Assembly: GCA_003194525.1 (NCBI GenBank)
Contig: NBIV01000054.1
Span: 62,001-126,000 of the forward strand
Source: Gracilariopsis chorda
Taxonomy: Eukaryota; Rhodophyta; Florideophyceae; Gracilariales; Gracilariaceae
DNA: 64,000 nucleotides
Direction of reading: 5' to 3'
The notes beneath the pieces are model-generated. The model did not search any database. It was not told the origin of the DNA and saw only the letters and a program-made list of their open reading frames with translations. This document shows positions 1 through 64,000 of this stretch, piece by piece (within the stretch, counting starts at the first letter, position 1; the number at the start of each line of letters is the position of its first letter). Both the position numbers and the translations under genes were made by a program.

Positions 1-2
1 CG

Positions 3-566
3 GCATCTCTCCTTAACCCGGGACCACCTTCCGGATTTGCGGATAACATCCAGTATCTTGGCAGTCTTGAACAGTCGTTGGCAACCTCGGAACTGCCGTC
101 CACGGTTACACCCCCCGTGGTAGATCTGGCCTTTTACGCAAACCCCGGTCGGGTTCCCCCAGCCCCGCTAGCCTACGCGTCGAGCGCTACAAGACACTCC
201 CGCCCGGGATGGTCCAACCCGAAGCAACTAGCATTCCAACCACAACACCCTCAGCACCGCGGAATGATGTCCCACGCCACCGGAACACGTTCAGCCCCGC
301 TGATTTGCTACATTTGTTACCTTGAAGGTCATACTGCGTCGCAGTGTACCCTCCCCATTCGCGAGATGTGGAAGATCGTGGGAAATTATGAGAATCTCCC
401 ACCGGAGCATAAGGCTCGTGTCCCGAGTAATTCGTATGAAGACGCAAAGGCTGCGGTCCACAATGCTCAAGCTCGAGAAGCCGCGAAAACCGCGAACGGT
501 AACAACCCTAACCTTTCGGAACGGGCTCAGCCGCACCCAGCGGTCGATTCGGTCCCGAAAAACTAA
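3..566 (+). CDS. gag: Gag C-terminal part (partial, 5' end outside window)
   Basis: This frame is open from base 3 with no start inside the window, so it is the tail of a longer Gag. The visible 187 residues are Pro- and Ala-rich and contain one zinc knuckle, C-x2-C-x4-H-x4-C (bases 306-347), the nucleic-acid-binding motif of retrotransposon nucleocapsids. After the knuckle come about 70 polar residues and a TAA at 564-566. Pol is open in the -1 frame across this stop, and the last two sense codons form G-AAA-AAC. Expression of pol by -1 frameshifting is therefore possible but unproven. Confidence 0.85.
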   Translation, partial: ASLLNPGPPSGFADNIQYLGSLEQSLATSELPSTVTPPVVDLAFYANPGRVPPAPLAYASSATRHSRPGWSNPKQLAFQPQHPQHRGMMSHATGTRSAPLICYICYLEGHTASQCTLPIREMWKIVGNYENLPPEHKARVPSNSYEDAKAAVHNAQAREAAKTANGNNPNLSERAQPHPAVDSVPKN

Positions 567-1533
567 TCTTGGGAGTCTCCCCCACGGGAGGGGTGTCTTC
601 CAAGCCGAAGTTGAAGACGCCTGAGGCGCCACCGCTTCGCTCCCCTGCCAAAATCCTTACGAGGAAACTGGCTCAAGAAGACGTGAGCTCGGACCACTTA
701 GTGGCTCTGCGTCGTCCGTGGATACGGTCCCGTAACCTCCGCATCCCGGATCGAGTTTTGGTAATGGCCAAGAGGAACTATAAAGTTTATAGTGACCTCG
801 GTCTCTCTAACCAGTTCATGGTTCGTCAGTTATCTGTCCTGGATACAGGTGCCGCTCCGAACCTGATCAATATCGGGATTATTCCACCCGCCATGCGGAA
901 ATGCATTCGCATTGGTCCAAGTCTGGATCTGGCGGACGCTAATAACAACCCGCTCCAGACTCTTGGAACAATTCCTCTGGTACTCAGACTAGGCACCTAC
1001 GTGGTGAAGTTGGACTTCATCGTATGCGATTCTCTTGCTGCACCGGTCATCCTCGGTTGTGATTTCTGTGACCGCTTCGTGGAAGCTATCCGCCCTCGCT
1101 CCAGATCCGTGGAATTGGCCAACGGTTCGACCATCCCGATTGTACGGAAGCCCTTGCGACACGCCTCCCGTAAACGGGTACCTTTACCTGCTGCTCAGGA
1201 AGCGTCCAATGTGGATCGAGCATCTACGAAGATTCGCGTCGCAGAACCAGTTTCGATCCCGAAGGAATCTCAGGTGTGGGTCTCAGTAACATCCAAACAC
1301 CACGGGTTGCAGGTTGTTCAACCGCTCCCCTCGCTCTACGAACAGCGCCGTCTCGCATTAGCAAATGGGATCTTATCCGTCGAGCCGGACAAACCCTTTA
1401 AGGTTCTCGTTGCTAACCTCGGAACTACCACTCAGTGGTTGGTTAAAAACCAGGTCCTGGGCAACATGCTTCCGCATCCGTTGGCTATCCTTCCTACAAA
1501 GATTCCGATATCCGACGTTCTCGGAATACAAGA

Positions 1534-1552
1534 CCCTAAGGAGGGGGAGGAG
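1534..1552 (+). promoter_or_regulatory. Internal copy of the polypurine tract, protease-RT linker
   Basis: CTAAGGAGGGGGAGG occurs here, recurs at 4703-4720, and resembles the tract directly before the 3' LTR (8121-8137). It may act as a central polypurine tract for plus-strand priming; that role is inferred from the match alone. Confidence 0.4.
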
Positions 1553-4500
1553 ATCCCGTTCGTTCCGTTGGATCCCGCCCGGGAAAGTTCAGATTCGACT
1601 GTCGAAGAAGCTCAGAAGAGCACGACTTCAGCATCGGCAGATACTGCGTTAGACCCAGAACAGGCTTTGGATAAGTTGGACCTGGATCACATTAACGAAT
1701 CTCATCGTGAGAAGTTTCGTGACATGCTCAGGGACTTTACCGCCATGTGGGACGGTTCCCTGGGGACGATAGGGGTAACCGAACATCGGATTGATTTGTT
1801 GCCGGATACACGGCCTATTGCACAGCACCCGTATCGGGCAGGCCCTAAAGCAAGGGGGGAAGAGAAATCTCAGGTGGAGAAGATGCTGCGAGCTGGAGTT
1901 ATCGAAGCAGCACAATCCCCTTGGGCTTCTCCTGTTGTCCTTGTTCCGAAAGCCGATGGATCATGGCGTTTCTGTGTGGATTACCGCCGCCTGAATGCGG
2001 TTACTGTCAAGGACGTCTATCCGATTCCACGAATGGACGAGTACATTGACTCCCTGGGGAGCGCAACGGTGTTCACTACCCTTGATGCCAATTCGTGATA
2101 CTGGCAGGTCCCTATTAGGAAAGAAGATCGTGATAAGACCGCGTTTGTGTGCCATCAAGGACTATATCGCTTTAAGCGAATGCCGTTTGGACTAACGAAT
2201 GCCCCAGCTACATTCCAACGGGCAATCGATATCCTCTTGGCGAGGTTCAAATGGACCAGCTGTCTGGTATACTTGGACGACATTATAGTGTTCTCCAATA
2301 ACTTGGACGATCACCTGTCCCATGTCCGGGAAGTCTTGACAGTGCTCCGCAACGCGGGCATCACCCTGAAGCTGGGAAAGTGTGATTTCTGCGCCGATTT
2401 GGTAAAATATCTGGGGCACATCATCCGCCCCGGACAGCTTCCAATCGATGAAGCAAGAGTGAAATCACTTCGAGAGGCGAAACATCCGACTAATCAAACG
2501 GAGCTTCGATCCTTCCTAGGACTTTGCAATGTATATCGCCGATTCGTCCCGAACTTCGCCGACTTGTCAGCACCGCTTAACGCACTCCTCCGGAAAGGAC
2601 AACCCACCGAACTGGACGTCTTTGACGAGGCTGAGTCGTCAGCATTCTCGTCTCTTGTCGAGGCTGTAACGTCCCCGCCAGTTCTGGCCTTACCGCACCC
2701 GGACTTACCCTTCGAAGTGGATACTGACTCAAGTGCCCACCAGGTGGGTTGTGCGTTGTTTCAAGTCACGGAAGAAGGAGAAAGACATCCGATCGGATAT
2801 TGGTCACGTGCGTTGAACGTTCACGAGCGCAACTACTCGGTGTCCGAGAAGGAGTGTCTTGCTGTTGTTTGGGCGTTGGCAACGCTTCGCCCATACCTTA
2901 TGGGTAACCATTTCAAGGTTCACACCGATCACTCGGCTCTCCGTTGGCTACTCGAAATTCGAGAACCGTCGGGCCGCCTCATGCGTTGGCGTCTCCGGCT
3001 CTCGGAATTTACATTTGATGTCCTCTACAAGAAGGGATCCCTGAATACTCAGGCTGACGCCCTATCGCGCTTAGGAACATCAGCGGAAACCGAACCGGTC
3101 GACGATCTGGAAATACCATGTTTCATGGCACAATCCCCGGAGGGAACGGAAGAAGACGACCCAGACGTGAATGGGGATGACACCTGTGATGATATTCGGG
3201 CTGCAAACCCTACGGATCCTCCGGATGACCAGGTTGTCCCCATATCCTCTGAGGAAATGATCCGTGAACAACAGCAGGATCCTTTCTGTGCCCAGATTCG
3301 TGCCCGTCTTAACGGGGGTGCACAGATACCCTTTGCGGTGAACGATCGAGGCTACCTAGTCAGGTCGCTGACACGGGCCCCACAGATCGTTGTACCTCAC
3401 ACGCTGCAGCAGCGCGTCTTGCATCTATCGCATTACGCGAAGTTGGGCGCACATCCCGGCGGGAGGAAACTATACCTGACTCTTCGCAGGGACTTCTATT
3501 GGCCTGCTATGGCATTTGACTGCTATGCAGTTCGCCGCTCGTGCGTGGAATGTGCGAAGAATAATGTGAAACTTCGGAAGTAATCGAAGAAGTTAACACT
3601 ATTCCCGGCACGGGCGCCACTCGAATATGTCGCTATTGATATCTTGGGCGAGCTTGTCAAAACCAAACGTGGTTACAAGTATCTTCTCGTCATTACTGAC
3701 CGCTTCTCAAAGTTGGTGAGAACAGTACCGCTTAAACGGATTACCGCGGACGTGGTTGCGCGTGCGTTCGTATCCCACTGGGTCTTTACTTACGGCCCGC
3801 CGGTACATCTACTCTCCGACAACGGATCTCAATTTACCTCAAAGTTCTTTCAGGACGTATGTAGAATCTTGGGAATCAAGAATATGTTTACTACCACCTA
3901 CCACCCGCAGTGTAACGGACAAGTGGAACGATTCAATCGTACTATGCTCAACGCACTGCGCGCGTATGTCGCGGATCACCCCATGGAATGGGACTTGTAC
4001 ACGGACGCTATTACGTACGCGTATTACACCCAGGTACACCGGGTCACGACCCTCGCTCCATTTGAGCTGGTCCTGTCTCGGATTCCGCCACCCATGGCTA
4101 TTGAAGCGCAACCGAACGTCTCGGGGTACCCTTCACCAAGGTTATATCGAGATTCCTGGAAGGAATGGTTGAAGAACATGGTCCCTACCGCCCGAAAGGC
4201 TATGGGAAAAGCCCAGGAGGCATACAAACAGAACTTCGACGCGAAGATTCGTACCCCGATACCCCAGGTCTCGGAAGGGGATTCTGTCTTCCTGCGAAAG
4301 GAATATTATAATCCCGAAAAGGAAAAGCGCCACAAGTTGTCACCGATAGTGAATGGACCCTATCGGGTGGTTCCCGTCGCCGACGACACAGTCGTACTGG
4401 ACATCGACAACCAGTTCGAACACGTCTCACGCGACCGCGTAGCCCACGCGCCTGCGCCCCCTGAGGGCTCATCACCGCTCGTGACAATCCCGGAGGATGA

Positions 4501-4702
4501 CCTCGTAACTCCGCCAACGGATAATCTGCTTCCGTCCCGCCCACCCATCTTACCGCACCCGGAACGGGGACTCTCGGATCTTCCGATTGCCGATCAACCG
4601 GTTGAGCGCGCCGCGCGTATCGTGCAACGCACGCTTGATCCCAAACGCCTAACCGTTACTCCGCCCGCGGAGGTCCTTCAGCCTGAACCCACCGCCCTCT
4701 CA

Positions 4703-4720
4703 CCTAAGGAGGGGGAGGGA
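4703..4720 (+). promoter_or_regulatory. Internal copy of the polypurine tract, integrase C-terminal extension
   Basis: This is the second internal CTAAGGAGGGGGAGG in element I. Element II has a matching CCTAACGAGGGGGAGGAG at 21559-21576 at the homologous place in its integrase tail, so this copy is conserved within the family. Confidence 0.45.
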
Positions 4721-5689
4721 CGGGAATCGATCGCGCCATCGCGGAAGGAAGCTCCGGCGTCGGACGGTGTCCCGTTTCATACGGCTTCGCGAGCGCGTTC
4801 CCTCGCGCCGCACTCTGCGCTAACCGAGTCCCTTCAGAGCAAGGGTACTGCCGTCACGAAACGCGTGGTAAGCCCGGCACGGGAGAAGGTTGGGAACAGT
4901 GGACGAGCCCGCATCGGGAATACGGCATCGTCGGATGAGCACTCCCGGAGCAGGGAGGAGTTGAACGCATCGCGAAGCGAGAAGGCCGTCTCCGCGGACC
5001 CGGATGCACTCCTGTCGAGCGAGTCGCTGGGTAGCGAAGGAGGAAGTAGGGAACCGGACTCGGTGTGGTCACTAATGTGGCGAATGATATCTCCGAGCAC
5101 GGAGCACATACAACCTCGGTCATAACCAGTTTCGTGGTGAGCTGAAAAGCAACCGCGGACACGGAGAGTGTGGTTGACACTGCGTGCGTTACCGCAGAGC
5201 CCCACAAATGGACACTGTGACGCCACTGTCACGCGGACGAAGCCCGAAATTCCAAACCGTGGAAAGGTGTACACGTACATACCGCCGGCCGGCGTCAGGA
5301 GTACAGTCAAGACCCGCGTCGTGGAAAGACCGCGCGCGACACTTGCCGCCAGCGGCCAGCCAATCACAGTGTGTGATGCATGGCAATCCGCCTCCTGGCG
5401 TCGGAACCGTAATGAACCGCCTCCCTCACCGTGAACGGTCAAACTCACCAGAGTTGCACGGGTCGCGTGGGAGAAGAGCTCGCGAGCTGCGAGTCAATAG
5501 GGGAATCCGGTTAGAACGGAAGGCCCCCCCCACAAGGAGAGGATTAGGAAGCGGAAAGACCGCAATGCGGTATCAAGTCCCAGCACTCGCAGCGTCGAGG
5601 AAAGCTGACTTTGCCCGCAAGGTCGCGCCAATTTCAGGCAAGTCCCCTCACAGGGTTCTCCCCTTAAGCCCTGCCATGACGGGTCAGGA

Positions 5690-5909
5690 GCCGGCTACGT
5701 ACGACCAGGAGTTTGTCGTTGACCACATCGTGGATCATGTTCTGGACTCCAAAGGAGTGTGGTTTTACCAAATCCGATGGTACGGATACCCCCCGGAAGA
5801 GGACACATGGGAGCCCATTCAGCACCTTCCTCGTTCCAAGGTGATAACCTACCACCGCCGGACGCGGTTCCCACTCCCATCCACTTTGGACATGGCCCAG
5901 GTTGGGTAG
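5690..5909 (+). pseudogene. Pol C-terminal chromodomain, out of frame with integrase
   Basis: The segment encodes YDQEFVVDHIVDH, then FYQIRWYGYPPEEDTWEPI and HLPRSKVITYH. This is a canonical chromodomain: aromatic strand residues, W-Y-G-Y, E-x2-TWEP and a closing helix. Chromodomains at the end of integrase target chromoviruses to marked chromatin. The frame (continuous back to about 5184) differs from the integrase frame that ends at 5125, so at least one frameshift lies between them. Element II has a decayed homologous chromodomain at about 22565-22760. Confidence 0.9.
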
Positions 5910-6245
5910 GACGATACACTGCATTATGCAGAAGATTACGAAGACGGAAGAGAAGTCTCCGAAGAGAAGAGGACACAGGAAGAGATCTGGCTACAGAAGG
6001 TTACACGAAGTAATGGACTGGATAGGGAAACCAATGGTCATTGGACGTCACACCGCCTAGCGGTCCGACCGAAGTAACGGTTTAATGAAGAATACCGCCT
6101 AGCGGTCCAGCATGAAGATGCTATGAAGAAGAAAAAGAAGAGTCCAGACATACGGATATAGAAGAAGGAAGTCGTTTACCACAAGCTATGGAGCGTTAAG
6201 CGCTAACCTATATCAGGTGTGTGTGCCACATTCCAGGATCCTGAC
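5910..6245. other. Spacer between pol and the antisense ORF
   Basis: About 340 bases between the chromodomain stop and the stop of the convergent antisense ORF. It includes a purine-rich stretch (about 6116-6170). No coding signal or terminal repeat was seen. The equivalent spacer in element II received the solo LTR at 22906-23732. Confidence 0.5.
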
Positions 6246-8087
6246 TTAGGATGAGCCGCTCGTTGGCGGTTGGTAGTTCGCAGACGCGAAAGCCAATAAC
6301 TCGCTCACGCTGGTGAGGTTGGAAGGCGCAACCACTCCAATGGACTGGAGGTGAGCCCTGAGGGCAACGGCCTGAGGGTCCACGGGGACCGGAGATGCGG
6401 TAGACGGAGAAGCAGCCGCACTGGCGGCCATATTCCAGCCATCTGGAGCAGCCACATGCTGACCGGATCCGTCAAGATCGTCGACCATCGCCGTTCCCGG
6501 GGCTACGGCCTCCTCCACCTCATCGGGGTCGTCATCCACCATTGGATCATCCTCGTAGGAACCGTGCCAGTCATCGGAAAACATGAACCCAACCGGGTGG
6601 CCTCGCGGAACGGAGCGTGGTACATCGCGTAACGCTAGCGCGTGAGCCCGTGAAGTCACGGATACCTCCCAAGGGTCATAGAAGACGAAGTTGCCAGCGT
6701 TTGGATTTCTCCGGCCTGGAGAGCGATCATGCCTGGAAGGCTCACCGTCAGGGACGTTGGAGACTGGGACTGTATCCCAGTTAACCATATCGATGGTGTT
6801 CAGAAGGCACTGAAGCTCATCCACATTGGCTTCGGATCCCAGAGGGATATAGAGATCCAATCGGCAGATAACCTGGCGTAGGTGAGGAGGAATGTACCAC
6901 AGACGGTTCTTGTCGTACACCTCCCAGAGGAGAAATGCGGCAACGCGAGCAGCCCATTCGGCGAGGAAGAGAGTCCAGTAACCGGAATCCGGATTGTTGA
7001 TTAATCGTGAACCGATGTAGCTGAGGCACGGAGGCATCTCCGCAAAGCATCCCCTCGGGACTTCGAACCTGCTCCACCAATGGGGAAGAGGTGCATACCG
7101 GCCGCGCATCGCGGATGGACGGAGCCTCTCGACCTCGAGATTTTGGTATGGTACCAGGAACCCGAAGCGGGAGCGCACCTTTCGCTCAAACCGGAGTCGG
7201 TCGAAGAAGGATCCGCGATGATTCGGACGACGAAGATACCGGAACTCTGCACGCAGAATAGGGCGCCTCCAGAGGAGCATCCCGGCTTCTATTGGAGTGG
7301 ACCGGAACGGTGTAGATGGCTGGTAGGCAGCAAGGTTCTCGCAGTATGAGACTTCACCGTAGGTACGGTACCGCGAGAGGTCAAAGCTGTATTCCGTTGG
7401 TATCAGCTCATCCGGATAACTCGCGCGGGCGAGACGGTCGTAGGCGACCTTGGCCATCCCGGCACGGGCTTCATTCAGCGTCTCGAAACCATATCTGGTG
7501 CGCTTCCGTGCGATGAACTGTGGCTCTACCGCGATACGCGTCCTCCAGTCGAAGGAGTCGACCAAATCCCGGCCTAGTCCCCCTGGGAGCTCGCCTTCCT
7601 CCACATAGGAGTCGATGAGGTCCGAGTCGGAAACCCATGTGGGGTGGAACCAGGGCGCACGCGAAAAGAGGAGAGCGTCTTCCCGGGGATTGCGGGCCCA
7701 AAGTGTCGATGGTGACACCCAGCCGGCGGCGGTCGCAGTGATCGGTATCGCTTGAGCGGAATTCCAGGCGGCGATACTCGCGGCATCCGAGGCATCCAAG
7801 GTTGGAACATGAGACGATCCTCCAGGCAGAGGCAAGGAGAGGAACCCAGAGGTTGGGTGACGAACCCGCGACCCCGGCGTCGCGAAGGAAGGTTGTCCGC
7901 TCGTGGAAGTCCCCTGCGGGGCGCCCGCAGGCGGGTTGTTCGAAAACGGAGTGTTGGTCATAGTAGAGAGGGGCGCAGAGTCTGTTGAAGAAGGTACTGA
8001 GGGTTGATCAGTTGTAACCGTGTTGGTACGGGGGACCGGTATCTCGGCGATTCCCTTGTCGGGACTATTTATACCCTCGCGCCTCAT
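6246..8087 (-). CDS. Conserved antisense ORF of the Ty3/gypsy family, function unknown
   Basis: A 613-codon ORF runs against the direction of the element. It starts at the ATG at 8087-8085, about 35 bases inside the purine tract next to the 3' LTR; the frame extends without ATG to 8147 in the LTR. The N-terminal 130 residues are Ser/Pro/Thr-rich. The central 350 residues are rich in Trp, Tyr and Arg, with blocks such as RAPWFHP, IPTEYSFDLSRYR, RFERKVRSRFGF and PPCLSYIGSRLINNPDSGYW. An acidic stretch (DDPMVDDDPDEVEEA) and an Ala/Pro-rich tail follow. The same blocks occur in order in the decayed element II copy (23928-25641). I recognise no known domain. The position suggests transcription from an antisense promoter in the 3' LTR. 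Some plant Ty3 lineages (Tat/Grande type) also carry antisense ORFs; I see no evidence of homology to them. Confidence 0.8.
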   Translation of the reverse strand: MRREGINSPDKGIAEIPVPRTNTVTTDQPSVPSSTDSAPLSTMTNTPFSNNPPAGAPQGTSTSGQPSFATPGSRVRHPTSGFLSLPLPGGSSHVPTLDASDAASIAAWNSAQAIPITATAAGWVSPSTLWARNPREDALLFSRAPWFHPTWVSDSDLIDSYVEEGELPGGLGRDLVDSFDWRTRIAVEPQFIARKRTRYGFETLNEARAGMAKVAYDRLARASYPDELIPTEYSFDLSRYRTYGEVSYCENLAAYQPSTPFRSTPIEAGMLLWRRPILRAEFRYLRRPNHRGSFFDRLRFERKVRSRFGFLVPYQNLEVERLRPSAMRGRYAPLPHWWSRFEVPRGCFAEMPPCLSYIGSRLINNPDSGYWTLFLAEWAARVAAFLLWEVYDKNRLWYIPPHLRQVICRLDLYIPLGSEANVDELQCLLNTIDMVNWDTVPVSNVPDGEPSRHDRSPGRRNPNAGNFVFYDPWEVSVTSRAHALALRDVPRSVPRGHPVGFMFSDDWHGSYEDDPMVDDDPDEVEEAVAPGTAMVDDLDGSGQHVAAPDGWNMAASAAASPSTASPVPVDPQAVALRAHLQSIGVVAPSNLTSVSELLAFASANYQPPTSGSS

Positions 8088-8120
8088 CTCCTCACGCCTA
8101 TACTCACGTTCGTTTTCGGC

Positions 8121-8137
8121 CCTTAAGGAGGGGGATG
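8121..8137 (+). promoter_or_regulatory. Polypurine tract of element I
   Basis: TTAAGGAGGGGGATG lies immediately before the LTR terminus TGTAGGG. The same arrangement (GAGGAGGGAGATG then TGTAGGG) precedes the 3' LTR of element II. This is the plus-strand primer position in LTR elements. Confidence 0.8.
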
Positions 8138-9050
8138 TGTAGGGCAATACATTCTCGCGTACGGGCGATGGTGAAACTCATATCTGAGGTGTACTCGGGG
8201 CGAGCGATGAAGCGGGATGCATGAATTTTAGCCCCCGTTTACCGGGCTAATTAGCGGTCGGGTTACCCAGGGTGGTTATGGGAACATTCATATTTTGTGG
8301 TACTTGCTTGGCAAGGGTGGTGGACACGTGGCTACAGCCCCGGCCAGGAGGCCCAAAACGGCTACTTATTTTAGTATAGTTTAGGGGTTAATTTTACTTA
8401 GGCTAGTGCACTACCTACTGTACTGCACTGAGCTAGTACTTGAGCGTCGGCCGCACGACGGCGAGCTCACCAAGAAAAGTAACAAGAGTTCGGCTCTGAC
8501 TCTATTCACCATGCGGAGTGTCTAACTCCTCGCGGAGGTACACCGCTTGCCCGATAGTTTCACCCGACTCGCACCACCGAGGAGACCGTGCTCGTCGTAC
8601 CCAGTGGGTTGTGACCACTCGTGGTATTCATTGTTGTCGTGTGACCGCCCGTACAGGCCCTATCTCCGCCCCAGTTTTGGGTATTGATATTACCGACGTG
8701 TGTCGTGAGACCGTGAGACCATCTCTTCCCCTCATATCCCCTAACCGCCGCGCGGTGCGTGTTCGTGTGTGTGTATCGGCACCCCACTCCGGGGTCTGTT
8801 CCCGCTTTCCGCACGCCCCCGTCGGGTGGTCCCTTTCCCTCTTTTGTTCCCCTGTTCGCAGGCTACTTCCGGACCAGCCGTGGTTCCGACCCGTTCTAAC
8901 CCCTAAAACTCCGAGGTACATCCAGGCTCCCGACGGAGTTACACCCGTCATACGGGACACGGAGGGCTCTACCCAGCTGGGCCTACCTCTCCAAGAGAGC
9001 AAGGCTTCGAGCTGCCTTGGGTGCCTTTCCCACACCGGGATTGCACCACA
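8138..9050 (+). repeat. 3' LTR of element I
   Basis: It starts TGTAGGGCAAT after the polypurine tract and ends ATTGCACCACA, giving imperfect inverted termini beginning TG and ending CA. The length is 913 bp, close to the 945 bp of the element II 3' LTR, with which it shares termini and the segment around AGAGAGCAAGGCT. ORFs inside it (for example on + from 8518 to 9207) are fortuitous. Confidence 0.85.
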
Positions 9051-9523
9051 GAATCCTCTGTATGTGAACTGTACTCCAAACCCTAGTCTTTTGGCCTCAA
9101 CTCCTCTAGATGCATACTCTGTGCAGTTCGTAACCCGTAAAAACGGTTCAAGTACTGCGGGATGGCAACAAACCTTATTGAAATTAGTCTATAATGGGTG
9201 GAAGTAAAAACAGAATGAAAGTGTCGTTAATTTTCTGCTGTCGATACCCGGAGTCAATCGAGTCAGGAAGGCTATCTTCTTGCAGACCATATAAACCGGT
9301 TCGGAACTTTCTGTTGCTTCATTTTTTGCGCATATTGTGGAAGACACTATTAAAGACTTCGGAGACATGACACACAGAAGTAGTGTGAAGAGCGATAACA
9401 CCAGCGCATGCGAACGTTCAAAAGGAAAGATCGCAGCTAGTTTCAAATTTCTGATCTGTTTCCATGATCTAACCCATTTGGCAAACTTGCTGATGCAGAA
9501 AATTGGGAGTTTGTAGTGGATTT
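9051..9523. other. Spacer between two LTRs
   Basis: 470 bases between the 3' LTR of element I and the next solo LTR. A 120-codon minus-strand frame is open here but resembles nothing known and runs into the LTR. No other signal was seen. Confidence 0.4.
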
Positions 9524-10318
9524 TGTAGTGCAATGCCCAGAAGCGGGCGCCCACCGAAAGATGTTCGGGATCTTTCCTCGTTAGAGGTGAGCCCAGTTGG
9601 GTAGAGCCCTCCCAAAAGTGGCACGTCTATGTCGGGTTCTAAGGCCGAGGCCCGTGGCGACTTGCGCAGGGAGGTCAAGACAAGAATCAGGTATCCCTAG
9701 GAGCAGTAGACGTGGGGATTGTCGTCCTCTAAAGAGATGAGGTCTCCACGTTAATGGCACACGCGAATACGAGCCTTGGGTAGCGGGAAAGCCATCCTGT
9801 AAAGGGAAAAATGAGGGGGAGCTTATTCACGAGTGTCGTGACGAAGACTAGCGGCAGTGCCGGTAAATAAACCTTATAGAAGGCGAACACCAAGACAGCT
9901 AGAATAAAACTCCAAATAATCGGATCTTTTACGTAGGCAAGGGAGTTAGACTTTCCGTATGCTACGGTGGTTCCCTCAAAGGAGAAGTAGAAAACAGAGG
10001 AAGACGGTGAGGTCTATAGCCGATTCCCCAGGCTGGATTCCCTTGTTCGGGAAGGGTTACTGGTGCGACGGCAACTCGCCGGCACACTAAGTACTAACCA
10101 TCCTAGAAATGGGTGTAAAAATATTAAATAGAATTACCTAAACTACTCCAGTTTGGTGGATCATGTCCACTACTGTGGCCAACAACCAATGGACTCTTCA
10201 TTTTCCCCCGTGTCAAATCCACTATTAGTGGTCGTAGTTCATGCAATGACTACATTACCGAAACATTCGGGAAATCAACCAAGTAACAAGCATCTTTCCC
10301 TGAAGGCATTGCATTTCA
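9524..10318 (-). mobile_element. Solo LTR, Ty3/gypsy family, minus orientation, diverged
   Basis: It begins TGTAGTGCAATGCCC and ends GGCATTGCATTTCA on the + strand. It parallels the solo LTR at 22906-23732 along its length, sharing phrases such as CCCAGTTGGGTAGAGCCCTCCC and CCACTACTGTGGCCAAC. The termini are degenerate and the flanks (GATTT and GCTAC) do not match, so it is an old insertion. Confidence 0.75.
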
Positions 10319-13300
10319 GCTACGCCTTCTATTCTACCTATTTCAGCACATATCTATCGCTACTTGTAGTTTTGTTCTACTCGGCTGTTCAATTCTGTCT
10401 TATAATCTGCTTGTAGTTGGATTTTTTTGAGAAACTCTATCTGTAGACCTTTTACCTCTGTGGCAGTCCGAAAGGCGATGAAGAGGCTTCACGTTCTGAC
10501 CAGACTGCCTGCGCACGAGATAGCCACATTGTGCGCTTTGCGAAGCCAAGCAAATGTGCATCCCTGGATATTGTGAAACATATATCCTGCAATTTCACTT
10601 TCTGCAACAGATTTTATCTTCTGAGAGGCTTCTATATTATACATTTCAAGCTTCTCGAACCGCTATGGTTGGTCCATCTGCATCTTTTGGTCCAAGGGGC
10701 CGCTTGCGTTGCAAAAAACTTGAGTGGCTTTGATGACCTACAGGCGACCTGATGACGTGGCAGTGAAAGGAGCCCAATAACTAGAGAATACGGTCGTAAC
10801 AAAGTTGCTCTACAGATACAATGGTTATATCCTCTTCAGTTGGTATATTCGTACGGTGTTGGTGCAGTTTAGGTATTTACCGGCATGGTTCGGTTCTTGA
10901 TTTCAGCGATCGGTTTCAACCCCCTCATCTCCTTATATTGTCCGGAAGATCTCTGCAGTGTCAGAGGAAATGTACCCGGGTTGTCACATGCAATTCGGAA
11001 AACAGCATCCTCGGCAATCTGATCAGATGGTTACTGAAGTTACATAAGCGTGCATGAAAGGATTGATTGGATACGTTCTGCATTAACCCATTGTGGTATT
11101 CCACTAATGCCTGTAAGGGCCTCGGTAGCGGGGTGGAAAGCCACAAACGAACCACGAATGTGGGTGTTGCCTTGCGGGCAAAGGGGCTAGAAGATCAGTG
11201 CCAAGGTGGGAGCACCAGCAGTACGAATGTCACGTGTGTGAACAGCGTATCCGAGAGCGGAGACTCAGCGTAGCCAAAAGATAAGAGTATCAGACGGTCC
11301 TGTGGCAAACACAACAATATGAATAAACAACAGAGCAAAACGAGAACAGTCAGCTGTAAAACACGAGAGGATATCCTCGGAACAAAGAGCTATAGCTCAG
11401 AAACGATTAAGTACTGATACTATAGGTGCCCCTGTGTCGTAAACAACTTAGGATTCCTGACGGTCTGACCAAAGGGTCAAGAACTGAGGGTGTTGGTTGG
11501 CCTTCGCCTCCCTCACCTGGGCAGGTCGCCCTTTACTAGGCTGCGAGGCCATTCAATAGTCTGACAGTAGTGTCTAAATGTGTGGCTCTCCACTAACTAT
11601 AATAATAAAATATAATAAATTAATTAATTAATTAGTGGCGGCCCACTACAGTACCATGCACAGCAGTGAAGTGCCAGATTACCATCCATGGTTCACATTC
11701 CTCCATAAAGGGGTTACATTCATAGGCCTTGCTGGACAGCCATGTACTGTAGCACCATACTATGAATGTCGTCCTCGACTCAGCTCACGATCCGGCATAC
11801 CGATACCAATGCATTCCAAATGCTACACCCATGATCCATCACGGTCATGTGGCATTGCAGCACCATATGGTGCCTTTGCACTGATAGGGCACAAGCTTGG
11901 TCGCACACCACGTTGGATACCATGTGGTGCACAGGCGGTATCTTAATAGACTTCGTAAGTCGAATGTTCTTCCATACTGTCACCAAAGGCATTTCCGGCC
12001 TTCACTTCAATGCAGTTTTTGACCTGTGCCGCCCACTTATGGGTACTGTTGGACCCTTGTGGACCAGGAGCTCTTTTTTGCTAGGCAAAACTGCTCGGAC
12101 ATGGTTGTCTACAAACGTAGTTTTGAGGATACAATTCGTTGCCAGTTGATTGATCAAGATAAACCATACTCCGACATTGAGGTTCCCCACGGCTACCATT
12201 ACTCCTACGCGCCCGCGGACCAAACATCTCTTATTCCTATTGACCAAGGGCTTGTAAGGGCACATCATTGTACCCTGTCCAATAGCGTCGCGGATACTAA
12301 CTCGCATTAACCTGACTCGGTTCAGCTCCCACACCAAAGCTTGCTGTGCACCGGACCAAATGCTGAAGAGCAAACAAAATGGTGATGTTTACCTTATATT
12401 TATCACCCTTCAGAAACCAACTATGTACCCATTGGTCTTCTAGCGCGACCTTCCGAGGAACAAAAGGGTAACCATCTATACTAGAAGCAGCTGATGCCGT
12501 TCAGAGTTTTGAATGAGAATGGTTGTCGTTTATGTGCTTTCGGCCTGAGATAGTATATATTCGACTTTGTTGGCCGACTCGACATGGGTGACCAAATTAC
12601 AATGTTAGTCTACAAGAAATTGAGTGTTCTGAACCTGTTGGTTTCCGCCCACTTGGCCAAATACCACATGGTGGTTTTGCAGATACACCGGAATGATTGC
12701 AATCTGAACCAGAGAAGTTGTATTCACACATGTCGTACACAGGTGGTGAGGAGAGATTCCAAAGTAAGAAAAAGATTCCTAATTCTTGGATCTCTCAAAG
12801 CCATACAGTTTTAGAGTTTCCTCGTTCCCTTTGTGGGTTGAAACTACTTTTCATGGTACGAAAACTGTAGAATATGCGGGTACGTCCTTCAAATGGGTTG
12901 TATTGTGAGTACCTGATGGTCAGGGACGGAAGACTGCGTAAATGTTGTCTCTAAAGCCGGGTGGAATTTATCATTGTCGAGGGCTACTCGGATGAAATGG
13001 AAACGATACGGACGCAGATTCATTGTGTAAGACGCAAACCATGGATCTAACTGGTGCTACATCTTGCGTGATGTCCTCGAAGGGTACCGAGAAACTCGTC
13101 TTTGGTATGCGCACTTTTTTTTAATCTCACCAGACGTGGCAAGCGGGCAGGGCTCCCTTTGACTGACTCGGTGAGTATCCCCAAGAGCCTGCGCATTAAG
13201 TGCTATCTAGCTTTTGCTATCCACGTATCGCTTTTTGACGAGGCAATTCCTCACCTGCGATGTAATATCCTGGTTGATGTTATCAGTTAACAGTGACCTC

Positions 13301-14811
13301 AATTAAGTTGTAGTAAACACCATAGAACAACGGGAGGGCATCGCGTACAACGATTTCCCGAAATCCAATTCGTTTTATCCTGAATTTGGTAGTATCTTAG
13401 AAGTCCAGAGTGGGCTTTCTGAATGTGTTCATGTGTCAGGTAGGTTCTGGAAGTTAGTTGAAGACCTAGGGGTGTGTCCCAATCATCTCCGTTTTGGTCC
13501 CAGTTAACTGAAATGGTATTTTTTTGTATCATACTATTGGTAGAGGTGTAGCCGGCTTCCTCAAGCAGAACGGAAATGAAATAATTAAATTGCTGTGCCT
13601 TCCGGAAACCCTTTTTGTATACAAATGATCATCAAAATTAGCAGAACTCAACGATTGCAATGGGATCATCACCTTTAAAGATCGTATCACCCCTCTGGAA
13701 GCCAGGCGGATTGCCCAGGTTGGTTAGTTTTGGCACCACCTGTGGGGTATACTCAAAATCTCGGTTCCATGAGTCGTACATTTTGTAATCAATGGCTTTT
13801 GTTAGCAGTTTGATGAACTGCAGGATTACCTCCAGGTCGGAATCTTTATCGGATCTTTTGTCATTGAATGGTTCATACCGCTTGCTTTTACCTTTGAGGT
13901 TAATTTCCACATTTCGAAGGTGATTTCACTTCCATTGTTTTTTAATTTACGGTGCCCAGTCATCCTCCGACGATTCCGTACCAGTGCTGACCCAATGAGT
14001 TGGGGTCAGACCATCGGCTATTTTCAATTCTTCTATTCATAGTTTTCTTTTCTTTTGGTCTCAGTTGCAGCTCAACCTCCGAGCTCCATGAACCACCACT
14101 TCCAGGTTCTCCTCCATTGACGCTGTCTCGGTTCTACCACTCTTTGTATTTCTGAAAGTCTGCCCGTTTCCAAAATGGGTCGGGGAGCTTCTCAACAGTT
14201 TGGAAAGTAGAAAGGAATGGCTGCATATCGTCCATTCTATAAAACCCTGTATGGTACATTTATTGAGCGACTTCACTACCTGGATGGTTTCGGGGCTCTA
14301 CAGGGCCAACCGTCGTTGTTCCTGAAGGGACTCCTGTGCAATTTGGTAAATGTATCCCTGAGCCTGCTGCCGGAGAAATTGAAAACCCAAATCTGGTACT
14401 TGATCGGCGAGCTCTTGCATAGCTTGGCTGACAACGTCTTGGTAATAGTATCCAAATCGACCTCAGGCAGCACCACCATAGATTTTTTTGCCTACTAGTC
14501 CTCTGCCAATTCGTCGGATGTGGCATCCATTCTCGCCTTAATCGGGGTCGCGATCTCTATCACATGGTTTGCCGGCGAAGTGGCATCTTCAGCCCTCTGC
14601 TCCCTTTCATTGGTGTAGATTTGTACGCAAGCTATTATATTTAATTCCTCCGATTTGTCCAGAACTAACTTGAAAAATTTTTGGGACGGGCCCATGTTCG
14701 TTCTTGGGCGTGAGAAACATGTGGATCTTGTGGTCCACTGAGTCATATCCAGTTGGTAGACTGATTGCTCACAGAATCTCTTTCTAGTGATAACCAAAGC
14801 AAAATTGTGTC
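10319..14811. other. Decayed repeat-rich intergenic DNA
   Basis: No gene is recognised in these 4.5 kb. Around 11091-11870 the order of motifs (a leading TGTGGTATT, a central AT-rich block at about 11590-11635, trailing GGCATTGCA) faintly resembles a minus-oriented LTR of the same family, but I could not fix ends or a target duplication. Short minus-strand frames at 13638-13910 and 14276-14816 read like fragments of one eroded coding sequence of unknown identity. Confidence 0.4.
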
Positions 14812-14816
14812 CCAAG
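13638..14816 (-). pseudogene. Fragmentary unidentified coding relic
   Basis: On the minus strand, 14816 to 13638, three open stretches follow one another with frame changes between them: about 107 codons ending in TSDELAED, 67 codons beginning VVLPEVDLDTITK, and 90 codons ending PPGFQRGDTIFKGDDPIAI. The composition (charged, helix-forming, Trp/Tyr blocks) is protein-like and would suit a degraded retroelement Gag. No diagnostic motif is visible. The upstream end is cut by the solo LTR inserted at 14817. Confidence 0.2.
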
Positions 14817-15593
14817 TGTAGAGCAACGCCCTTCGCAGTGATTAATCGTGAAGCACGCTCATACATGCCTCGTGATGAGAGTTGGATTTAGCAACGTATA
14901 TGAGAAGTAATTCCCCAATATGTGGGCCATGGCACACTTGAAATCGTGGTTATTGGACACTGGTTACAGGAGTACGGAAAACACATGTGTATATGTGCAG
15001 GCACCCTTCTTTTGGGATACTGTTACCACTATTTATTTATTAATTTACTTATCTATTTACTTATCTATCTACATAATTAGTTATTACAGTCTACGGTTGA
15101 CGGCCGGTACCCTACTTAGGTAGTTGAGCTCGGGCCGTCCCGGTAAGTAAACCGCGCTCAAGCGAGGGTTTGGCTCTGACTCAGAGTCCCCTGGTGCATG
15201 GTATTTTCCCTCGGAGGGTCGTCACCTTGTGTAGAACTAGTCATCCACCTCCTGGCACTTTGAACCACATTTATGGACTGCAGTTAGTCTTTTGTTGTGT
15301 GTATTGTTTCTTTTCGTTACTCTGTTATACAGGTGGCACTCTTTGTGCCTACCAGTGAGCCGTCGCGCACTCCTCGTACGAGTGACCACCCGTTCCGCAC
15401 TATCACTGCTCTGCATGTCTTCAAACCTTTTCTAGGCCACTCTTGCTCCTGTACGCCAGTCGTGAAGTGAGCCCCGGTTTACGCCCGGCTCTTGTGCTCA
15501 CCACAGGTGGTTTTGTCGCCATACTACCCTCTAAAGAGAGGAGGACTTCGAACACCCTCGTGCTTCGTCTCTCTTTTGGGGTTTTGCACCACA
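14817..15593 (+). mobile_element. Solo LTR with perfect 5-bp target duplication CCAAG
   Basis: It starts TGTAGAGCAACGCCC and ends GGGGTTTTGCACCACA, the terminal signature of the element I family. CCAAG stands immediately left (14812-14816) and right (15594-15598). The length is 777 bp, with an AT-rich core at about 15028-15085. A single LTR with a target duplication is the product of LTR-LTR recombination. It interrupts the unidentified relic at 13638-14816. Confidence 0.88.
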
Positions 15594-15598
15594 CCAAG

Positions 15599-18500
15599 TA
15601 CCCTTCTTTCGTTATAATAGTCTTCCGAAACTATAATGTGTATATCGAATTCTATGTGTGGAAGCCAACGTGTGGTGGAAGCAATCGGATGGGAGATACC
15701 AACAGGGTAGGCCGTATTGCATAACCTCTGGCTGGAGCATGGTGAAAGCTCGAACTCAAGGATGGAAGATGGGTATCCCAATGAAAGTGCCAGCACCAAA
15801 AGACTAGGGGCATAAGATAGGCAAGGGGGCTTACCGTAACCAATTTATAGGGCTTTATGTATGGCGTATGTGGGCGAGATGCGGCAAAACAATCTTAAGT
15901 AGAACTAGAAGACTGAAAGAACTCCGGCACAGAAACATACAAGGGTCCCTACGTAATGAAATAGCTGCGTATGATAGAAGTAATAGACTGGTCTTCAGCT
16001 CAGAGAGAAAATGGCCGGCTTTGTTCTGGACCTATCTCTCGACGCCTTCAAATATGTATGTATAGGGGCACACGCACTTTATATGCATATTGCCGTGATA
16101 TGTCAGCTTGGTAAGGGTATTGGAAAGGTTAATTAATAGAAAAACTACCAAATACAAGCAATGAGATACCATACTTATTGCGGTAGTTGCGCCTAAAAAC
16201 CTAGGAAATTGCTTCAGAAGTCTGGTTTCAATCTATGCAGTCGCTTACGATAATTATTTATAGGAAATAAACCCACAACTCTCGATCATGTTAGGCACTT
16301 TCCCGATGTCTCCACCCACCGACCTACGTCTCCCAGCGATATCTTCCTGTATTTCATGTAATCGAGTTAGAGGTAGGGAATGCGCCGTCTGGGCCCCATT
16401 GTATTGTCGAGGACATTTTCTTTGTAGTACAGTACAGTTTTGGCCAGTTAGGTATTGCAACGTGTGTTTGATCAGATAGTCAGTGCACCATTTGAGTGAG
16501 AGCGGCTAGCTAATTACTGCAATAGTTTTCTAATATATTTAGATTGCTCGTGACACCCCGTGAGTGTGGCATCGGGTTATGTCACTAGGGTCATCCCCAA
16601 GATATCCACGTAGCGCAAGTTACCTTTAGGGTGAGAGTGACTCACCTTTAGGATCCATGCAGCGCTCTCTTCACAATCATGGTAAATGTAAGTGCCTCTT
16701 GGATAAGTGTGATACCAATTGGTTTCTGCAGTTTACCATACGTTTTAATTGAAACAATCAGGCCTTAAAAGCCTACATTTGGCGTTCGACCAACAACTCA
16801 TAAGGGCTGAAGAAATTTTATCCGGCTATATTGCGCTCCTAGTAGACAAGTTGTGCCATGACAACTCGGTTACCAAAATTCCACCCTTCCAGTCGACCCC
16901 TCGCCATGCTCCCGCCGAAGCAATCAAAAGAGGCTACTCTGCCATTATTCGAAAGAAGATTGGTTGAAACACTAATGAATCTGGTGAAGAAGAAAAGATG
17001 ACAATCTGGAAACCTTGACTGGAAGGCAACTGTGGCGTAATACGCGTAGGTCTTACATTCACAAAAGAATTTCTGAAGGCATGCTTACGCCAGTTATTTG
17101 CTAGTGGGGTGAGGCGGCTGCTGAATTCGTTCGATACAATAGTTGAGGCGTGAGGACGAGAGTAGGCATCGAGTGGACATACGGTGAATGGTTGAGAGGT
17201 CTCCTAGGCGGTTTCGAGTACTCACTCCGAGCACAAATGGCGTGCCAACCGTTTCGGCATCTGTTTGAGCGTTTCAGCTGGTTCGGGGTACTTAGAACGG
17301 TTTTCGATAAAGCGATGGTTATCGCGTACTTTCTGAGGGTGGTGGAGAGCAAGGTGCAATCTGCGATTCACTTCAAGTTTCAACGTGTTTTCCTAGCCCA
17401 GTGGAAATCTGGGACAACGTATTGATTCAGAAATGATACATCTAAAGTACGTTTCTATGCCAAAGGGAATGTACAGATTTGGTATTCTAAAGATATAGTA
17501 ATGGGCAAGTTTGGAGATTATTTTGTACGCACTACATGTTTATATTGTGTATCATTAAGACTCGGTAAAGGTGACTACGTTAGCTTTTTATGTAATTCCG
17601 ATAAATTTTGAAATTCTGGTAGCAGACAATGTTGAAAACCATTTCAGAATTCTGTCAAATGTTTATATTTATATAAATATATACATCTTTCGTGAGAGTC
17701 GAAAAAATATAATTCACGATTCAAGATTATACCGAAACGACATCGATCTACTTTTGAAGGTCTAACTGTTCTACGGAAATACTAACAGGTTTATATCAAA
17801 CGTATATCTCATATTTCTACTAGGTAGCCCTGTACTTCGTGCAGAAGCATTAAAAATACATCTAAGCCCTATCGTAGAAACGCCACAAGCCATGTGGCGA
17901 ATTGTGCCATGAGGAGGCACACTGGTGCATCTCATCAGTTTGGCACGTGTACACCTGCCCCTTGTGGCTTCGTGAGCTTCGACGGCGCTCGGACTAATGC
18001 CCAGCAGGGGTCTCCATTGACCACTCACTCATCGCTCCTCAAGGAGTGCCAATCACTCTCCAGCCAGATTACTCCAGCGCGGAGCCATTACGCCAACCTG
18101 ATGCGAGTATAACACTCAAAGTGACGCAACAGGAACTATTGACGAAGAAAGAACCACCTGTCTGAGGCTGGTGATGCCCGCAACACCATGGTAGGGTGAA
18201 GCGCAGTGCACACAGCCCTTATATATAGGCATGACGCCTTGTCCTTACGGTGCAGCACACCGTTAACTTTAGGTGGGGTGCCCTGAATGTTTGGTGTTTA
18301 AGGGCATTTCCGCTCTGCACTTGGTCCCCTTGGGCGTGCCATGTCCACGTGTGCCACAGTCCCTTACCAAACTGCAGCATGCTGACGCGTGTACATTTGT
18401 ACAATTATATACTTTATTTATTAGAGTAGACTAAGTTTAGGACAGCTGTCGTAGCGACGGGCCATATTGGTGTGCTGAGCTCACGCTTCAGTTTCAAGCT

Positions 18501-18865
18501 AAAGTCCGCCAGAATCTTAGTGGCTGCAGGCCTCTTGTTCTGGTCTTGGAGCACAATTCCTCCTGGACTTAATCCCGTGTTGACCCCGACAATAAAGTCT
18601 ATAGCCTGCGCAACTATAGTCTAGGTTTACCTCGTGTCCCACACTCGCCGGGTATTAGCCGTTCCGTCTGCATCACTACCGACATCCGTCCACTGGTAGT
18701 GCGCATTGTGGTGTCTTAGTCCGTTCGGCTACTGGAAACCATGCAGTCTGAGCAGACAGCCGACCTATAGTGTTGACTGCGACACTTGGGTGCGGATGCA
18801 AACCCGGGGTTAGCTATCCTTGCTCACTTTGAGTGCCAGACGTCGCTTCCGTAGCAGACGTACAG
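15599..18865. other. Intergenic DNA with probable LTR relic
   Basis: No gene was recognised. Segment 18160-18865 follows the internal layout of the family's plus-oriented LTRs: GTCCACGTGTGCCACAG, then an AT-rich core at 18405-18440, then GTCGTAGCGACGG and GAGCTCACG. It is probably an old LTR, but no termini are identifiable. The rest shows only short open frames. Confidence 0.35.
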
Positions 18866-18870
18866 GTCTA

Positions 18871-19257
18871 CGTAGAGCAATATTTACAGGTCAGAGATCC
18901 TCTCAAGGTGTCTCCGGTCTTGCTCTCTTAGGAGGTATGCACAGCGACAGGGCCCTCCGTACCACACGCTGTTCGAGTGCAAAACCAAGGCTGCTTCAGG
19001 CTATACCGACGGAAGTAATACCCGAAGTTGGTTTACCGACTGCTCAACTTAGTGCACAGGTCCGTGTAAGCGGGTTTGTGGTCCACAGAGAATCCAAAGG
19101 GAAACAATGGAAAAGGTGGGAATGAACCAAAGAAAAAGGTACAACGCGTCCGGTCGTCCGGGAAGCCAAAAGAGACCTGGCAGTGGGCTTGTCACTTATT
19201 CAGCCAGCATGGCGAAGCTCATTACTGAGTCGAATCACTATTTGTTCTCAAAACAAA
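18871..19257 (-). mobile_element. Old minus-oriented LTR, left half (split by element II)
   Basis: It begins CGTAGAGCAATATT (expected TGTGGAGCAAT...) and aligns with the reverse complement of the last 390 bases of the element II LTR, for example GCTATACCGACGGA and GAGAATCCA. The alignment stops at ACAAA, exactly where element II begins, and resumes at 26670. Flanking GTCTA (18866-18870) and GTGTA (27232-27236) may be its diverged target duplication. Confidence 0.8.
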
Positions 19258-20070
19258 TGTAGAGCAATGCGTGTGCGCATACCCTCTACGGGAGGTGGTG
19301 GATCATGAGTGATTCAATACCGACGTGGCATCGGCTCAACTCAGGTATGAGAGCACCCTTGGAAATATTGAGTGGAATTCGAAATGAATCTTAATTGGTA
19401 TTTTTGGAACCTTCGTGGGTAATTTCTGTGGTATATGGAACATATGGAAGCGTGGCAAGCGTACGGATATTATTCATGGTTGGCATGGTTTACACATCTG
19501 GTGTTGTGCCGTGGCCGGCAGTGCCACCAAGTGACAGAAGTGGGTAGACCGCAAGTGTAGCACACTGCAGTAATAGTATTCTAAGTTTATTGTGACCGAA
19601 TAGTACCTAAGGGTAGACGGCCTTGCGGTTTTAACCAGAAGTAAAGACAAGCTGTGACTCGGCTCTCAGTTTATCGCCTCCGTGAAGTGACCAACTCTTG
19701 TTGGGGGTTGATCGAGTTCAGGCTCGTTATACTCACCCACACAGTATCATAAAGGGCCGCTGATCTGTTTTACCCCGTGGGTTCGCCCATTTTTCACAAT
19801 TTTTACCGTTTTGGTTACTTTCTATTGTGGGCACAGATAGACGTTCGGCTGAGTATTGAGGTTTGCTGTGCTGGCTAAACAAGCAACACCTCCCACCGCC
19901 GGGTCTCTTTTGGCTTTCCGTACCACCTGCCGGGTTTTACCTTCCGTTTTGGTTTCTTCCCATTTTCCCTTTTCCTTGTCTGGATTCTCCGTGAACCGGA
20001 ATACCACTCACATGAACCTGTGTACTACGTTGACCAGCTGGGAACCTGATTCTCGGTATCAGCTCCGTGC
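19258..20070 (+). repeat. 5' LTR of element II, 3' end deleted
   Basis: It starts TGTAGAGCAATGCG and aligns base by base with 25725-26530 (for example TTAATTGGTATTTTTGG, AAGCGTACGGATATTATT, CCGTTTTGGTTACTTTCTATTG). The match stops near 20070, where sequence equivalent to the RNase H-integrase linker begins. The last 130 or so bases of the LTR, the primer-binding site and the 5' half of the coding region are lost together. Confidence 0.85.
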
Positions 20071-20109
20071 TTCTCAAACTTCGTAGCCCCCGAACGAAGG
20101 CTCCCTAAG

Positions 20110-21225
20110 GCCTATAACTCCCGAAGAGTTGATTCGCAAGCAACAGTGTGATCCGTTATGTATACAGACTCGCGCTCGCATCAATGGAGGATATGACTTA
20201 CCTTTTTTGACGAACGATCACGGATACCTTGTCAGGTTGAGTAATTGTTCTCCAAAGATTGTGGTACCCCACTCTTTACGGAGACGGGTTCTCCAACTTT
20301 CTCAGTATTTGAAACTCGGAGGAAACCCAGGGGGTAGGAATTTATATCTAACTCTCCACAGAGATTTCTACCAGCCCTCTATGGCGCTTTACTGATATGC
20401 AGTTCGCCGCTCTTCTACAAAATGCACGAAGAGCAATGTGAAGCTACGGAAACATGCGAAGACGTTAACCCTATTCCCAGCTCTTGTTCCGCTGGAATTC
20501 ATGTCCATCGATATACTCGGCGAGTTGATTCGGACACCACGAGGAAACCGCTACATACTGGTAATAACCCACCGGTTTTCTAAACTCGTAGGAAAATACC
20601 GCTTAATAGACTTACCGCTGCCGCGGTGGCACAAGCCTTCGTCACACACTTTGTATTCGTTTACGGTCCACCCGTCGATTTGGTATTCGAAGATGGCCCC
20701 CAGTATATGTCAAAGTTCTTTCAAGACGTTTGTCATATTCTCGATGTTCGAAATATTTTTTTCACAACATATCTCCCGCAGGTTAATTGACCAGTGAAAT
20801 AATTTAATCGTACGATGCTTAACGTACTACGATCCTGTATTGCAGATCATCCTAAGGATTGGGACCTGTATACCGATGCGGTTACGTATGCTTGCAGTAC
20901 CCAGGTACATCGGGTTACGTCACTTTCATCTTTTGAGTTGACAGCGTCGCGAATCCCACCCCCGGTGGCAGTTGACGCTCGACCGACTTTGTCGGCGTAC
21001 CCTAAATCGCCAATCCACAAAGAGAACTGGAGAGAATGGTTAAAGAAGATGATACAGGTTCTCAGGAAAGCTATGGACAAAGCTCAACTTGCATACAAGT
21101 TTAATTTAGAAAGCAAGCTCCGTCAACAGCTACGGCAGAGGTTACCAAAAATGACTATATTTTCCTTCGTAAGGAGTATTATAATCCTAAAACGGAAATG
21201 CAGCATAAGCTTTCTCCAATCGTAG
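20110..21225 (+). pseudogene. Integrase relic of element II
   Basis: The zinc-finger region (GGNPGGRNLYLTLHRDFY) and core (SIDILGELIRT...VITHRFSKLV, then SKFFQDVCHIL, then FNRTMLNVLRSCIADHP and WDLYTDAVTYA) match element I integrase closely, but across several frames. Stops follow MALY at about 20394 and flank the catalytic Glu region (about 20790-20810), where a frameshift also separates the two core halves. It is nonfunctional. Confidence 0.88.
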
Positions 21226-21255
21226 ACAGAACTTATCGCGGGGTTTCTACTGCCC

Positions 21256-21681
21256 ATGACACAGTCACCTTGGACATTAACGACCAACCCGAACGTGTTT
21301 CGCGCGACTGCGCTACTGTATCTCTTCACCCTCACACATCCCCTGATATTAGGCATGGCTCCCGATGGTAATCTGGACTCAGATGAGCCGCTCGCAGTTC
21401 ATTCTCCATCGCAGCCAGCGATTCTACCGCATTTGGATCCTGTTTTATCGGATTTACCGAAGGAAACGGATCTTCGTATTCATGTCAAGTCCCCGGATAT
21501 CGCTGCTCGCTCCAATCGAGTCCACTTCCCACCCACCCTACTCATCCGCCAGACTCCGCCTAACGAGGGGGAGGAGGGTGCAATCGCTGTCGATTTACCG
21601 GTGTCGCCAAGAAAACTATTCCCGAGCACAAAACGGGTAATCACACCTTGCGAGACGTATAAATGGGAACTGGCAAAGTAA
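21256..21681 (+). pseudogene. Integrase C-terminal extension relic of element II
   Basis: It is a Pro-rich stretch with the blocks QPAILPHLDPVLSDLP and TPPNEGEEG, equivalent to PPILPHPERGLSDLP and SPKEGEG of element I. It contains the conserved internal polypurine copy (21559-21576). It is out of frame with the preceding integrase core. Confidence 0.7.
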
Positions 21682-22564
21682 ATGGGACCTCCCTTTTGGA
21701 AAGCCCTCAAAGAGAAGACACTGCTTTAACAGCACCCGCCCCCATGGCTAGTCTGCTGAAACCAGGACTTCGCAAAAGCGATAACCCACAAAGCGTTGCT
21801 CCTTGAACTAGTGGCGAACAGCACCCGGTGATGGCCGACCTTGACTTTGGTTATCTTCACGAGGACGATGACGATGATCGGATGTACACAAAGCTGTGCT
21901 TGTGATCTCTGATAACTGGGAAGAACGAGGCTTTCGTGGAACTCTTGAAGAGGTAGAACGTTAAGACGTGCCCCATGGCCTGTGAGAAGTTCACTCGCAA
22001 CCGTAGTCACAATGCGAACAGCCGGTACACGCAGTTGGACGTAACAGGCTTACATCGTCGCGGAGCAATGAGGCGCAGAAGTAACGGACACCGTACCCGT
22101 GTACTCGACAATCTGCGGCACCCCTCGGCAAGTGTCTACCTAAAATAGAACCAACATTTTATGGACGCCTGCCGGCGACGGGCGTCCAATCAGGATTCTG
22201 TATGCAAGCACCGTAGCTGGTCGATCCGCCTCCAGGCGCAGGGAGTGCGGCACACGAATATCTTCGTCAAAGAGTAATCCCGACCCTGTGACGCGCTAGT
22301 CGAATCTAAGACGCTTCTATTCGCCGGTCAAAGACTATTGAGAGCTCACTTGAAGAATTATTACTCTCGGCACAATTTCAGATTTGCGCTAAAATGCATA
22401 TCAAGGAAGTTACCGTTCTGCCGACTCGTCGAACCCACGAATAGTAATTTCCAAGTGCCTGTTCTGCGAGAACCGGAATAATGTCCATCAGGGTTGGAAA
22501 CCAGTCCCTTGGTACCTTTGAAGCGGTTGCACTTACGGGAAATCGTCATGGGAGACGTGAAATC

Positions 22565-22760
22565 GGATATTTATTCCCGAGAGTTCGTTATCGAATGTAT
22601 TGTGTGTCACAGATATGATCCAAAAGGGTTGGTTCATTTCCAACTCCGTTGGTATGGATAATTCTCAGAGGAGGACATGATGGAACCCATCGAACACCTA
22701 CCTACGTCTAAAGTCCTACAATATCACCGAATGGCTCGGACATCCATACCAGCAACGGTG
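22565..22760 (+). pseudogene. Chromodomain relic of element II
   Basis: Translation gives EFVIECIVCHRYDPKG, then HFQLRWYG, a stop, then SEEDMMEPIEHLPTSKVL. This aligns with the element I chromodomain (EFVVDHIVDH...FYQIRWYGYPPEEDTWEPIQHLP). The TGG/TAA-type decay includes loss of the conserved Trp in TWEP. Confidence 0.8.
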
Positions 22761-22905
22761 GATAAAGCCCAAGTAGACTAGACCCGTACCCAGTTTCCGA
22801 AGGGTAAGAAGTGACTGCGAAGCCGAGAAGGTCGAAGAAAAGGCGAAGAAGAAGGAGATCCTCATGGATGTAACAAGAAGTTGATGAACTGTAGCAAATA
22901 GAATA

Positions 22906-23732
22906 TGTGGTGCAATGCCCCAAAGGGGAAAAACACCGAAAGACGTTCGGGATCTTCCTCTCACGAGGTGAACCCAGTTGGGTAGAGCCCTCCCAGAGGT
23001 GTCACGGCGAAGCCGGTTTGTAAGACCAGGGACACCTGTCGCGACTCGCGCAGGGAGGTGAAGGCGAAGAATCGATATCCGCATGAGCGGGGTGTGATCC
23101 TCAGTAGAGGTATGTTTCCACGTAAGTGGGGGTGTGTGAGCGGATGCGCACACGAGGGCCACGGATAGCGGGAGGTGCTACCCTAAAAAGGGGAAAAAGG
23201 AAGGGCGAAGAGGAGGAAGGAAGGACGAAGTGGGTCGCGAGAGCGACGAACAGATACGGCAATGCCGGTGGACAGGACTCCCTATACAGGGCGAAACACC
23301 AATGTGATTGGAACAATTATACTCCCAAGGATGGGCTTCTTTAGATGTGCAAGGGGGTTAGATGTCCCGTGGTTTACGGCGTTTCCCTCCAAGGAGGAGT
23401 AGAGCACGCGCGCAAGCGGCAACAACTAGAGCCAGTTCCCCAGGTTGGGGTCCCTTGTTGGGGAAGGTTTACTGGTGCGACGGCAGTGCGCCGTCGCACT
23501 AAGTACTAGCTTCCCAGAAATGGGTGTGAAAATAATAAATAATATTAACTAAAATACTCCACATTTCGTGGCAACATCCACTACTGTGGCCAACCGCCAT
23601 TTGACCCAAAACCGTGTCCCACGTGTCCATATCCACCATAGTGGGGCGTAGTTCATATACACACTACACAACCGATAATATCGGGAAAGCGTTCAAGTAC
23701 CAAGAATCCCTCCCTGAGGGCGTTGCACTACA
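22906..23732 (-). mobile_element. Solo LTR inside element II with perfect target duplication GAATA
   Basis: It begins TGTGGTGCAATGCCCC and ends GAGGGCGTTGCACTACA. GAATA stands directly left (22901-22905) and right (23733-23737). The length is 827 bp. Read in the family's sense direction it runs from right to left. It contains a perfect hairpin with 10-bp arms (23475-23484 and 23490-23499). It lies in the spacer between chromodomain and antisense ORF and is the youngest layer of the nest. Confidence 0.92.
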
Positions 23733-23927
23733 GAATACTGCCGTATTAACGGTTATACCGGATGAACGGTTTAACGAGGAACCTTCATGATGATGAAGAA
23801 CAATATCAAATGGAAAATGCAGAAGAACCATGAAGGAAGAAGTAAGCAGAAGCACAAATTTGGCTTAATCCAGAAGCCATCGCAAGATTTATCACCGATA
23901 CGTGAAGGTTAAAATACTGAGTACAAC

Positions 23928-25641
23928 TTACCCCGAGGAAGGGCCTGCACCAGAGTGACTGGTTGACGGAGGATAATTGGCCACAGTGAAAGCCAGGAGC
24001 TGTCCAACATCTACCATGTCTGGAGGTACCGGGATTAATAGTTTTTGGAGGTTCTCGCGCAACGCAATGACGTGAGGGTCCGTTAGAACCGTAAGTGGCT
24101 CGTCAGCCAGAGTTTGCGGCTCACTCATCTGAGTTACGAAGCCCCACTTAACAGGAGCACCTGATGGGTTGCACGCACCAGCATCACTCAGAGCAGGCGA
24201 ATCTATGCCTGTTCCATGGTAAAGGCCCCCACTGTCGTATGCCTCGTCATCCATCATCGGATCATCGAAGTCGACCAACGGCTTGTAATCGTCATGAAAT
24301 ACGAATCCTGTCCGATGACCTGCTGGTATGGTCCACAAATGAATGAGCACGGGACACCATTGCACCCACATACGCGTCATAATAGACGAAGTTCCCAGCA
24401 ATTTGGGTGCCGGCGACCCAGAGATTTGTCATGAGGATTTCTTGGACCCTGACCACGGTTATCCAAAGGAACAGTATACCAGTTGACCTGGTCGATCACA
24501 TTCATGATGTATAAGATTTCCTCCACGTTCTCTTGGGATCCCAATGGTATTAACAGATTGAGATGTTTGATGATGTTGCTTAACATAGGCGGTATTAAAA
24601 CAAGACGGTAGTTGTCATACGCTTCGCGGAGAAGGAAAACCGCTACAAGGGTAGCCCAGTCTACGGCAACAAAGCGAGCAATAACCGGATTTTGGATCAT
24701 GAATGATGTGGGAACCTATATAAGTTAAACAGGGATGAAGTTCCTGGAAACACCGCTTGGGTACCTCAACCTGACGCCACCACGGTGGTAATGCTGCGAA
24801 GTGACCCCTGAACGTTTGTGGGAGATACCATCCGGTTTCGATATTGGTGTATAGAATTAAATACCTATATCGGGAACGTGACTTGCGCTCAAACCAAATT
24901 TTCTTGGAGAACGCCGCTTGCGTTTCAGAACGTCGGAGGAACCAAAACTTCACAAAGATGATGGGCTTCACCCAACAGAGCATATCCAACTCGATTGTTA
25001 CAGGCGTTGCGGTTTCGAATTGTGCCGTATCGAGCTGAGGCAGGCTATTCTCATAGAATAATTCGCCGTCGATGCGATACTTCGATATGTCGAAGTCGTA
25101 TTCACTGGGAATCAGATGTTGATTTAGAGTACGCATGAGCCGTTTATACGCGAGTTGCGTCATTTATTCTCGGACCCTATCCAGGTTCACTCCATGGAAA
25201 AACTCTATCCGTAGAAGGTTAGGATCTAACGCAATGCATCCCCGCCAATCGCGTGAAGTGACCACGTCAAGTGGAAGTTCACCACGGAGAACGTCGTCGT
25301 GTGCGTAGGACTGGATCAGTGGCAAGTTGAAAACCTTGAATGGGTGAAACCAAGGAGCTCGGGCATCGATAGAACGGTTCTGTAACTGACCCCGTTCTTT
25401 TAGGGTTACCTTTTGGTCCCAACCGAGTTGATTTATGACAAAAAGGCAATGGAGCCATATGAAACTGGCTCAGTCCAGAGGATGAAGGAGCCATACTCCC
25501 AGACTGGGAAGTACCCGCTGCGGGGTTGTGTTGGTTGAGATTCTCTGAGTTCATTAACTGAGATGGAGAACCAGTTTCGATGTTGTTAGTATTCGTTCGT
25601 CGTGTTTTGCGTTGACCCCAAGAAAGTCCGATCTCACTCAT
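23928..25641 (-). pseudogene. Decayed antisense ORF of element II
   Basis: This is the homologue of the antisense ORF of element I, in the same relative place and orientation, beginning at the ATG at 25641. Open pieces are 25641-25279, 25163-24615, 24700-24377 and 24401-23928, in changing frames. Blocks shared in order include RAPWFHP, IPSEYDFDISKYR, WFERKSRSRYRYL, PPWWRQVEVPKRCF, HPCLTYIGSHIIHDPKSGY and MMDDEAYD. The N-terminal 100 residues are again Ser/Pro/Asn-rich and poorly conserved. The blocks are similar but far from identical, so the two copies diverged a long way before this one lost its frame. Confidence 0.85.
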
Positions 25642-25724
25642 GAGGCGTTGGATTCTTTATGCCCATTTTCTTCTGCAGGTCACTCGCTTTCGTTGAGATG
25701 TTTCCTGGTTTGAGGAGGGAGATG

Positions 25725-26669
25725 TGTAGGGTAATGCGTGCGCGAATACCCTCTCGGTGAGGTGGATCATGAATGATTCAGTACAGACGTGGCATCGGTT
25801 CAACTCAGGTATGAGTGGACCCTTGGAAATACTGGGTAAAATCCGATATGAATTTTAATTGGTATTTTTGGGACCTTCATGGGGGATTTCTGTGGGATCT
25901 AGAATACATGGACGGGTGGCAAGCGTACGGATATTATTAATGGTTGCCATGATCCAAACATGTCGGGTTGTGACGTGGCCAGCAGCGCCGCCAAGTGACA
26001 AAAGTGGGTGGACCACAAGTGTGGCACACTACAGTAGTAGTATTCTAAGTTTATTGTGACCCAATAGTACTTAAGGGACGAAGGCCTTGCCGATTTACCC
26101 TGAAGTAAAGACAAGCTGTAACTTGGCTCTGAGTTTATTGCCTCCGTGAAGTGACCAACTTCTGCTGGGGTTTAACCGCGTTCGGTCTCGTTATAATCAC
26201 CCAAACAGTATCACCAAAGACGCTTGATCGGTCATACCCCGTGGGTTTGCCCATTGTTCACTGTTTTTACCGTTTTGGTTACTTTCTATTGCGGGAACAG
26301 ATAGCCACTCGGCTTAGTATTGAGTTTTCCTATGCTGGCTGAACAAAAAACCCCGCCACCACCAGGTCTGTTTTGGCTTTCCGCAGTACCTGCAAGGTTT
26401 TATCTTCCCTTTTTGTTTCACCCCTTTTTCCCTTTTCCATTTCTGGATTCTCCATGGACTGGAACACCGCTCAAACGGACCTTTGTACTAAGTTGACCAG
26501 CTTGTAACCTGATTCTCGGTGTCATCTCCGTCGGTATAGCCAGAAGCCACCCCGGTTTTCCTCCCGAAAACCGTGTGATATGGAAGGCCCTGTCGCTGCC
26601 CCTATCTCACAAGAGAGCAAGGCTGCGAACAACTTGGGAGTATTTCCTGCCTAGGGATATTGCTCCACA
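25725..26669 (+). repeat. 3' LTR of element II
   Basis: It starts TGTAGGGTAATGCG after the tract GAGGAGGGAGATG and ends GATATTGCTCCACA. It is 945 bp, with a visible but moderate number of differences from the 5' LTR, which implies an old insertion. Confidence 0.87.
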
Positions 26670-27231
26670 ATAAAGAGTAACCAATACGGTAAGAACATTG
26701 AACACTTGCCGAGCCCATGGGGTAAGGCAGATCGGCAGTTCTAGTTGATGCTATACCGGTGATTATCGCGAGACCAAACGCAGTTCAACCCCAGAATGAG
26801 TTGTTTACTTCGCACGTACGATAAAATCAGAGCCAAATCAAACCTTAAAATTTTTTTAAGGGTGAAAAGGATGGACTATTGTCCCTTGAGTACTATGGGT
26901 CATAATAAAACTAAAAATACCATTTCTGTAGAGTGCCACACGTTTGGTTCACATGTTTGTGACACTAAGCGGCATGGCCTGCCATGGTGCAACGCACCTG
27001 TGAGTCATGCCAGCCATGAATAACATCCGTACGCTTACTCCACGTCCATGTATTCCAGATATCATAGAAATCACCCATGACGGTGTCAAAATTATCAAAT
27101 ATTATTCATCTCCAATTCTACCCAAAATTTCAAAGTGTCCACTCATATCTGATTTCAACCGATGCCACATCGGTACTGAATCGTTTATGATCCATTTCGA
27201 CACGAGAGATGGGAATAAGCATTGCTGTGCC
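26670..27231 (-). mobile_element. Old minus-oriented LTR, right half
   Basis: It continues the LTR interrupted at 19257. AGTAACCAATACGGTAA, CCCATGGGGTAAGGCAGATC, CGTACGCTTACTCCACG and CGATGCCACATCGGTA follow the reverse complement of the element II LTR in order and end at ATTGCTGTGCC (expected ATTGCTCTACA). The two halves total about 949 bp, the full LTR length. Confidence 0.8.
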
Positions 27232-30200
27232 GTGTAGGATCTGGCGCATTCTCAGAGATACCCTGCTCTCCTGTTGCCACCCGTTGAGTGCTCTGTCCAA
27301 CAGTCATTAACGACGCAAGCTGATAGCCTCTTCTGGGCGCTGGTCTAATCTTGGGACTGTTCCCACCTTCTTGGTCTCCAAGCGAAGTTCCCTGTTGAGT
27401 GATAGGTCTTATGTCGATCCAGACACGCCGACTTTATATCCATAAGACGCTTGTCACTTTAAAAGCTGTGGGCATTGCCTAATAGTCATACATCCGTTGA
27501 ATGCATAGAATCAATGTCGGGATTCGAACTAAACTAGGCCTGCTAGGCTTTTACAGAAGCGAGAACGTTTCAGAATCATGGTGGTTAATGAATAAGTTGT
27601 AACAATTTCTGTGAAGACATGCCACACAACATTCTATGGAAATGAGTTATGTTATCCAGTCATTCAACACACAAGTGCTACAAGCCTAGAGATTGTGCAT
27701 AAAGCATTTTGTCCCTTGTGGATACTCAACTATTTTAGGTCTACCTATTCCCAAAAAGCATCACCATACGTTGGAAGAACGGAAAGAACGCCAACGCACT
27801 TGCATAAGTCATGACCGGTTTTTTTCTATACAACACATTTCCAAACCGTGCAGCTTTAAAAATGGAAACGCTATCAAGATCCTTTATGAAATTGTTTACA
27901 CCACTTCCATATTCGAATGCACGCTTGATGGTCTCAGTGCATCCTAACGTGACTTTGGAAAGTCTGTAAGCTGCATTGGTCATAATTACGAAACTTAAAC
28001 ATACCTACACACATTTTAAGGGAAGAAAAAAAATGCTTCAAGGCACTTTTGTACGATATTGTGCAGTAAAATACATTATATACTGCTTTGAATATGTGCA
28101 AGCAAATGGAAAGAAATTTTAAGCCAACAAAAAAGTGTGTAGTATTCCATTTTTTATGCAAGACAAAAAATGATGAATTAAACCATGGATAATTTTTACT
28201 ATTTACATAGTCACATTTTGTTTTTTGTTTTATTTCTATGTAGGCTGAATAATTTAAGAAAAATAGAAGACACACAATTATAATGCATTAGCAGCACTAT
28301 TTATTCAAAAGAGCATAATATGTAAATAAATTTATCGAGGTTAGATGTTAGAAAATCATAAATTGTTTTAGTTTGTTTTGTAAAGTGAAATAGAACTAAC
28401 TTATGTACGTAGTGTAACGAATTATATATTTTTTAGTATATTGATGTAATATAGGGCATAACAAGAACCTGGTTATGCTTATTTTAGAATATATCTATCT
28501 GATAAATTATTGTTTTAGGACAGGAACGTCGTTCATTTAAAGTCCTTGCATATTTTAGGGGTTTCACGTGAATGTACCACACAATTCACCTCTGCATTGC
28601 GTGTATTGGATGACGGCTGAAGCTGTGTTCCCATTCTCTCCAATGCAATATGTTCACAGATGGCAACGATCGAGCTTACAGAAGGCAGCACTGGTGCGTG
28701 GTGGAGATGCGGTATCTGGATTTATTACAGCGGTTAAGTGTGTTGGCAAGCGTGCGCGTGAGGTTGACTGCGACCACAGCGAGAAATTCCCGCACAACGG
28801 GCGCATGGCCAATCGCAGCTGACATCAGGTACAGTTTCCGCACCGACAAGCTGTTGCGTCGTCTGCCGCGGCGTCCGGCACACACGCCAGAAGCGCCTGT
28901 TCTATTGCCGCCGCGCCAACAATGTCCCACTGTAAACGCGTACCTGCGCTATGTGCCGCACTCGATAACTGTGCTCTCGTCAGAAAGGGCGAAGAAATCT
29001 CCCTTTGCCATTGTCATCGCCGTCAGGTTTTTACTCTCCTTTTCGTCCACAAAGCTATGAAACCGCTGTTGTCCCATGTGCCAACTGTTTCTGTCTGGCA
29101 CATGTGTGTCGTCGTCCAAACGCTCCTCGTCGTGAACGACGCCCAACCAACCTTATTACCTTCATTTATTCTGTCCCCGCTTGTCATTTCTTTTTCTTCG
29201 ATGTGCGGGACTCCTTGACTGCTTGGTCACATCCACAGCACGCCCTTTAAACCAAGCACTGTCCCGCTAGAGGAACCGACTATCTATACGGCTTGTCAAA
29301 TTTCTGAAGTCTACATACAGTACTTTCACTCATTCATCGCCGGTATTCATGAAATCACGTGTTCCTGTATCCCACCGCCGTCGCTGCGAGATTGTCGGCT
29401 CCCGGGTAAGAAGTTCCGAGTTCGGACACATGAGTCAAACAAGCACGACACAATGCATGCATGCTCCGCAATCAAACGCCAACTTTGTTGCCATTGTCCG
29501 ACCCCCACTTTCGCAAATTGCAACTGGTGCATTTGAGTTTTTTTACAGGAACTCCTTCAGGGAAGGCGGGATAGCGCCTTCCACATCTCGCAGAAGCCAA
29601 AAAAAAATCGCCGTTCTGCGAGCTGCATTCCTGTATCTCCCGGAACCATTGTCGATATTTGCGTTGTCTTGTAAAAGTTTCCCTGAATATCGCACCGCAC
29701 CAGCGAGGATGATATCGATATCATTGTTTTTGTGGGAAAAATTCTGAAGCATTTCTGCGCTGCTGTTGATTGGCTTCAAGTCGAGCAACAGTGCGATAAG
29801 AACGTTATATCGAAGAACTCGAGCGATTACGGGTCACTCGTTCGGCGATATAGCTCAGACATACCAAGGTAGAAGGCTAGTAGCCCTCGAACTGTACCGA
29901 CGAGAAAAGGTTACGATTTATCCCTTTACCTGTGCTACTTAGTCCACCTCTCATCACAACGTGTGGAACTGAACCCTTCTGAGAACCTACCCTTGTATCT
30001 TGGTTACTTGGCATCCTGTGAAACTGCATTCAACGAATCACAAGTTTTGCACTTCGCTTACAACCAGTCGCGTGTGCTACATCCACCAGTCCCCAACACC
30101 AGTGCCGCTCCACGCGCACACTTGTCCAACGTACACATGTGTCACATAGAAACAGTTCACACACGTTGGCACGCTATTCATTTGCTCTTCACTCTCTCCC

Positions 30201-33200
30201 TTCGCGTGCTTACATTTCCCTGCGGCTGCCAGCGTGTGCTGCGCGGCATCAGCAGATAGACATGCGGAAAACCTTCACTGCCAAACTTCCCCCTCTGTCG
30301 CCTTCAGCCCGCAAGTACTACAATCTTGCTCACATACCCATTCCATGCACCGTCTCGTGTCCACACATCGTCCACCCAGTCGTACATTCCGTGCTGGCAT
30401 TGCATAACTTCTGCCCTTCTCCTGCTTCTCTTCGATTGCGTCAGCATCTCTTTCGCAGACCCTGCTCACACATTCAAGACAAACCTTTCTTCATTGTTGA
30501 ACTATCCAATTGATTTACTTTCCGTCTTCTACCAAAAGGATCTATGTAAGCGAAACTTGAGCTTGGAGCACATCTCCGTTGCCAGCTTTCTGTCAACAAA
30601 GTGTTTGCCGTCGTAGCACACCATCCCGGTTGGATGCCCTTTCGACCCCATTCAATTTGCAAGAGCGGATAGCTGCCTCCATCTTCAACAGTTTAGATTG
30701 TTGTATCAACCAATAAAAACACCGCGGCGATTCCGTTTTGCACCATTGTTGCATTTTCAGCTGCTACGTTCACCATTTCCCACATATTCCCTTTCACCAT
30801 TTATCCTATTCATTCCCATTCTTTTCGCCTGCAATGCTTTCCAACGACCAACTTAATCGATACGGGATCCATCACTCTGTCAATATCACACCCTCAGTCA
30901 CGCCTTTTCATACATTCAGCTTGTAATATAGCGTTGTATATTTCGCAATGCTTATTGCAACAGATGGCAAATCATCTGCTTAACCAATTTGCATTGCGTT
31001 ACTTTCAGTCTGACACTATCAAGATAAACAGAAGCGACAAGACCCTACTCATAATTTACCATCAGCTCTTCTCTTCGGTGCTTGACGAGAATTACACAAG
31101 ATTGCAATAAACGCGCATGGAAGGAAACAATGTCCTCCCGGAGGGTACACCGCTTTACGTCCGGGGTTCATTCTCTGATACCACATCTGTCTTTGCTGAG
31201 AGTGCTCCGGAGGGGGCTTCAAATGTCCGCGCACCTCTTGTACGCAACTCTTCACATATCTACGCCGCCAATTATCTAAGGGGCAGTCTATCCTACTCTT
31301 GCAAGTTCGCACTGCCGCCAGCGGGAGGCTTATCAGTTCCGGAACGAGCGCTCTTCAATCCGGGATTCCATGACAGCTTCTATGCCTCACCTGATGGTGC
31401 GGATTGCGATCAGTGACGCATGCGGGATCACGCATGTTCGCATAGGCAGGGAAAGAAGGGACAGAGATTCTTGGTCTAGCATTTCATCCGGGCGGATAGA
31501 CACTAGACAAACCATAAAGCTGATTATACACAACAATGCTTGTTATTGAATTTTGGATTTATGTGGAGCATTCTTTATTAAACCAGAAAACACACATATG
31601 TACACATATTAGAACGGCCGTACCGTTGTGCATGTGCAGCGGGAATTCCCGGTTGGTCACCCTAAAGTGTCTCGCAGACATCTGTGAGGTTACAGAAGGT
31701 AGCCCTTGGACCAGTTGTGGACATCGTTCCTCAACTGCTGACATGTTAATTGTTTCAAGAATGTGATTTTTCAGGTATACTCGAGCACATTCAGAAGAAG
31801 CCCTAGTAAACGTATCTTCCAAAACGCTGTTCTTTACCCAAACTTCTGCCACAGAATCTTGCTAAACCTCTGTATTGCATACTGAAAACCATTTGACAAC
31901 CACACATCAGGCCCATGTTTGCAAAAACATGTTGGCATCTGAACTCCTTTAGAAAGATCGGGTGTTGATTCAGCATGAGAGTTGTGGAGGACCGAACACC
32001 TCTCTGAAGTTGGTCGAGCGTCATTGATATCATGTTTGATATTTCTATCTTCATATCAGCATTTTGGTCCACAGCTGAGGGTTTGTTTTCTGAGAGGAAA
32101 ATGTTGCAGAAGGAATAGTTTGTAGTTTGCGATGTTTGTCATGTGTTCCCTGAACATGACAATTTGCTACGGAATCGTTATTTACATATCAAGAGCTTTG
32201 TGTCGACATAAGACCCGTGAAGTTAGTTTGCCCGGAAGCCTGCTTTTGAGCGCTCTGGGTGGATTCCTATCCGGAACTATAGCATATGTGCTGCACATTC
32301 TATTTCCATTATCCCGTTTCGTTAAAATGCAATCTTATCGGGGCGGGTTCTGTACTGCGTTACACCTAGTCCTGGTGAACAAGACAGGGTGATCATGAGA
32401 GAGCGGTTTTCTATAGGGTGTGATAAGATTGCAGAAGCTGGGGCCACCGCCATACGTACAAGGGTACATCTGGTGAAAGTCTGAGTTCCGAGCTTAGCGA
32501 ATGCCGTATCCTTGTGCTCCCTTCCCAGTGCCGTGAATGGGACAAGACCTGCGAAATGATGATTTCTTAGTGTAGCATGAGCCTGAGCAAAGAAAGAGAT
32601 ATTCTGGCTACACGATTGTGAACAATCATGGCTAGCTCAACGAAAAATCCGAATGTACTTTCTTGCTGTAACTGTACATTCAAATTCAGAATACCACCCC
32701 TCCCCGTGTACTCCAGTAGCGTTCTTTAACTTCTCGGTGATGTAGCACAAACCTGATGCATCAACAATGGATGTAAGCATATTTCAATGGCGGTACCACA
32801 CGCAGTAACAATGCTCAGTATTGCAGAGGATGCTACTGATAGACTGTAGGACCCCTCCGGTAGAAACAATGAAATGGTGGTGGTACGCACATGGCTTTCC
32901 CGCACGTCTATTCTAAGTAGATTATCAGGAGTGTCTACAGAAGAAAATTTCTGTGGATGGACTGAAGTCGTGTCCGCGAGTCTACAGCGGCTGTCCGGGC
33001 TGTCCGCTAGGCCACAGATGGAGGCCCAAGAGAGGGAAAATTGAATGGTGATCGTCGCGAGAGAGCGAGTGGAATCGATTACGTACAGAATCTACACTGC
33101 CACAAATGCGTGACCCATGGGCTGTGGATTTGTTTTGTCGAGGAGAGTGTTATTAAAAGGTGAGGTTAGCTGTCCACAAGGCATCGGCAATTAAACTTTA

Positions 33201-34313
33201 CAGAGACAGTGTGGGCCACGTTTCTTGTAAGTCGTGGTATTGATCTGATTTCTGATTGGTTGTCGGGCCCCACAAGTGATCTGGTACGAACGGTACCACA
33301 GGAGGATGCAGTAGCCAACATGCCGCGCATGAAAGCAGGGGATGCCGCAGACCAACTCCTCTGCACCAGGAAGCTTGACTTGTAGAGAATAAGCTTCCTT
33401 ACATCTTCACCCTTTTGAACCGGAATGCTTATGTATACTGGGATAAACATAAGCTATTAACATGATCAGATAAAGGTAAAAATGACTGCCACAACGACCA
33501 AATGCCCGCCCGCTAAGCTTTGTTTTCTTATGTTTAGCTCGATAGACATGAGCTGAAGCTTTGCAATTGGCTCCGTTTTAGTCCAGCAGTGTTCTAAACC
33601 AATCACAGTAATCTTCTTGGCCCTATCGCTGCTACATAGAAGCCTCATTTTCAAAATAATACTTTCTTAATGTTGAAGTTACTTTCTCACATACCCGAGG
33701 AGCTCTCTTATCCTAATCTCATTGACACGCACTTATGTCTGGCTCATTCTGCATTACATTTTCCGGGTCAAAAGGATTAACAATAAGACGCATCATTAGT
33801 GGAAAAAGATCCGTTTTCATGATTATACTCCCTTCTCATTCACAATCCGTCCTAGTGGACTGTTACATGAGAACGCCTTCTCGGGAAAAGAGCTTGATGA
33901 ACTCAATCCCAGAAAAACGATGAAAGGGCTGTCAGGATTGTATTTTACTCTCTTTCTGGGTTCGATCACACAGGGTAGTGATTTATTCAAAACAAATGAG
34001 GTTTCGGATGCACATACCGGATGTAGGTTCCTAGATTCTGCAACACTACAAGAAGTGTTAGCCGAACTTAGAGAAATGTTCAGTTCTGTTTCTTAGGTGA
34101 TTACATCCCTCTTCACTCAGACATTCTTCTCGGTGGCTGATTCTTCATTCTGAATAAAACGTTTGATGGCAATTGTGCTTATAAGTGGTACGTACATACC
34201 CTGCATTTATGCGCTGCAAAGCTCGTTACGCCACACTATCACAGGGAAAGCACTGAGGTATTCCTGCCACAACGCGGCAACAACGGGATAAAGTCTCGAA
34301 GACGTCATCCATC
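27232..34313. other. Long stretch without recognisable genes
   Basis: 7.1 kb. Bases 27980-28560 are strongly AT-rich. 28560-30700 is of more even composition with many short plus-strand frames, none longer than 136 codons and none resembling a known protein. A 99-codon frame at 31117-31416 is open but unrecognised. I see no RNA gene, tandem array or terminal repeat. Confidence 0.5.
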
Positions 34314-34317
34314 AGAT

Positions 34318-34673
34318 TGTGACGTTGCGGGGCTGAAAGGGAATCAGGTCGAACGACCAAGGGGCAGGCAAACACAGAGTTGGTGCTGCACCGGCCGCGG
34401 GGACTTGAGGTCAGTTCTCTTGTTCCCTCTCTGGCCTGACCGGGCTCACCTTTATTAGACCTACTCACTACCGCCGCCGGCCGCCCGGCGGTACCATGTC
34501 CTCCAATCACTGGACGCCATTGGTCCAAGTTGGCCGAACGGCTTACAGATGGGCGGGCTTCCACTACCGGAGAAACCTACCGCGCCATCCCGCTCTCGTC
34601 GTCCCGTGTCTGCCAAGCTCCCTCGACAGACCACAGCGACGGACGCAGGCGAGTAGAACTACTCAGCGTCACA
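34318..34673 (-). repeat. 3' LTR of element III
   Basis: 356 bp, bounded by the perfect 7-bp inverted termini TGTGACG/CGTCACA. It appears identical to 39568-39923 over the full length I compared, including the frames read through it. Confidence 0.95.
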
Positions 34674-34711
34674 GGGCCCCATGCCTTGGCCGCCCCGCGC
34701 GCGTTAAGGCA

Positions 34712-37700
34712 TCATTCAGATCCCAGCGAGCACTCACGAAGAGCACGACGCTTGAGACCCCGCTGTCCAGCGGTGTGGAGGTAGTCTTCCAGCAATCCTG
34801 GCAAGTCCTCAAACACTTGACCCAACGGTTCCCAAGTAAAGTCTATCTCATCGGGCAGACCTGCCCACTCCACGAGCACTTCCAGCTGACGATCTTTCTC
34901 ACGAATGCCACGAAGCTGTTCAGCTGTCTCGTACTTCGTCTCCGAAGCTCGAGCAGCCTCCAGCAGCTTTGGGGTGAACACCCTACCATCCATATCTGCA
35001 CGATAGGAGTGGAGGCGTCTAGCGTGCACAACTTCACGCTTGTCTTTGACCAGGTCCTGTACCTCATACACCCAGTCAGATCTTACTGCTGTAACTCTGC
35101 GAGGACCCCTCCAGGTGAACTGCAACTTGTGCCCACCCTTTGTCACCGTTCGGACGAGCACGAAGTCCCCGACGCTAAAGTCGGCCTCCTTGATGTTCGT
35201 CCGGCGGTTGTGCTTCTGTACCTTCCGCGCACGCGAAGCCGACGTCAGTCCTTCCACGTCGCGATGAACATCGCACAGGGCACCTTGCAACTTTCCGATG
35301 TCCACAAGTTGCCTGGCCCGCACTTCGTCCTCCGTCCGAGCACTGCTGTATGCCGGGACCGGCAGCGCACGAAGAAGCGGGCGAACGGGGAGATGGCCCG
35401 TGAAGACCTCCAGGGGTGTTCGATAGACTTCGGAGTTCTCCGGGTCGCGTAACCCGAGCCGCTTGAGCGGAGCGTGATTGAGCACACTCTGCACGCACTC
35501 CGTTACCGCCGGCCAGTCCTGGGGCGCCAACTTCCATTCACTCAACAAGGCTTTGCACGCACGAAGCACTTCGCTGCATACCCTTTCAACGGTACCGTTG
35601 GCCCAGGGCGAGTAGGCCGTGGTAAAGTGATGGTGCACACGCACTTCGGCCGTCAACTCGGCAATCAGCTGGTTCTTGAAATGAGAACCCTGATCGCTGA
35701 CGAGCCAAGTCATACTTCCAAACGTCCCGAACCATGTACCCAGGGCGTCGGCTGCAGCCTCGCTTGTACAAGCTGTTGTAGGCCAGAGCCACACAAACGA
35801 CGAAAGGTCGTCTCGAATGAGCAGCAAGTACTTCTTGTCATCCCGTCCGGGCCCCATGAACAGATAGTCCATGTGCACAACTTCATTCGGCCTCGACCCA
35901 TGGAGAGCCGATCCGAGCGGACGGGGAATCAAATCGCCACTACGGGTGACGATGCAATGGAGGCAGCCTCGAACGAGGGTCTCGACGTCAGCACCCATCG
36001 TCGGCCACCACCATTCCTCAGCCAGCACACTCCTCGTAGCGTCGCGCCCGCGATGACCTAAGGTCCCGCAGTGGGAGACCACGAGGATCTTGAGCTGTAG
36101 CTCCTTGTCCTCCTGCGGCACCCAAACGCGACCGCGCTTCTTCCAGACTCCTTCTTGCTCATCGAGCTTCAGGCCGTCCGGCCGAGTTGCGGCTTCTTGC
36201 GATTTCTTGATCGAGTCCATGTCTGGCCAGACGAAATCATCCGGAGATGGGATGAGCTGCTCCGAGTCTTGCAACAGCATACTGCTGACGGCGGAGCGTT
36301 CGCTCCTATCTCTGCGATACCCGCGCGTCCACCGCGTGAGCATGTCTGCGCAGACGTTGTCCTTCCCATCGATATGCTCGATCACGTAAGCAAAGCGGGA
36401 CAAGAACAGTGCCCACCGTTGCACTTTCGATACCACGTGGCGACCAAGAGCTGGTTCCAGCGCCAACGGCGCAAAGACAAACAGCAAATTGCGATGGTCC
36501 GTGAACACGTGCGTACGCACATGACTCTGGAACAAATAATCCATCTTCTCTAACGTCTGGAAAATGGCAAATCCCTCCTTCTCGAAGGTTGTCCAACCTA
36601 TCTCAGCTCCCTTGAACGAGGAACCCAGAAATCCGAGGGGCTCGTGCCGTTGCTCCTCGAAGGGCAGTCGGAGCTGCACAGCATCCGTTTGCGTGACCAC
36701 GCCAGACCAGTACATTTCAGAAGCATCTGTAAAGACGCAAAGCACTTTCTCCGGGTCCGGATGTGAGAGAGTAACAGCATTGCGGAGGCTTTCTTGCATA
36801 TCTGCAAACGCTTGGTCGTGTGTAGGGCCCCAAGAAAGGCTTCGCAGAGAGATACGGCGAATAGATCTATTCGTTCGGCGACCCGATTGAGCGTACGCTC
36901 GTTCCAAAACTTCCACGAGGGGGGCTATGCGAGCGGCAAAGTTAGGGATAGCATTAGCCATCCACCGGCAACAATAAATAAACTGCGCCAATTCTTCCGC
37001 GGTTTGCGGTGCGTCCATGTCTTTGAGACCGTCGAGACGCGCCGGGTCCATTCGATATCCATCCTTTGATACGATGCGACCGCACCACTTGAGCTCACGC
37101 TCGAACAGCTTGCACTTCCGAGCGTGAAGGAAGAGGTTCCGCTCCCTGCAGATTGCCAAAAACTCCTGGAGCTTGCTCAGCAACGTTGACTCGTCTTTCG
37201 CATGAATACTGAAGTCGTCCAACCACGCCTTGACCGAATCACGCAACGAAGCGAACAGTGGCTCCACTGAACTCTGAAAGTACGACGTCGCATTGGCCAG
37301 TCCTGGCAACACCCTCTTCGACACCACGACTCCACGCGGTGTGACGATGCCACATGCCGAGTACGAATCGGGGTGCAAAGGCAACTGCCAATAGCCCGAT
37401 ACGAAGTCCAAACTTGCGAAACATGTGCTTCCAGCAAAGTCGGAGACCTCCGAGTCCAGGTGAGGCATAGGCCACGCCTCCTTGATTGTTGCGGCGTTCA
37501 CCGGCCGCAAGTCAACAGCCATGCGGTACCGCGCTTTCGACCCATGCTTGGGGACCAGCAGCGGTGCCGCTTGCCACGCAGCTGAGGGCATGTCTTCCAC
37601 GAAGCCCATCTCTCGCAGCGCGTCCACGTACTTGTCCAAGAACAGGCGCTGGTCCGGCGAGTAGCGTCGTGCCTTCACTCTAACCGACCGCTTGCCTGGT

Positions 37701-39523
37701 TCCAGGCGTACCCTCATCGGCTCGACGTCAGCTGGTGGGGATTTTCCCAGCCGGAGCCGAAAAACCGAACGGTACTCCTTCATCATCGTGGAGAGCCTCC
37801 CCACTCCTGTGGGGCTCAGGCCATTTGATTGCGCTCGTTCGAGCATCTTGTCGAGCGCTGCGTCGAGAGCCTCAGGGGGATCATCGCCGAGATCGACGTA
37901 CACGTCGCTATCTTCCAGGCGGTCGCCTCCTCCTTCTCCGCCCTCTCGATGAAAAGCACTGCCCCAATCGAACCCTCGTTCGCGGAGCATGCTCCCTATT
38001 GAGGTGGCACCACCCGCACTGGGGTCGTCGTTCTGTCCCCTGGCCTGCAACAGGCCAGGTACATCGACGCTACCACCCAGGCGGTCACGGGCAGCTGCCA
38101 GCATGACACGGTTGTCCAACCCCAAAGCAGCCAACAAATGTCGGCCGATGTAAGCATGAGCCAGCTCATCATCACTGACTAGCCAACGCACCCGACGCAG
38201 CAGGAGCTTCTCTCCATGCCTTATCCTCAACTCGATATCCGATTGTGTCGATCGACTACAGCGAATCGGGGGGACGGACGTCGCCGCGTTGCCAAACAGC
38301 ATGACTTCCTTGAGCTTCTCAACCCTTACATTCGGATCCGCCTTCATGATAGCCTTGAGCAAGGCAGATGAGATCACGTTCGTGTCCGAGCCTTGATCGG
38401 CGAGCAAGGTGCTCTCCACAGCGCCGTTGCAAAACGAAGCGCTGAACAGCGATGAATTGTCGTCCCGGTCATCGGCGCCCGAGATCGCACCGATCTTCTT
38501 ACCCGACGAACTCCCACCTTCACTCTTGCGGCGCTTGTCGAAGTACTCTGCGAGATACTTCGTCTTCTCTTCATCCGAGGCCAGGTTGCAGTTACGGATG
38601 TAGTGCCGCTTACCACAGCGCGGCAGCAGACACAACGGCAGTTCTGCCGGGCGCTTCCGGCTGCCCTGCTGGGACCCACCGGTAGCCGCTTTCTCACCGT
38701 CACTCTGTCCTGATCTCGATTTGTCCTCTTTTTCGCGCCCGGGCGTGCGATTCCGCCCCCGGCGCTTCTTGCGGTGGGTGCTGGCACTGCCAGACCCCCC
38801 ACCGTACACATCATCTCGATCGGAGTCGGACTGCTCAGCCCTGTAGCCCTTGGCCGACTCGTGTCGATCGATGACCTTGGCTTCCTCCGCGAGTTCTCGC
38901 ATGAACTTGCCGAAGTCCTTCTCCAACTCGTCCTTGCGCAGTCGGAGCGTTAGCATCATGCGGGTCCGCAGATCGGCATGAGTGATGCGTTTCATGATAT
39001 GCCGAACGGCCAACTTCGGTTGCCGCTTGACAAAATCGTCGTAGCCACAGTGACGGAGCTTCTCATTGTACTGTAAGCAAAGGCGCCACACCTGCCGCTG
39101 GAGGTTAGCGGTCTTGTCGGCGTTCGCCAGCTTCACATCTTGCAGCTCTCTCTCGATACGGGCCAGATCGTAGTCGGCGGGATCCACGCGTGCGCGCTCT
39201 TCGACGCACTGCCGCAGGTCCTCCTCGGTGATATCCTCCACTGTGTCGGCCGACACCCAGTTGGCTAACACCAGCAGCTCCAAGATTGACTTGTCGATCG
39301 AGTTGCGGTAGCTTGTGAGCGGAATCTGAACAGATTGCTCTTCGTTCTTCTCGGCGACACGACGCTCATAGATCTCCCTCGCTTCCTTGAACTGGACGAA
39401 GTTCGCGGTCGCGATGTCTTCTAGCCGAGGTGCCTCGACTGTCTCAACGATGGTCTGCTTGACGGTAGCGTTGTCATCGCGCGTTCGCGCACCAGACCCT
39501 GCTTGTCTTGTCGCAGTTGGCAT
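34712..39523 (-). CDS. gag-pol: Gag-Pol polyprotein of element III, 1603 aa, intact
   Basis: The ORF starts at the ATG at 39523, 44 bases inside the 5' LTR. Residues 1-290 are Gag-like, helical and charged, followed by a basic patch (251-263) and a variant knuckle C-x4-C-x3-H-x4-C (298-312). The protease site is ADQGSD at 375-380, with Gln where Ser/Thr is usual. RT spans about 600-835, with FVSGYWQLPL and catalytic box WLDD (767-770) instead of YxDD. RNase H is about 928-1060 (FTDAS, FTDHR). The integrase zinc finger is H1151/H1157/C1187/C1190; the core is D1219, D1277 and E1313 with the expected 35-residue spacing. A chromodomain follows at about 1527-1580 (LVEWAGLP...FTWEPLGQV). Gag and Pol are in one frame without a stop, so processing must rely on the protease. 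It is only distantly related to elements I and II. Confidence 0.95.
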   Translation of the reverse strand: MPTATRQAGSGARTRDDNATVKQTIVETVEAPRLEDIATANFVQFKEAREIYERRVAEKNEEQSVQIPLTSYRNSIDKSILELLVLANWVSADTVEDITEEDLRQCVEERARVDPADYDLARIERELQDVKLANADKTANLQRQVWRLCLQYNEKLRHCGYDDFVKRQPKLAVRHIMKRITHADLRTRMMLTLRLRKDELEKDFGKFMRELAEEAKVIDRHESAKGYRAEQSDSDRDDVYGGGSGSASTHRKKRRGRNRTPGREKEDKSRSGQSDGEKAATGGSQQGSRKRPAELPLCLLPRCGKRHYIRNCNLASDEEKTKYLAEYFDKRRKSEGGSSSGKKIGAISGADDRDDNSSLFSASFCNGAVESTLLADQGSDTNVISSALLKAIMKADPNVRVEKLKEVMLFGNAATSVPPIRCSRSTQSDIELRIRHGEKLLLRRVRWLVSDDELAHAYIGRHLLAALGLDNRVMLAAARDRLGGSVDVPGLLQARGQNDDPSAGGATSIGSMLRERGFDWGSAFHREGGEGGGDRLEDSDVYVDLGDDPPEALDAALDKMLERAQSNGLSPTGVGRLSTMMKEYRSVFRLRLGKSPPADVEPMRVRLEPGKRSVRVKARRYSPDQRLFLDKYVDALREMGFVEDMPSAAWQAAPLLVPKHGSKARYRMAVDLRPVNAATIKEAWPMPHLDSEVSDFAGSTCFASLDFVSGYWQLPLHPDSYSACGIVTPRGVVVSKRVLPGLANATSYFQSSVEPLFASLRDSVKAWLDDFSIHAKDESTLLSKLQEFLAICRERNLFLHARKCKLFERELKWCGRIVSKDGYRMDPARLDGLKDMDAPQTAEELAQFIYCCRWMANAIPNFAARIAPLVEVLERAYAQSGRRTNRSIRRISLRSLSWGPTHDQAFADMQESLRNAVTLSHPDPEKVLCVFTDASEMYWSGVVTQTDAVQLRLPFEEQRHEPLGFLGSSFKGAEIGWTTFEKEGFAIFQTLEKMDYLFQSHVRTHVFTDHRNLLFVFAPLALEPALGRHVVSKVQRWALFLSRFAYVIEHIDGKDNVCADMLTRWTRGYRRDRSERSAVSSMLLQDSEQLIPSPDDFVWPDMDSIKKSQEAATRPDGLKLDEQEGVWKKRGRVWVPQEDKELQLKILVVSHCGTLGHRGRDATRSVLAEEWWWPTMGADVETLVRGCLHCIVTRSGDLIPRPLGSALHGSRPNEVVHMDYLFMGPGRDDKKYLLLIRDDLSSFVWLWPTTACTSEAAADALGTWFGTFGSMTWLVSDQGSHFKNQLIAELTAEVRVHHHFTTAYSPWANGTVERVCSEVLRACKALLSEWKLAPQDWPAVTECVQSVLNHAPLKRLGLRDPENSEVYRTPLEVFTGHLPVRPLLRALPVPAYSSARTEDEVRARQLVDIGKLQGALCDVHRDVEGLTSASRARKVQKHNRRTNIKEADFSVGDFVLVRTVTKGGHKLQFTWRGPRRVTAVRSDWVYEVQDLVKDKREVVHARRLHSYRADMDGRVFTPKLLEAARASETKYETAEQLRGIREKDRQLEVLVEWAGLPDEIDFTWEPLGQVFEDLPGLLEDYLHTAGQRGLKRRALRECSLGSE

Positions 39524-39567
39524 GATTTCCAGTCAACTCCAATACCCTCGCGCGATGGAGTATATAC

Positions 39568-39923
39568 TGTGACGTTGCGGGGCTGAAAGGGAATCAGGTC
39601 GAACGACCAAGGGGCAGGCAAACACAGAGTTGGTGCTGCACCGGCCGCGGGGACTTGAGGTCAGTTCTCTTGTTCCCTCTCTGGCCTGACCGGGCTCACC
39701 TTTATTAGACCTACTCACTACCGCCGCCGGCCGCCCGGCGGTACCATGTCCTCCAATCACTGGACGCCATTGGTCCAAGTTGGCCGAACGGCTTACAGAT
39801 GGGCGGGCTTCCACTACCGGAGAAACCTACCGCGCCATCCCGCTCTCGTCGTCCCGTGTCTGCCAAGCTCCCTCGACAGACCACAGCGACGGACGCAGGC
39901 GAGTAGAACTACTCAGCGTCACA
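39568..39923 (-). repeat. 5' LTR of element III
   Basis: Same 356-bp sequence and termini as 34318-34673. AGAT follows at 39924-39927. The promoter for Gag-Pol must lie here; I see no clear TATA box to assign. Confidence 0.95.
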
Positions 39924-39927
39924 AGAT

Positions 39928-40895
39928 GAACAGATTCTTCTCTATAAGCATTGCTCTGGCGAGCCAGTGCCGACCACCTTTGCATGTCTGAAGCGGAGTT
40001 TTCTTGGTAAATAGCATCGCTGGACTATGAAGCAAGAAGCGTGACATGAGACAAACGCTGCATAAAATGCCATCCTTGAGTTATTCTTTGTTATGGCATT
40101 CTGGAAATTGCTTACCTCAGCAATTCCATGAGTGGGATCGTGTGCCACGTGGTTTGGCGGAAGACAATTGCGAGACAAATAATCTCTCACGGCCATATCC
40201 TCGACGACTGCTGATCGAATACCTACCGTTGGGTGCTCTCCATGATCACGACGCCATGTTTACAGAAACAGGGCGCAGGGAAAGCAGCGTTTTGGTACTT
40301 ACATCGACATATAATATCGTTGCACGTCTACGGACGGCGAGCGAAGTCCTTCGTGGGGTCCAATGGAGCAAAAGTTCCAGGCTCCAATGTTTCTATGCTA
40401 CGCTTTGAAACGTCGCCCGCTTCTCTTCGGATTCTGGGTCCGTTCGGATCTATTCGCTGCCTCCATTTCTTCTCTAGACGTCTGTGCAGATGACGTGATA
40501 TTCGCAGTGCATAACCTCCTCCTCGCATGCTCCAAACTAAATGACGAGTTCCTATCGGCCTACGTTTTTCATGGGAAGCTGTCTTGCGTGCACCGTCTTC
40601 AGAGTTAAGGAGTTTGGTATAAAACAGACAACCGTGTTAGCAGAGTGGTACCTCTTCCTCACTCAACAGCAACGAGCAATCCATCACAACCAAAAACACC
40701 TTACTAGCAGCACAGTATCTGCCACTCCACATACATACTCTCAAACGCGCCCGTTTAGTCATTCACAGTGAGTTCAGCTCCATATGAAGTTGACACCGGT
40801 TCCAGCCGCGAGTCCTATCTCACTACTTCCTTGAACTAACCTTGATATCACTTCTACTGGAAATCATTGTCTTCTTGGTCCCTCAACCTTTTAAT
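39928..40895. other. Upstream region of the bZIP gene
   Basis: 968 bases between element III and the bZIP start codon. No other gene was recognised; open frames are under 125 codons and unremarkable. It includes CA-rich leader-like sequence at about 40676-40770 that could be 5' UTR. Confidence 0.4.
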
Positions 40896-41438
40896 ATGTC
40901 ATCCGGATCAGAAGCTAACGATTCCCCAAACAAGAAAGCTCCTCAAATGGGTTCTTCTCACAACCATAGTCAGAGTGCATCCAAGAAGCGCTCTTCCAAG
41001 TCGCATGGTGGTTCCAGCCAGAGTCGGCAGGCTCAAAGCAGCGGCGCTTCAGCTTCTCAGTCGAGCGGCCAACACCGCCAGTTAAGCTTATCGAGCGGAA
41101 TGTACGGTGCATCGTCCAGCCATGCCGCAGGACCGTCTGGAGGACAGGAGTTACCCAGCAGTGTTCGACATGCACCTCCGGAGCTTCGCACGGCGATAAG
41201 GAGAAAACAGAACAATGAAAGCGCAAAGCGTAGCCGTGACCGCAAGAAGGCAGAAGAAGCGGAAATGAGAAGAAAGATGCAAGAGAATGATGTTCGTATT
41301 CAGAATCTTGAGAGGGAGGTTGAGACACTGACAGCAGCTTTGGTGAATGATATGGACCCAGCGGAAGAAAGAAGTGGTCGCCGAAATCCGCCGTCTTCTC
41401 CATCTACGAAGCCTGGTTTCTATGGAGACCCTTTCTAA
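40896..41438 (+). CDS. bZIP transcription factor, 180 aa
   Basis: The basic region IRRKQNNESAKRSRDRKK carries the bZIP DNA-contact signature N-x-x-S-A-x-x-S-R-x-R-K. A leucine-zipper-like heptad follows (MRRKMQENDVRIQNLEREVETLTAAL). The N-terminal 95 residues are Ser/Gln/Gly-rich and low complexity, as in many nuclear regulators. The C-terminal tail is short and Pro/Ser-rich. I chose the ATG at 40896 because the frame upstream of it (from 40842) encodes an unrelated hydrophobic stretch typical of leader sequence. The zipper is short, with Met/Ile/Leu at the d positions, so it may act with a partner. No intron is visible. The neighbour at 41686-42648 is convergent, 250 bases away. Confidence 0.88.
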   Translation: MSSGSEANDSPNKKAPQMGSSHNHSQSASKKRSSKSHGGSSQSRQAQSSGASASQSSGQHRQLSLSSGMYGASSSHAAGPSGGQELPSSVRHAPPELRTAIRRKQNNESAKRSRDRKKAEEAEMRRKMQENDVRIQNLEREVETLTAALVNDMDPAEERSGRRNPPSSPSTKPGFYGDPF

Positions 41439-41685
41439 GAAAGTGAGCTCCGCGATTTTAAAAGTATCCTGCATCGAGCTCACTCTGCGGGATATTCTAG
41501 CTCTTAGTAATAGAAACATTTGCGTCTCGGGAGTGATTTCGCTCCGACATACTTTTTGTGTTCAACTCAGTCATTCTCTAATCTCTTGCTTTACAAATTG
41601 TCGTCATTTCTTAGGGTTCACGTAAACGTATATGCGTAATGCCACCTTATGCTCAGAAAGTTACCAAGGGCAAACTGAAGGGCAG

Positions 41686-42648
41686 CTAGCTTGCTTTCTG
41701 TGATATGGTTTCAACAATGCGTGATGGAATCGAAAGGTGACTACTAGCTAGTACCTTTGTCCATCTGTCATATCGAATGGCATCAACTAGAGTGAGGAAG
41801 CGCGCCTTCCATGGGCTGAGGTGCTTGGAGGTGAGCCAATGCGATAAGAAGGCAATGTAAGTAGGTGCATTTGGCAAGGCCTGAAAGGCGCGGATGAATC
41901 GTGTACGAAGCTTTTCTGCCTTCTTGTCGGGAATGTTAGCGGCTGCAATTGGGGGCTGAAGGAGGGCATTTTCTGTTTTGAAGTATTCTAGAAGAGGGTT
42001 GAGGAAAGCACCAACAGATTTGGCAAGAATGGGCAATGCTTCTCCTGGAGGGAGGAGACACAGTTTGTCCTGGCGGTCGAAAGTATGTTGAATTGATTGC
42101 AGGACGTGCTGCTTCCGCTTTTGACGGGTATCCCTGTGCAATTCTGGTGGAAGGTGAACACTATTTTCTTCGAGAAAGGAAAAGACGTGGAGGTCTTCTA
42201 TGGTGAAGAGTGAACGAAGAAAGTCGTCGAAGATGAAGAGCCAGTCAAAGAAAAGGCGAGTTTCCGCGTGGGACACCTCAAATCTGTAGCGAATAAGGGC
42301 GTCTGCCATGTTAAAGACGACGAGAGCATGGCGCTTCACGGCGTTATGATAGAGTGCAATAATGTCAAACACTGGGCCGTGCACTGCGTATGGTGTTGGA
42401 AGGATGAGGGGATGGCCGTGTGCCGTGGTGTGACGCGTGGATTGTTTGATTCGTTCAAAGGCTGAGAGATTGTGGGCCGTATTTGGCAATCGTTTGGGCT
42501 TGTTTGTGTCGTTGGTGTGCTGAATGGAGACTGGGGAGGTGTCGGATGTGGAAGCATTCTTCGCGCGTGGAAAGAAGTTGGAGGAATTGAATTTGGAGGG
42601 TGGGATGTTCTTGGAGGAACGGAAACGGAAGGAAATCGGCGGCGACAT
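41686..42648 (-). CDS. Helical protein with possible hemerythrin-like (HHE) fold, 320 aa
   Basis: The frame is intronless, with an ATG at 42648. Residues 1-75 are basic and Ser/Thr/Asn-rich, possibly an organelle presequence. From about residue 80 the sequence is helical: GPVFDIIALYHNAVKRH, FFDWLFIFDDFLRSLFTIED and LHVFSFLEEN resemble helices A, B and C of hemerythrin-type bundles (H-x3-R, then F-x2-L...ED..vF..LE). Several canonical metal-ligand His are replaced, so metal binding is doubtful. A second helical half follows (GAFLNPLLEYFKTENALL, FIRAFQALPNAPTYIAFLSHWL). The family assignment is inference from pattern only; that it is a real gene is supported by length, composition and position in the gene island. 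Confidence 0.6.
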   Translation of the reverse strand: MSPPISFRFRSSKNIPPSKFNSSNFFPRAKNASTSDTSPVSIQHTNDTNKPKRLPNTAHNLSAFERIKQSTRHTTAHGHPLILPTPYAVHGPVFDIIALYHNAVKRHALVVFNMADALIRYRFEVSHAETRLFFDWLFIFDDFLRSLFTIEDLHVFSFLEENSVHLPPELHRDTRQKRKQHVLQSIQHTFDRQDKLCLLPPGEALPILAKSVGAFLNPLLEYFKTENALLQPPIAAANIPDKKAEKLRTRFIRAFQALPNAPTYIAFLSHWLTSKHLSPWKARFLTLVDAIRYDRWTKVLASSHLSIPSRIVETISQKAS

Positions 42649-43151
42649 AGGAAAGAGTGCTGATCAGATGGTGGAGGACTTGAATAAGAGGAAGAAGAAG
42701 AAGATGATGATGAGGATGGGAGGGTGAGAGGTGAGCATTGAGTGAGAGTGGATTAAGAAGTTTCAAGGGTGTAAGGGTACGGGTGTAACGCCGGGCGTTT
42801 CAGGACTTGACTGTAGGTAGTGAAGACTTGTACGAGCGGACATACATAACATTACGTAGAGTGGGTGGGGGATAGGACGGCGGAGGAGGTGATGGTCCCT
42901 GCTTGATGAAGGGCCATGCCCAAAATAGAGCAGCGCTTCTTCTAGCAACAATGTGGTTCTGGAAAAGGACGTAACTGAATATAGAAGTTGAGAACAAGTC
43001 GTTCTCCGCACCACGCATCTGCATTGTGCATAGAAATCGCTTACATGTTGTGGGTTAACTCTACCAGGGAGAGGGTGCAATCCTCTCGAGATATATCGCT
43101 CAGAGATTACTGCGAAGGTAAGGGGAATTGCTAACGTTGACGGTCGTACGT

Positions 43152-43206
43152 CGCTGCCTCGGTATCGGCGTGGACAATCATTGTCCACGCCGATACCGAG
43201 GCAGCG
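43152..43206. repeat. 55-bp near-perfect palindrome
   Basis: 27-bp arms (43152-43178 and 43180-43206) are exact reverse complements around a single central C at 43179. It lies about 500 bases from each neighbouring gene, in the divergent interval between the helical protein and the DUF760 gene. Confidence 0.95.
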
Positions 43207-43237
43207 GCGATGTGAAGACCACCGTTGGTACCAAAGG

Positions 43238-43300
43238 TAAGGGTTAAAGGGTTACCGTTACCGCTAACCCTTAACCCTGTTACCAGTTGCAACATTAGCA
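43238..43300. promoter_or_regulatory. Cluster of AACCCTTA/TAAGGGTT motifs
   Basis: GTAAGGGTTAAAGGGTTACC is followed within 30 bases by CTAACCCTTAACCCTGTTACC, so the pair can fold back. It lies in the divergent interval upstream of the DUF760 gene. The same core recurs near 45357, 45619, 46156 and 60048-60070. Confidence 0.35.
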
Positions 43301-43723
43301 GTAGTGTGAGTCACTTCTGCCAAATTGGCATTGCAACATTGGCAGTGCAACTGGTATACTACCGTTGTAGATATGATAGTCTACCATTGTGATGTCAACA
43401 GCGCTTATTGGAACGTTTGCGTGAAATGTATCAAAACGTGGCAAGTTGTACATGGTGTGCCACATGGCCGCGTGGAAAGCTGAGAGCCGAAGTGCGAGCG
43501 AATCTTCAGATTGAGCGGCGCGATCTGCGCCGCTCAAACAATCGGCTCCGCCAGTTTCGGGCGACGCGGAACGCGGCACAGCGCGACACGCCCTCTGCTC
43601 TCGCGCCCCCGTCCTCACCCCGCGCCACCTCCACGCCGCCGCTCGCTCACCGCCGTCAAGCTGCCCACCTCCCTCCGCCTGTGCCCCTCAGTCCGCTCAC
43701 TTCCCTCCACCGTCCCTTCCGAC

Positions 43724-44989
43724 ATGTCCCTCCCTCCCGCCTTCTGCTCTTCCTCCTCCCTCTTCCCTTCCGGCTCGCACAGTCTCCACCGCTCCGCCCT
43801 CGCCCCTCGCCGCCACAACGCCCTGCCCTCGCCTCCCCGTCGCCGTCCCCGTCGAGCCCCCGTTCAAGCCGTCTTCATATGGACCAACGACTTCTCCGAA
43901 GACCAACCCGACGACCACGACCCCGAATCCGACGACACTGACGACGACGATGACACCTCCGATCCGCACTTCTTCGAACTCTCAGATGAGTCCTGGCGCC
44001 GCACAAAACGCGCCACAGACCACTCGGATCCATCTTCCTCTCCCTTCGGTCCCTCCCATTTTTCCCGCATCCAAGCAGATGCAGCAGACCAGCACGACTC
44101 CAATAACCCATCCGATCCCCCCTCTCAACAACCCTCACACAATTCCGAACATGACAATCCGCTCTTCGTAGCCATCCGAACACACACACAAGGGCCGGAT
44201 GACACTGATCGTCTGCGTCGTCTTGTCTCCGACGGTGCCGCCGATACATTTCGCGACGTTGTCACTGGCGTGTTGGGAAACATGCCGTCCGACGTGTTCG
44301 AGGTCATAATCACTACTGATCGCAACGGCATGTCACGTCTTATGCATAGTTCCTTGTGCACCGGTTACGCTCTGCGAAACGCCGAGTTTCGAATGCTGCT
44401 TAACGATACTATGCAAACATTCAAGTCTGCCACTACCGCCGAACGAAAATATGAAGATGCTACTTCCTCCACATCGGTGCGCGACCTCTTCAGCGCCGAA
44501 ATCTCGCCCAATCGTGAAAACATTGCCAGACGAGCCAAGTCTGATACAAGTCGAACAAAAGGTGTCGTAAGGTGGTGGGATCCTGAACAACAAGCCATAC
44601 AGGAGTTAAGCGCCGCGGAATACATCGCTAAGTTGGAGGCTGAGAATGACTTACTACAGGAGCGACTCACAGCCACGCAGATGAACGATGCCAATCGCAG
44701 CAAGTTGATGGCATTTGTTCGCACTCTTACGCCGCAAAAGCTTCTCGAGCTGCAGGCAAACCTGGGTGAGGACGCGTCGGGTGCTTTCAAGAGTATTGTG
44801 AAGTCTGTTCTGGGAGAGTTTAATGTTAGTAAGGTGCAACTGACGTACTCCACTACCCGGGATTATATGGCGCATGTTACCTTTTGGTGCTTGCTTGTTG
44901 GATACTGCGTGCGTAACATTGAGAAACGTTTGGAAATGACCAAGATATTCGAGAGGGCCGAGTCATACGTGGAGTCGACGTCTGAGTGA
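43724..44989 (+). CDS. DUF760 protein, probably plastid-targeted, 421 aa
   Basis: Two DUF760-type repeats are visible. At about residues 146-230 the repeat ends NMPSDVFEVIITTDRNGM...TGYALRNAEFRM. At about 300-410 it contains YIAKLEAENDLLQERL...VTFWCLLVGYCVRNIEKRLEM. The paired phrase GY-x-x-RN-x-E-x-R is the family hallmark. DUF760 proteins occur in cyanobacteria and plastid-bearing eukaryotes; one plant member is described as UV-B induced; the molecular function is unknown. I chose the ATG at 43724 because it begins a typical transit peptide (Ser/Arg/Pro-rich, no acids) ending near VQA at residues 47-49, before an acidic linker. The frame is also open upstream to 43511, but that part is Arg/Pro-rich and leader-like. 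No intron. Confidence 0.85.
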   Translation: MSLPPAFCSSSSLFPSGSHSLHRSALAPRRHNALPSPPRRRPRRAPVQAVFIWTNDFSEDQPDDHDPESDDTDDDDDTSDPHFFELSDESWRRTKRATDHSDPSSSPFGPSHFSRIQADAADQHDSNNPSDPPSQQPSHNSEHDNPLFVAIRTHTQGPDDTDRLRRLVSDGAADTFRDVVTGVLGNMPSDVFEVIITTDRNGMSRLMHSSLCTGYALRNAEFRMLLNDTMQTFKSATTAERKYEDATSSTSVRDLFSAEISPNRENIARRAKSDTSRTKGVVRWWDPEQQAIQELSAAEYIAKLEAENDLLQERLTATQMNDANRSKLMAFVRTLTPQKLLELQANLGEDASGAFKSIVKSVLGEFNVSKVQLTYSTTRDYMAHVTFWCLLVGYCVRNIEKRLEMTKIFERAESYVESTSE

Positions 44990-46249
44990 AGGGCGCGGGG
45001 TGCACTGTGGATATTCATAATAGCGATACGCATTATGACACGCGACGGTGTTGTGCATTGTTGGGTTTACTGGGAGATGATCAGTGCGTGTTGCAGAGAA
45101 TGGGTTGCATACCGGGGAGGGTTGCCTTCGCTTGCTGGATGTTTGTGAGCATATGGATTGCCGGGTGCGTTCGATAGAGGTAGATAGTTCAGGTCGCAAA
45201 GAGCTTTAACGATTAGCTTCCCATTGGCCCACATGTACTTCGGTTCCACGTCGGTCCACGTCATCTAGAAAGCTCCCCAACAACCGAATGTGTCGGACTC
45301 CAAATGCTAGGCCACACATCTGGTGTGTAACTTAATAGTGGTGGCAGTAGCCTTCTAACCCTTACCATGCCCAGGGGGCATATATGTGCGCCCACAGAAT
45401 GGTATATTGTTTGGCGCTCTGTACCCTCTTTGTGGGTTTGACTCCTTGGCAGCAGCGTGACGAGGTATTGCCTCGCGAGTGGATGTCGTCCTTGATAGGC
45501 CCGCTGGCGTATCAGTCTGATGGATACGGTTCATACCCCGGGCGCCTAGTACATGAGGGAAGCACAAGACGTTGCCAAGGATGAACACTAGAAGCTACGG
45601 GCGAACTGCGAGCTGATTCTCAACCCTTACGATGTGCCGAGGATGCTCGCGTGGCTCGTAGCGTCGATACTGAGTTAACGCATTTGGAACACATGGCGAA
45701 CTGGCTTTTTATTGCGAGCGTTGGCCTTCTAATGCGACAGCAAGCGCGTCGCTGTTGTGACGAAGCGGCACGCGGACACGAGCAACGCTTGTGAAGGCCT
45801 CAGCATGCATGACGCATCGACGCTCGGGCGAAGCGATGGCGCCGTTTTTTCCAAAAGAATTGTTACCAACGGTACCGTCATGCCGTTTGTTACCCTGTCG
45901 GCGGATTTTATCTGTACAACACGAGATTGGTCTGCTCTGAGATACGCATTGTTGCCACCATTGAATACAGCCACTTTCCCTACACATTTCAAGCCCTCGG
46001 AAGGTGCAAAGGTAGCATTGCTACCCCGGGCAGATACCTCTGTACTGACGGTACAAAGGGTATAGTGCTTGTAAATCACGTTCGCACAGCAGTTCCTTGC
46101 CAACTCCGTCAGCTTCCGAATCGCTGCTTTCCTTACCAACGTTAAAAGTTAACCCTTTAACCCTTACCTTGGTACTGGTCACAGTTCTATCTTCGTTTGC
46201 GAACGTGAACCCAACATACTTCTCCATACCACTCAGAAGCCTATCCTTG
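44990..46249. other. Intergenic, motif-bearing
   Basis: 1.26 kb between two genes on the same strand. No gene was recognised. It contains AACCCTTAC motifs at about 45357, 45619 and 46156, the last about 90 bases before the next start codon. Local sequences such as GGTACCGTCATGCCG and the recurrent GTTACC/GGTACC give it a repetitive look, but no tandem array is present. Confidence 0.4.
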
Positions 46250-46978
46250 ATGGCTCCCGACGCCCCGTCTTCACCGCATTCGCCACGTTCCGCCAGCATG
46301 GCGAATCATTACCACCCTCCGCCAGACGAGCAGCTCCACTATTACAACCCGCCGCAACAGCAGCAGCAGCCCCTGCACACATCACATCCCGCACAGTTTA
46401 ACACAGCACATGCATCTCCTTTTCCGCATGCCTCCGCCCCGCCCGAGCATGATCTAGGGTCGTACACGCCCTCAGAACCTTTCGTCTCTGCTGCTACAGG
46501 TGCCCAAGCTCACAGTAATGGCAACCCTAATCCCTACTACGCACCACCGTCTTCTCATCACTCTCCACACCATTCAGACCCGTTCGTTCCGGCTCCTGCA
46601 GACCACATCCACATATCGAATCTCACCGATCTCCCTCCTCAACAGAAAAGAGAAGATGGCGCAGCACAGTCTCTTTCAGCACAAGACCCATATCAGCTTT
46701 CGGAACAGTTCTACCAGAACGTGCGAACTGTAGAAGTGCGCACCGTTGATGATGTCAAGAAGAGAGACGACAAGTCCTTCTGCTTCTTCCTGTTCGGAGT
46801 ATTACTGGGTGCCGTCTCTGGGCCTATTGCTTACTGCACTCTCGCGTGCCAAAACCACCTTGGCTTCGTCAGAAAAAGAAGGATCTGTTTTGTGTGGGGG
46901 GTCTTCACGGGTCTTTGTACCACGATCGTCCTTGCTTTTGCAGTGTGGTACACTAGGTATAAGGACAGTGGGTTTTGA
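46250..46978 (+). CDS. Pro/His/Gln-rich protein with two C-terminal membrane segments, 242 aa
   Basis: The ATG at 46250 opens MAPDAPSSPHSPRS. The N-terminal 165 residues are Pro-, His-, Gln- and Ser-rich, presumably disordered, with a PQQQQQP run. Two hydrophobic segments follow: about 177-199 (FCFFLFGVLLGAVSGPIAYC) and about 212-234 (CFVWGVFTGLCTTIVLAFAV), joined by a short basic loop (FVRKRR). The C-terminus is short. This design, a cytosolic Pro-rich arm plus a two-TM hairpin, is shared by many unrelated small membrane proteins; I do not recognise the family. The frame is open upstream to 46097 but that part lacks the same composition. An AACCCTTAC motif lies about 90 bases upstream. Confidence 0.72.
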   Translation: MAPDAPSSPHSPRSASMANHYHPPPDEQLHYYNPPQQQQQPLHTSHPAQFNTAHASPFPHASAPPEHDLGSYTPSEPFVSAATGAQAHSNGNPNPYYAPPSSHHSPHHSDPFVPAPADHIHISNLTDLPPQQKREDGAAQSLSAQDPYQLSEQFYQNVRTVEVRTVDDVKKRDDKSFCFFLFGVLLGAVSGPIAYCTLACQNHLGFVRKRRICFVWGVFTGLCTTIVLAFAVWYTRYKDSGF

Positions 46979-48229
46979 GGAACACATATCATCGCAAACC
47001 TTTCTGCTGTACAATAGAGGAAGCTGCGAAGGATACTCATATGTCGGATTATTCGTCACATCATTGTGAGGCTTATGTACGTGCGTCATTACAACAATCA
47101 TCATCAACCAAACCCGTAAGTTTTGAAGGTTGAGTCAATAAACCTGATGTAAATTGCATCATGTAATGTCACTTTATCTTGTTTGTCGCCATATGCAGCC
47201 CCATTGCGCGTATGCACTCTGACACAACCTAAAGTCACATACAGTACAGGCGATACCGGAGGCGAAATCTTTGCCTATGCTATTTCACCGCATAAATGCC
47301 ACGAGCGGGAACCTTATATTCCGCATAAACCATGTATTACGCTGCATTGCGTCTCGTGACTTTGAGGGGCAAGTCGCTGGTCAACGCTCGTTTTCCAAAC
47401 TGCAACAGAACTCGAACATAGCATCTTCCGCAAGCCACGCTCTCGTACCATGTCGGACTCCCTGTCGTTCATATACAGTCGGAACGAGCTGGGTAAGCAA
47501 CTTGGTCTTCTCTGGAAGGTAGGAGCCATTACGATACCGCGAGATCAATCGCGCTTTCAAGAGATTGCTGAAAGAAGCAGGGTCTCAGAGGTGTCGCAAT
47601 TCATCATCAACGAGTCGGTTGAACATATTGAACCCACAATAGAGAAGAAGGGAAGAAGAGTCGGTTGAAGAGACTAGAATGGTCCGAACACCCTGAGAGG
47701 CTCGAGGACGCCAACCTACAACGTACTTGCAGCTGTTCTTTGTTCCTGTTTAGGGGCCTCAACAAACGAAAAGAACTTCGAAATCATGGGAGGCCAACTG
47801 GTCAGCCACCAAAGTTGCCGTAGTTCATCTGAAAGTTGGCGTTAAGCCCCTCCGCTTCACTGCTCCATTTCGTTTCTCCTCAGAAGATATGGAAGATTGC
47901 GCTGTAAGTCTTGTGCTTAACACACGAGTTCTGATCTCGTGGTGGTAGAGCAGTCTTTTAAGAGCATTATCCTTCCTCAAGCGCTTGTTGTTGCTGTTGC
48001 CGTCGGTGTGGTCGTAAACGAATGTTCACACTGTCGCAACAGTCGCAACAGTCGCAACACCTTTTACTTCATCCTGGTTACGTTTTGCTGGCCTGAACTT
48101 GGAAGGAATGGTTTCAAGGGCAGCCATAGAGTTTGCTAGTGTAACTACTCGTGTGATCCGGGTGGTCGCTGGACTTGCCCAAATGATCGACGGACCGGCC
48201 GCCTCTACAGACCCAGAAAGCTATTCAAC
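46979..48229. other. No recognised gene
   Basis: Small plus-strand frames (47450-47668, and one without ATG around 47765-47945) look mildly protein-like but match nothing I know. A 9-bp unit, GTCGCAACA, is repeated three times in tandem at about 48034-48060. Confidence 0.35.
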
Positions 48230-48480
48230 TCATTCATGCGGTCGACAGACCGACAGCGTTTAAGTTCTTGTTGTTTCTTTGTGGGCGGACGAAGCCTACT
48301 TCCGATTTCGACGCACTAGCTCTCTAATAAGCTAGCCTCTGAGCCGAAAGCCAAGTTCTTGAGGCAGACCCAGTTGCGGATCAATTTTGCTTCCTGCTCA
48401 TGCGAATCAGCAAAATGGTCGGTAAACCACGGCGGGCCGACGAAAGCATGGTGCTCAAAGCGAGACCACTTGCGGTTCTG
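48230..48480 (-). repeat. Dispersed repeat, copy 1 (inverted partner at 53080-53285)
   Basis: On the minus strand it reads TTGATCCGCAACTGGGTCTG, CTCAAGAACTTGGC and CCGCCCACAAAGAAACAA, closely matching 53080-53285 on the + strand. Translation of both gives RxWxRFxHHA, then LIRNWVxLKNLA, so the repeat derives from a coding sequence of unknown identity, probably of a mobile element. It is 45 bp longer than the partner in the middle. Confidence 0.65.
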
Positions 48481-49620
48481 GTGTGATCCCTCAGTTCAGT
48501 ACTAATCCAGCAATAAGCATGGCAACGCAGCTCTAGGGATGAACAATGACAACTTCAACTTCAATCTACTTCGCCTGGACGAGTTTATCAACATCCTAGG
48601 TAGACATCCAGGAATGGTGTCGCCGTAGAGCGGCATCCCGACGAAGAAAGCTTCTACCTCTTCGAGAAGGGCAAGGCCTTGACGTCAAATCAATAATAAG
48701 AACATGCCTAGAAAAGATGCTGGTTTGTCTAGAAAGAGTTGGGTTCTTCTCAGATTAGCCCCTACCGTAGTCTTGGCTTGGATTAGGGACACGAGTCCAT
48801 ATAAACACAGATACACATTAAGGATCTCGGTGTTACTGTTGTGAAACAGCGTCCGCTAAACTGTGCGTTAAGAGTAAGCAATGAGTACTACTCTGGGTGA
48901 AGATCTTGCTACCTTCCCTCAATTTCCACGCGGTGGACCAGCGCTTCGAGGTTTTGGAGGATTTTGTGGACATTACGTGGAAACGCAACGGCACAACTTG
49001 CAACTCGCAGAATAAGCTATCATGTATTGTCAAGACTACGAGAGTAAGATGTGTAAGATGTAGTATTCAATATTAGCGTGTTTCACAAACATGGAGCGTT
49101 AGATCCACCTTGTCATGGGTGCCACTCAGCTGGCTTCCTATGATGATGGTACAGAGTGAAGAAGTGGAATAATGGAAGAAGGAGAAGGCAAATGCCAGTC
49201 GCGAAATGGATCCGGAGTCAGGCCTTCCAGCAGACGTTTGATACTTGTTTGGCTTCGTCTTGGTATTACATCCTGTGAGCGTAACGCGACTGTTGCGGGC
49301 GAGAGAAGAGGGATGCACTTGTCATTAGGCAAAAATTCCTTACACGAACTGGCGATGGGAGCTATGAGCAGTGTCACAGGAATGTCAGGGTTCGTAAAAA
49401 GCTTTCTTACCGCGACGGGGCGAGACGTTTAGTTGAGATGCCGAGCCACAAGAGCGGTGAAGGATCACAGCTACAGTTGTAGGATAGGGAACACTACTAA
49501 ACAGCAGTACCGTGTATTTGGAATTACGAGCACGGCCCATAAACAACTACTACCACTGCTACTATCCGCGATTTCACGTACAAAGTTAACTAGGGCTGCA
49601 GGTCAGAACAGCGGGCTGCC
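48481..49620. other. No recognised gene
   Basis: The minus-strand continuation of the dispersed repeat may extend to about 48660. The part next to the LINE RNase H (49070-49620) could be upstream LINE sequence but shows no RT motif. Confidence 0.3.
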
Positions 49621-50603
49621 GTAGAAGGGGATGAAGGATGGTATGCTGGAACTGTGAAATATGAAGAAAGTTTCGGGCAGTACGTTGAAATAGTTCACGC
49701 CTTCGAAGCACAGCATGGCCGGAAACCAGGAATGGTGATATGCTACGATGATGGGTTTATCATGGCTTATGAAGTGACTCACGATGGGCAAACGGTAATG
49801 GATACCGATGGACATAAGCTCCGTCGGAGGGTATTGAAAGTTTCGGAAGTAGGCGGAAGCGCTTACGCAATTTGGTGGAATCGATCAACCCAACCGGAAC
49901 TTGGAAAAGTCCCAGCAGGCATTGGAACATGTTCGTTTTTCGCAGAAGCATTGGCAGTATTTCATTCGCTGAATCGAGAAATCGATAAGCTTCAAATGGG
50001 TTGGATAGGCCGAATACGGATAGTCACGGACTCGCAGAGTGTGATAGAGAATATACAGGACTCTGGTCGCCATCAATGCTATACAATGCAAAAAGTTGCA
50101 CAGAGTCTGATTAAGATCAGTGAGAGCTGCATTGTAGATATTTTGTCGGTACCAAGTCACTGCGGCCTCTACCAAAATGAACTCGTCGATGCACTTGCGA
50201 AAGAAGCTTTGGATTTACCGATAGAAAACCAAGTTGAAGTACCTGTCGATTATATGGACGTGAAGAGGCGGCTTTCGAGCAGGAGAAGAGGCGAATCGAT
50301 TTTAAAGAGTGTCCCACAAAAGCTGCAGAAGACCATTTCCCAAAGAGAAGCAGAGGTAGCATTGGCGCAACTGGCAGTTGGTCACACTCTTGTTTACATC
50401 CTTTGGGTTCTTACATATTGAAAAGACGACTGGTGTGCCAATGTAGACCAGGAGTGTTGAATGATGTAGAGCACTTTGTTCTGCGATGTCCTCTACGAAA
50501 CTCTTCGAGAAGGTTATGTTGCCGAATATGCGTGATAGACAAGGACTTGGTGTTCAAGAGATCATCAAGAAATGACCTGAAAGAATGCTGGTTTACCTCG
50601 TGA
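49621..50603 (+). pseudogene. LINE-type ORF2 C-terminus: RNase H and CCHC-like end, frameshifted
   Basis: An RNase H type I domain is visible: YDDG and SAYAIWWN strand, EALAVFHSL (Glu), RIVTDSQSVI (Asp), SVPSHCGLYQNELVDALAKEA (helper His and final Asp). A single frameshift near 50400 leads to CQCRPGVLNDVEHFVLRCP, the C-x-C-x7-H-x4-C end that follows RNase H in many non-LTR retrotransposons. The reverse transcriptase part is absent, as expected for a 5'-truncated LINE. The copy ends in a 3' tail with GA repeats near 50682. Confidence 0.8.
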
Positions 50604-50636
50604 GAGAACGCTACTTTCATGTGAAGCGCTCTGCGC

Positions 50637-50682
50637 TAAGTAGGAATTAAACTAGCGTACCCGTAAAAGAGAGAGAGAGAGG
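50637..50682 (+). repeat. LINE 3' tail with GA repeat, copy 1
   Basis: AAGTAGGAATTAAACTAG, then CGTACCCGTAAAAGAGAG, ends in a (GA)n run 35 bases after the LINE ORF. The same tail occurs at 61671-61712 without the ORF. Confidence 0.75.
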
Positions 50683-50689
50683 CTAGAAC

Positions 50690-51773
50690 AGATGTATAAT
50701 CATTTCAGCAAAACCTTTAGGCGTATATGACCTCAACCTGTCGGCTCCTCCGGTGGAAGCAACGACCAGATCGCTGACTCCCTCAACATGGTAAGTTGAG
50801 ATAGTTTCGAGTTGTTCCCCGCTGTATCCGTCTGTTCGTGAAAGCATCGCACCATGCCCCGCCAGCGCTATTTTGTACAGGAGTTGACGAGTAGGGTTTT
50901 CGACGAAGGCTAAGAATGTCAAAGAAAGTTGTTAGCCTTCCTTGATGGGAAGAAATTCTTTACACTGCATTGAAATATGTCGTCTCATAATCTCTCAGTG
51001 TGGCAGCAAGGGCGGGCAACATCACTTTGCTTGTCACAGGAATCCAAAAAGAACAAGAACAAGTTGATTGAGAGTCTCTACGTTGGTGTCGTAGCCAGGC
51101 ATCCAGACTCCGCAATAGAGAAGAACTCGAAGAGTTAGTCCCGCCGTGCCAGAGGCTAGGATCGAACATATTCCTGATGACAGACTCAATTGGCTTCACA
51201 CCGATTCAGTTAACCCTAGCGAGTAGTTTTGGAAGGCCGGCAAACTCTCTCCGGCAGAGTGGTGTGCTGGCCCTGGAAAACAAAGGTCACGCAGCAAGAG
51301 AACCAGCGCAGAGCACCGGCAATCGATCAATTGTTTCATAGACCCGGGGTGAGAACAGAGGCTGTACGGGGACTAGCAGATCCGCGTACTCAACGTGTGT
51401 TCATTCTTCCTCACCCCTTGTGTGAAGGCAAATGGGCCGGCGATTGGGCCTCTCGCAGAGGCTAACGCTTTACGACATTTACGGGACGATGTACCGATCC
51501 TTTCCACAGTACGTTTCTAGAGAGAAGGCGACGCAGCTCCCAGTTCAAAGCCAGCAATAAGTGTGACGTCCATTTGATTCATATGGTTCCTGTCCTCCGA
51601 GCAAAGGTGATCCGATCTTTGTTCAGCTGGGCTGGCGACGCTCAGCAACGGCTTCTTGGTAGCCCTAGAATCTACTGCCAGGGGGGCTGTTCAGTTTCAA
51701 AACTGCTAAGATTACGCTATAGCAGACCTTCTCTCTTTTTGAGGCCACCAATCTATCATCGCCACTTGTGGAT
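50690..51773. other. No recognised gene
   Basis: About 1.1 kb between LINE and tRNA. Only short open frames; no repeat with the rest of the window was noticed. Confidence 0.35.
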
Positions 51774-51844
51774 ACGCCGGTGGTATAGTGGTAGCATACG
51801 CCCCTGCCACGGGCGAGACCCGGGTTCAATTCCCGGCCGGCGTA
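51774..51844 (+). tRNA. trnG: tRNA-Gly (anticodon GCC)
   Basis: The full cloverleaf can be drawn. The 7-bp acceptor stem is ACGCCGG/CCGGCGT with discriminator A at 51844. The anticodon stem CGCCC/GGGCG encloses loop CTGCCAC with GCC at 51806-51808. The T arm CCGGG/CCCGG has loop TTCAATT. Internal A box (TGGTATAGTGGTAGC) and B box (GGGTTCAATTC) are present, no intron, no encoded CCA. A T5 run at 51850-51854 serves as RNA polymerase III terminator. Confidence 0.97.
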
Positions 51845-51849
51845 CATTC

Positions 51850-51854
51850 TTTTT
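51850..51854 (+). terminator. Pol III terminator of tRNA-Gly
   Basis: TTTTT six bases after the tRNA 3' end. Confidence 0.85.
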
Positions 51855-53079
51855 AAAGGGGCCTGAGATGTTGTTCCATTCCAGGCGAAATGGGGTAGCA
51901 GCTAGCGATCCTAGCAAGGGAAGCTGTCGTGCACCTATGGCAGCTCTGATACTAGCGCTAGCTAGCGATGAGCTACGGTAGCTCGTCTACCGTATCCTTG
52001 GTAGCTGCGATGCCGCTTTTTTGCTGGATTACAGTAGTACTCAGAGATTGTGGGCGCCATCACGGGACGGTGACGCAGGGGGCCAAAAAGTTGTAATAAT
52101 AAAAGCCAAAAGGGTGCTCTTCGTACCTAAAAGCCCCAAAAAAAGTTCAAAACAGTAGGATCAAAAGAACTAAACCCACTCGATGAAATAAAACAAAACT
52201 AGGGAGAGCAAGAGGCTAAATCCCCAAATTAAACTTCTTAACTTCTTTTTTGAAACGGCGCGCAACCGAACAATTATGTCAAATATCACTAAGGGTCAGA
52301 CCTCGGCTTCCGGTCAGACACTCTGGATGTGGAGTGGATTCTGCAGCCTACCTACCTCTGCACTAACCAAAAGCAGGCGCATAAAATCATTACAGGGCTT
52401 CCCGAATAGAGCTACTAACAGCGGGATATGCTTTCACTCTATACCCAAGCTGGCCCTTTGCAGGAAAGGTTGCACGGCACTTCGCCTGCGGATAGCTTCC
52501 CGTCAAGTACTTCCATCCGGAAATCACCAGGTCTTTCGACCGACACCGTTATCCGAGCAAAGCTCCGGTGGGGCTCACAGACGACAGAAACACCTTTGGT
52601 ACACACTACCCGTCTCCCGTCTACGCCTAAGGCGCTTCAACCGATCTTAGCGACGGTTCTTCTCCACCCTATTGGACACCTAGCGGCACACGCCTCACTA
52701 AAAGCCCTTTATCCAGGGGCGAACGCCTCATTGGTTGTTGATGATAGTTGAAGTGGCTGAAGGTTGATAGAGGGTGGGGCTTAGATGTTGATCGATTGTT
52801 GAGGTGAGTTCAGACCGAAGTCCGAAGCTCAGAACCTCTTTTTGTAGTGTTTGAAGCACTACAAACGAGCCAAATACGCATTTCTACTTGCTAGTTACTC
52901 ATGTGTGCGTCTAGGTTACTCCATTGGCTTCTAGAGACCTCTGGAGCTGCACACTAACCAATAATAAAGCGACAATTTGCGCCAGCATAACTAAAATACT
53001 GTAGTCTTTGCTGAGGCAACAAAGCGTGCAATGTGCTAGACACTACTGGAACATTCTACACGTGTGTTCCAGCAATGTC
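51855..53079. other. No recognised gene
   Basis: 51890-52020 is rich in short GCTAGC/AGCTACGGTAGCT self-complementary words. Overlapping plus-strand frames at 52276-52650 and 52428-52751 look mildly protein-like but neither carries a known motif. Confidence 0.35.
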
Positions 53080-53285
53080 TGGCACATTCCGCAACATGAG
53101 CGACCGACAGAGATCATGCGGGAACCGCCAGTGGCCCCGTTTTGGTCACCATGCGTTAAATCCGCACGCCGTGGTATGCCTGCTGATCCGCAACTGGGTC
53201 TACCTCAAGAACTTGGCCTATTACAGAGCTAGTGCGTGGAAATCGGACATACGCCTCGACCGCCCACAAAGAAACAAACAAACCA
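53080..53285 (+). repeat. Dispersed repeat, copy 2
   Basis: It pairs in inverted orientation with 48230-48480: CTGATCCGCAACTGGGTCTA, CCTCAAGAACTTGGCC and CGCCCACAAAGAAACAAACA. The best frame reads NRQWPRFGHHA, then LLIRNWVYLKNLA. Confidence 0.65.
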
Positions 53286-55500
53286 CGCTAACAAAGAAAG
53301 ACCCTCTCTCCATACTGTAACATCTGTCTTATGCTCTGTCAGTTGAATGTGCCCTTTGGCTGTTGCCTTCCCCCTCTTTCTCTTCGCAACAACCGCGTTA
53401 TGCCCACAGGTCATTATCCTAGACCAAAGTTAGTTAGATCTGCACCAAGCTTCTGCGGCGAGATCTAATCTTGGACCCATTTCGTTTATGGCGCAAATTG
53501 CCTTATTCTAGCTTTTTCTGTTATTCCTTCTTCACTCTCTAGAGGACTTCAGGCATCACGGACTTCCGTGTTCCGCTTTGTTAGACCCAGAAGCAAAGGC
53601 GGTGTCCTACGCCCCCTTCCTTCCTAACTCTTCGCGGTTTCAGGCTGTAGAACCGACTCACAACATGCATCTTCTTCAGATCTCGGCGTAATGTCCGTAA
53701 AAACCCTGCAGAACTATGTCGGGCCATATTGAGCCGGACTGGATGCCGTACCCTGCACCCTGTCGACAGTCGTCTTGCGTGGAACCATTTGTGATAGCCG
53801 GCCAGCCCCATGAGCTAAGCACACTTCTATTCCCAAAGGAAGAACGAATCTTTGTCGAAAAGTCATGGAAAAAGTTGGCAGGACCTCTTGTGCTGTTTTC
53901 CTACGGTTTCACACAGCTAGCGGGACGAGTTTAACGTCATCCCGGGCCGTTTCCTTTCTTTCTTTAGGCTTCATTATTTTAACACGGTTATAGCAATTGA
54001 GGAAAGGAATTCAGCTCTCTCCGAAAGGATAGCTTACCTGCACCCTTTGGGGGTTCTCAAGGATTCTGCTTCGATGCAGAGTCATCAAGACCTCCATGCT
54101 TGTGTGAATGTTTCTTTTTCACTGCTCCAGATTGCAGGAAAGTGACGTTGATGATCAACCGATTCAACTTCGTGACCTTGAAACGCAGATGATTCATCTC
54201 AGGTGAGCTCATGGAGTAAGAAAGCCCATGGGCACGTGCTGTTCGCCTTCACGCGGTGTTCTTGTCTTTGATCTGACTCCTGAAGATCAAAGCCAAATGA
54301 ACAAGCAAAGGGGATTCCTCTGTATGCCACAGACTATGACGGAGTCAAAGTTTTCGGCCTTTCTTAGGAGGGAGAACTATCTGAATTATAGCTTTCCTGG
54401 TGTTAACATAATTAATTGTATCAAACCACATTAAAGAAGAAAAGAAGTCCATCATTTAGAAGCTGCAGTATCTTGTACTATATTCCGTGAGCCAGATTAG
54501 AATTGGGCAGATGTTTGGATTGTTGTAGCTCTCGGTCAAGGAATCTTTTTGTGTTTACTTGAGCATCGCGCTTTGGCGTGCATCACATTTCATTTCTACG
54601 TGGCGGGGGAGTCGAAATAGATCAAAGAAATCCTTTCTCTTGTAAGGAGATCTACGTCTCCGTTGCGGGATGTCGGGTACGATCCTGGGCATTTCCTTGC
54701 CCCAGAGAAGGCCCGACATGACTCAGAACCGCTATCCCACGAAAAAGTATAACAGCTTTCGCGCTCAGTGGGTTCTTGGTCAAGGAAACCGAAACTGGAT
54801 AAAAGCCACGATCTACTCGTTCTGAAAGCCTAACGACGTGCATCTCGCCTTCAAGTGGTGTGCCTGACTCTGATCCCTTTTCACCGGGGATGAGCGAAAT
54901 GAGAACGCAGACGGATCTCCAAAGGAGGCCAAGGACGGGCGTCAGAAGTTCTTGGCCATCCTGAAGAGAGAAAGCTTTTGCTGAAAGCTCTCCTTCAGCT
55001 TAGTAATAGAGAGCTGTTGACCACAATAAAGAAGAAGTAGAAGAGAGATATAAATATACCTCCCGGCAAAACCATCCCGTGTTTCACATTCAGATGTAGA
55101 TACGGTGCTTGTTTTTAAGAAGCCCTCTTCACCCTTTCCATGAACTCTGTTCGGATAGAAGCATATATCCCTTGGGTATGAACGTCGCTGCGGCAGGAAA
55201 GGGCGTAGGCACTACGAAGTCAGTTGAAATCTTTAAGTGCAATCATTAACCCGCATACGGTTCTTCCTCTCCCCTCCCGTCCTCTCTCCGCTGCACTACG
55301 ATGATGATGCACAACAGATTGCCGAAGATACTTGTACAGTAATATTTGTACTGTATTGTGCTTCATGGGCTCAAGACGCCTGATTCCGATGTCAGGTTAG
55401 AACGAAGTAGGTGTTGGTATCGAAGACAAACTAACTCTCGTTGCGGGTTGTGTGCGGGCCGCTATCCATTCCGAACAAGAGGTGTAGGATTTATTATTCA
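53286..55500. other. No recognised gene
   Basis: 2.2 kb up to the copia target duplication. Only short frames; no tandem repeat or terminal repeat was noticed. Confidence 0.4.
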
Positions 55501-55505
55501 AAGAA

Positions 55506-55685
55506 TGTGACGCTGAAAGCATACCTCCCTCATGGAGGTCTGTTTACTCGGGAAGGTGACTCTATTTCAAGGGCACCGTCGTCGTTAATCGTGTGAGTGT
55601 CGTGTGGACACTAGTGACAGTTGTAAGGCTCTGAACGTGAACGGAGGTTGCCTCAACTCTTTGTGTGTTTGTAAGGCTCGTCACA
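55506..55685 (-). repeat. 3' LTR of the copia element, 180 bp
   Basis: TGTGACGCTGAAAG to CTCGTCACA. It carries a 48-bp segment, between two TTGTAAGGCTC copies, that the other LTR lacks, plus about two substitutions. The purine tract CAGGGGAG precedes it on the minus strand. Confidence 0.92.
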
Positions 55686-56190
55686 CTCCCCTGGAGTTGG
55701 GGTAAGCTTCGTGGGGTCGTATATGTAGTGCGCGGATCATGCGCACGAATACTTGTCGCTTCACAGCCTTGGTCATAATGTCTGCGAGCATGTGCGTGGT
55801 TGGTATGTGTTTGAGTTGGATGTGTCTCTTGCGTATGTGGTCTTGGATGTAGTGTCGTCGCAGATCGATGTATTTCCGTTTCTTTGTCGGTGCGGTGTTA
55901 TTAGCTACGTCAATCGCCGATGTGTTATCGATGTGCAACGTGGTTGGCGTCGTTGTCGTGCATCCCATGTCGAAGAGGAGTCGCCTTATCCATTGGATTT
56001 GTTGTGCTGCGGAGCAGGAGGCGACGTACTCGGCTTCGCAAGTAGAGAGAGCAGTGATGTGTTGTTTTTTGGAGTACCACATAAATGGAGTTCCGTTGAA
56101 GCAGTGTACTGTGCCTGACATGGATTTGCGATCCGTAGTATCGCCTGTGTGGTCTGCATCCGAGTAGGTGTGGTAACGTGGGTGGGCGAT
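55681..56190 (-). pseudogene. Copia RNase H, fused after deletion
   Basis: From about 56175 the minus strand reads HPRYHTYSDADHTGDTTDRK, then MWYSKKQHITALSTCEAEYV, LHIDNTSAIDVANN and KRKYIDLRRHYIQDHI, the canonical copia RNase H with its three catalytic acids (SDAD, CEAEY, IDNTSA). It ends at a TGA that overlaps the LTR terminus. The domain is intact in itself but joined out of frame to the protease start. Confidence 0.9.
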
Positions 56191-57501
56191 GCTGCTGAGT
56201 CAAGAGCAAACGTACTCGTTACGTCATTGTCGTCCTCGTTTTCGTAGGGCGTGAAGGGGTCCTCGGTAGCGACTGCGTTCGCCTCCGTTTTGCGTCGCAT
56301 GCGTCGACCGGGAGTGCGCTCCCTCGTCGTGGGGAATTGTTGTTGCGGCTGTGGTTGAGGAAACACAGGAGGAGTGTAGAAGGGGTTCGCTCTCTGGGGC
56401 GTCAATTCTGATGGGGCTTGGAAGGACGGTGGTGGTGTCGCGTATGGAGGATACTGAGGTGGGCTGTACATATAATACGGGACCCGAGAGTAAAACTGCT
56501 GCTGCCACATTGGAGGCGCGTAGAAACCACGTCAACGTCCACCTCGCCCACGGCCTCCCCTGCGGCCACGAGGGCGTGCGCGGGGGGCTCTTGATTCAGT
56601 CGAAGTTGAGGTACTGGCAGTACCGCTGCGGAGGTTGGCCCTGCCTTCTGCTTTCTTCAATCTTGTCTCGAATTCGGCGATAGTTTTGGGAACACTGTTG
56701 GAATCGTACCAAGTGTCAACGATAGTTTGAAAATATGGAATTCTGCCGAGGCCTCTGATCATGAAGTCTATCGTGGTTGATTGTAAGGTAGCGTTGGGAA
56801 ATTTGGTTGTAACCATCTTTGATCGGACTGCTCTATGTTTTTTCACGTATTCTGCGATGGACATGTCTGGTTCAAGAGTAGTATATTCAGCCTCTTGGCG
56901 GAGTAACTGGTGGTCAGCGGTTGTCGCAGATTGGAGACTTGAGGATACAGCGTTGATGATCTCTATGGGCTGTGTGTCTGGTCCGATGTCGATGGGTATG
57001 TCGAGATCTTCGGGGATACTGCGCATCAGATGTGTGCGTAATTTAGCTCTTTGTCGGCGATAGAGATTTTGGTTTGCACTCGTTGGGGGAGGGGGTTGAT
57101 GTTCTTCGGCGATAAGGTTTTCCATGTCGTTCATTATCACGAAATCTTCTATGGCCATTTTCCATGCATTTAGATTGGTAACATCTTCTTTCAGGGTTGG
57201 AAAGGCTGGCGCATGCACGTCGGTATAGTTGGACGGAGCAGCCATTGGTGTTGGTATTAAATTGTGGGGAATGTTCGTTGCCACAGCGGGAGGGGTTCCG
57301 AGAGGCGTTGGGCTTGCATGAGGCGTTATTCCGGTATTTGGCTCAGTTTGTTGAGTGTGGCTCATTTTGTGAAAGATATGTGCGGGTTGAGGCTTTGTGG
57401 TTTGGCGTTGAGGTGTGGAGATATAATTTTGGTAGCGTTGTGGCCTGTTGTTTCGTTTCGTTCGCTTTGGGTATCTATTGGGGTGGGATGTGGTGGGCTT
57501 A
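56185..57501 (-). pseudogene. gag: Copia Gag and protease start, one nonsense codon
   Basis: The frame reads from MPKPTTSHPNRYPKR near 57507. A Pro/Thr/Gln-rich N-terminus is followed by a UBN2-like Gag core (LNAWKMAIEDFVIMND, LMRSIPEDLDIPIDIG, TLEPDMSIAEYVKKHRAV) and an Arg/Gly-rich nucleic-acid-binding tail (RPRGRRGGRGRGGR) in place of a zinc knuckle. A TGA at 56532-56534 (probably from CGA) splits it. The same frame then continues through a Pro/Gln-rich linker to STFALDSAAS, the protease active-site motif, where the deletion begins. Confidence 0.85.
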
Positions 57502-57520
57502 GGCATGTGTGGTAGCGTGG

Positions 57521-57532
57521 GGGCCCATAACC
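57521..57532 (-). promoter_or_regulatory. Primer-binding site matching the initiator tRNA-Met anticodon arm
   Basis: Directly after the 5' LTR the minus strand reads GGTTATGGGCCC, complementary to GGGCCCAUAACC, the anticodon stem-loop of eukaryotic initiator tRNA-Met. Drosophila copia and some relatives are primed by a half tRNA cut in this loop. Confidence 0.8.
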
Positions 57533-57664
57533 TGTGACGCTGAAAGCATACCTCCCTCATGGAGGTCTGTTTACTCGGGAAGGTGACTCTATTTCAAGGG
57601 CACCGTCGTCGTTAATCGTGTGCGTGTCGTGTGGACACTGGTGACAGTTGTAAGGCTCGTCACA
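57533..57664 (-). repeat. 5' LTR of the copia element, 132 bp (internal deletion)
   Basis: Same termini as the other LTR. One TTGTAAGGCTC and the 48 bases between the repeats are missing, consistent with slippage. Confidence 0.92.
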
Positions 57665-57669
57665 AAGAA

Positions 57670-60600
57670 ACGCTGTCTTTCTGTAAAACACTGCACATCT
57701 GTCACCTAAATAATGCCAGAGAATAGTGCTAGCTCCCACCCTGCAGCAGCCTCGTTACGCTCACTAGCTAATACGTAAAAAAATACCTTCAAAAGCCTGC
57801 GGGGAGACCCAACTGCATATCCACTTCGTCCTGGCGCGTCTCGCCTTTTTGCAGTTTGTTCTCGTATTCCGTCATCATACACGAGGGAATGGCCCCTAAG
57901 GGCACACCACGACTTGGCGGGTTGCATCTACCACGTTTGCGCAACCCAGAAGCATTGGCAACATCCCACCTTCTATTTGCTCACTACTCGTGGCGACGCA
58001 GGGCGGTAAGATCGGCTTGAATCACGTGCTTTCTGCAGACTTCATGGTAAGATCTGCAAAACCCCTGTCAGGGCACATGCAGTTCCGCCCAGTGTGTGCC
58101 GACCTTCCAAAAACGCTACAAAGCCTTGCGGAATTACGCCGGACGAGGAAGCCAAAAGGCTCTGCGATTGGGTCTACTAGGGGAGCTAAAATGTTGAATA
58201 GATGATTGATCTTCTACATCCAAGAAGCTAATACCGTTGCCTCAGAATAACGTAAACACCAATCAACTCACATACCAAAGATCCTCTAAAACCATTCGGT
58301 TCCCTCTACGGAAGGTTTTAAAGCTCCCAGAATAAAGGCAATGCTGAAAGGCTGCGTTCTATGAGACCACCATCTCAACTGCCATAGGTAGCTCATGACC
58401 CGTTCCGGAAAACTCATAGAAAGACTACGAAGATCTTCTAATTTGCTCCTGGTTTGCACCTACTGTTCCGCACAGCCAAGTATGGAACTTTTCTGTACAC
58501 TACCCCAGGTCGCTGAGGCCAGTTAATGATACTCATCCTAACGGGTCATTACTCCGTATCACGGGATGTAAACTTAGAAACGCTTGAGACTGATGCAGTA
58601 ACCATTCTACTGCACAATTACTCGAAAGTCGTGGAATTCATGACAATCTGTTGAGATATTGCTTGTTCTGGTTTCGCCAGACAGAAATCGTCATAGCGGG
58701 CACGAGGGCAGTTGGAATGCCAGTTTTTCGAAGTCTAACATTCAATTCTAGGGATGTCCTCAATGAAATGGACATTAGCTACAAGAGCAATTTGTGTGTC
58801 ATGATTAAGCCAGACATTCAGTAACCTATCTTCGCTTTTGAAAGAAAATCTTACGGATCACATATGCTTAAGATTAGTCTTTTCTACATTATCTCGCTAT
58901 AAGAATCCTTATCCGGTGTTTCTGGATTATTGTAGAAACCTCACACCGGAGGTTAACAATTTTGGGAAGAAATCCGGGCAGTTTCTCCTCGTCTTGGCAA
59001 AACATATAAATGCATGTGCGCTCATTTGCCATGTTGGCGTCAATTCTTGTTTCAACATTGGATTTCTTTACATCATAATCATGGTATGGCTGCCAATCAG
59101 CATCCCTGGGAACAAGCTTTGAAGTTCAAAGTTTGAACTTGTCACTATGCATCGGTTCCTGAATTCTGAAAAGTTGATTTTCACGTATCAGAAAGTGAGG
59201 ATGAACAGTAAACGGAACGAACCGTCTACTGTTCTTAATTACTACGCACGAAGGGTATCTAGATAGGAAGGCTGCTGGCTGCAGAATAACCCTTGTCATT
59301 CATAGGACGGTGCTTTGAGGAGAAACAACCCGCGTAGGGGAATTCAATAACACTGAAAATTAAACACTTACATGTAGTCTTTATTTAGCAGTAGAAATTT
59401 AGATCTACGCAAAGCGGTTCTTTTTGTAGAGAAGCTTCCTTTTCATAGCTTCCAAGAATACTGAGCGCACCCATACTTCATGTATTGAACATCTAGAACG
59501 ACTACCTGGCCTCTAGGATGAATTAGATCCATTGTAGCAGTGAGCCTGAGCTTAAATTAGAAATCGTTTGACATGCACCACAACTATTTTCACAGTGGAC
59601 TTACCTTCTCTTGTAAGCATGGGAAACAATGAAAAGAAAATGAAATGCCATCAGACACAAACACTTAGGGTGATGGTAGCCATTTACTCTCAAGAGGAGC
59701 AAATAATTTCTCTTCCGAGAACCCTTCCGTTTTTGAAGAACGTGAATGAATTGTAGGGTGTCTTTGTCAGTCACATTACTGATTTCTTTTGTACTCTGTC
59801 TGGACTAATGACTTGAAAGCTCTCACGGTAAAAATTTTGTTCATTGAGAGAAAAAAGCTTCTCAGCGGTACCAGTACCGGTAGTTTCGAGGTGTATTTGG
59901 TGATTTTCTCTTCTCACAGAAGGATATCGATTGGTTCACACCACCGGTTCACCTTTTGCGAGAATAAAGTTCATCATCTTAATTCTTATTCCTAACTTTC
60001 TTTTCCCAAGGGTAAAACTAGATATCCCTATAGCCTTGCAGGATAAGGGTTAGCAATTGCGAACCCTTACCCTGTCTCCCTGTTGCACTCCCATTCGGTG
60101 TGGGAGCTCACTACAAGTATAGCTGTTCACGTCCATCTGGTGTCTGGCCTGACCCCGTCTGTAGCCTAGAAGTTTCACATTTGGAAAAAGATTTGCTCTG
60201 CTCTTGAAGATAACAAAAAACTCACGGTTCCGATTGGCTCCTAAAAAGAAGCTCCTTTGTAAAAAGGACAATTATTTATGTAACATCCCCTTCTCATATG
60301 TTCCCTCCTCCGGGCGGCATAGACCTCCAGAGTGTGTGATGCTCCTGCCACGATTGCAAAAAGGTTGCATCAGCTCGTTGCATCTCGATTGTACTTTCAT
60401 AGACAGTGCCCAAGAGTGTTTTCTACGCAACCATACTCCAAGCCGGAATTCGGAACAGGCAGCATCTGTACGATTCGCAGCCTCCAATCTTGATGAGGTG
60501 CGCCACTCATGTTTAACTCCAGAATACTTGCCTGCCACTTGTCGACTACAAAACAGAATCCGCGCAAGGCTCAAGAGCAAACTTACGGGAACCCGATTCC

Positions 60601-60679
60601 AGTATATCCAGCGTGAGTTCCTTTGGTCACCCTTGCCGGCTAGTCCGTCCATCCCATCACTCGCAGAGAATCAATAAAC
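57670..60679. other. No recognised gene; upstream region of peroxiredoxin
   Basis: 3 kb with short frames only (largest about 157 codons at 60204-60677, unrecognised). Bases 60048-60072 carry TAAGGGTTAGCAATTGCGAACCCTTAC, an inverted pair of the AACCCTTA motif, about 610 bases before the peroxiredoxin start. Confidence 0.4.
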
Positions 60680-61517
60680 ATGACTGAAGCCGTTCCTTCT
60701 GGCACTGAGACGTACAGTAAACTGTATTTGCCGAGTACCGATGGCATGCTGCGTCTTGGTGATGAAGTACCTAACTTTGAGGTATGTCAGTTTCTTGCCC
60801 TCATTCATCATCTCCAGCTAACTAATTGCGAAACCCCGTCTGCAACATATCTTGAACTTCCTTGGCTCCTACCAGGCCAACACCACACATGGGAAAATCG
60901 TGTTCCATGACTGGCTCGATGAGAAGTGGGCCATTCTCTTCAGTCACCCTGATGACTTCACACCGGTGTGCACAACTGAAATCGGTCGCATGGCTCTCAA
61001 GTACGAAAGTTTCAAGCAAAAAGGAGTCAAGGTAATCGCGCTCAGTTGCAATGACATAACATCTCACACTACATGGCTCAAAGACGTTGTCGCACACTGT
61101 GACAACAAAATCGGCATCGACTTCCCGATGATTGCTGATCCAACTCGCGAGATTGCCGTAAGATTCGGTATGCTCGATCCCACCAACAAAGACAAGTTTG
61201 CCTTGCCGCTTACTGCAAGATCGGTCTTCATCATCGGGCCGGATCGCAAGCTCAAACTATCACTTACTTACCCGGCCTCTGTTGGCAGAAACATGGACGA
61301 AATTGAGCGCTGTGTGGACGCGCTCATTTTGTCATGGGATAAATCTATTGCGACTCCAGCTAATTGGCCTCACAATCACAAGGAGCACGGTATGGAAGGA
61401 TGGGTGTTCTTACTGCCTACGGTGACCAAGGACGATGCTGATAAATACTTTCCGGACCACAAGGAACTCGAAATGCCGTCCGGGAAGCCATACATGCGCC
61501 TCACCCCCAAGCAGTAG
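60680..61517 (+). CDS. 1-Cys peroxiredoxin (Prx6 type), two exons, 247 aa
   Basis: Exon 1 is 60680-60781 (34 codons), exon 2 is 60876-61517. The 94-bp phase-0 intron begins GTATGT, ends CCAG and contains CTAAC as a possible branch site. The protein reduces hydroperoxides through the peroxidatic Cys66 in PDDFTPVCTTE (P59, T63, C66). The Arg region DPTREIAVRFGMLDP and the C-terminal end PSGKPYMRLTPKQ are typical of the 1-Cys/Prx6 class, including its extended C-terminal domain (WPHNHKEH...GWVFLLPTVTKDDADKYFP). No resolving Cys is evident. The N-terminus is about 20 residues longer than usual. The splice is required because the frame through the intron would replace the conserved strand before FHDWL. 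Confidence 0.94.
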
Positions 61518-61987
61518 ATTGCCGTTAGTCTCTGACCTAGGATTGTAGATGGTAAAATGTCTCCATCCGGCTCCCAACAACTGCAACAAAACATGAAATG
61601 AAGGGTTCTCTTAACGATCATGCTCTATACGCTTTCGTTGAGGAGCATCTCTTTACATCGTTCTGCACAAAGTAGGAATTAAACTAGTGTGCCCGAAAAA
61701 GAGAGAGAGGTATCTTTATGTATCCTTTATATACCCTTCAGAGTTCGCTGGTTGAGGTCGAGGTACAGTACAGATTAGTCTGCAAATCTTTTGCCTTCGT
61801 AAATCTTGCTGTGGTTCGGAAAAACAGGACACATTGCTTGGTTGGTGCGTTTGCCGCTCATACAACAACCATGCTCATATTCATCCGGCACCCAGCGTAA
61901 CCTTACGGCTACTGGGTAAGACTATCCCTATCACCCTTTTAACTTACTCCCTGGTTCGGCATCGCTTGGTACGAGCAGCTAAATACC
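61518..61987. other. Intergenic between peroxiredoxin and DUF1989 gene
   Basis: 470 bases. It contains the LINE-type tail at 61671-61712. The remainder must hold the peroxiredoxin 3' end and DUF1989 promoter; no clear signal was picked out. Confidence 0.4.
61671..61712 (+). repeat. LINE 3' tail, copy 2 (5'-truncated insertion)
   Basis: AAGTAGGAATTAAACTAG, then TGTGCCCGAAAAAGAGAG, matches the tail at 50637-50682, with weaker similarity in the 15 bases before it. No ORF remnant precedes it, so only the extreme 3' end was copied. Confidence 0.7.
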
Positions 61988-62872
61988 ATGGGTTCAAAAT
62001 CTGGCAGTGGGCGACTCCACGCGGGTGCTGCCGGTCGCAAGTTCGTTCTTCATGACCCAGTTGTGTGCTACAATTCTGGCCCGGAGCAGAGGAATGCGCT
62101 TTCACCGGACATGTTCGATGCAATCACTGAGCTTCCCGATTCCGATCGCACACTTATAGAATCGATTACTATTCCAGCACGCGATGCACGCGCATTCAAT
62201 GTTACGGCCGGTTCGATCTGTCGTATTGAGGTGATCGAAGGTTCTCAAGTCGCAGATTTGAACATGTGGAATGCACAAAACCCTCGAGAACACTTCTATG
62301 CTTCCAAGACGCGTCAAATACATGCATCTCACCTCAGTGTACGGGACAGCCTCTGGTCCTGTATGCCGTATCTCCGCCCGATGGCTACTATTGTGAAGGA
62401 TTCCATTTCATACGGTATAGACGAAGATAATGCTGGTGTGCACGACGTTATTGGAAGCAGATGTGACCCCTACACCCACTTTGTGATGACACGGCAATCA
62501 ACGAATCACTGTTGCCATAGCAATCTAACGCGCTCCGTTCTTCCGTGGCGTTTGACAGAGCACGACGTGCATGACGTCTTTAACGTCTTTATGTGCACGG
62601 GATTCACGCGATCAACCGGGCAGTACTTTGCTAAACCAAGCCCAGCGGTGAAAGGTGATCACTTGGAGTTCTTCGCCCACTTAGACTTACTCGTCGCTGT
62701 CAGCGCGTGTCCTCAGGGTGACGTTTCATATGCCTGTGGATCCAGTGAAGAACCATACTGCTATCCTCTCGGGGTGCAGATTTTCATAATTCCTGAGCGA
62801 CTTCTGGACCGGTACAACACTCCGATGCCCAGTGCATACTCAGGAGCACATGGATTGAGTACGAACAAGTGA
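61988..62872 (+). CDS. DUF1989 (urea carboxylase-associated) family protein, 294 aa
   Basis: Intronless from the ATG at 61988. Family features in order: an N-terminal cupin-like part with GSICRIEVIEGSQVADLNMW and NPREHF; IHASHLSVRDSLWSCM and RPMATIVKDSISYG; the Cys/His-bearing segments GVHDVIGSRCDPYTHF and STNHCCHSNL; HDVFNVFMCTGF; and the C-terminal KGDHLEFFAHLDLLVAVSACPQGD. The family is named for bacterial members beside urea carboxylase; its activity is not settled. Nothing related to urea metabolism is visible nearby. The N-terminal 45 residues have no family counterpart that I recall. No targeting signal is obvious. Confidence 0.88.
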   Translation: MGSKSGSGRLHAGAAGRKFVLHDPVVCYNSGPEQRNALSPDMFDAITELPDSDRTLIESITIPARDARAFNVTAGSICRIEVIEGSQVADLNMWNAQNPREHFYASKTRQIHASHLSVRDSLWSCMPYLRPMATIVKDSISYGIDEDNAGVHDVIGSRCDPYTHFVMTRQSTNHCCHSNLTRSVLPWRLTEHDVHDVFNVFMCTGFTRSTGQYFAKPSPAVKGDHLEFFAHLDLLVAVSACPQGDVSYACGSSEEPYCYPLGVQIFIIPERLLDRYNTPMPSAYSGAHGLSTNK

Positions 62873-63288
62873 TCAACTCCGCCTTTCCACACGCTGGGAG
62901 TGCGTTCTGCAGGGGAAATGCTCTATTTGTCCGGTCTGTGTTACGAAGCCCAGGTAACAGCAAAGGTGTGCGGGAAGACCGATGGTACAGTTGAAGACGC
63001 CCTTTCGGTAGCGGTAGTCGACGAGGTTCTGACTGCCCAAGACCAGTAGTATAGAACATAGAATTCGTAGCCAATAGGAGAGCACCAACCACCGAAACGA
63101 CCGAAGTACGTCTTCAAGCAATAAGAATAAACAATTAAACCTTTCACTACCAAAAAACGCAAACTGATGTACTACGCATATAAATCTGGCCAACTGGGTG
63201 GCCAATTGTAAACATTCGTGGGCATTTGGCAGACATGCCGGTGCTGCAAAGTACGTAGACCGCTTTGCAAGTAATATTGCATCTCTTA
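62873..63288. other. Spacer between DUF1989 gene and Helitron terminus
   Basis: 416 bases. Minus-strand frames here are not recognised. Nothing else seen. Confidence 0.4.
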
Positions 63289-63305
63289 TTAGATAACAAG
63301 GAAAA

Positions 63306-63339
63306 GCGGCCTTCGGCCGCAGGCGGCGCTTCGCGCCGC
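63306..63339 (-). repeat. Tandem GC hairpins near the Helitron 3' terminus
   Basis: GCGGCC-TTC-GGCCGC (63306-63320) and GCGGCGC-TTC-GCGCCGC (63323-63339), both perfect with three-base loops. They lie 13 bases from CTAA. Confidence 0.85.
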
Positions 63340-63419
63340 GGCCAAAAGTTTGCTTAAGATATCTGCACAAATTTTGGTTTACGCATAAACTAAACTATGT
63401 CAAACTAATGACGCCCCTC

Positions 63420-64000
63420 TACAAAGTCTTCAGCTTCTTGTAGAACAGGATTTTTGATGCTCACCGGCATTGAATAAAAATCCTGCGCATTTCGATGCGT
63501 ATCATTCTCACTATGCTGCAGTAACACATCATTAGATGTTCTGAAACGCAAAAGTCCAACATAGACCTGACCCGCCGAAAAAAAAAGTTTGTTCGAAAGT
63601 CAATTATCATTTTCTTCAGCGTTTGTCTTTGCGCTTTATGCAAAGTTGCTGCAAATGCCAATCGGATGGGATATTGTCGAAGTTAGATTTTCACATCTGC
63701 AAACTCGAAAACAAAGTCAATGCAGTGCAGTAAAAAGCTTTGCTGAATTTTACCATGTTCATCAATGCCCAAAAGTCGAATCACTCTGCGAGAAATGCTG
63801 GTAACAATAAGCATCTTTCCATTCAGCAAGTGCGGATGAAGTACATTTCGAATCACCATAACAGGAACACCCAACTTCAGTTTCAAATGGTGGTGCGGGA
63901 CTCCAGTTGGAGCGTAATTATACGTCAGTTCAGGTCCAATGATACTATTTGTGTGAAAGTTTTCACCGGTTGGCCTTCGGTTGGGAACGATCGTTGTTGC
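63420..64000 (-). pseudogene. Pif1-like helicase C-terminus of a Helitron, with stops
   Basis: The minus strand reads KLGVPVMVIRNVLHPHLLNG, SRRVIRLLGIDEHGK, a stop after FEFADVKI, then YPIRLAFAATLHKAQRQTLK. This is the C-terminal pattern of Pif1/RepHel helicases: G-x-P-V-M-x-x-RN...NG, a basic strand block, then P-x-x-LAFAxTxHKAQxQTL. Downstream the frame decays: a stop follows FIQCR and no VALSRV motif is preserved. The bulk of the protein, including any Rep domain, would lie right of the window. Confidence 0.75.

Follow-up and report, generated by a model that had tools for sequence, protein, structure and literature searches.

In a 64,000-nt window of the Gracilariopsis chorda genome (contig NBIV01000054.1, positions 62,001–126,000), a Ty3 retrotransposon with a chromodomain, here element I, carries a 613-codon open reading frame (ORF) on the strand opposite pol. 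On balance, we regard this ORF as a genuine accessory gene of a chromodomain Ty3 lineage, probably a red-algal one, that is probably expressed in antisense, most likely from an internal promoter of its own, and whose product we guess to be a nuclear regulator. A first-pass annotation, made from the DNA letters, had placed the ORF between the chromodomain and the 3' LTR of element I, and translation, Pfam searches and LTR mapping bear this layout out (chromodomain frame ending at 5909, 3' LTR at 8138–9050). The features of element I are as follows.

3..566, plus strand: 3' part of gag with a CCHC zinc knuckle, the gag start lying upstream of the window (sequence)
512..3583, plus strand: pol, with protease (DTG, read in the sequence), reverse transcriptase, RNase H and integrase zinc-binding domain (Pfam)
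3584..5125, plus strand: integrase core, rve (Pfam)
5178..5909, plus strand: chromodomain frame (PF00385, E 1.6e-10; Pfam)
6081..6086, minus strand: ATTAAA, candidate polyadenylation signal, 160 nt past the stop of the antisense ORF (sequence)
6246..8087, minus strand: accessory ORF in antisense, 613 codons counted from its first Met (translation, genome matches, selection counts)
6246..7961, minus strand: likelier coding sequence, Met 43 (codon 7961–7959) to stop (inferred)
6588..7658, minus strand: conserved core, residues 144–500 (alignment, selection counts, structure model)
8065..8073, minus strand: TATA box TATAAATAG, possible internal antisense promoter (sequence only)
8125..8137, plus strand: polypurine tract before the 3' LTR (read in the sequence)
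8138..9050, plus strand: 3' LTR of element I (LTR comparison)

Element I and its antisense ORF

Element I is a Ty3 element, complete and young, that carries a chromodomain. It has two LTRs with TG..CA ends, the 5' LTR lying upstream of the window (C54:59458–60369) and being 99.2% identical to the 3' LTR, and it is flanked on both sides by the target duplication GAATC. A polypurine tract is present, as is gag with the CCHC knuckle; the whole gag frame is uninterrupted in copy L014, where the CCHC motif was confirmed. Assigned by domain content, element I is a Ty3/gypsy chromovirus, with RVT_1, RT_RNaseH, rve and a chromodomain behind the integrase. The pol of the window copy is broken by in-frame stops. 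The chromodomain frame differs from the integrase frame in element I and in copy L010; in L045 (4184–6649), both lie in one 821-aa ORF. The split in element I might reflect frameshifting, splicing or decay. In copy L048, an insert at about 1663–2576 separates two reverse transcriptase pieces; when translated, this insert looks like the translated family I LTR and is probably a nested insertion. The window holds further, distant reverse transcriptase and integrase sequence (24–32% identity) at 35492–37393 on the minus strand.

The antisense ORF of element I, 613 codons plus a stop at 6246–8087, sits in a stop-to-stop frame of 643 aa (6246–8177). The longest open frame in 5910–8134 runs to 628 aa; among 1000 dinucleotide shuffles, none exceeded 366 aa. 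Its core has a length of 351–357 residues in eight rows (element I, L045, L046, L048, L049, L059, L050 and L053). The gap between chromodomain and antisense stop (5910–6245) and its equivalents in L045, L046, L049 and L050 are pyrimidine-rich on the antisense strand and purine-rich on the sense strand; the purine-rich sense stretches are possibly an internal polypurine tract.

A broken counterpart in element II

The first-pass annotation had further described a homologous, broken ORF at 23928–25641 of a second element, in the same place and orientation.

23931..25469, minus strand: four pieces of a broken ORF in element II, homologous to the antisense ORF (translation, protein match)
about 25725..26531, plus strand: 3' LTR of element II (LTR comparison)

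The counterpart is there, although over a shorter span. Four minus-strand pieces (25469–25167, 25163–24618, 24715–24380 and 24428–23931) follow the same order as the element I ORF, the best of them at E 2.5e-41, a similarity far above chance; the first ends about 256 nt from the element II 3' LTR. For 25470–25641, inside the span first described, a match to element I was not seen. The paired motifs pointed out earlier are present in both translations, and the LTRs are indeed very different: in the forward direction, similarity between the element I LTR and the 3' LTR of element II is limited to some 77 nt (73% identity) at the 3' end. Element II (19258–26531), whose 5' LTR (about 19258–20068) is 83% identical to its 3' LTR, is an old, decayed or internally deleted copy. 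Its reverse transcriptase/RNase H is represented by the last part only, and gag was not seen between its LTRs.

The ORF accompanies the chromodomain across the genome

Searching the 91.3-Mb assembly (1081 contigs) with the window ORF gave at least 75 matches, 72 long and 3 short. Neither 58 of the 72 long matches nor 47 of the 56 matches spanning residues 1–613 contain an in-frame stop; as only the best candidates were scored, these counts lean to intact copies and are lower bounds. The queries P0009 and P0004 reach further subfamilies at 29–50% identity, many with open frames of 600–664 aa, and 45 of the 71 P0009 matches are free of stops (best candidates scored).

Had the ORF been absent from most members of the family, the gene reading would have suffered, yet this fear did not hold. 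We sampled 90 chromodomain places that reach the last residue, taken by hand among the matches listed (152 reported), and found the opposite-strand ORF in 86 of them, 71 by coordinates and 15 among 16 further places that were read. At the chromodomain place on C124, an ORF match was not found in the 801 bases read; the remaining three places lie near contig ends and were left unread. The orientation is equally constant. Among 62 loci examined for it, all 52 with both matches (48 distinct places, four being duplicated) have ORF and chromodomain on opposite strands; six ORF loci lacked a chromodomain match, and in four stretches the ORF was not matched. ORF matches at G000:C15:287262, 293279, 299296 and 305316 are spaced by 6017–6020 nt; they probably mark tandem copies of an element from a single subfamily.

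This distribution bears on whether the ORF could be a recently captured host gene or nested transposon, carried as a functionless passenger. LTR elements are known to capture genes, as noted in passages of PMC7264820. The opposite-strand arrangement in 52 of 52 loci (48 places), the deep split into subfamilies and the selection between them already contradict a recent capture, and a cellular homologue was not recognised among the relatives and domain searches, most matches being without genomic context. We consider this origin highly improbable.

Purifying selection between subfamilies

Nei–Gojobori counts were made on the core, residues 144–500. Between diverged subfamilies, the core protein is 32–76% identical with synonymous sites near or at saturation, and dN/dS is 0.08–0.34 where dS is measurable; the protein is therefore under purifying selection between subfamilies. 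The pair L049/L050 has 76% amino acid identity, pS 0.67, pN 0.14 and dN/dS 0.09; the ratio is 0.19 for both L046/L048 and L042/L034, and 0.28 for L046/L049. The top between-subfamily values, 0.33–0.34, all involve the fragment L034. Element I compared with ten other rows gives pS 0.74–0.79 (saturated) and pN 0.31–0.43. A ratio near 1 had been named as the outcome to fear; the values found are well below it and support the earlier proposal of an accessory protein gene that is selected and conserved across a divergent Ty3/gypsy family.

Selection is visible only in these between-subfamily comparisons, and very young copies show little sign of it. Ten main-family copies pooled have pN/pS 0.56, with 25 synonymous and 34 nonsynonymous singletons, and 3 synonymous and 8 nonsynonymous variants shared by at least two copies. 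In the shared variants of these ten young copies alone, amino acid changes are not in deficit, so that constraint is not visible. The ratio is 0.72 for L063 against element I, 0.49–0.89 for near-identical pairs in other subfamilies, 0.50–0.69 for pairs with broken copies and 0.29 for the ORF pair I/L010. Taken together, near-identical ORF copies (0.3–0.9) behave like pol (0.6–0.9; 0.62–0.93 between young copies), and we read the high ratios among young copies as drift after insertion. The ORF evolves faster than pol: between element I and L045, dN is 0.50 for the ORF, 0.25 for reverse transcriptase and 0.40 for integrase, and between element I and L048 it is 0.40, 0.20 and 0.28, respectively.

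That the constraint falls on the protein also matters for a reading in which the gene counters host silencing, or acts as antisense RNA forming dsRNA with the genomic RNA, coding being secondary. The transcript would complement the 3' end of the genomic RNA, and a dsRNA role is discussed in passages of PMC7264820. A role for the RNA only leaves the conservation of the protein at saturated synonymous sites unexplained; a protein that counters silencing is still compatible with it. We rate this reading as unlikely.

Relatives and age of the subfamilies

A protein search in which 8000 candidates were scored returned 10 relatives at E ≤ 10, including G. chorda BWQ96_10156 (44% identity) and an Agarophyton chilense sequence (37%), both annotated only as hypothetical or unnamed. 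P0011 came from a profile search; starting from P0010, a second clade (P0012–P0016) was reached. Run against the genome, P0010 finds matches at 29–39% identity (best E 3.5e-18), many of them at places already matched by the ORF query. In a maximum likelihood tree of 26 rows, with 5 of 23 inner branches weakly supported, sequences from elsewhere interleave with the subfamilies of this genome: P0005 of A. chilense joins L049/L050 with support of 100/100, and P0001 joins the group of element I (88/91). Because foreign sequences fall among them in the tree, the subfamilies are probably older than the host species.

A protein with a predicted fold and no recognised domain

The earlier statement that no known domain is visible is confirmed. 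The window ORF matched 0 Pfam families, and no known domain was found in PHROGs or NCBIfam; five clade-2 relatives likewise had no Pfam match. In a 31-row alignment, one or two members gave domain matches, all of them weak (best E 0.016). By sequence, the ORF and profile A2 found no PDB match at E ≤ 10, and profile A4 found two weak ones (E 0.33 and 1). The structure model of the core has a pTM of 0.88 and is confident at about residues 111–504 and again in the helices at 571–604. No match was found for the core model among solved structures or for the full-length model among viral models. The net charge of the core is near neutral (+4 in element I), and neither sequence nor fold held a pointer to DNA-binding or regulatory activity.

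As for candidate identities, a capsid fold of the antisense protein is unsupported, with no significant match to a retroviral or Ty3 capsid fold; a missing match need not mean a different fold. The ORF as a displaced gag was rejected given the sense gag, and as a TRP28 gene given that PF04195 has 0 matches in the genome and none to the ORF.

A structural or envelope-like particle component, of capsid, matrix or movement type, would suit the size of the protein and its place behind pol, which recall the env-like extra ORFs described in passages of PMC7264820. The capsid-like variant, put forward in the first-pass annotation, fares poorly: it found no fold match, and a CCHC-bearing sense gag is already present in the element. 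We regard a particle role as improbable.

Candidate signals for antisense expression

The coding strand bears GGGTATAAATAG, with its TATA box at 8073–8065. From the box it is 112 nt to Met 43 (7961); the first Met (8087) comes before the box and would be missing from an mRNA started at it. The distance from Met 43 to the core is 303 nt, and in other subfamilies a Met precedes the core by about 220–300 nt; for this reason, and because the first Met is upstream of the TATA box, we infer Met 43 to be the likelier start. Of 16 rows, five carry TATAWAW ahead of the core (1.06 expected), at −415 (element I), −416 (L063), −389 (L048), −368 (L050) and −571 (L049) from the core; the strict box is missing in 11 of the 16 rows, and element I and L063 among the five positives are one subfamily. 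AATAAA or ATTAAA is found within 200 nt behind the stop in four of five intact representatives (element I, L045, L046 and L050, not L049). A wider count gives 5 of 10 rows, with 0.75 expected (4 of 9 without L027), where the end of L027 is not set by a stop, three rows are omitted and some cores are mis-set. The rows of the TATA and poly(A) counts include broken copies and members of the same subfamily, and the counts are not independent.

The first-pass annotation had held that a gene starting beside the 3' LTR implies a bidirectional LTR promoter. Such a promoter is not required, given the TATA box inside the element before the likely Met, and it keeps some standing as an alternative. The antisense mRNA of the same gene would then start inside the 3' LTR as in HTLV, a precedent described in passages of PMC7264820, and every LTR, solo LTRs included, could fire into its flanks. 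The first Met (8087) is only 50 nt from the LTR (8138–9050), the frame is open to 8177 inside it, and in many copies the reading frame continues without a stop from Met 43 back into the LTR (643-aa frames), which leaves room for an LTR start. Most other subfamilies are without a strict TATA, and for them this start stays viable. Against it, the TATA box of element I is internal, between the first Met and Met 43 and 112 nt from the latter, and the antisense strand of the LTR offers only TATACTAA as a TATA. We see an LTR start as a minority possibility.

In the preferred reading, a genuine accessory gene, antisense transcription would begin at the gene's own promoter, which adjoins the 3' LTR on the side of the element's interior, at the TATA box 8073–8065; translation would start from the Met at 7961, and the gene would end before the chromodomain. 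The product may regulate the element in trans, probably in the nucleus, at the level of expression, silencing or integration. This is a guess by analogy with proposals for the Grande gene23 and Retand TRP28 proteins and with the known HTLV HBZ. A bolder form of the reading, which we entertain only tentatively, would have the antisense gene encode the founding member of a new protein fold, a trans-acting factor that red-algal chromoviruses have been unable to do without from a time before their host species diverged; it would then rank beside gag and pol as a third gene, oppositely oriented and just as firmly fixed.

Comparison with known antisense genes

Among plant Ty3 elements, Grande and RIRE2 belong with Retand. 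Antisense accessory ORFs between pol and the 3' LTR (aORF-3R) are described for Grande of maize (gene23), RIRE2 of rice and Retand of Silene in passages of PMC7264820 and PMC11963269. For Grande gene23, the same passages report an own promoter and a nuclear protein. The layout of element I is the same, and an own promoter, reported for Grande gene23, is likely here. In contrast to the Retand lineage, which passages of PMC11963269 present as non-chromovirus with a TRP28 domain (PF04195) apparently restricted to flowering plants, element I includes a chromodomain, and the PF04195 tests show that its antisense protein is not TRP28. The antisense ORF of Boty in Botrytis and Sclerotinia (passages of PMC7264820) also belongs to an LTR element outside plants, although a fungal one, the likeness being by description. 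HTLV-1 HBZ and HTLV-2 APH-2 are likewise antisense genes at the 3' end of a retroelement, again by description; their proteins are nuclear and, in HTLV, the antisense promoter lies inside the 3' LTR (passages of PMC11963269 and PMC7264820). HTLV proteins were not among the matches of the searches made with the antisense ORF.

Passages of PMC7264820 and PMC11963269 describe antisense genes downstream of pol mostly in flowering plants and call their function unknown; in the titles and abstract openings surveyed on red-algal elements, an antisense ORF was not found. Element I follows an architecture already known, but the protein involved is apparently new, and a function for it can be offered as a hypothesis. 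An unrelated protein occupies the same slot in chromodomain elements, probably red-algal ones, and is kept in nearly every copy checked. If confirmed, this would mean that the acquisition of antisense accessory genes by Ty3 elements has happened repeatedly, and it would make a folded, conserved protein available for testing what such genes do.
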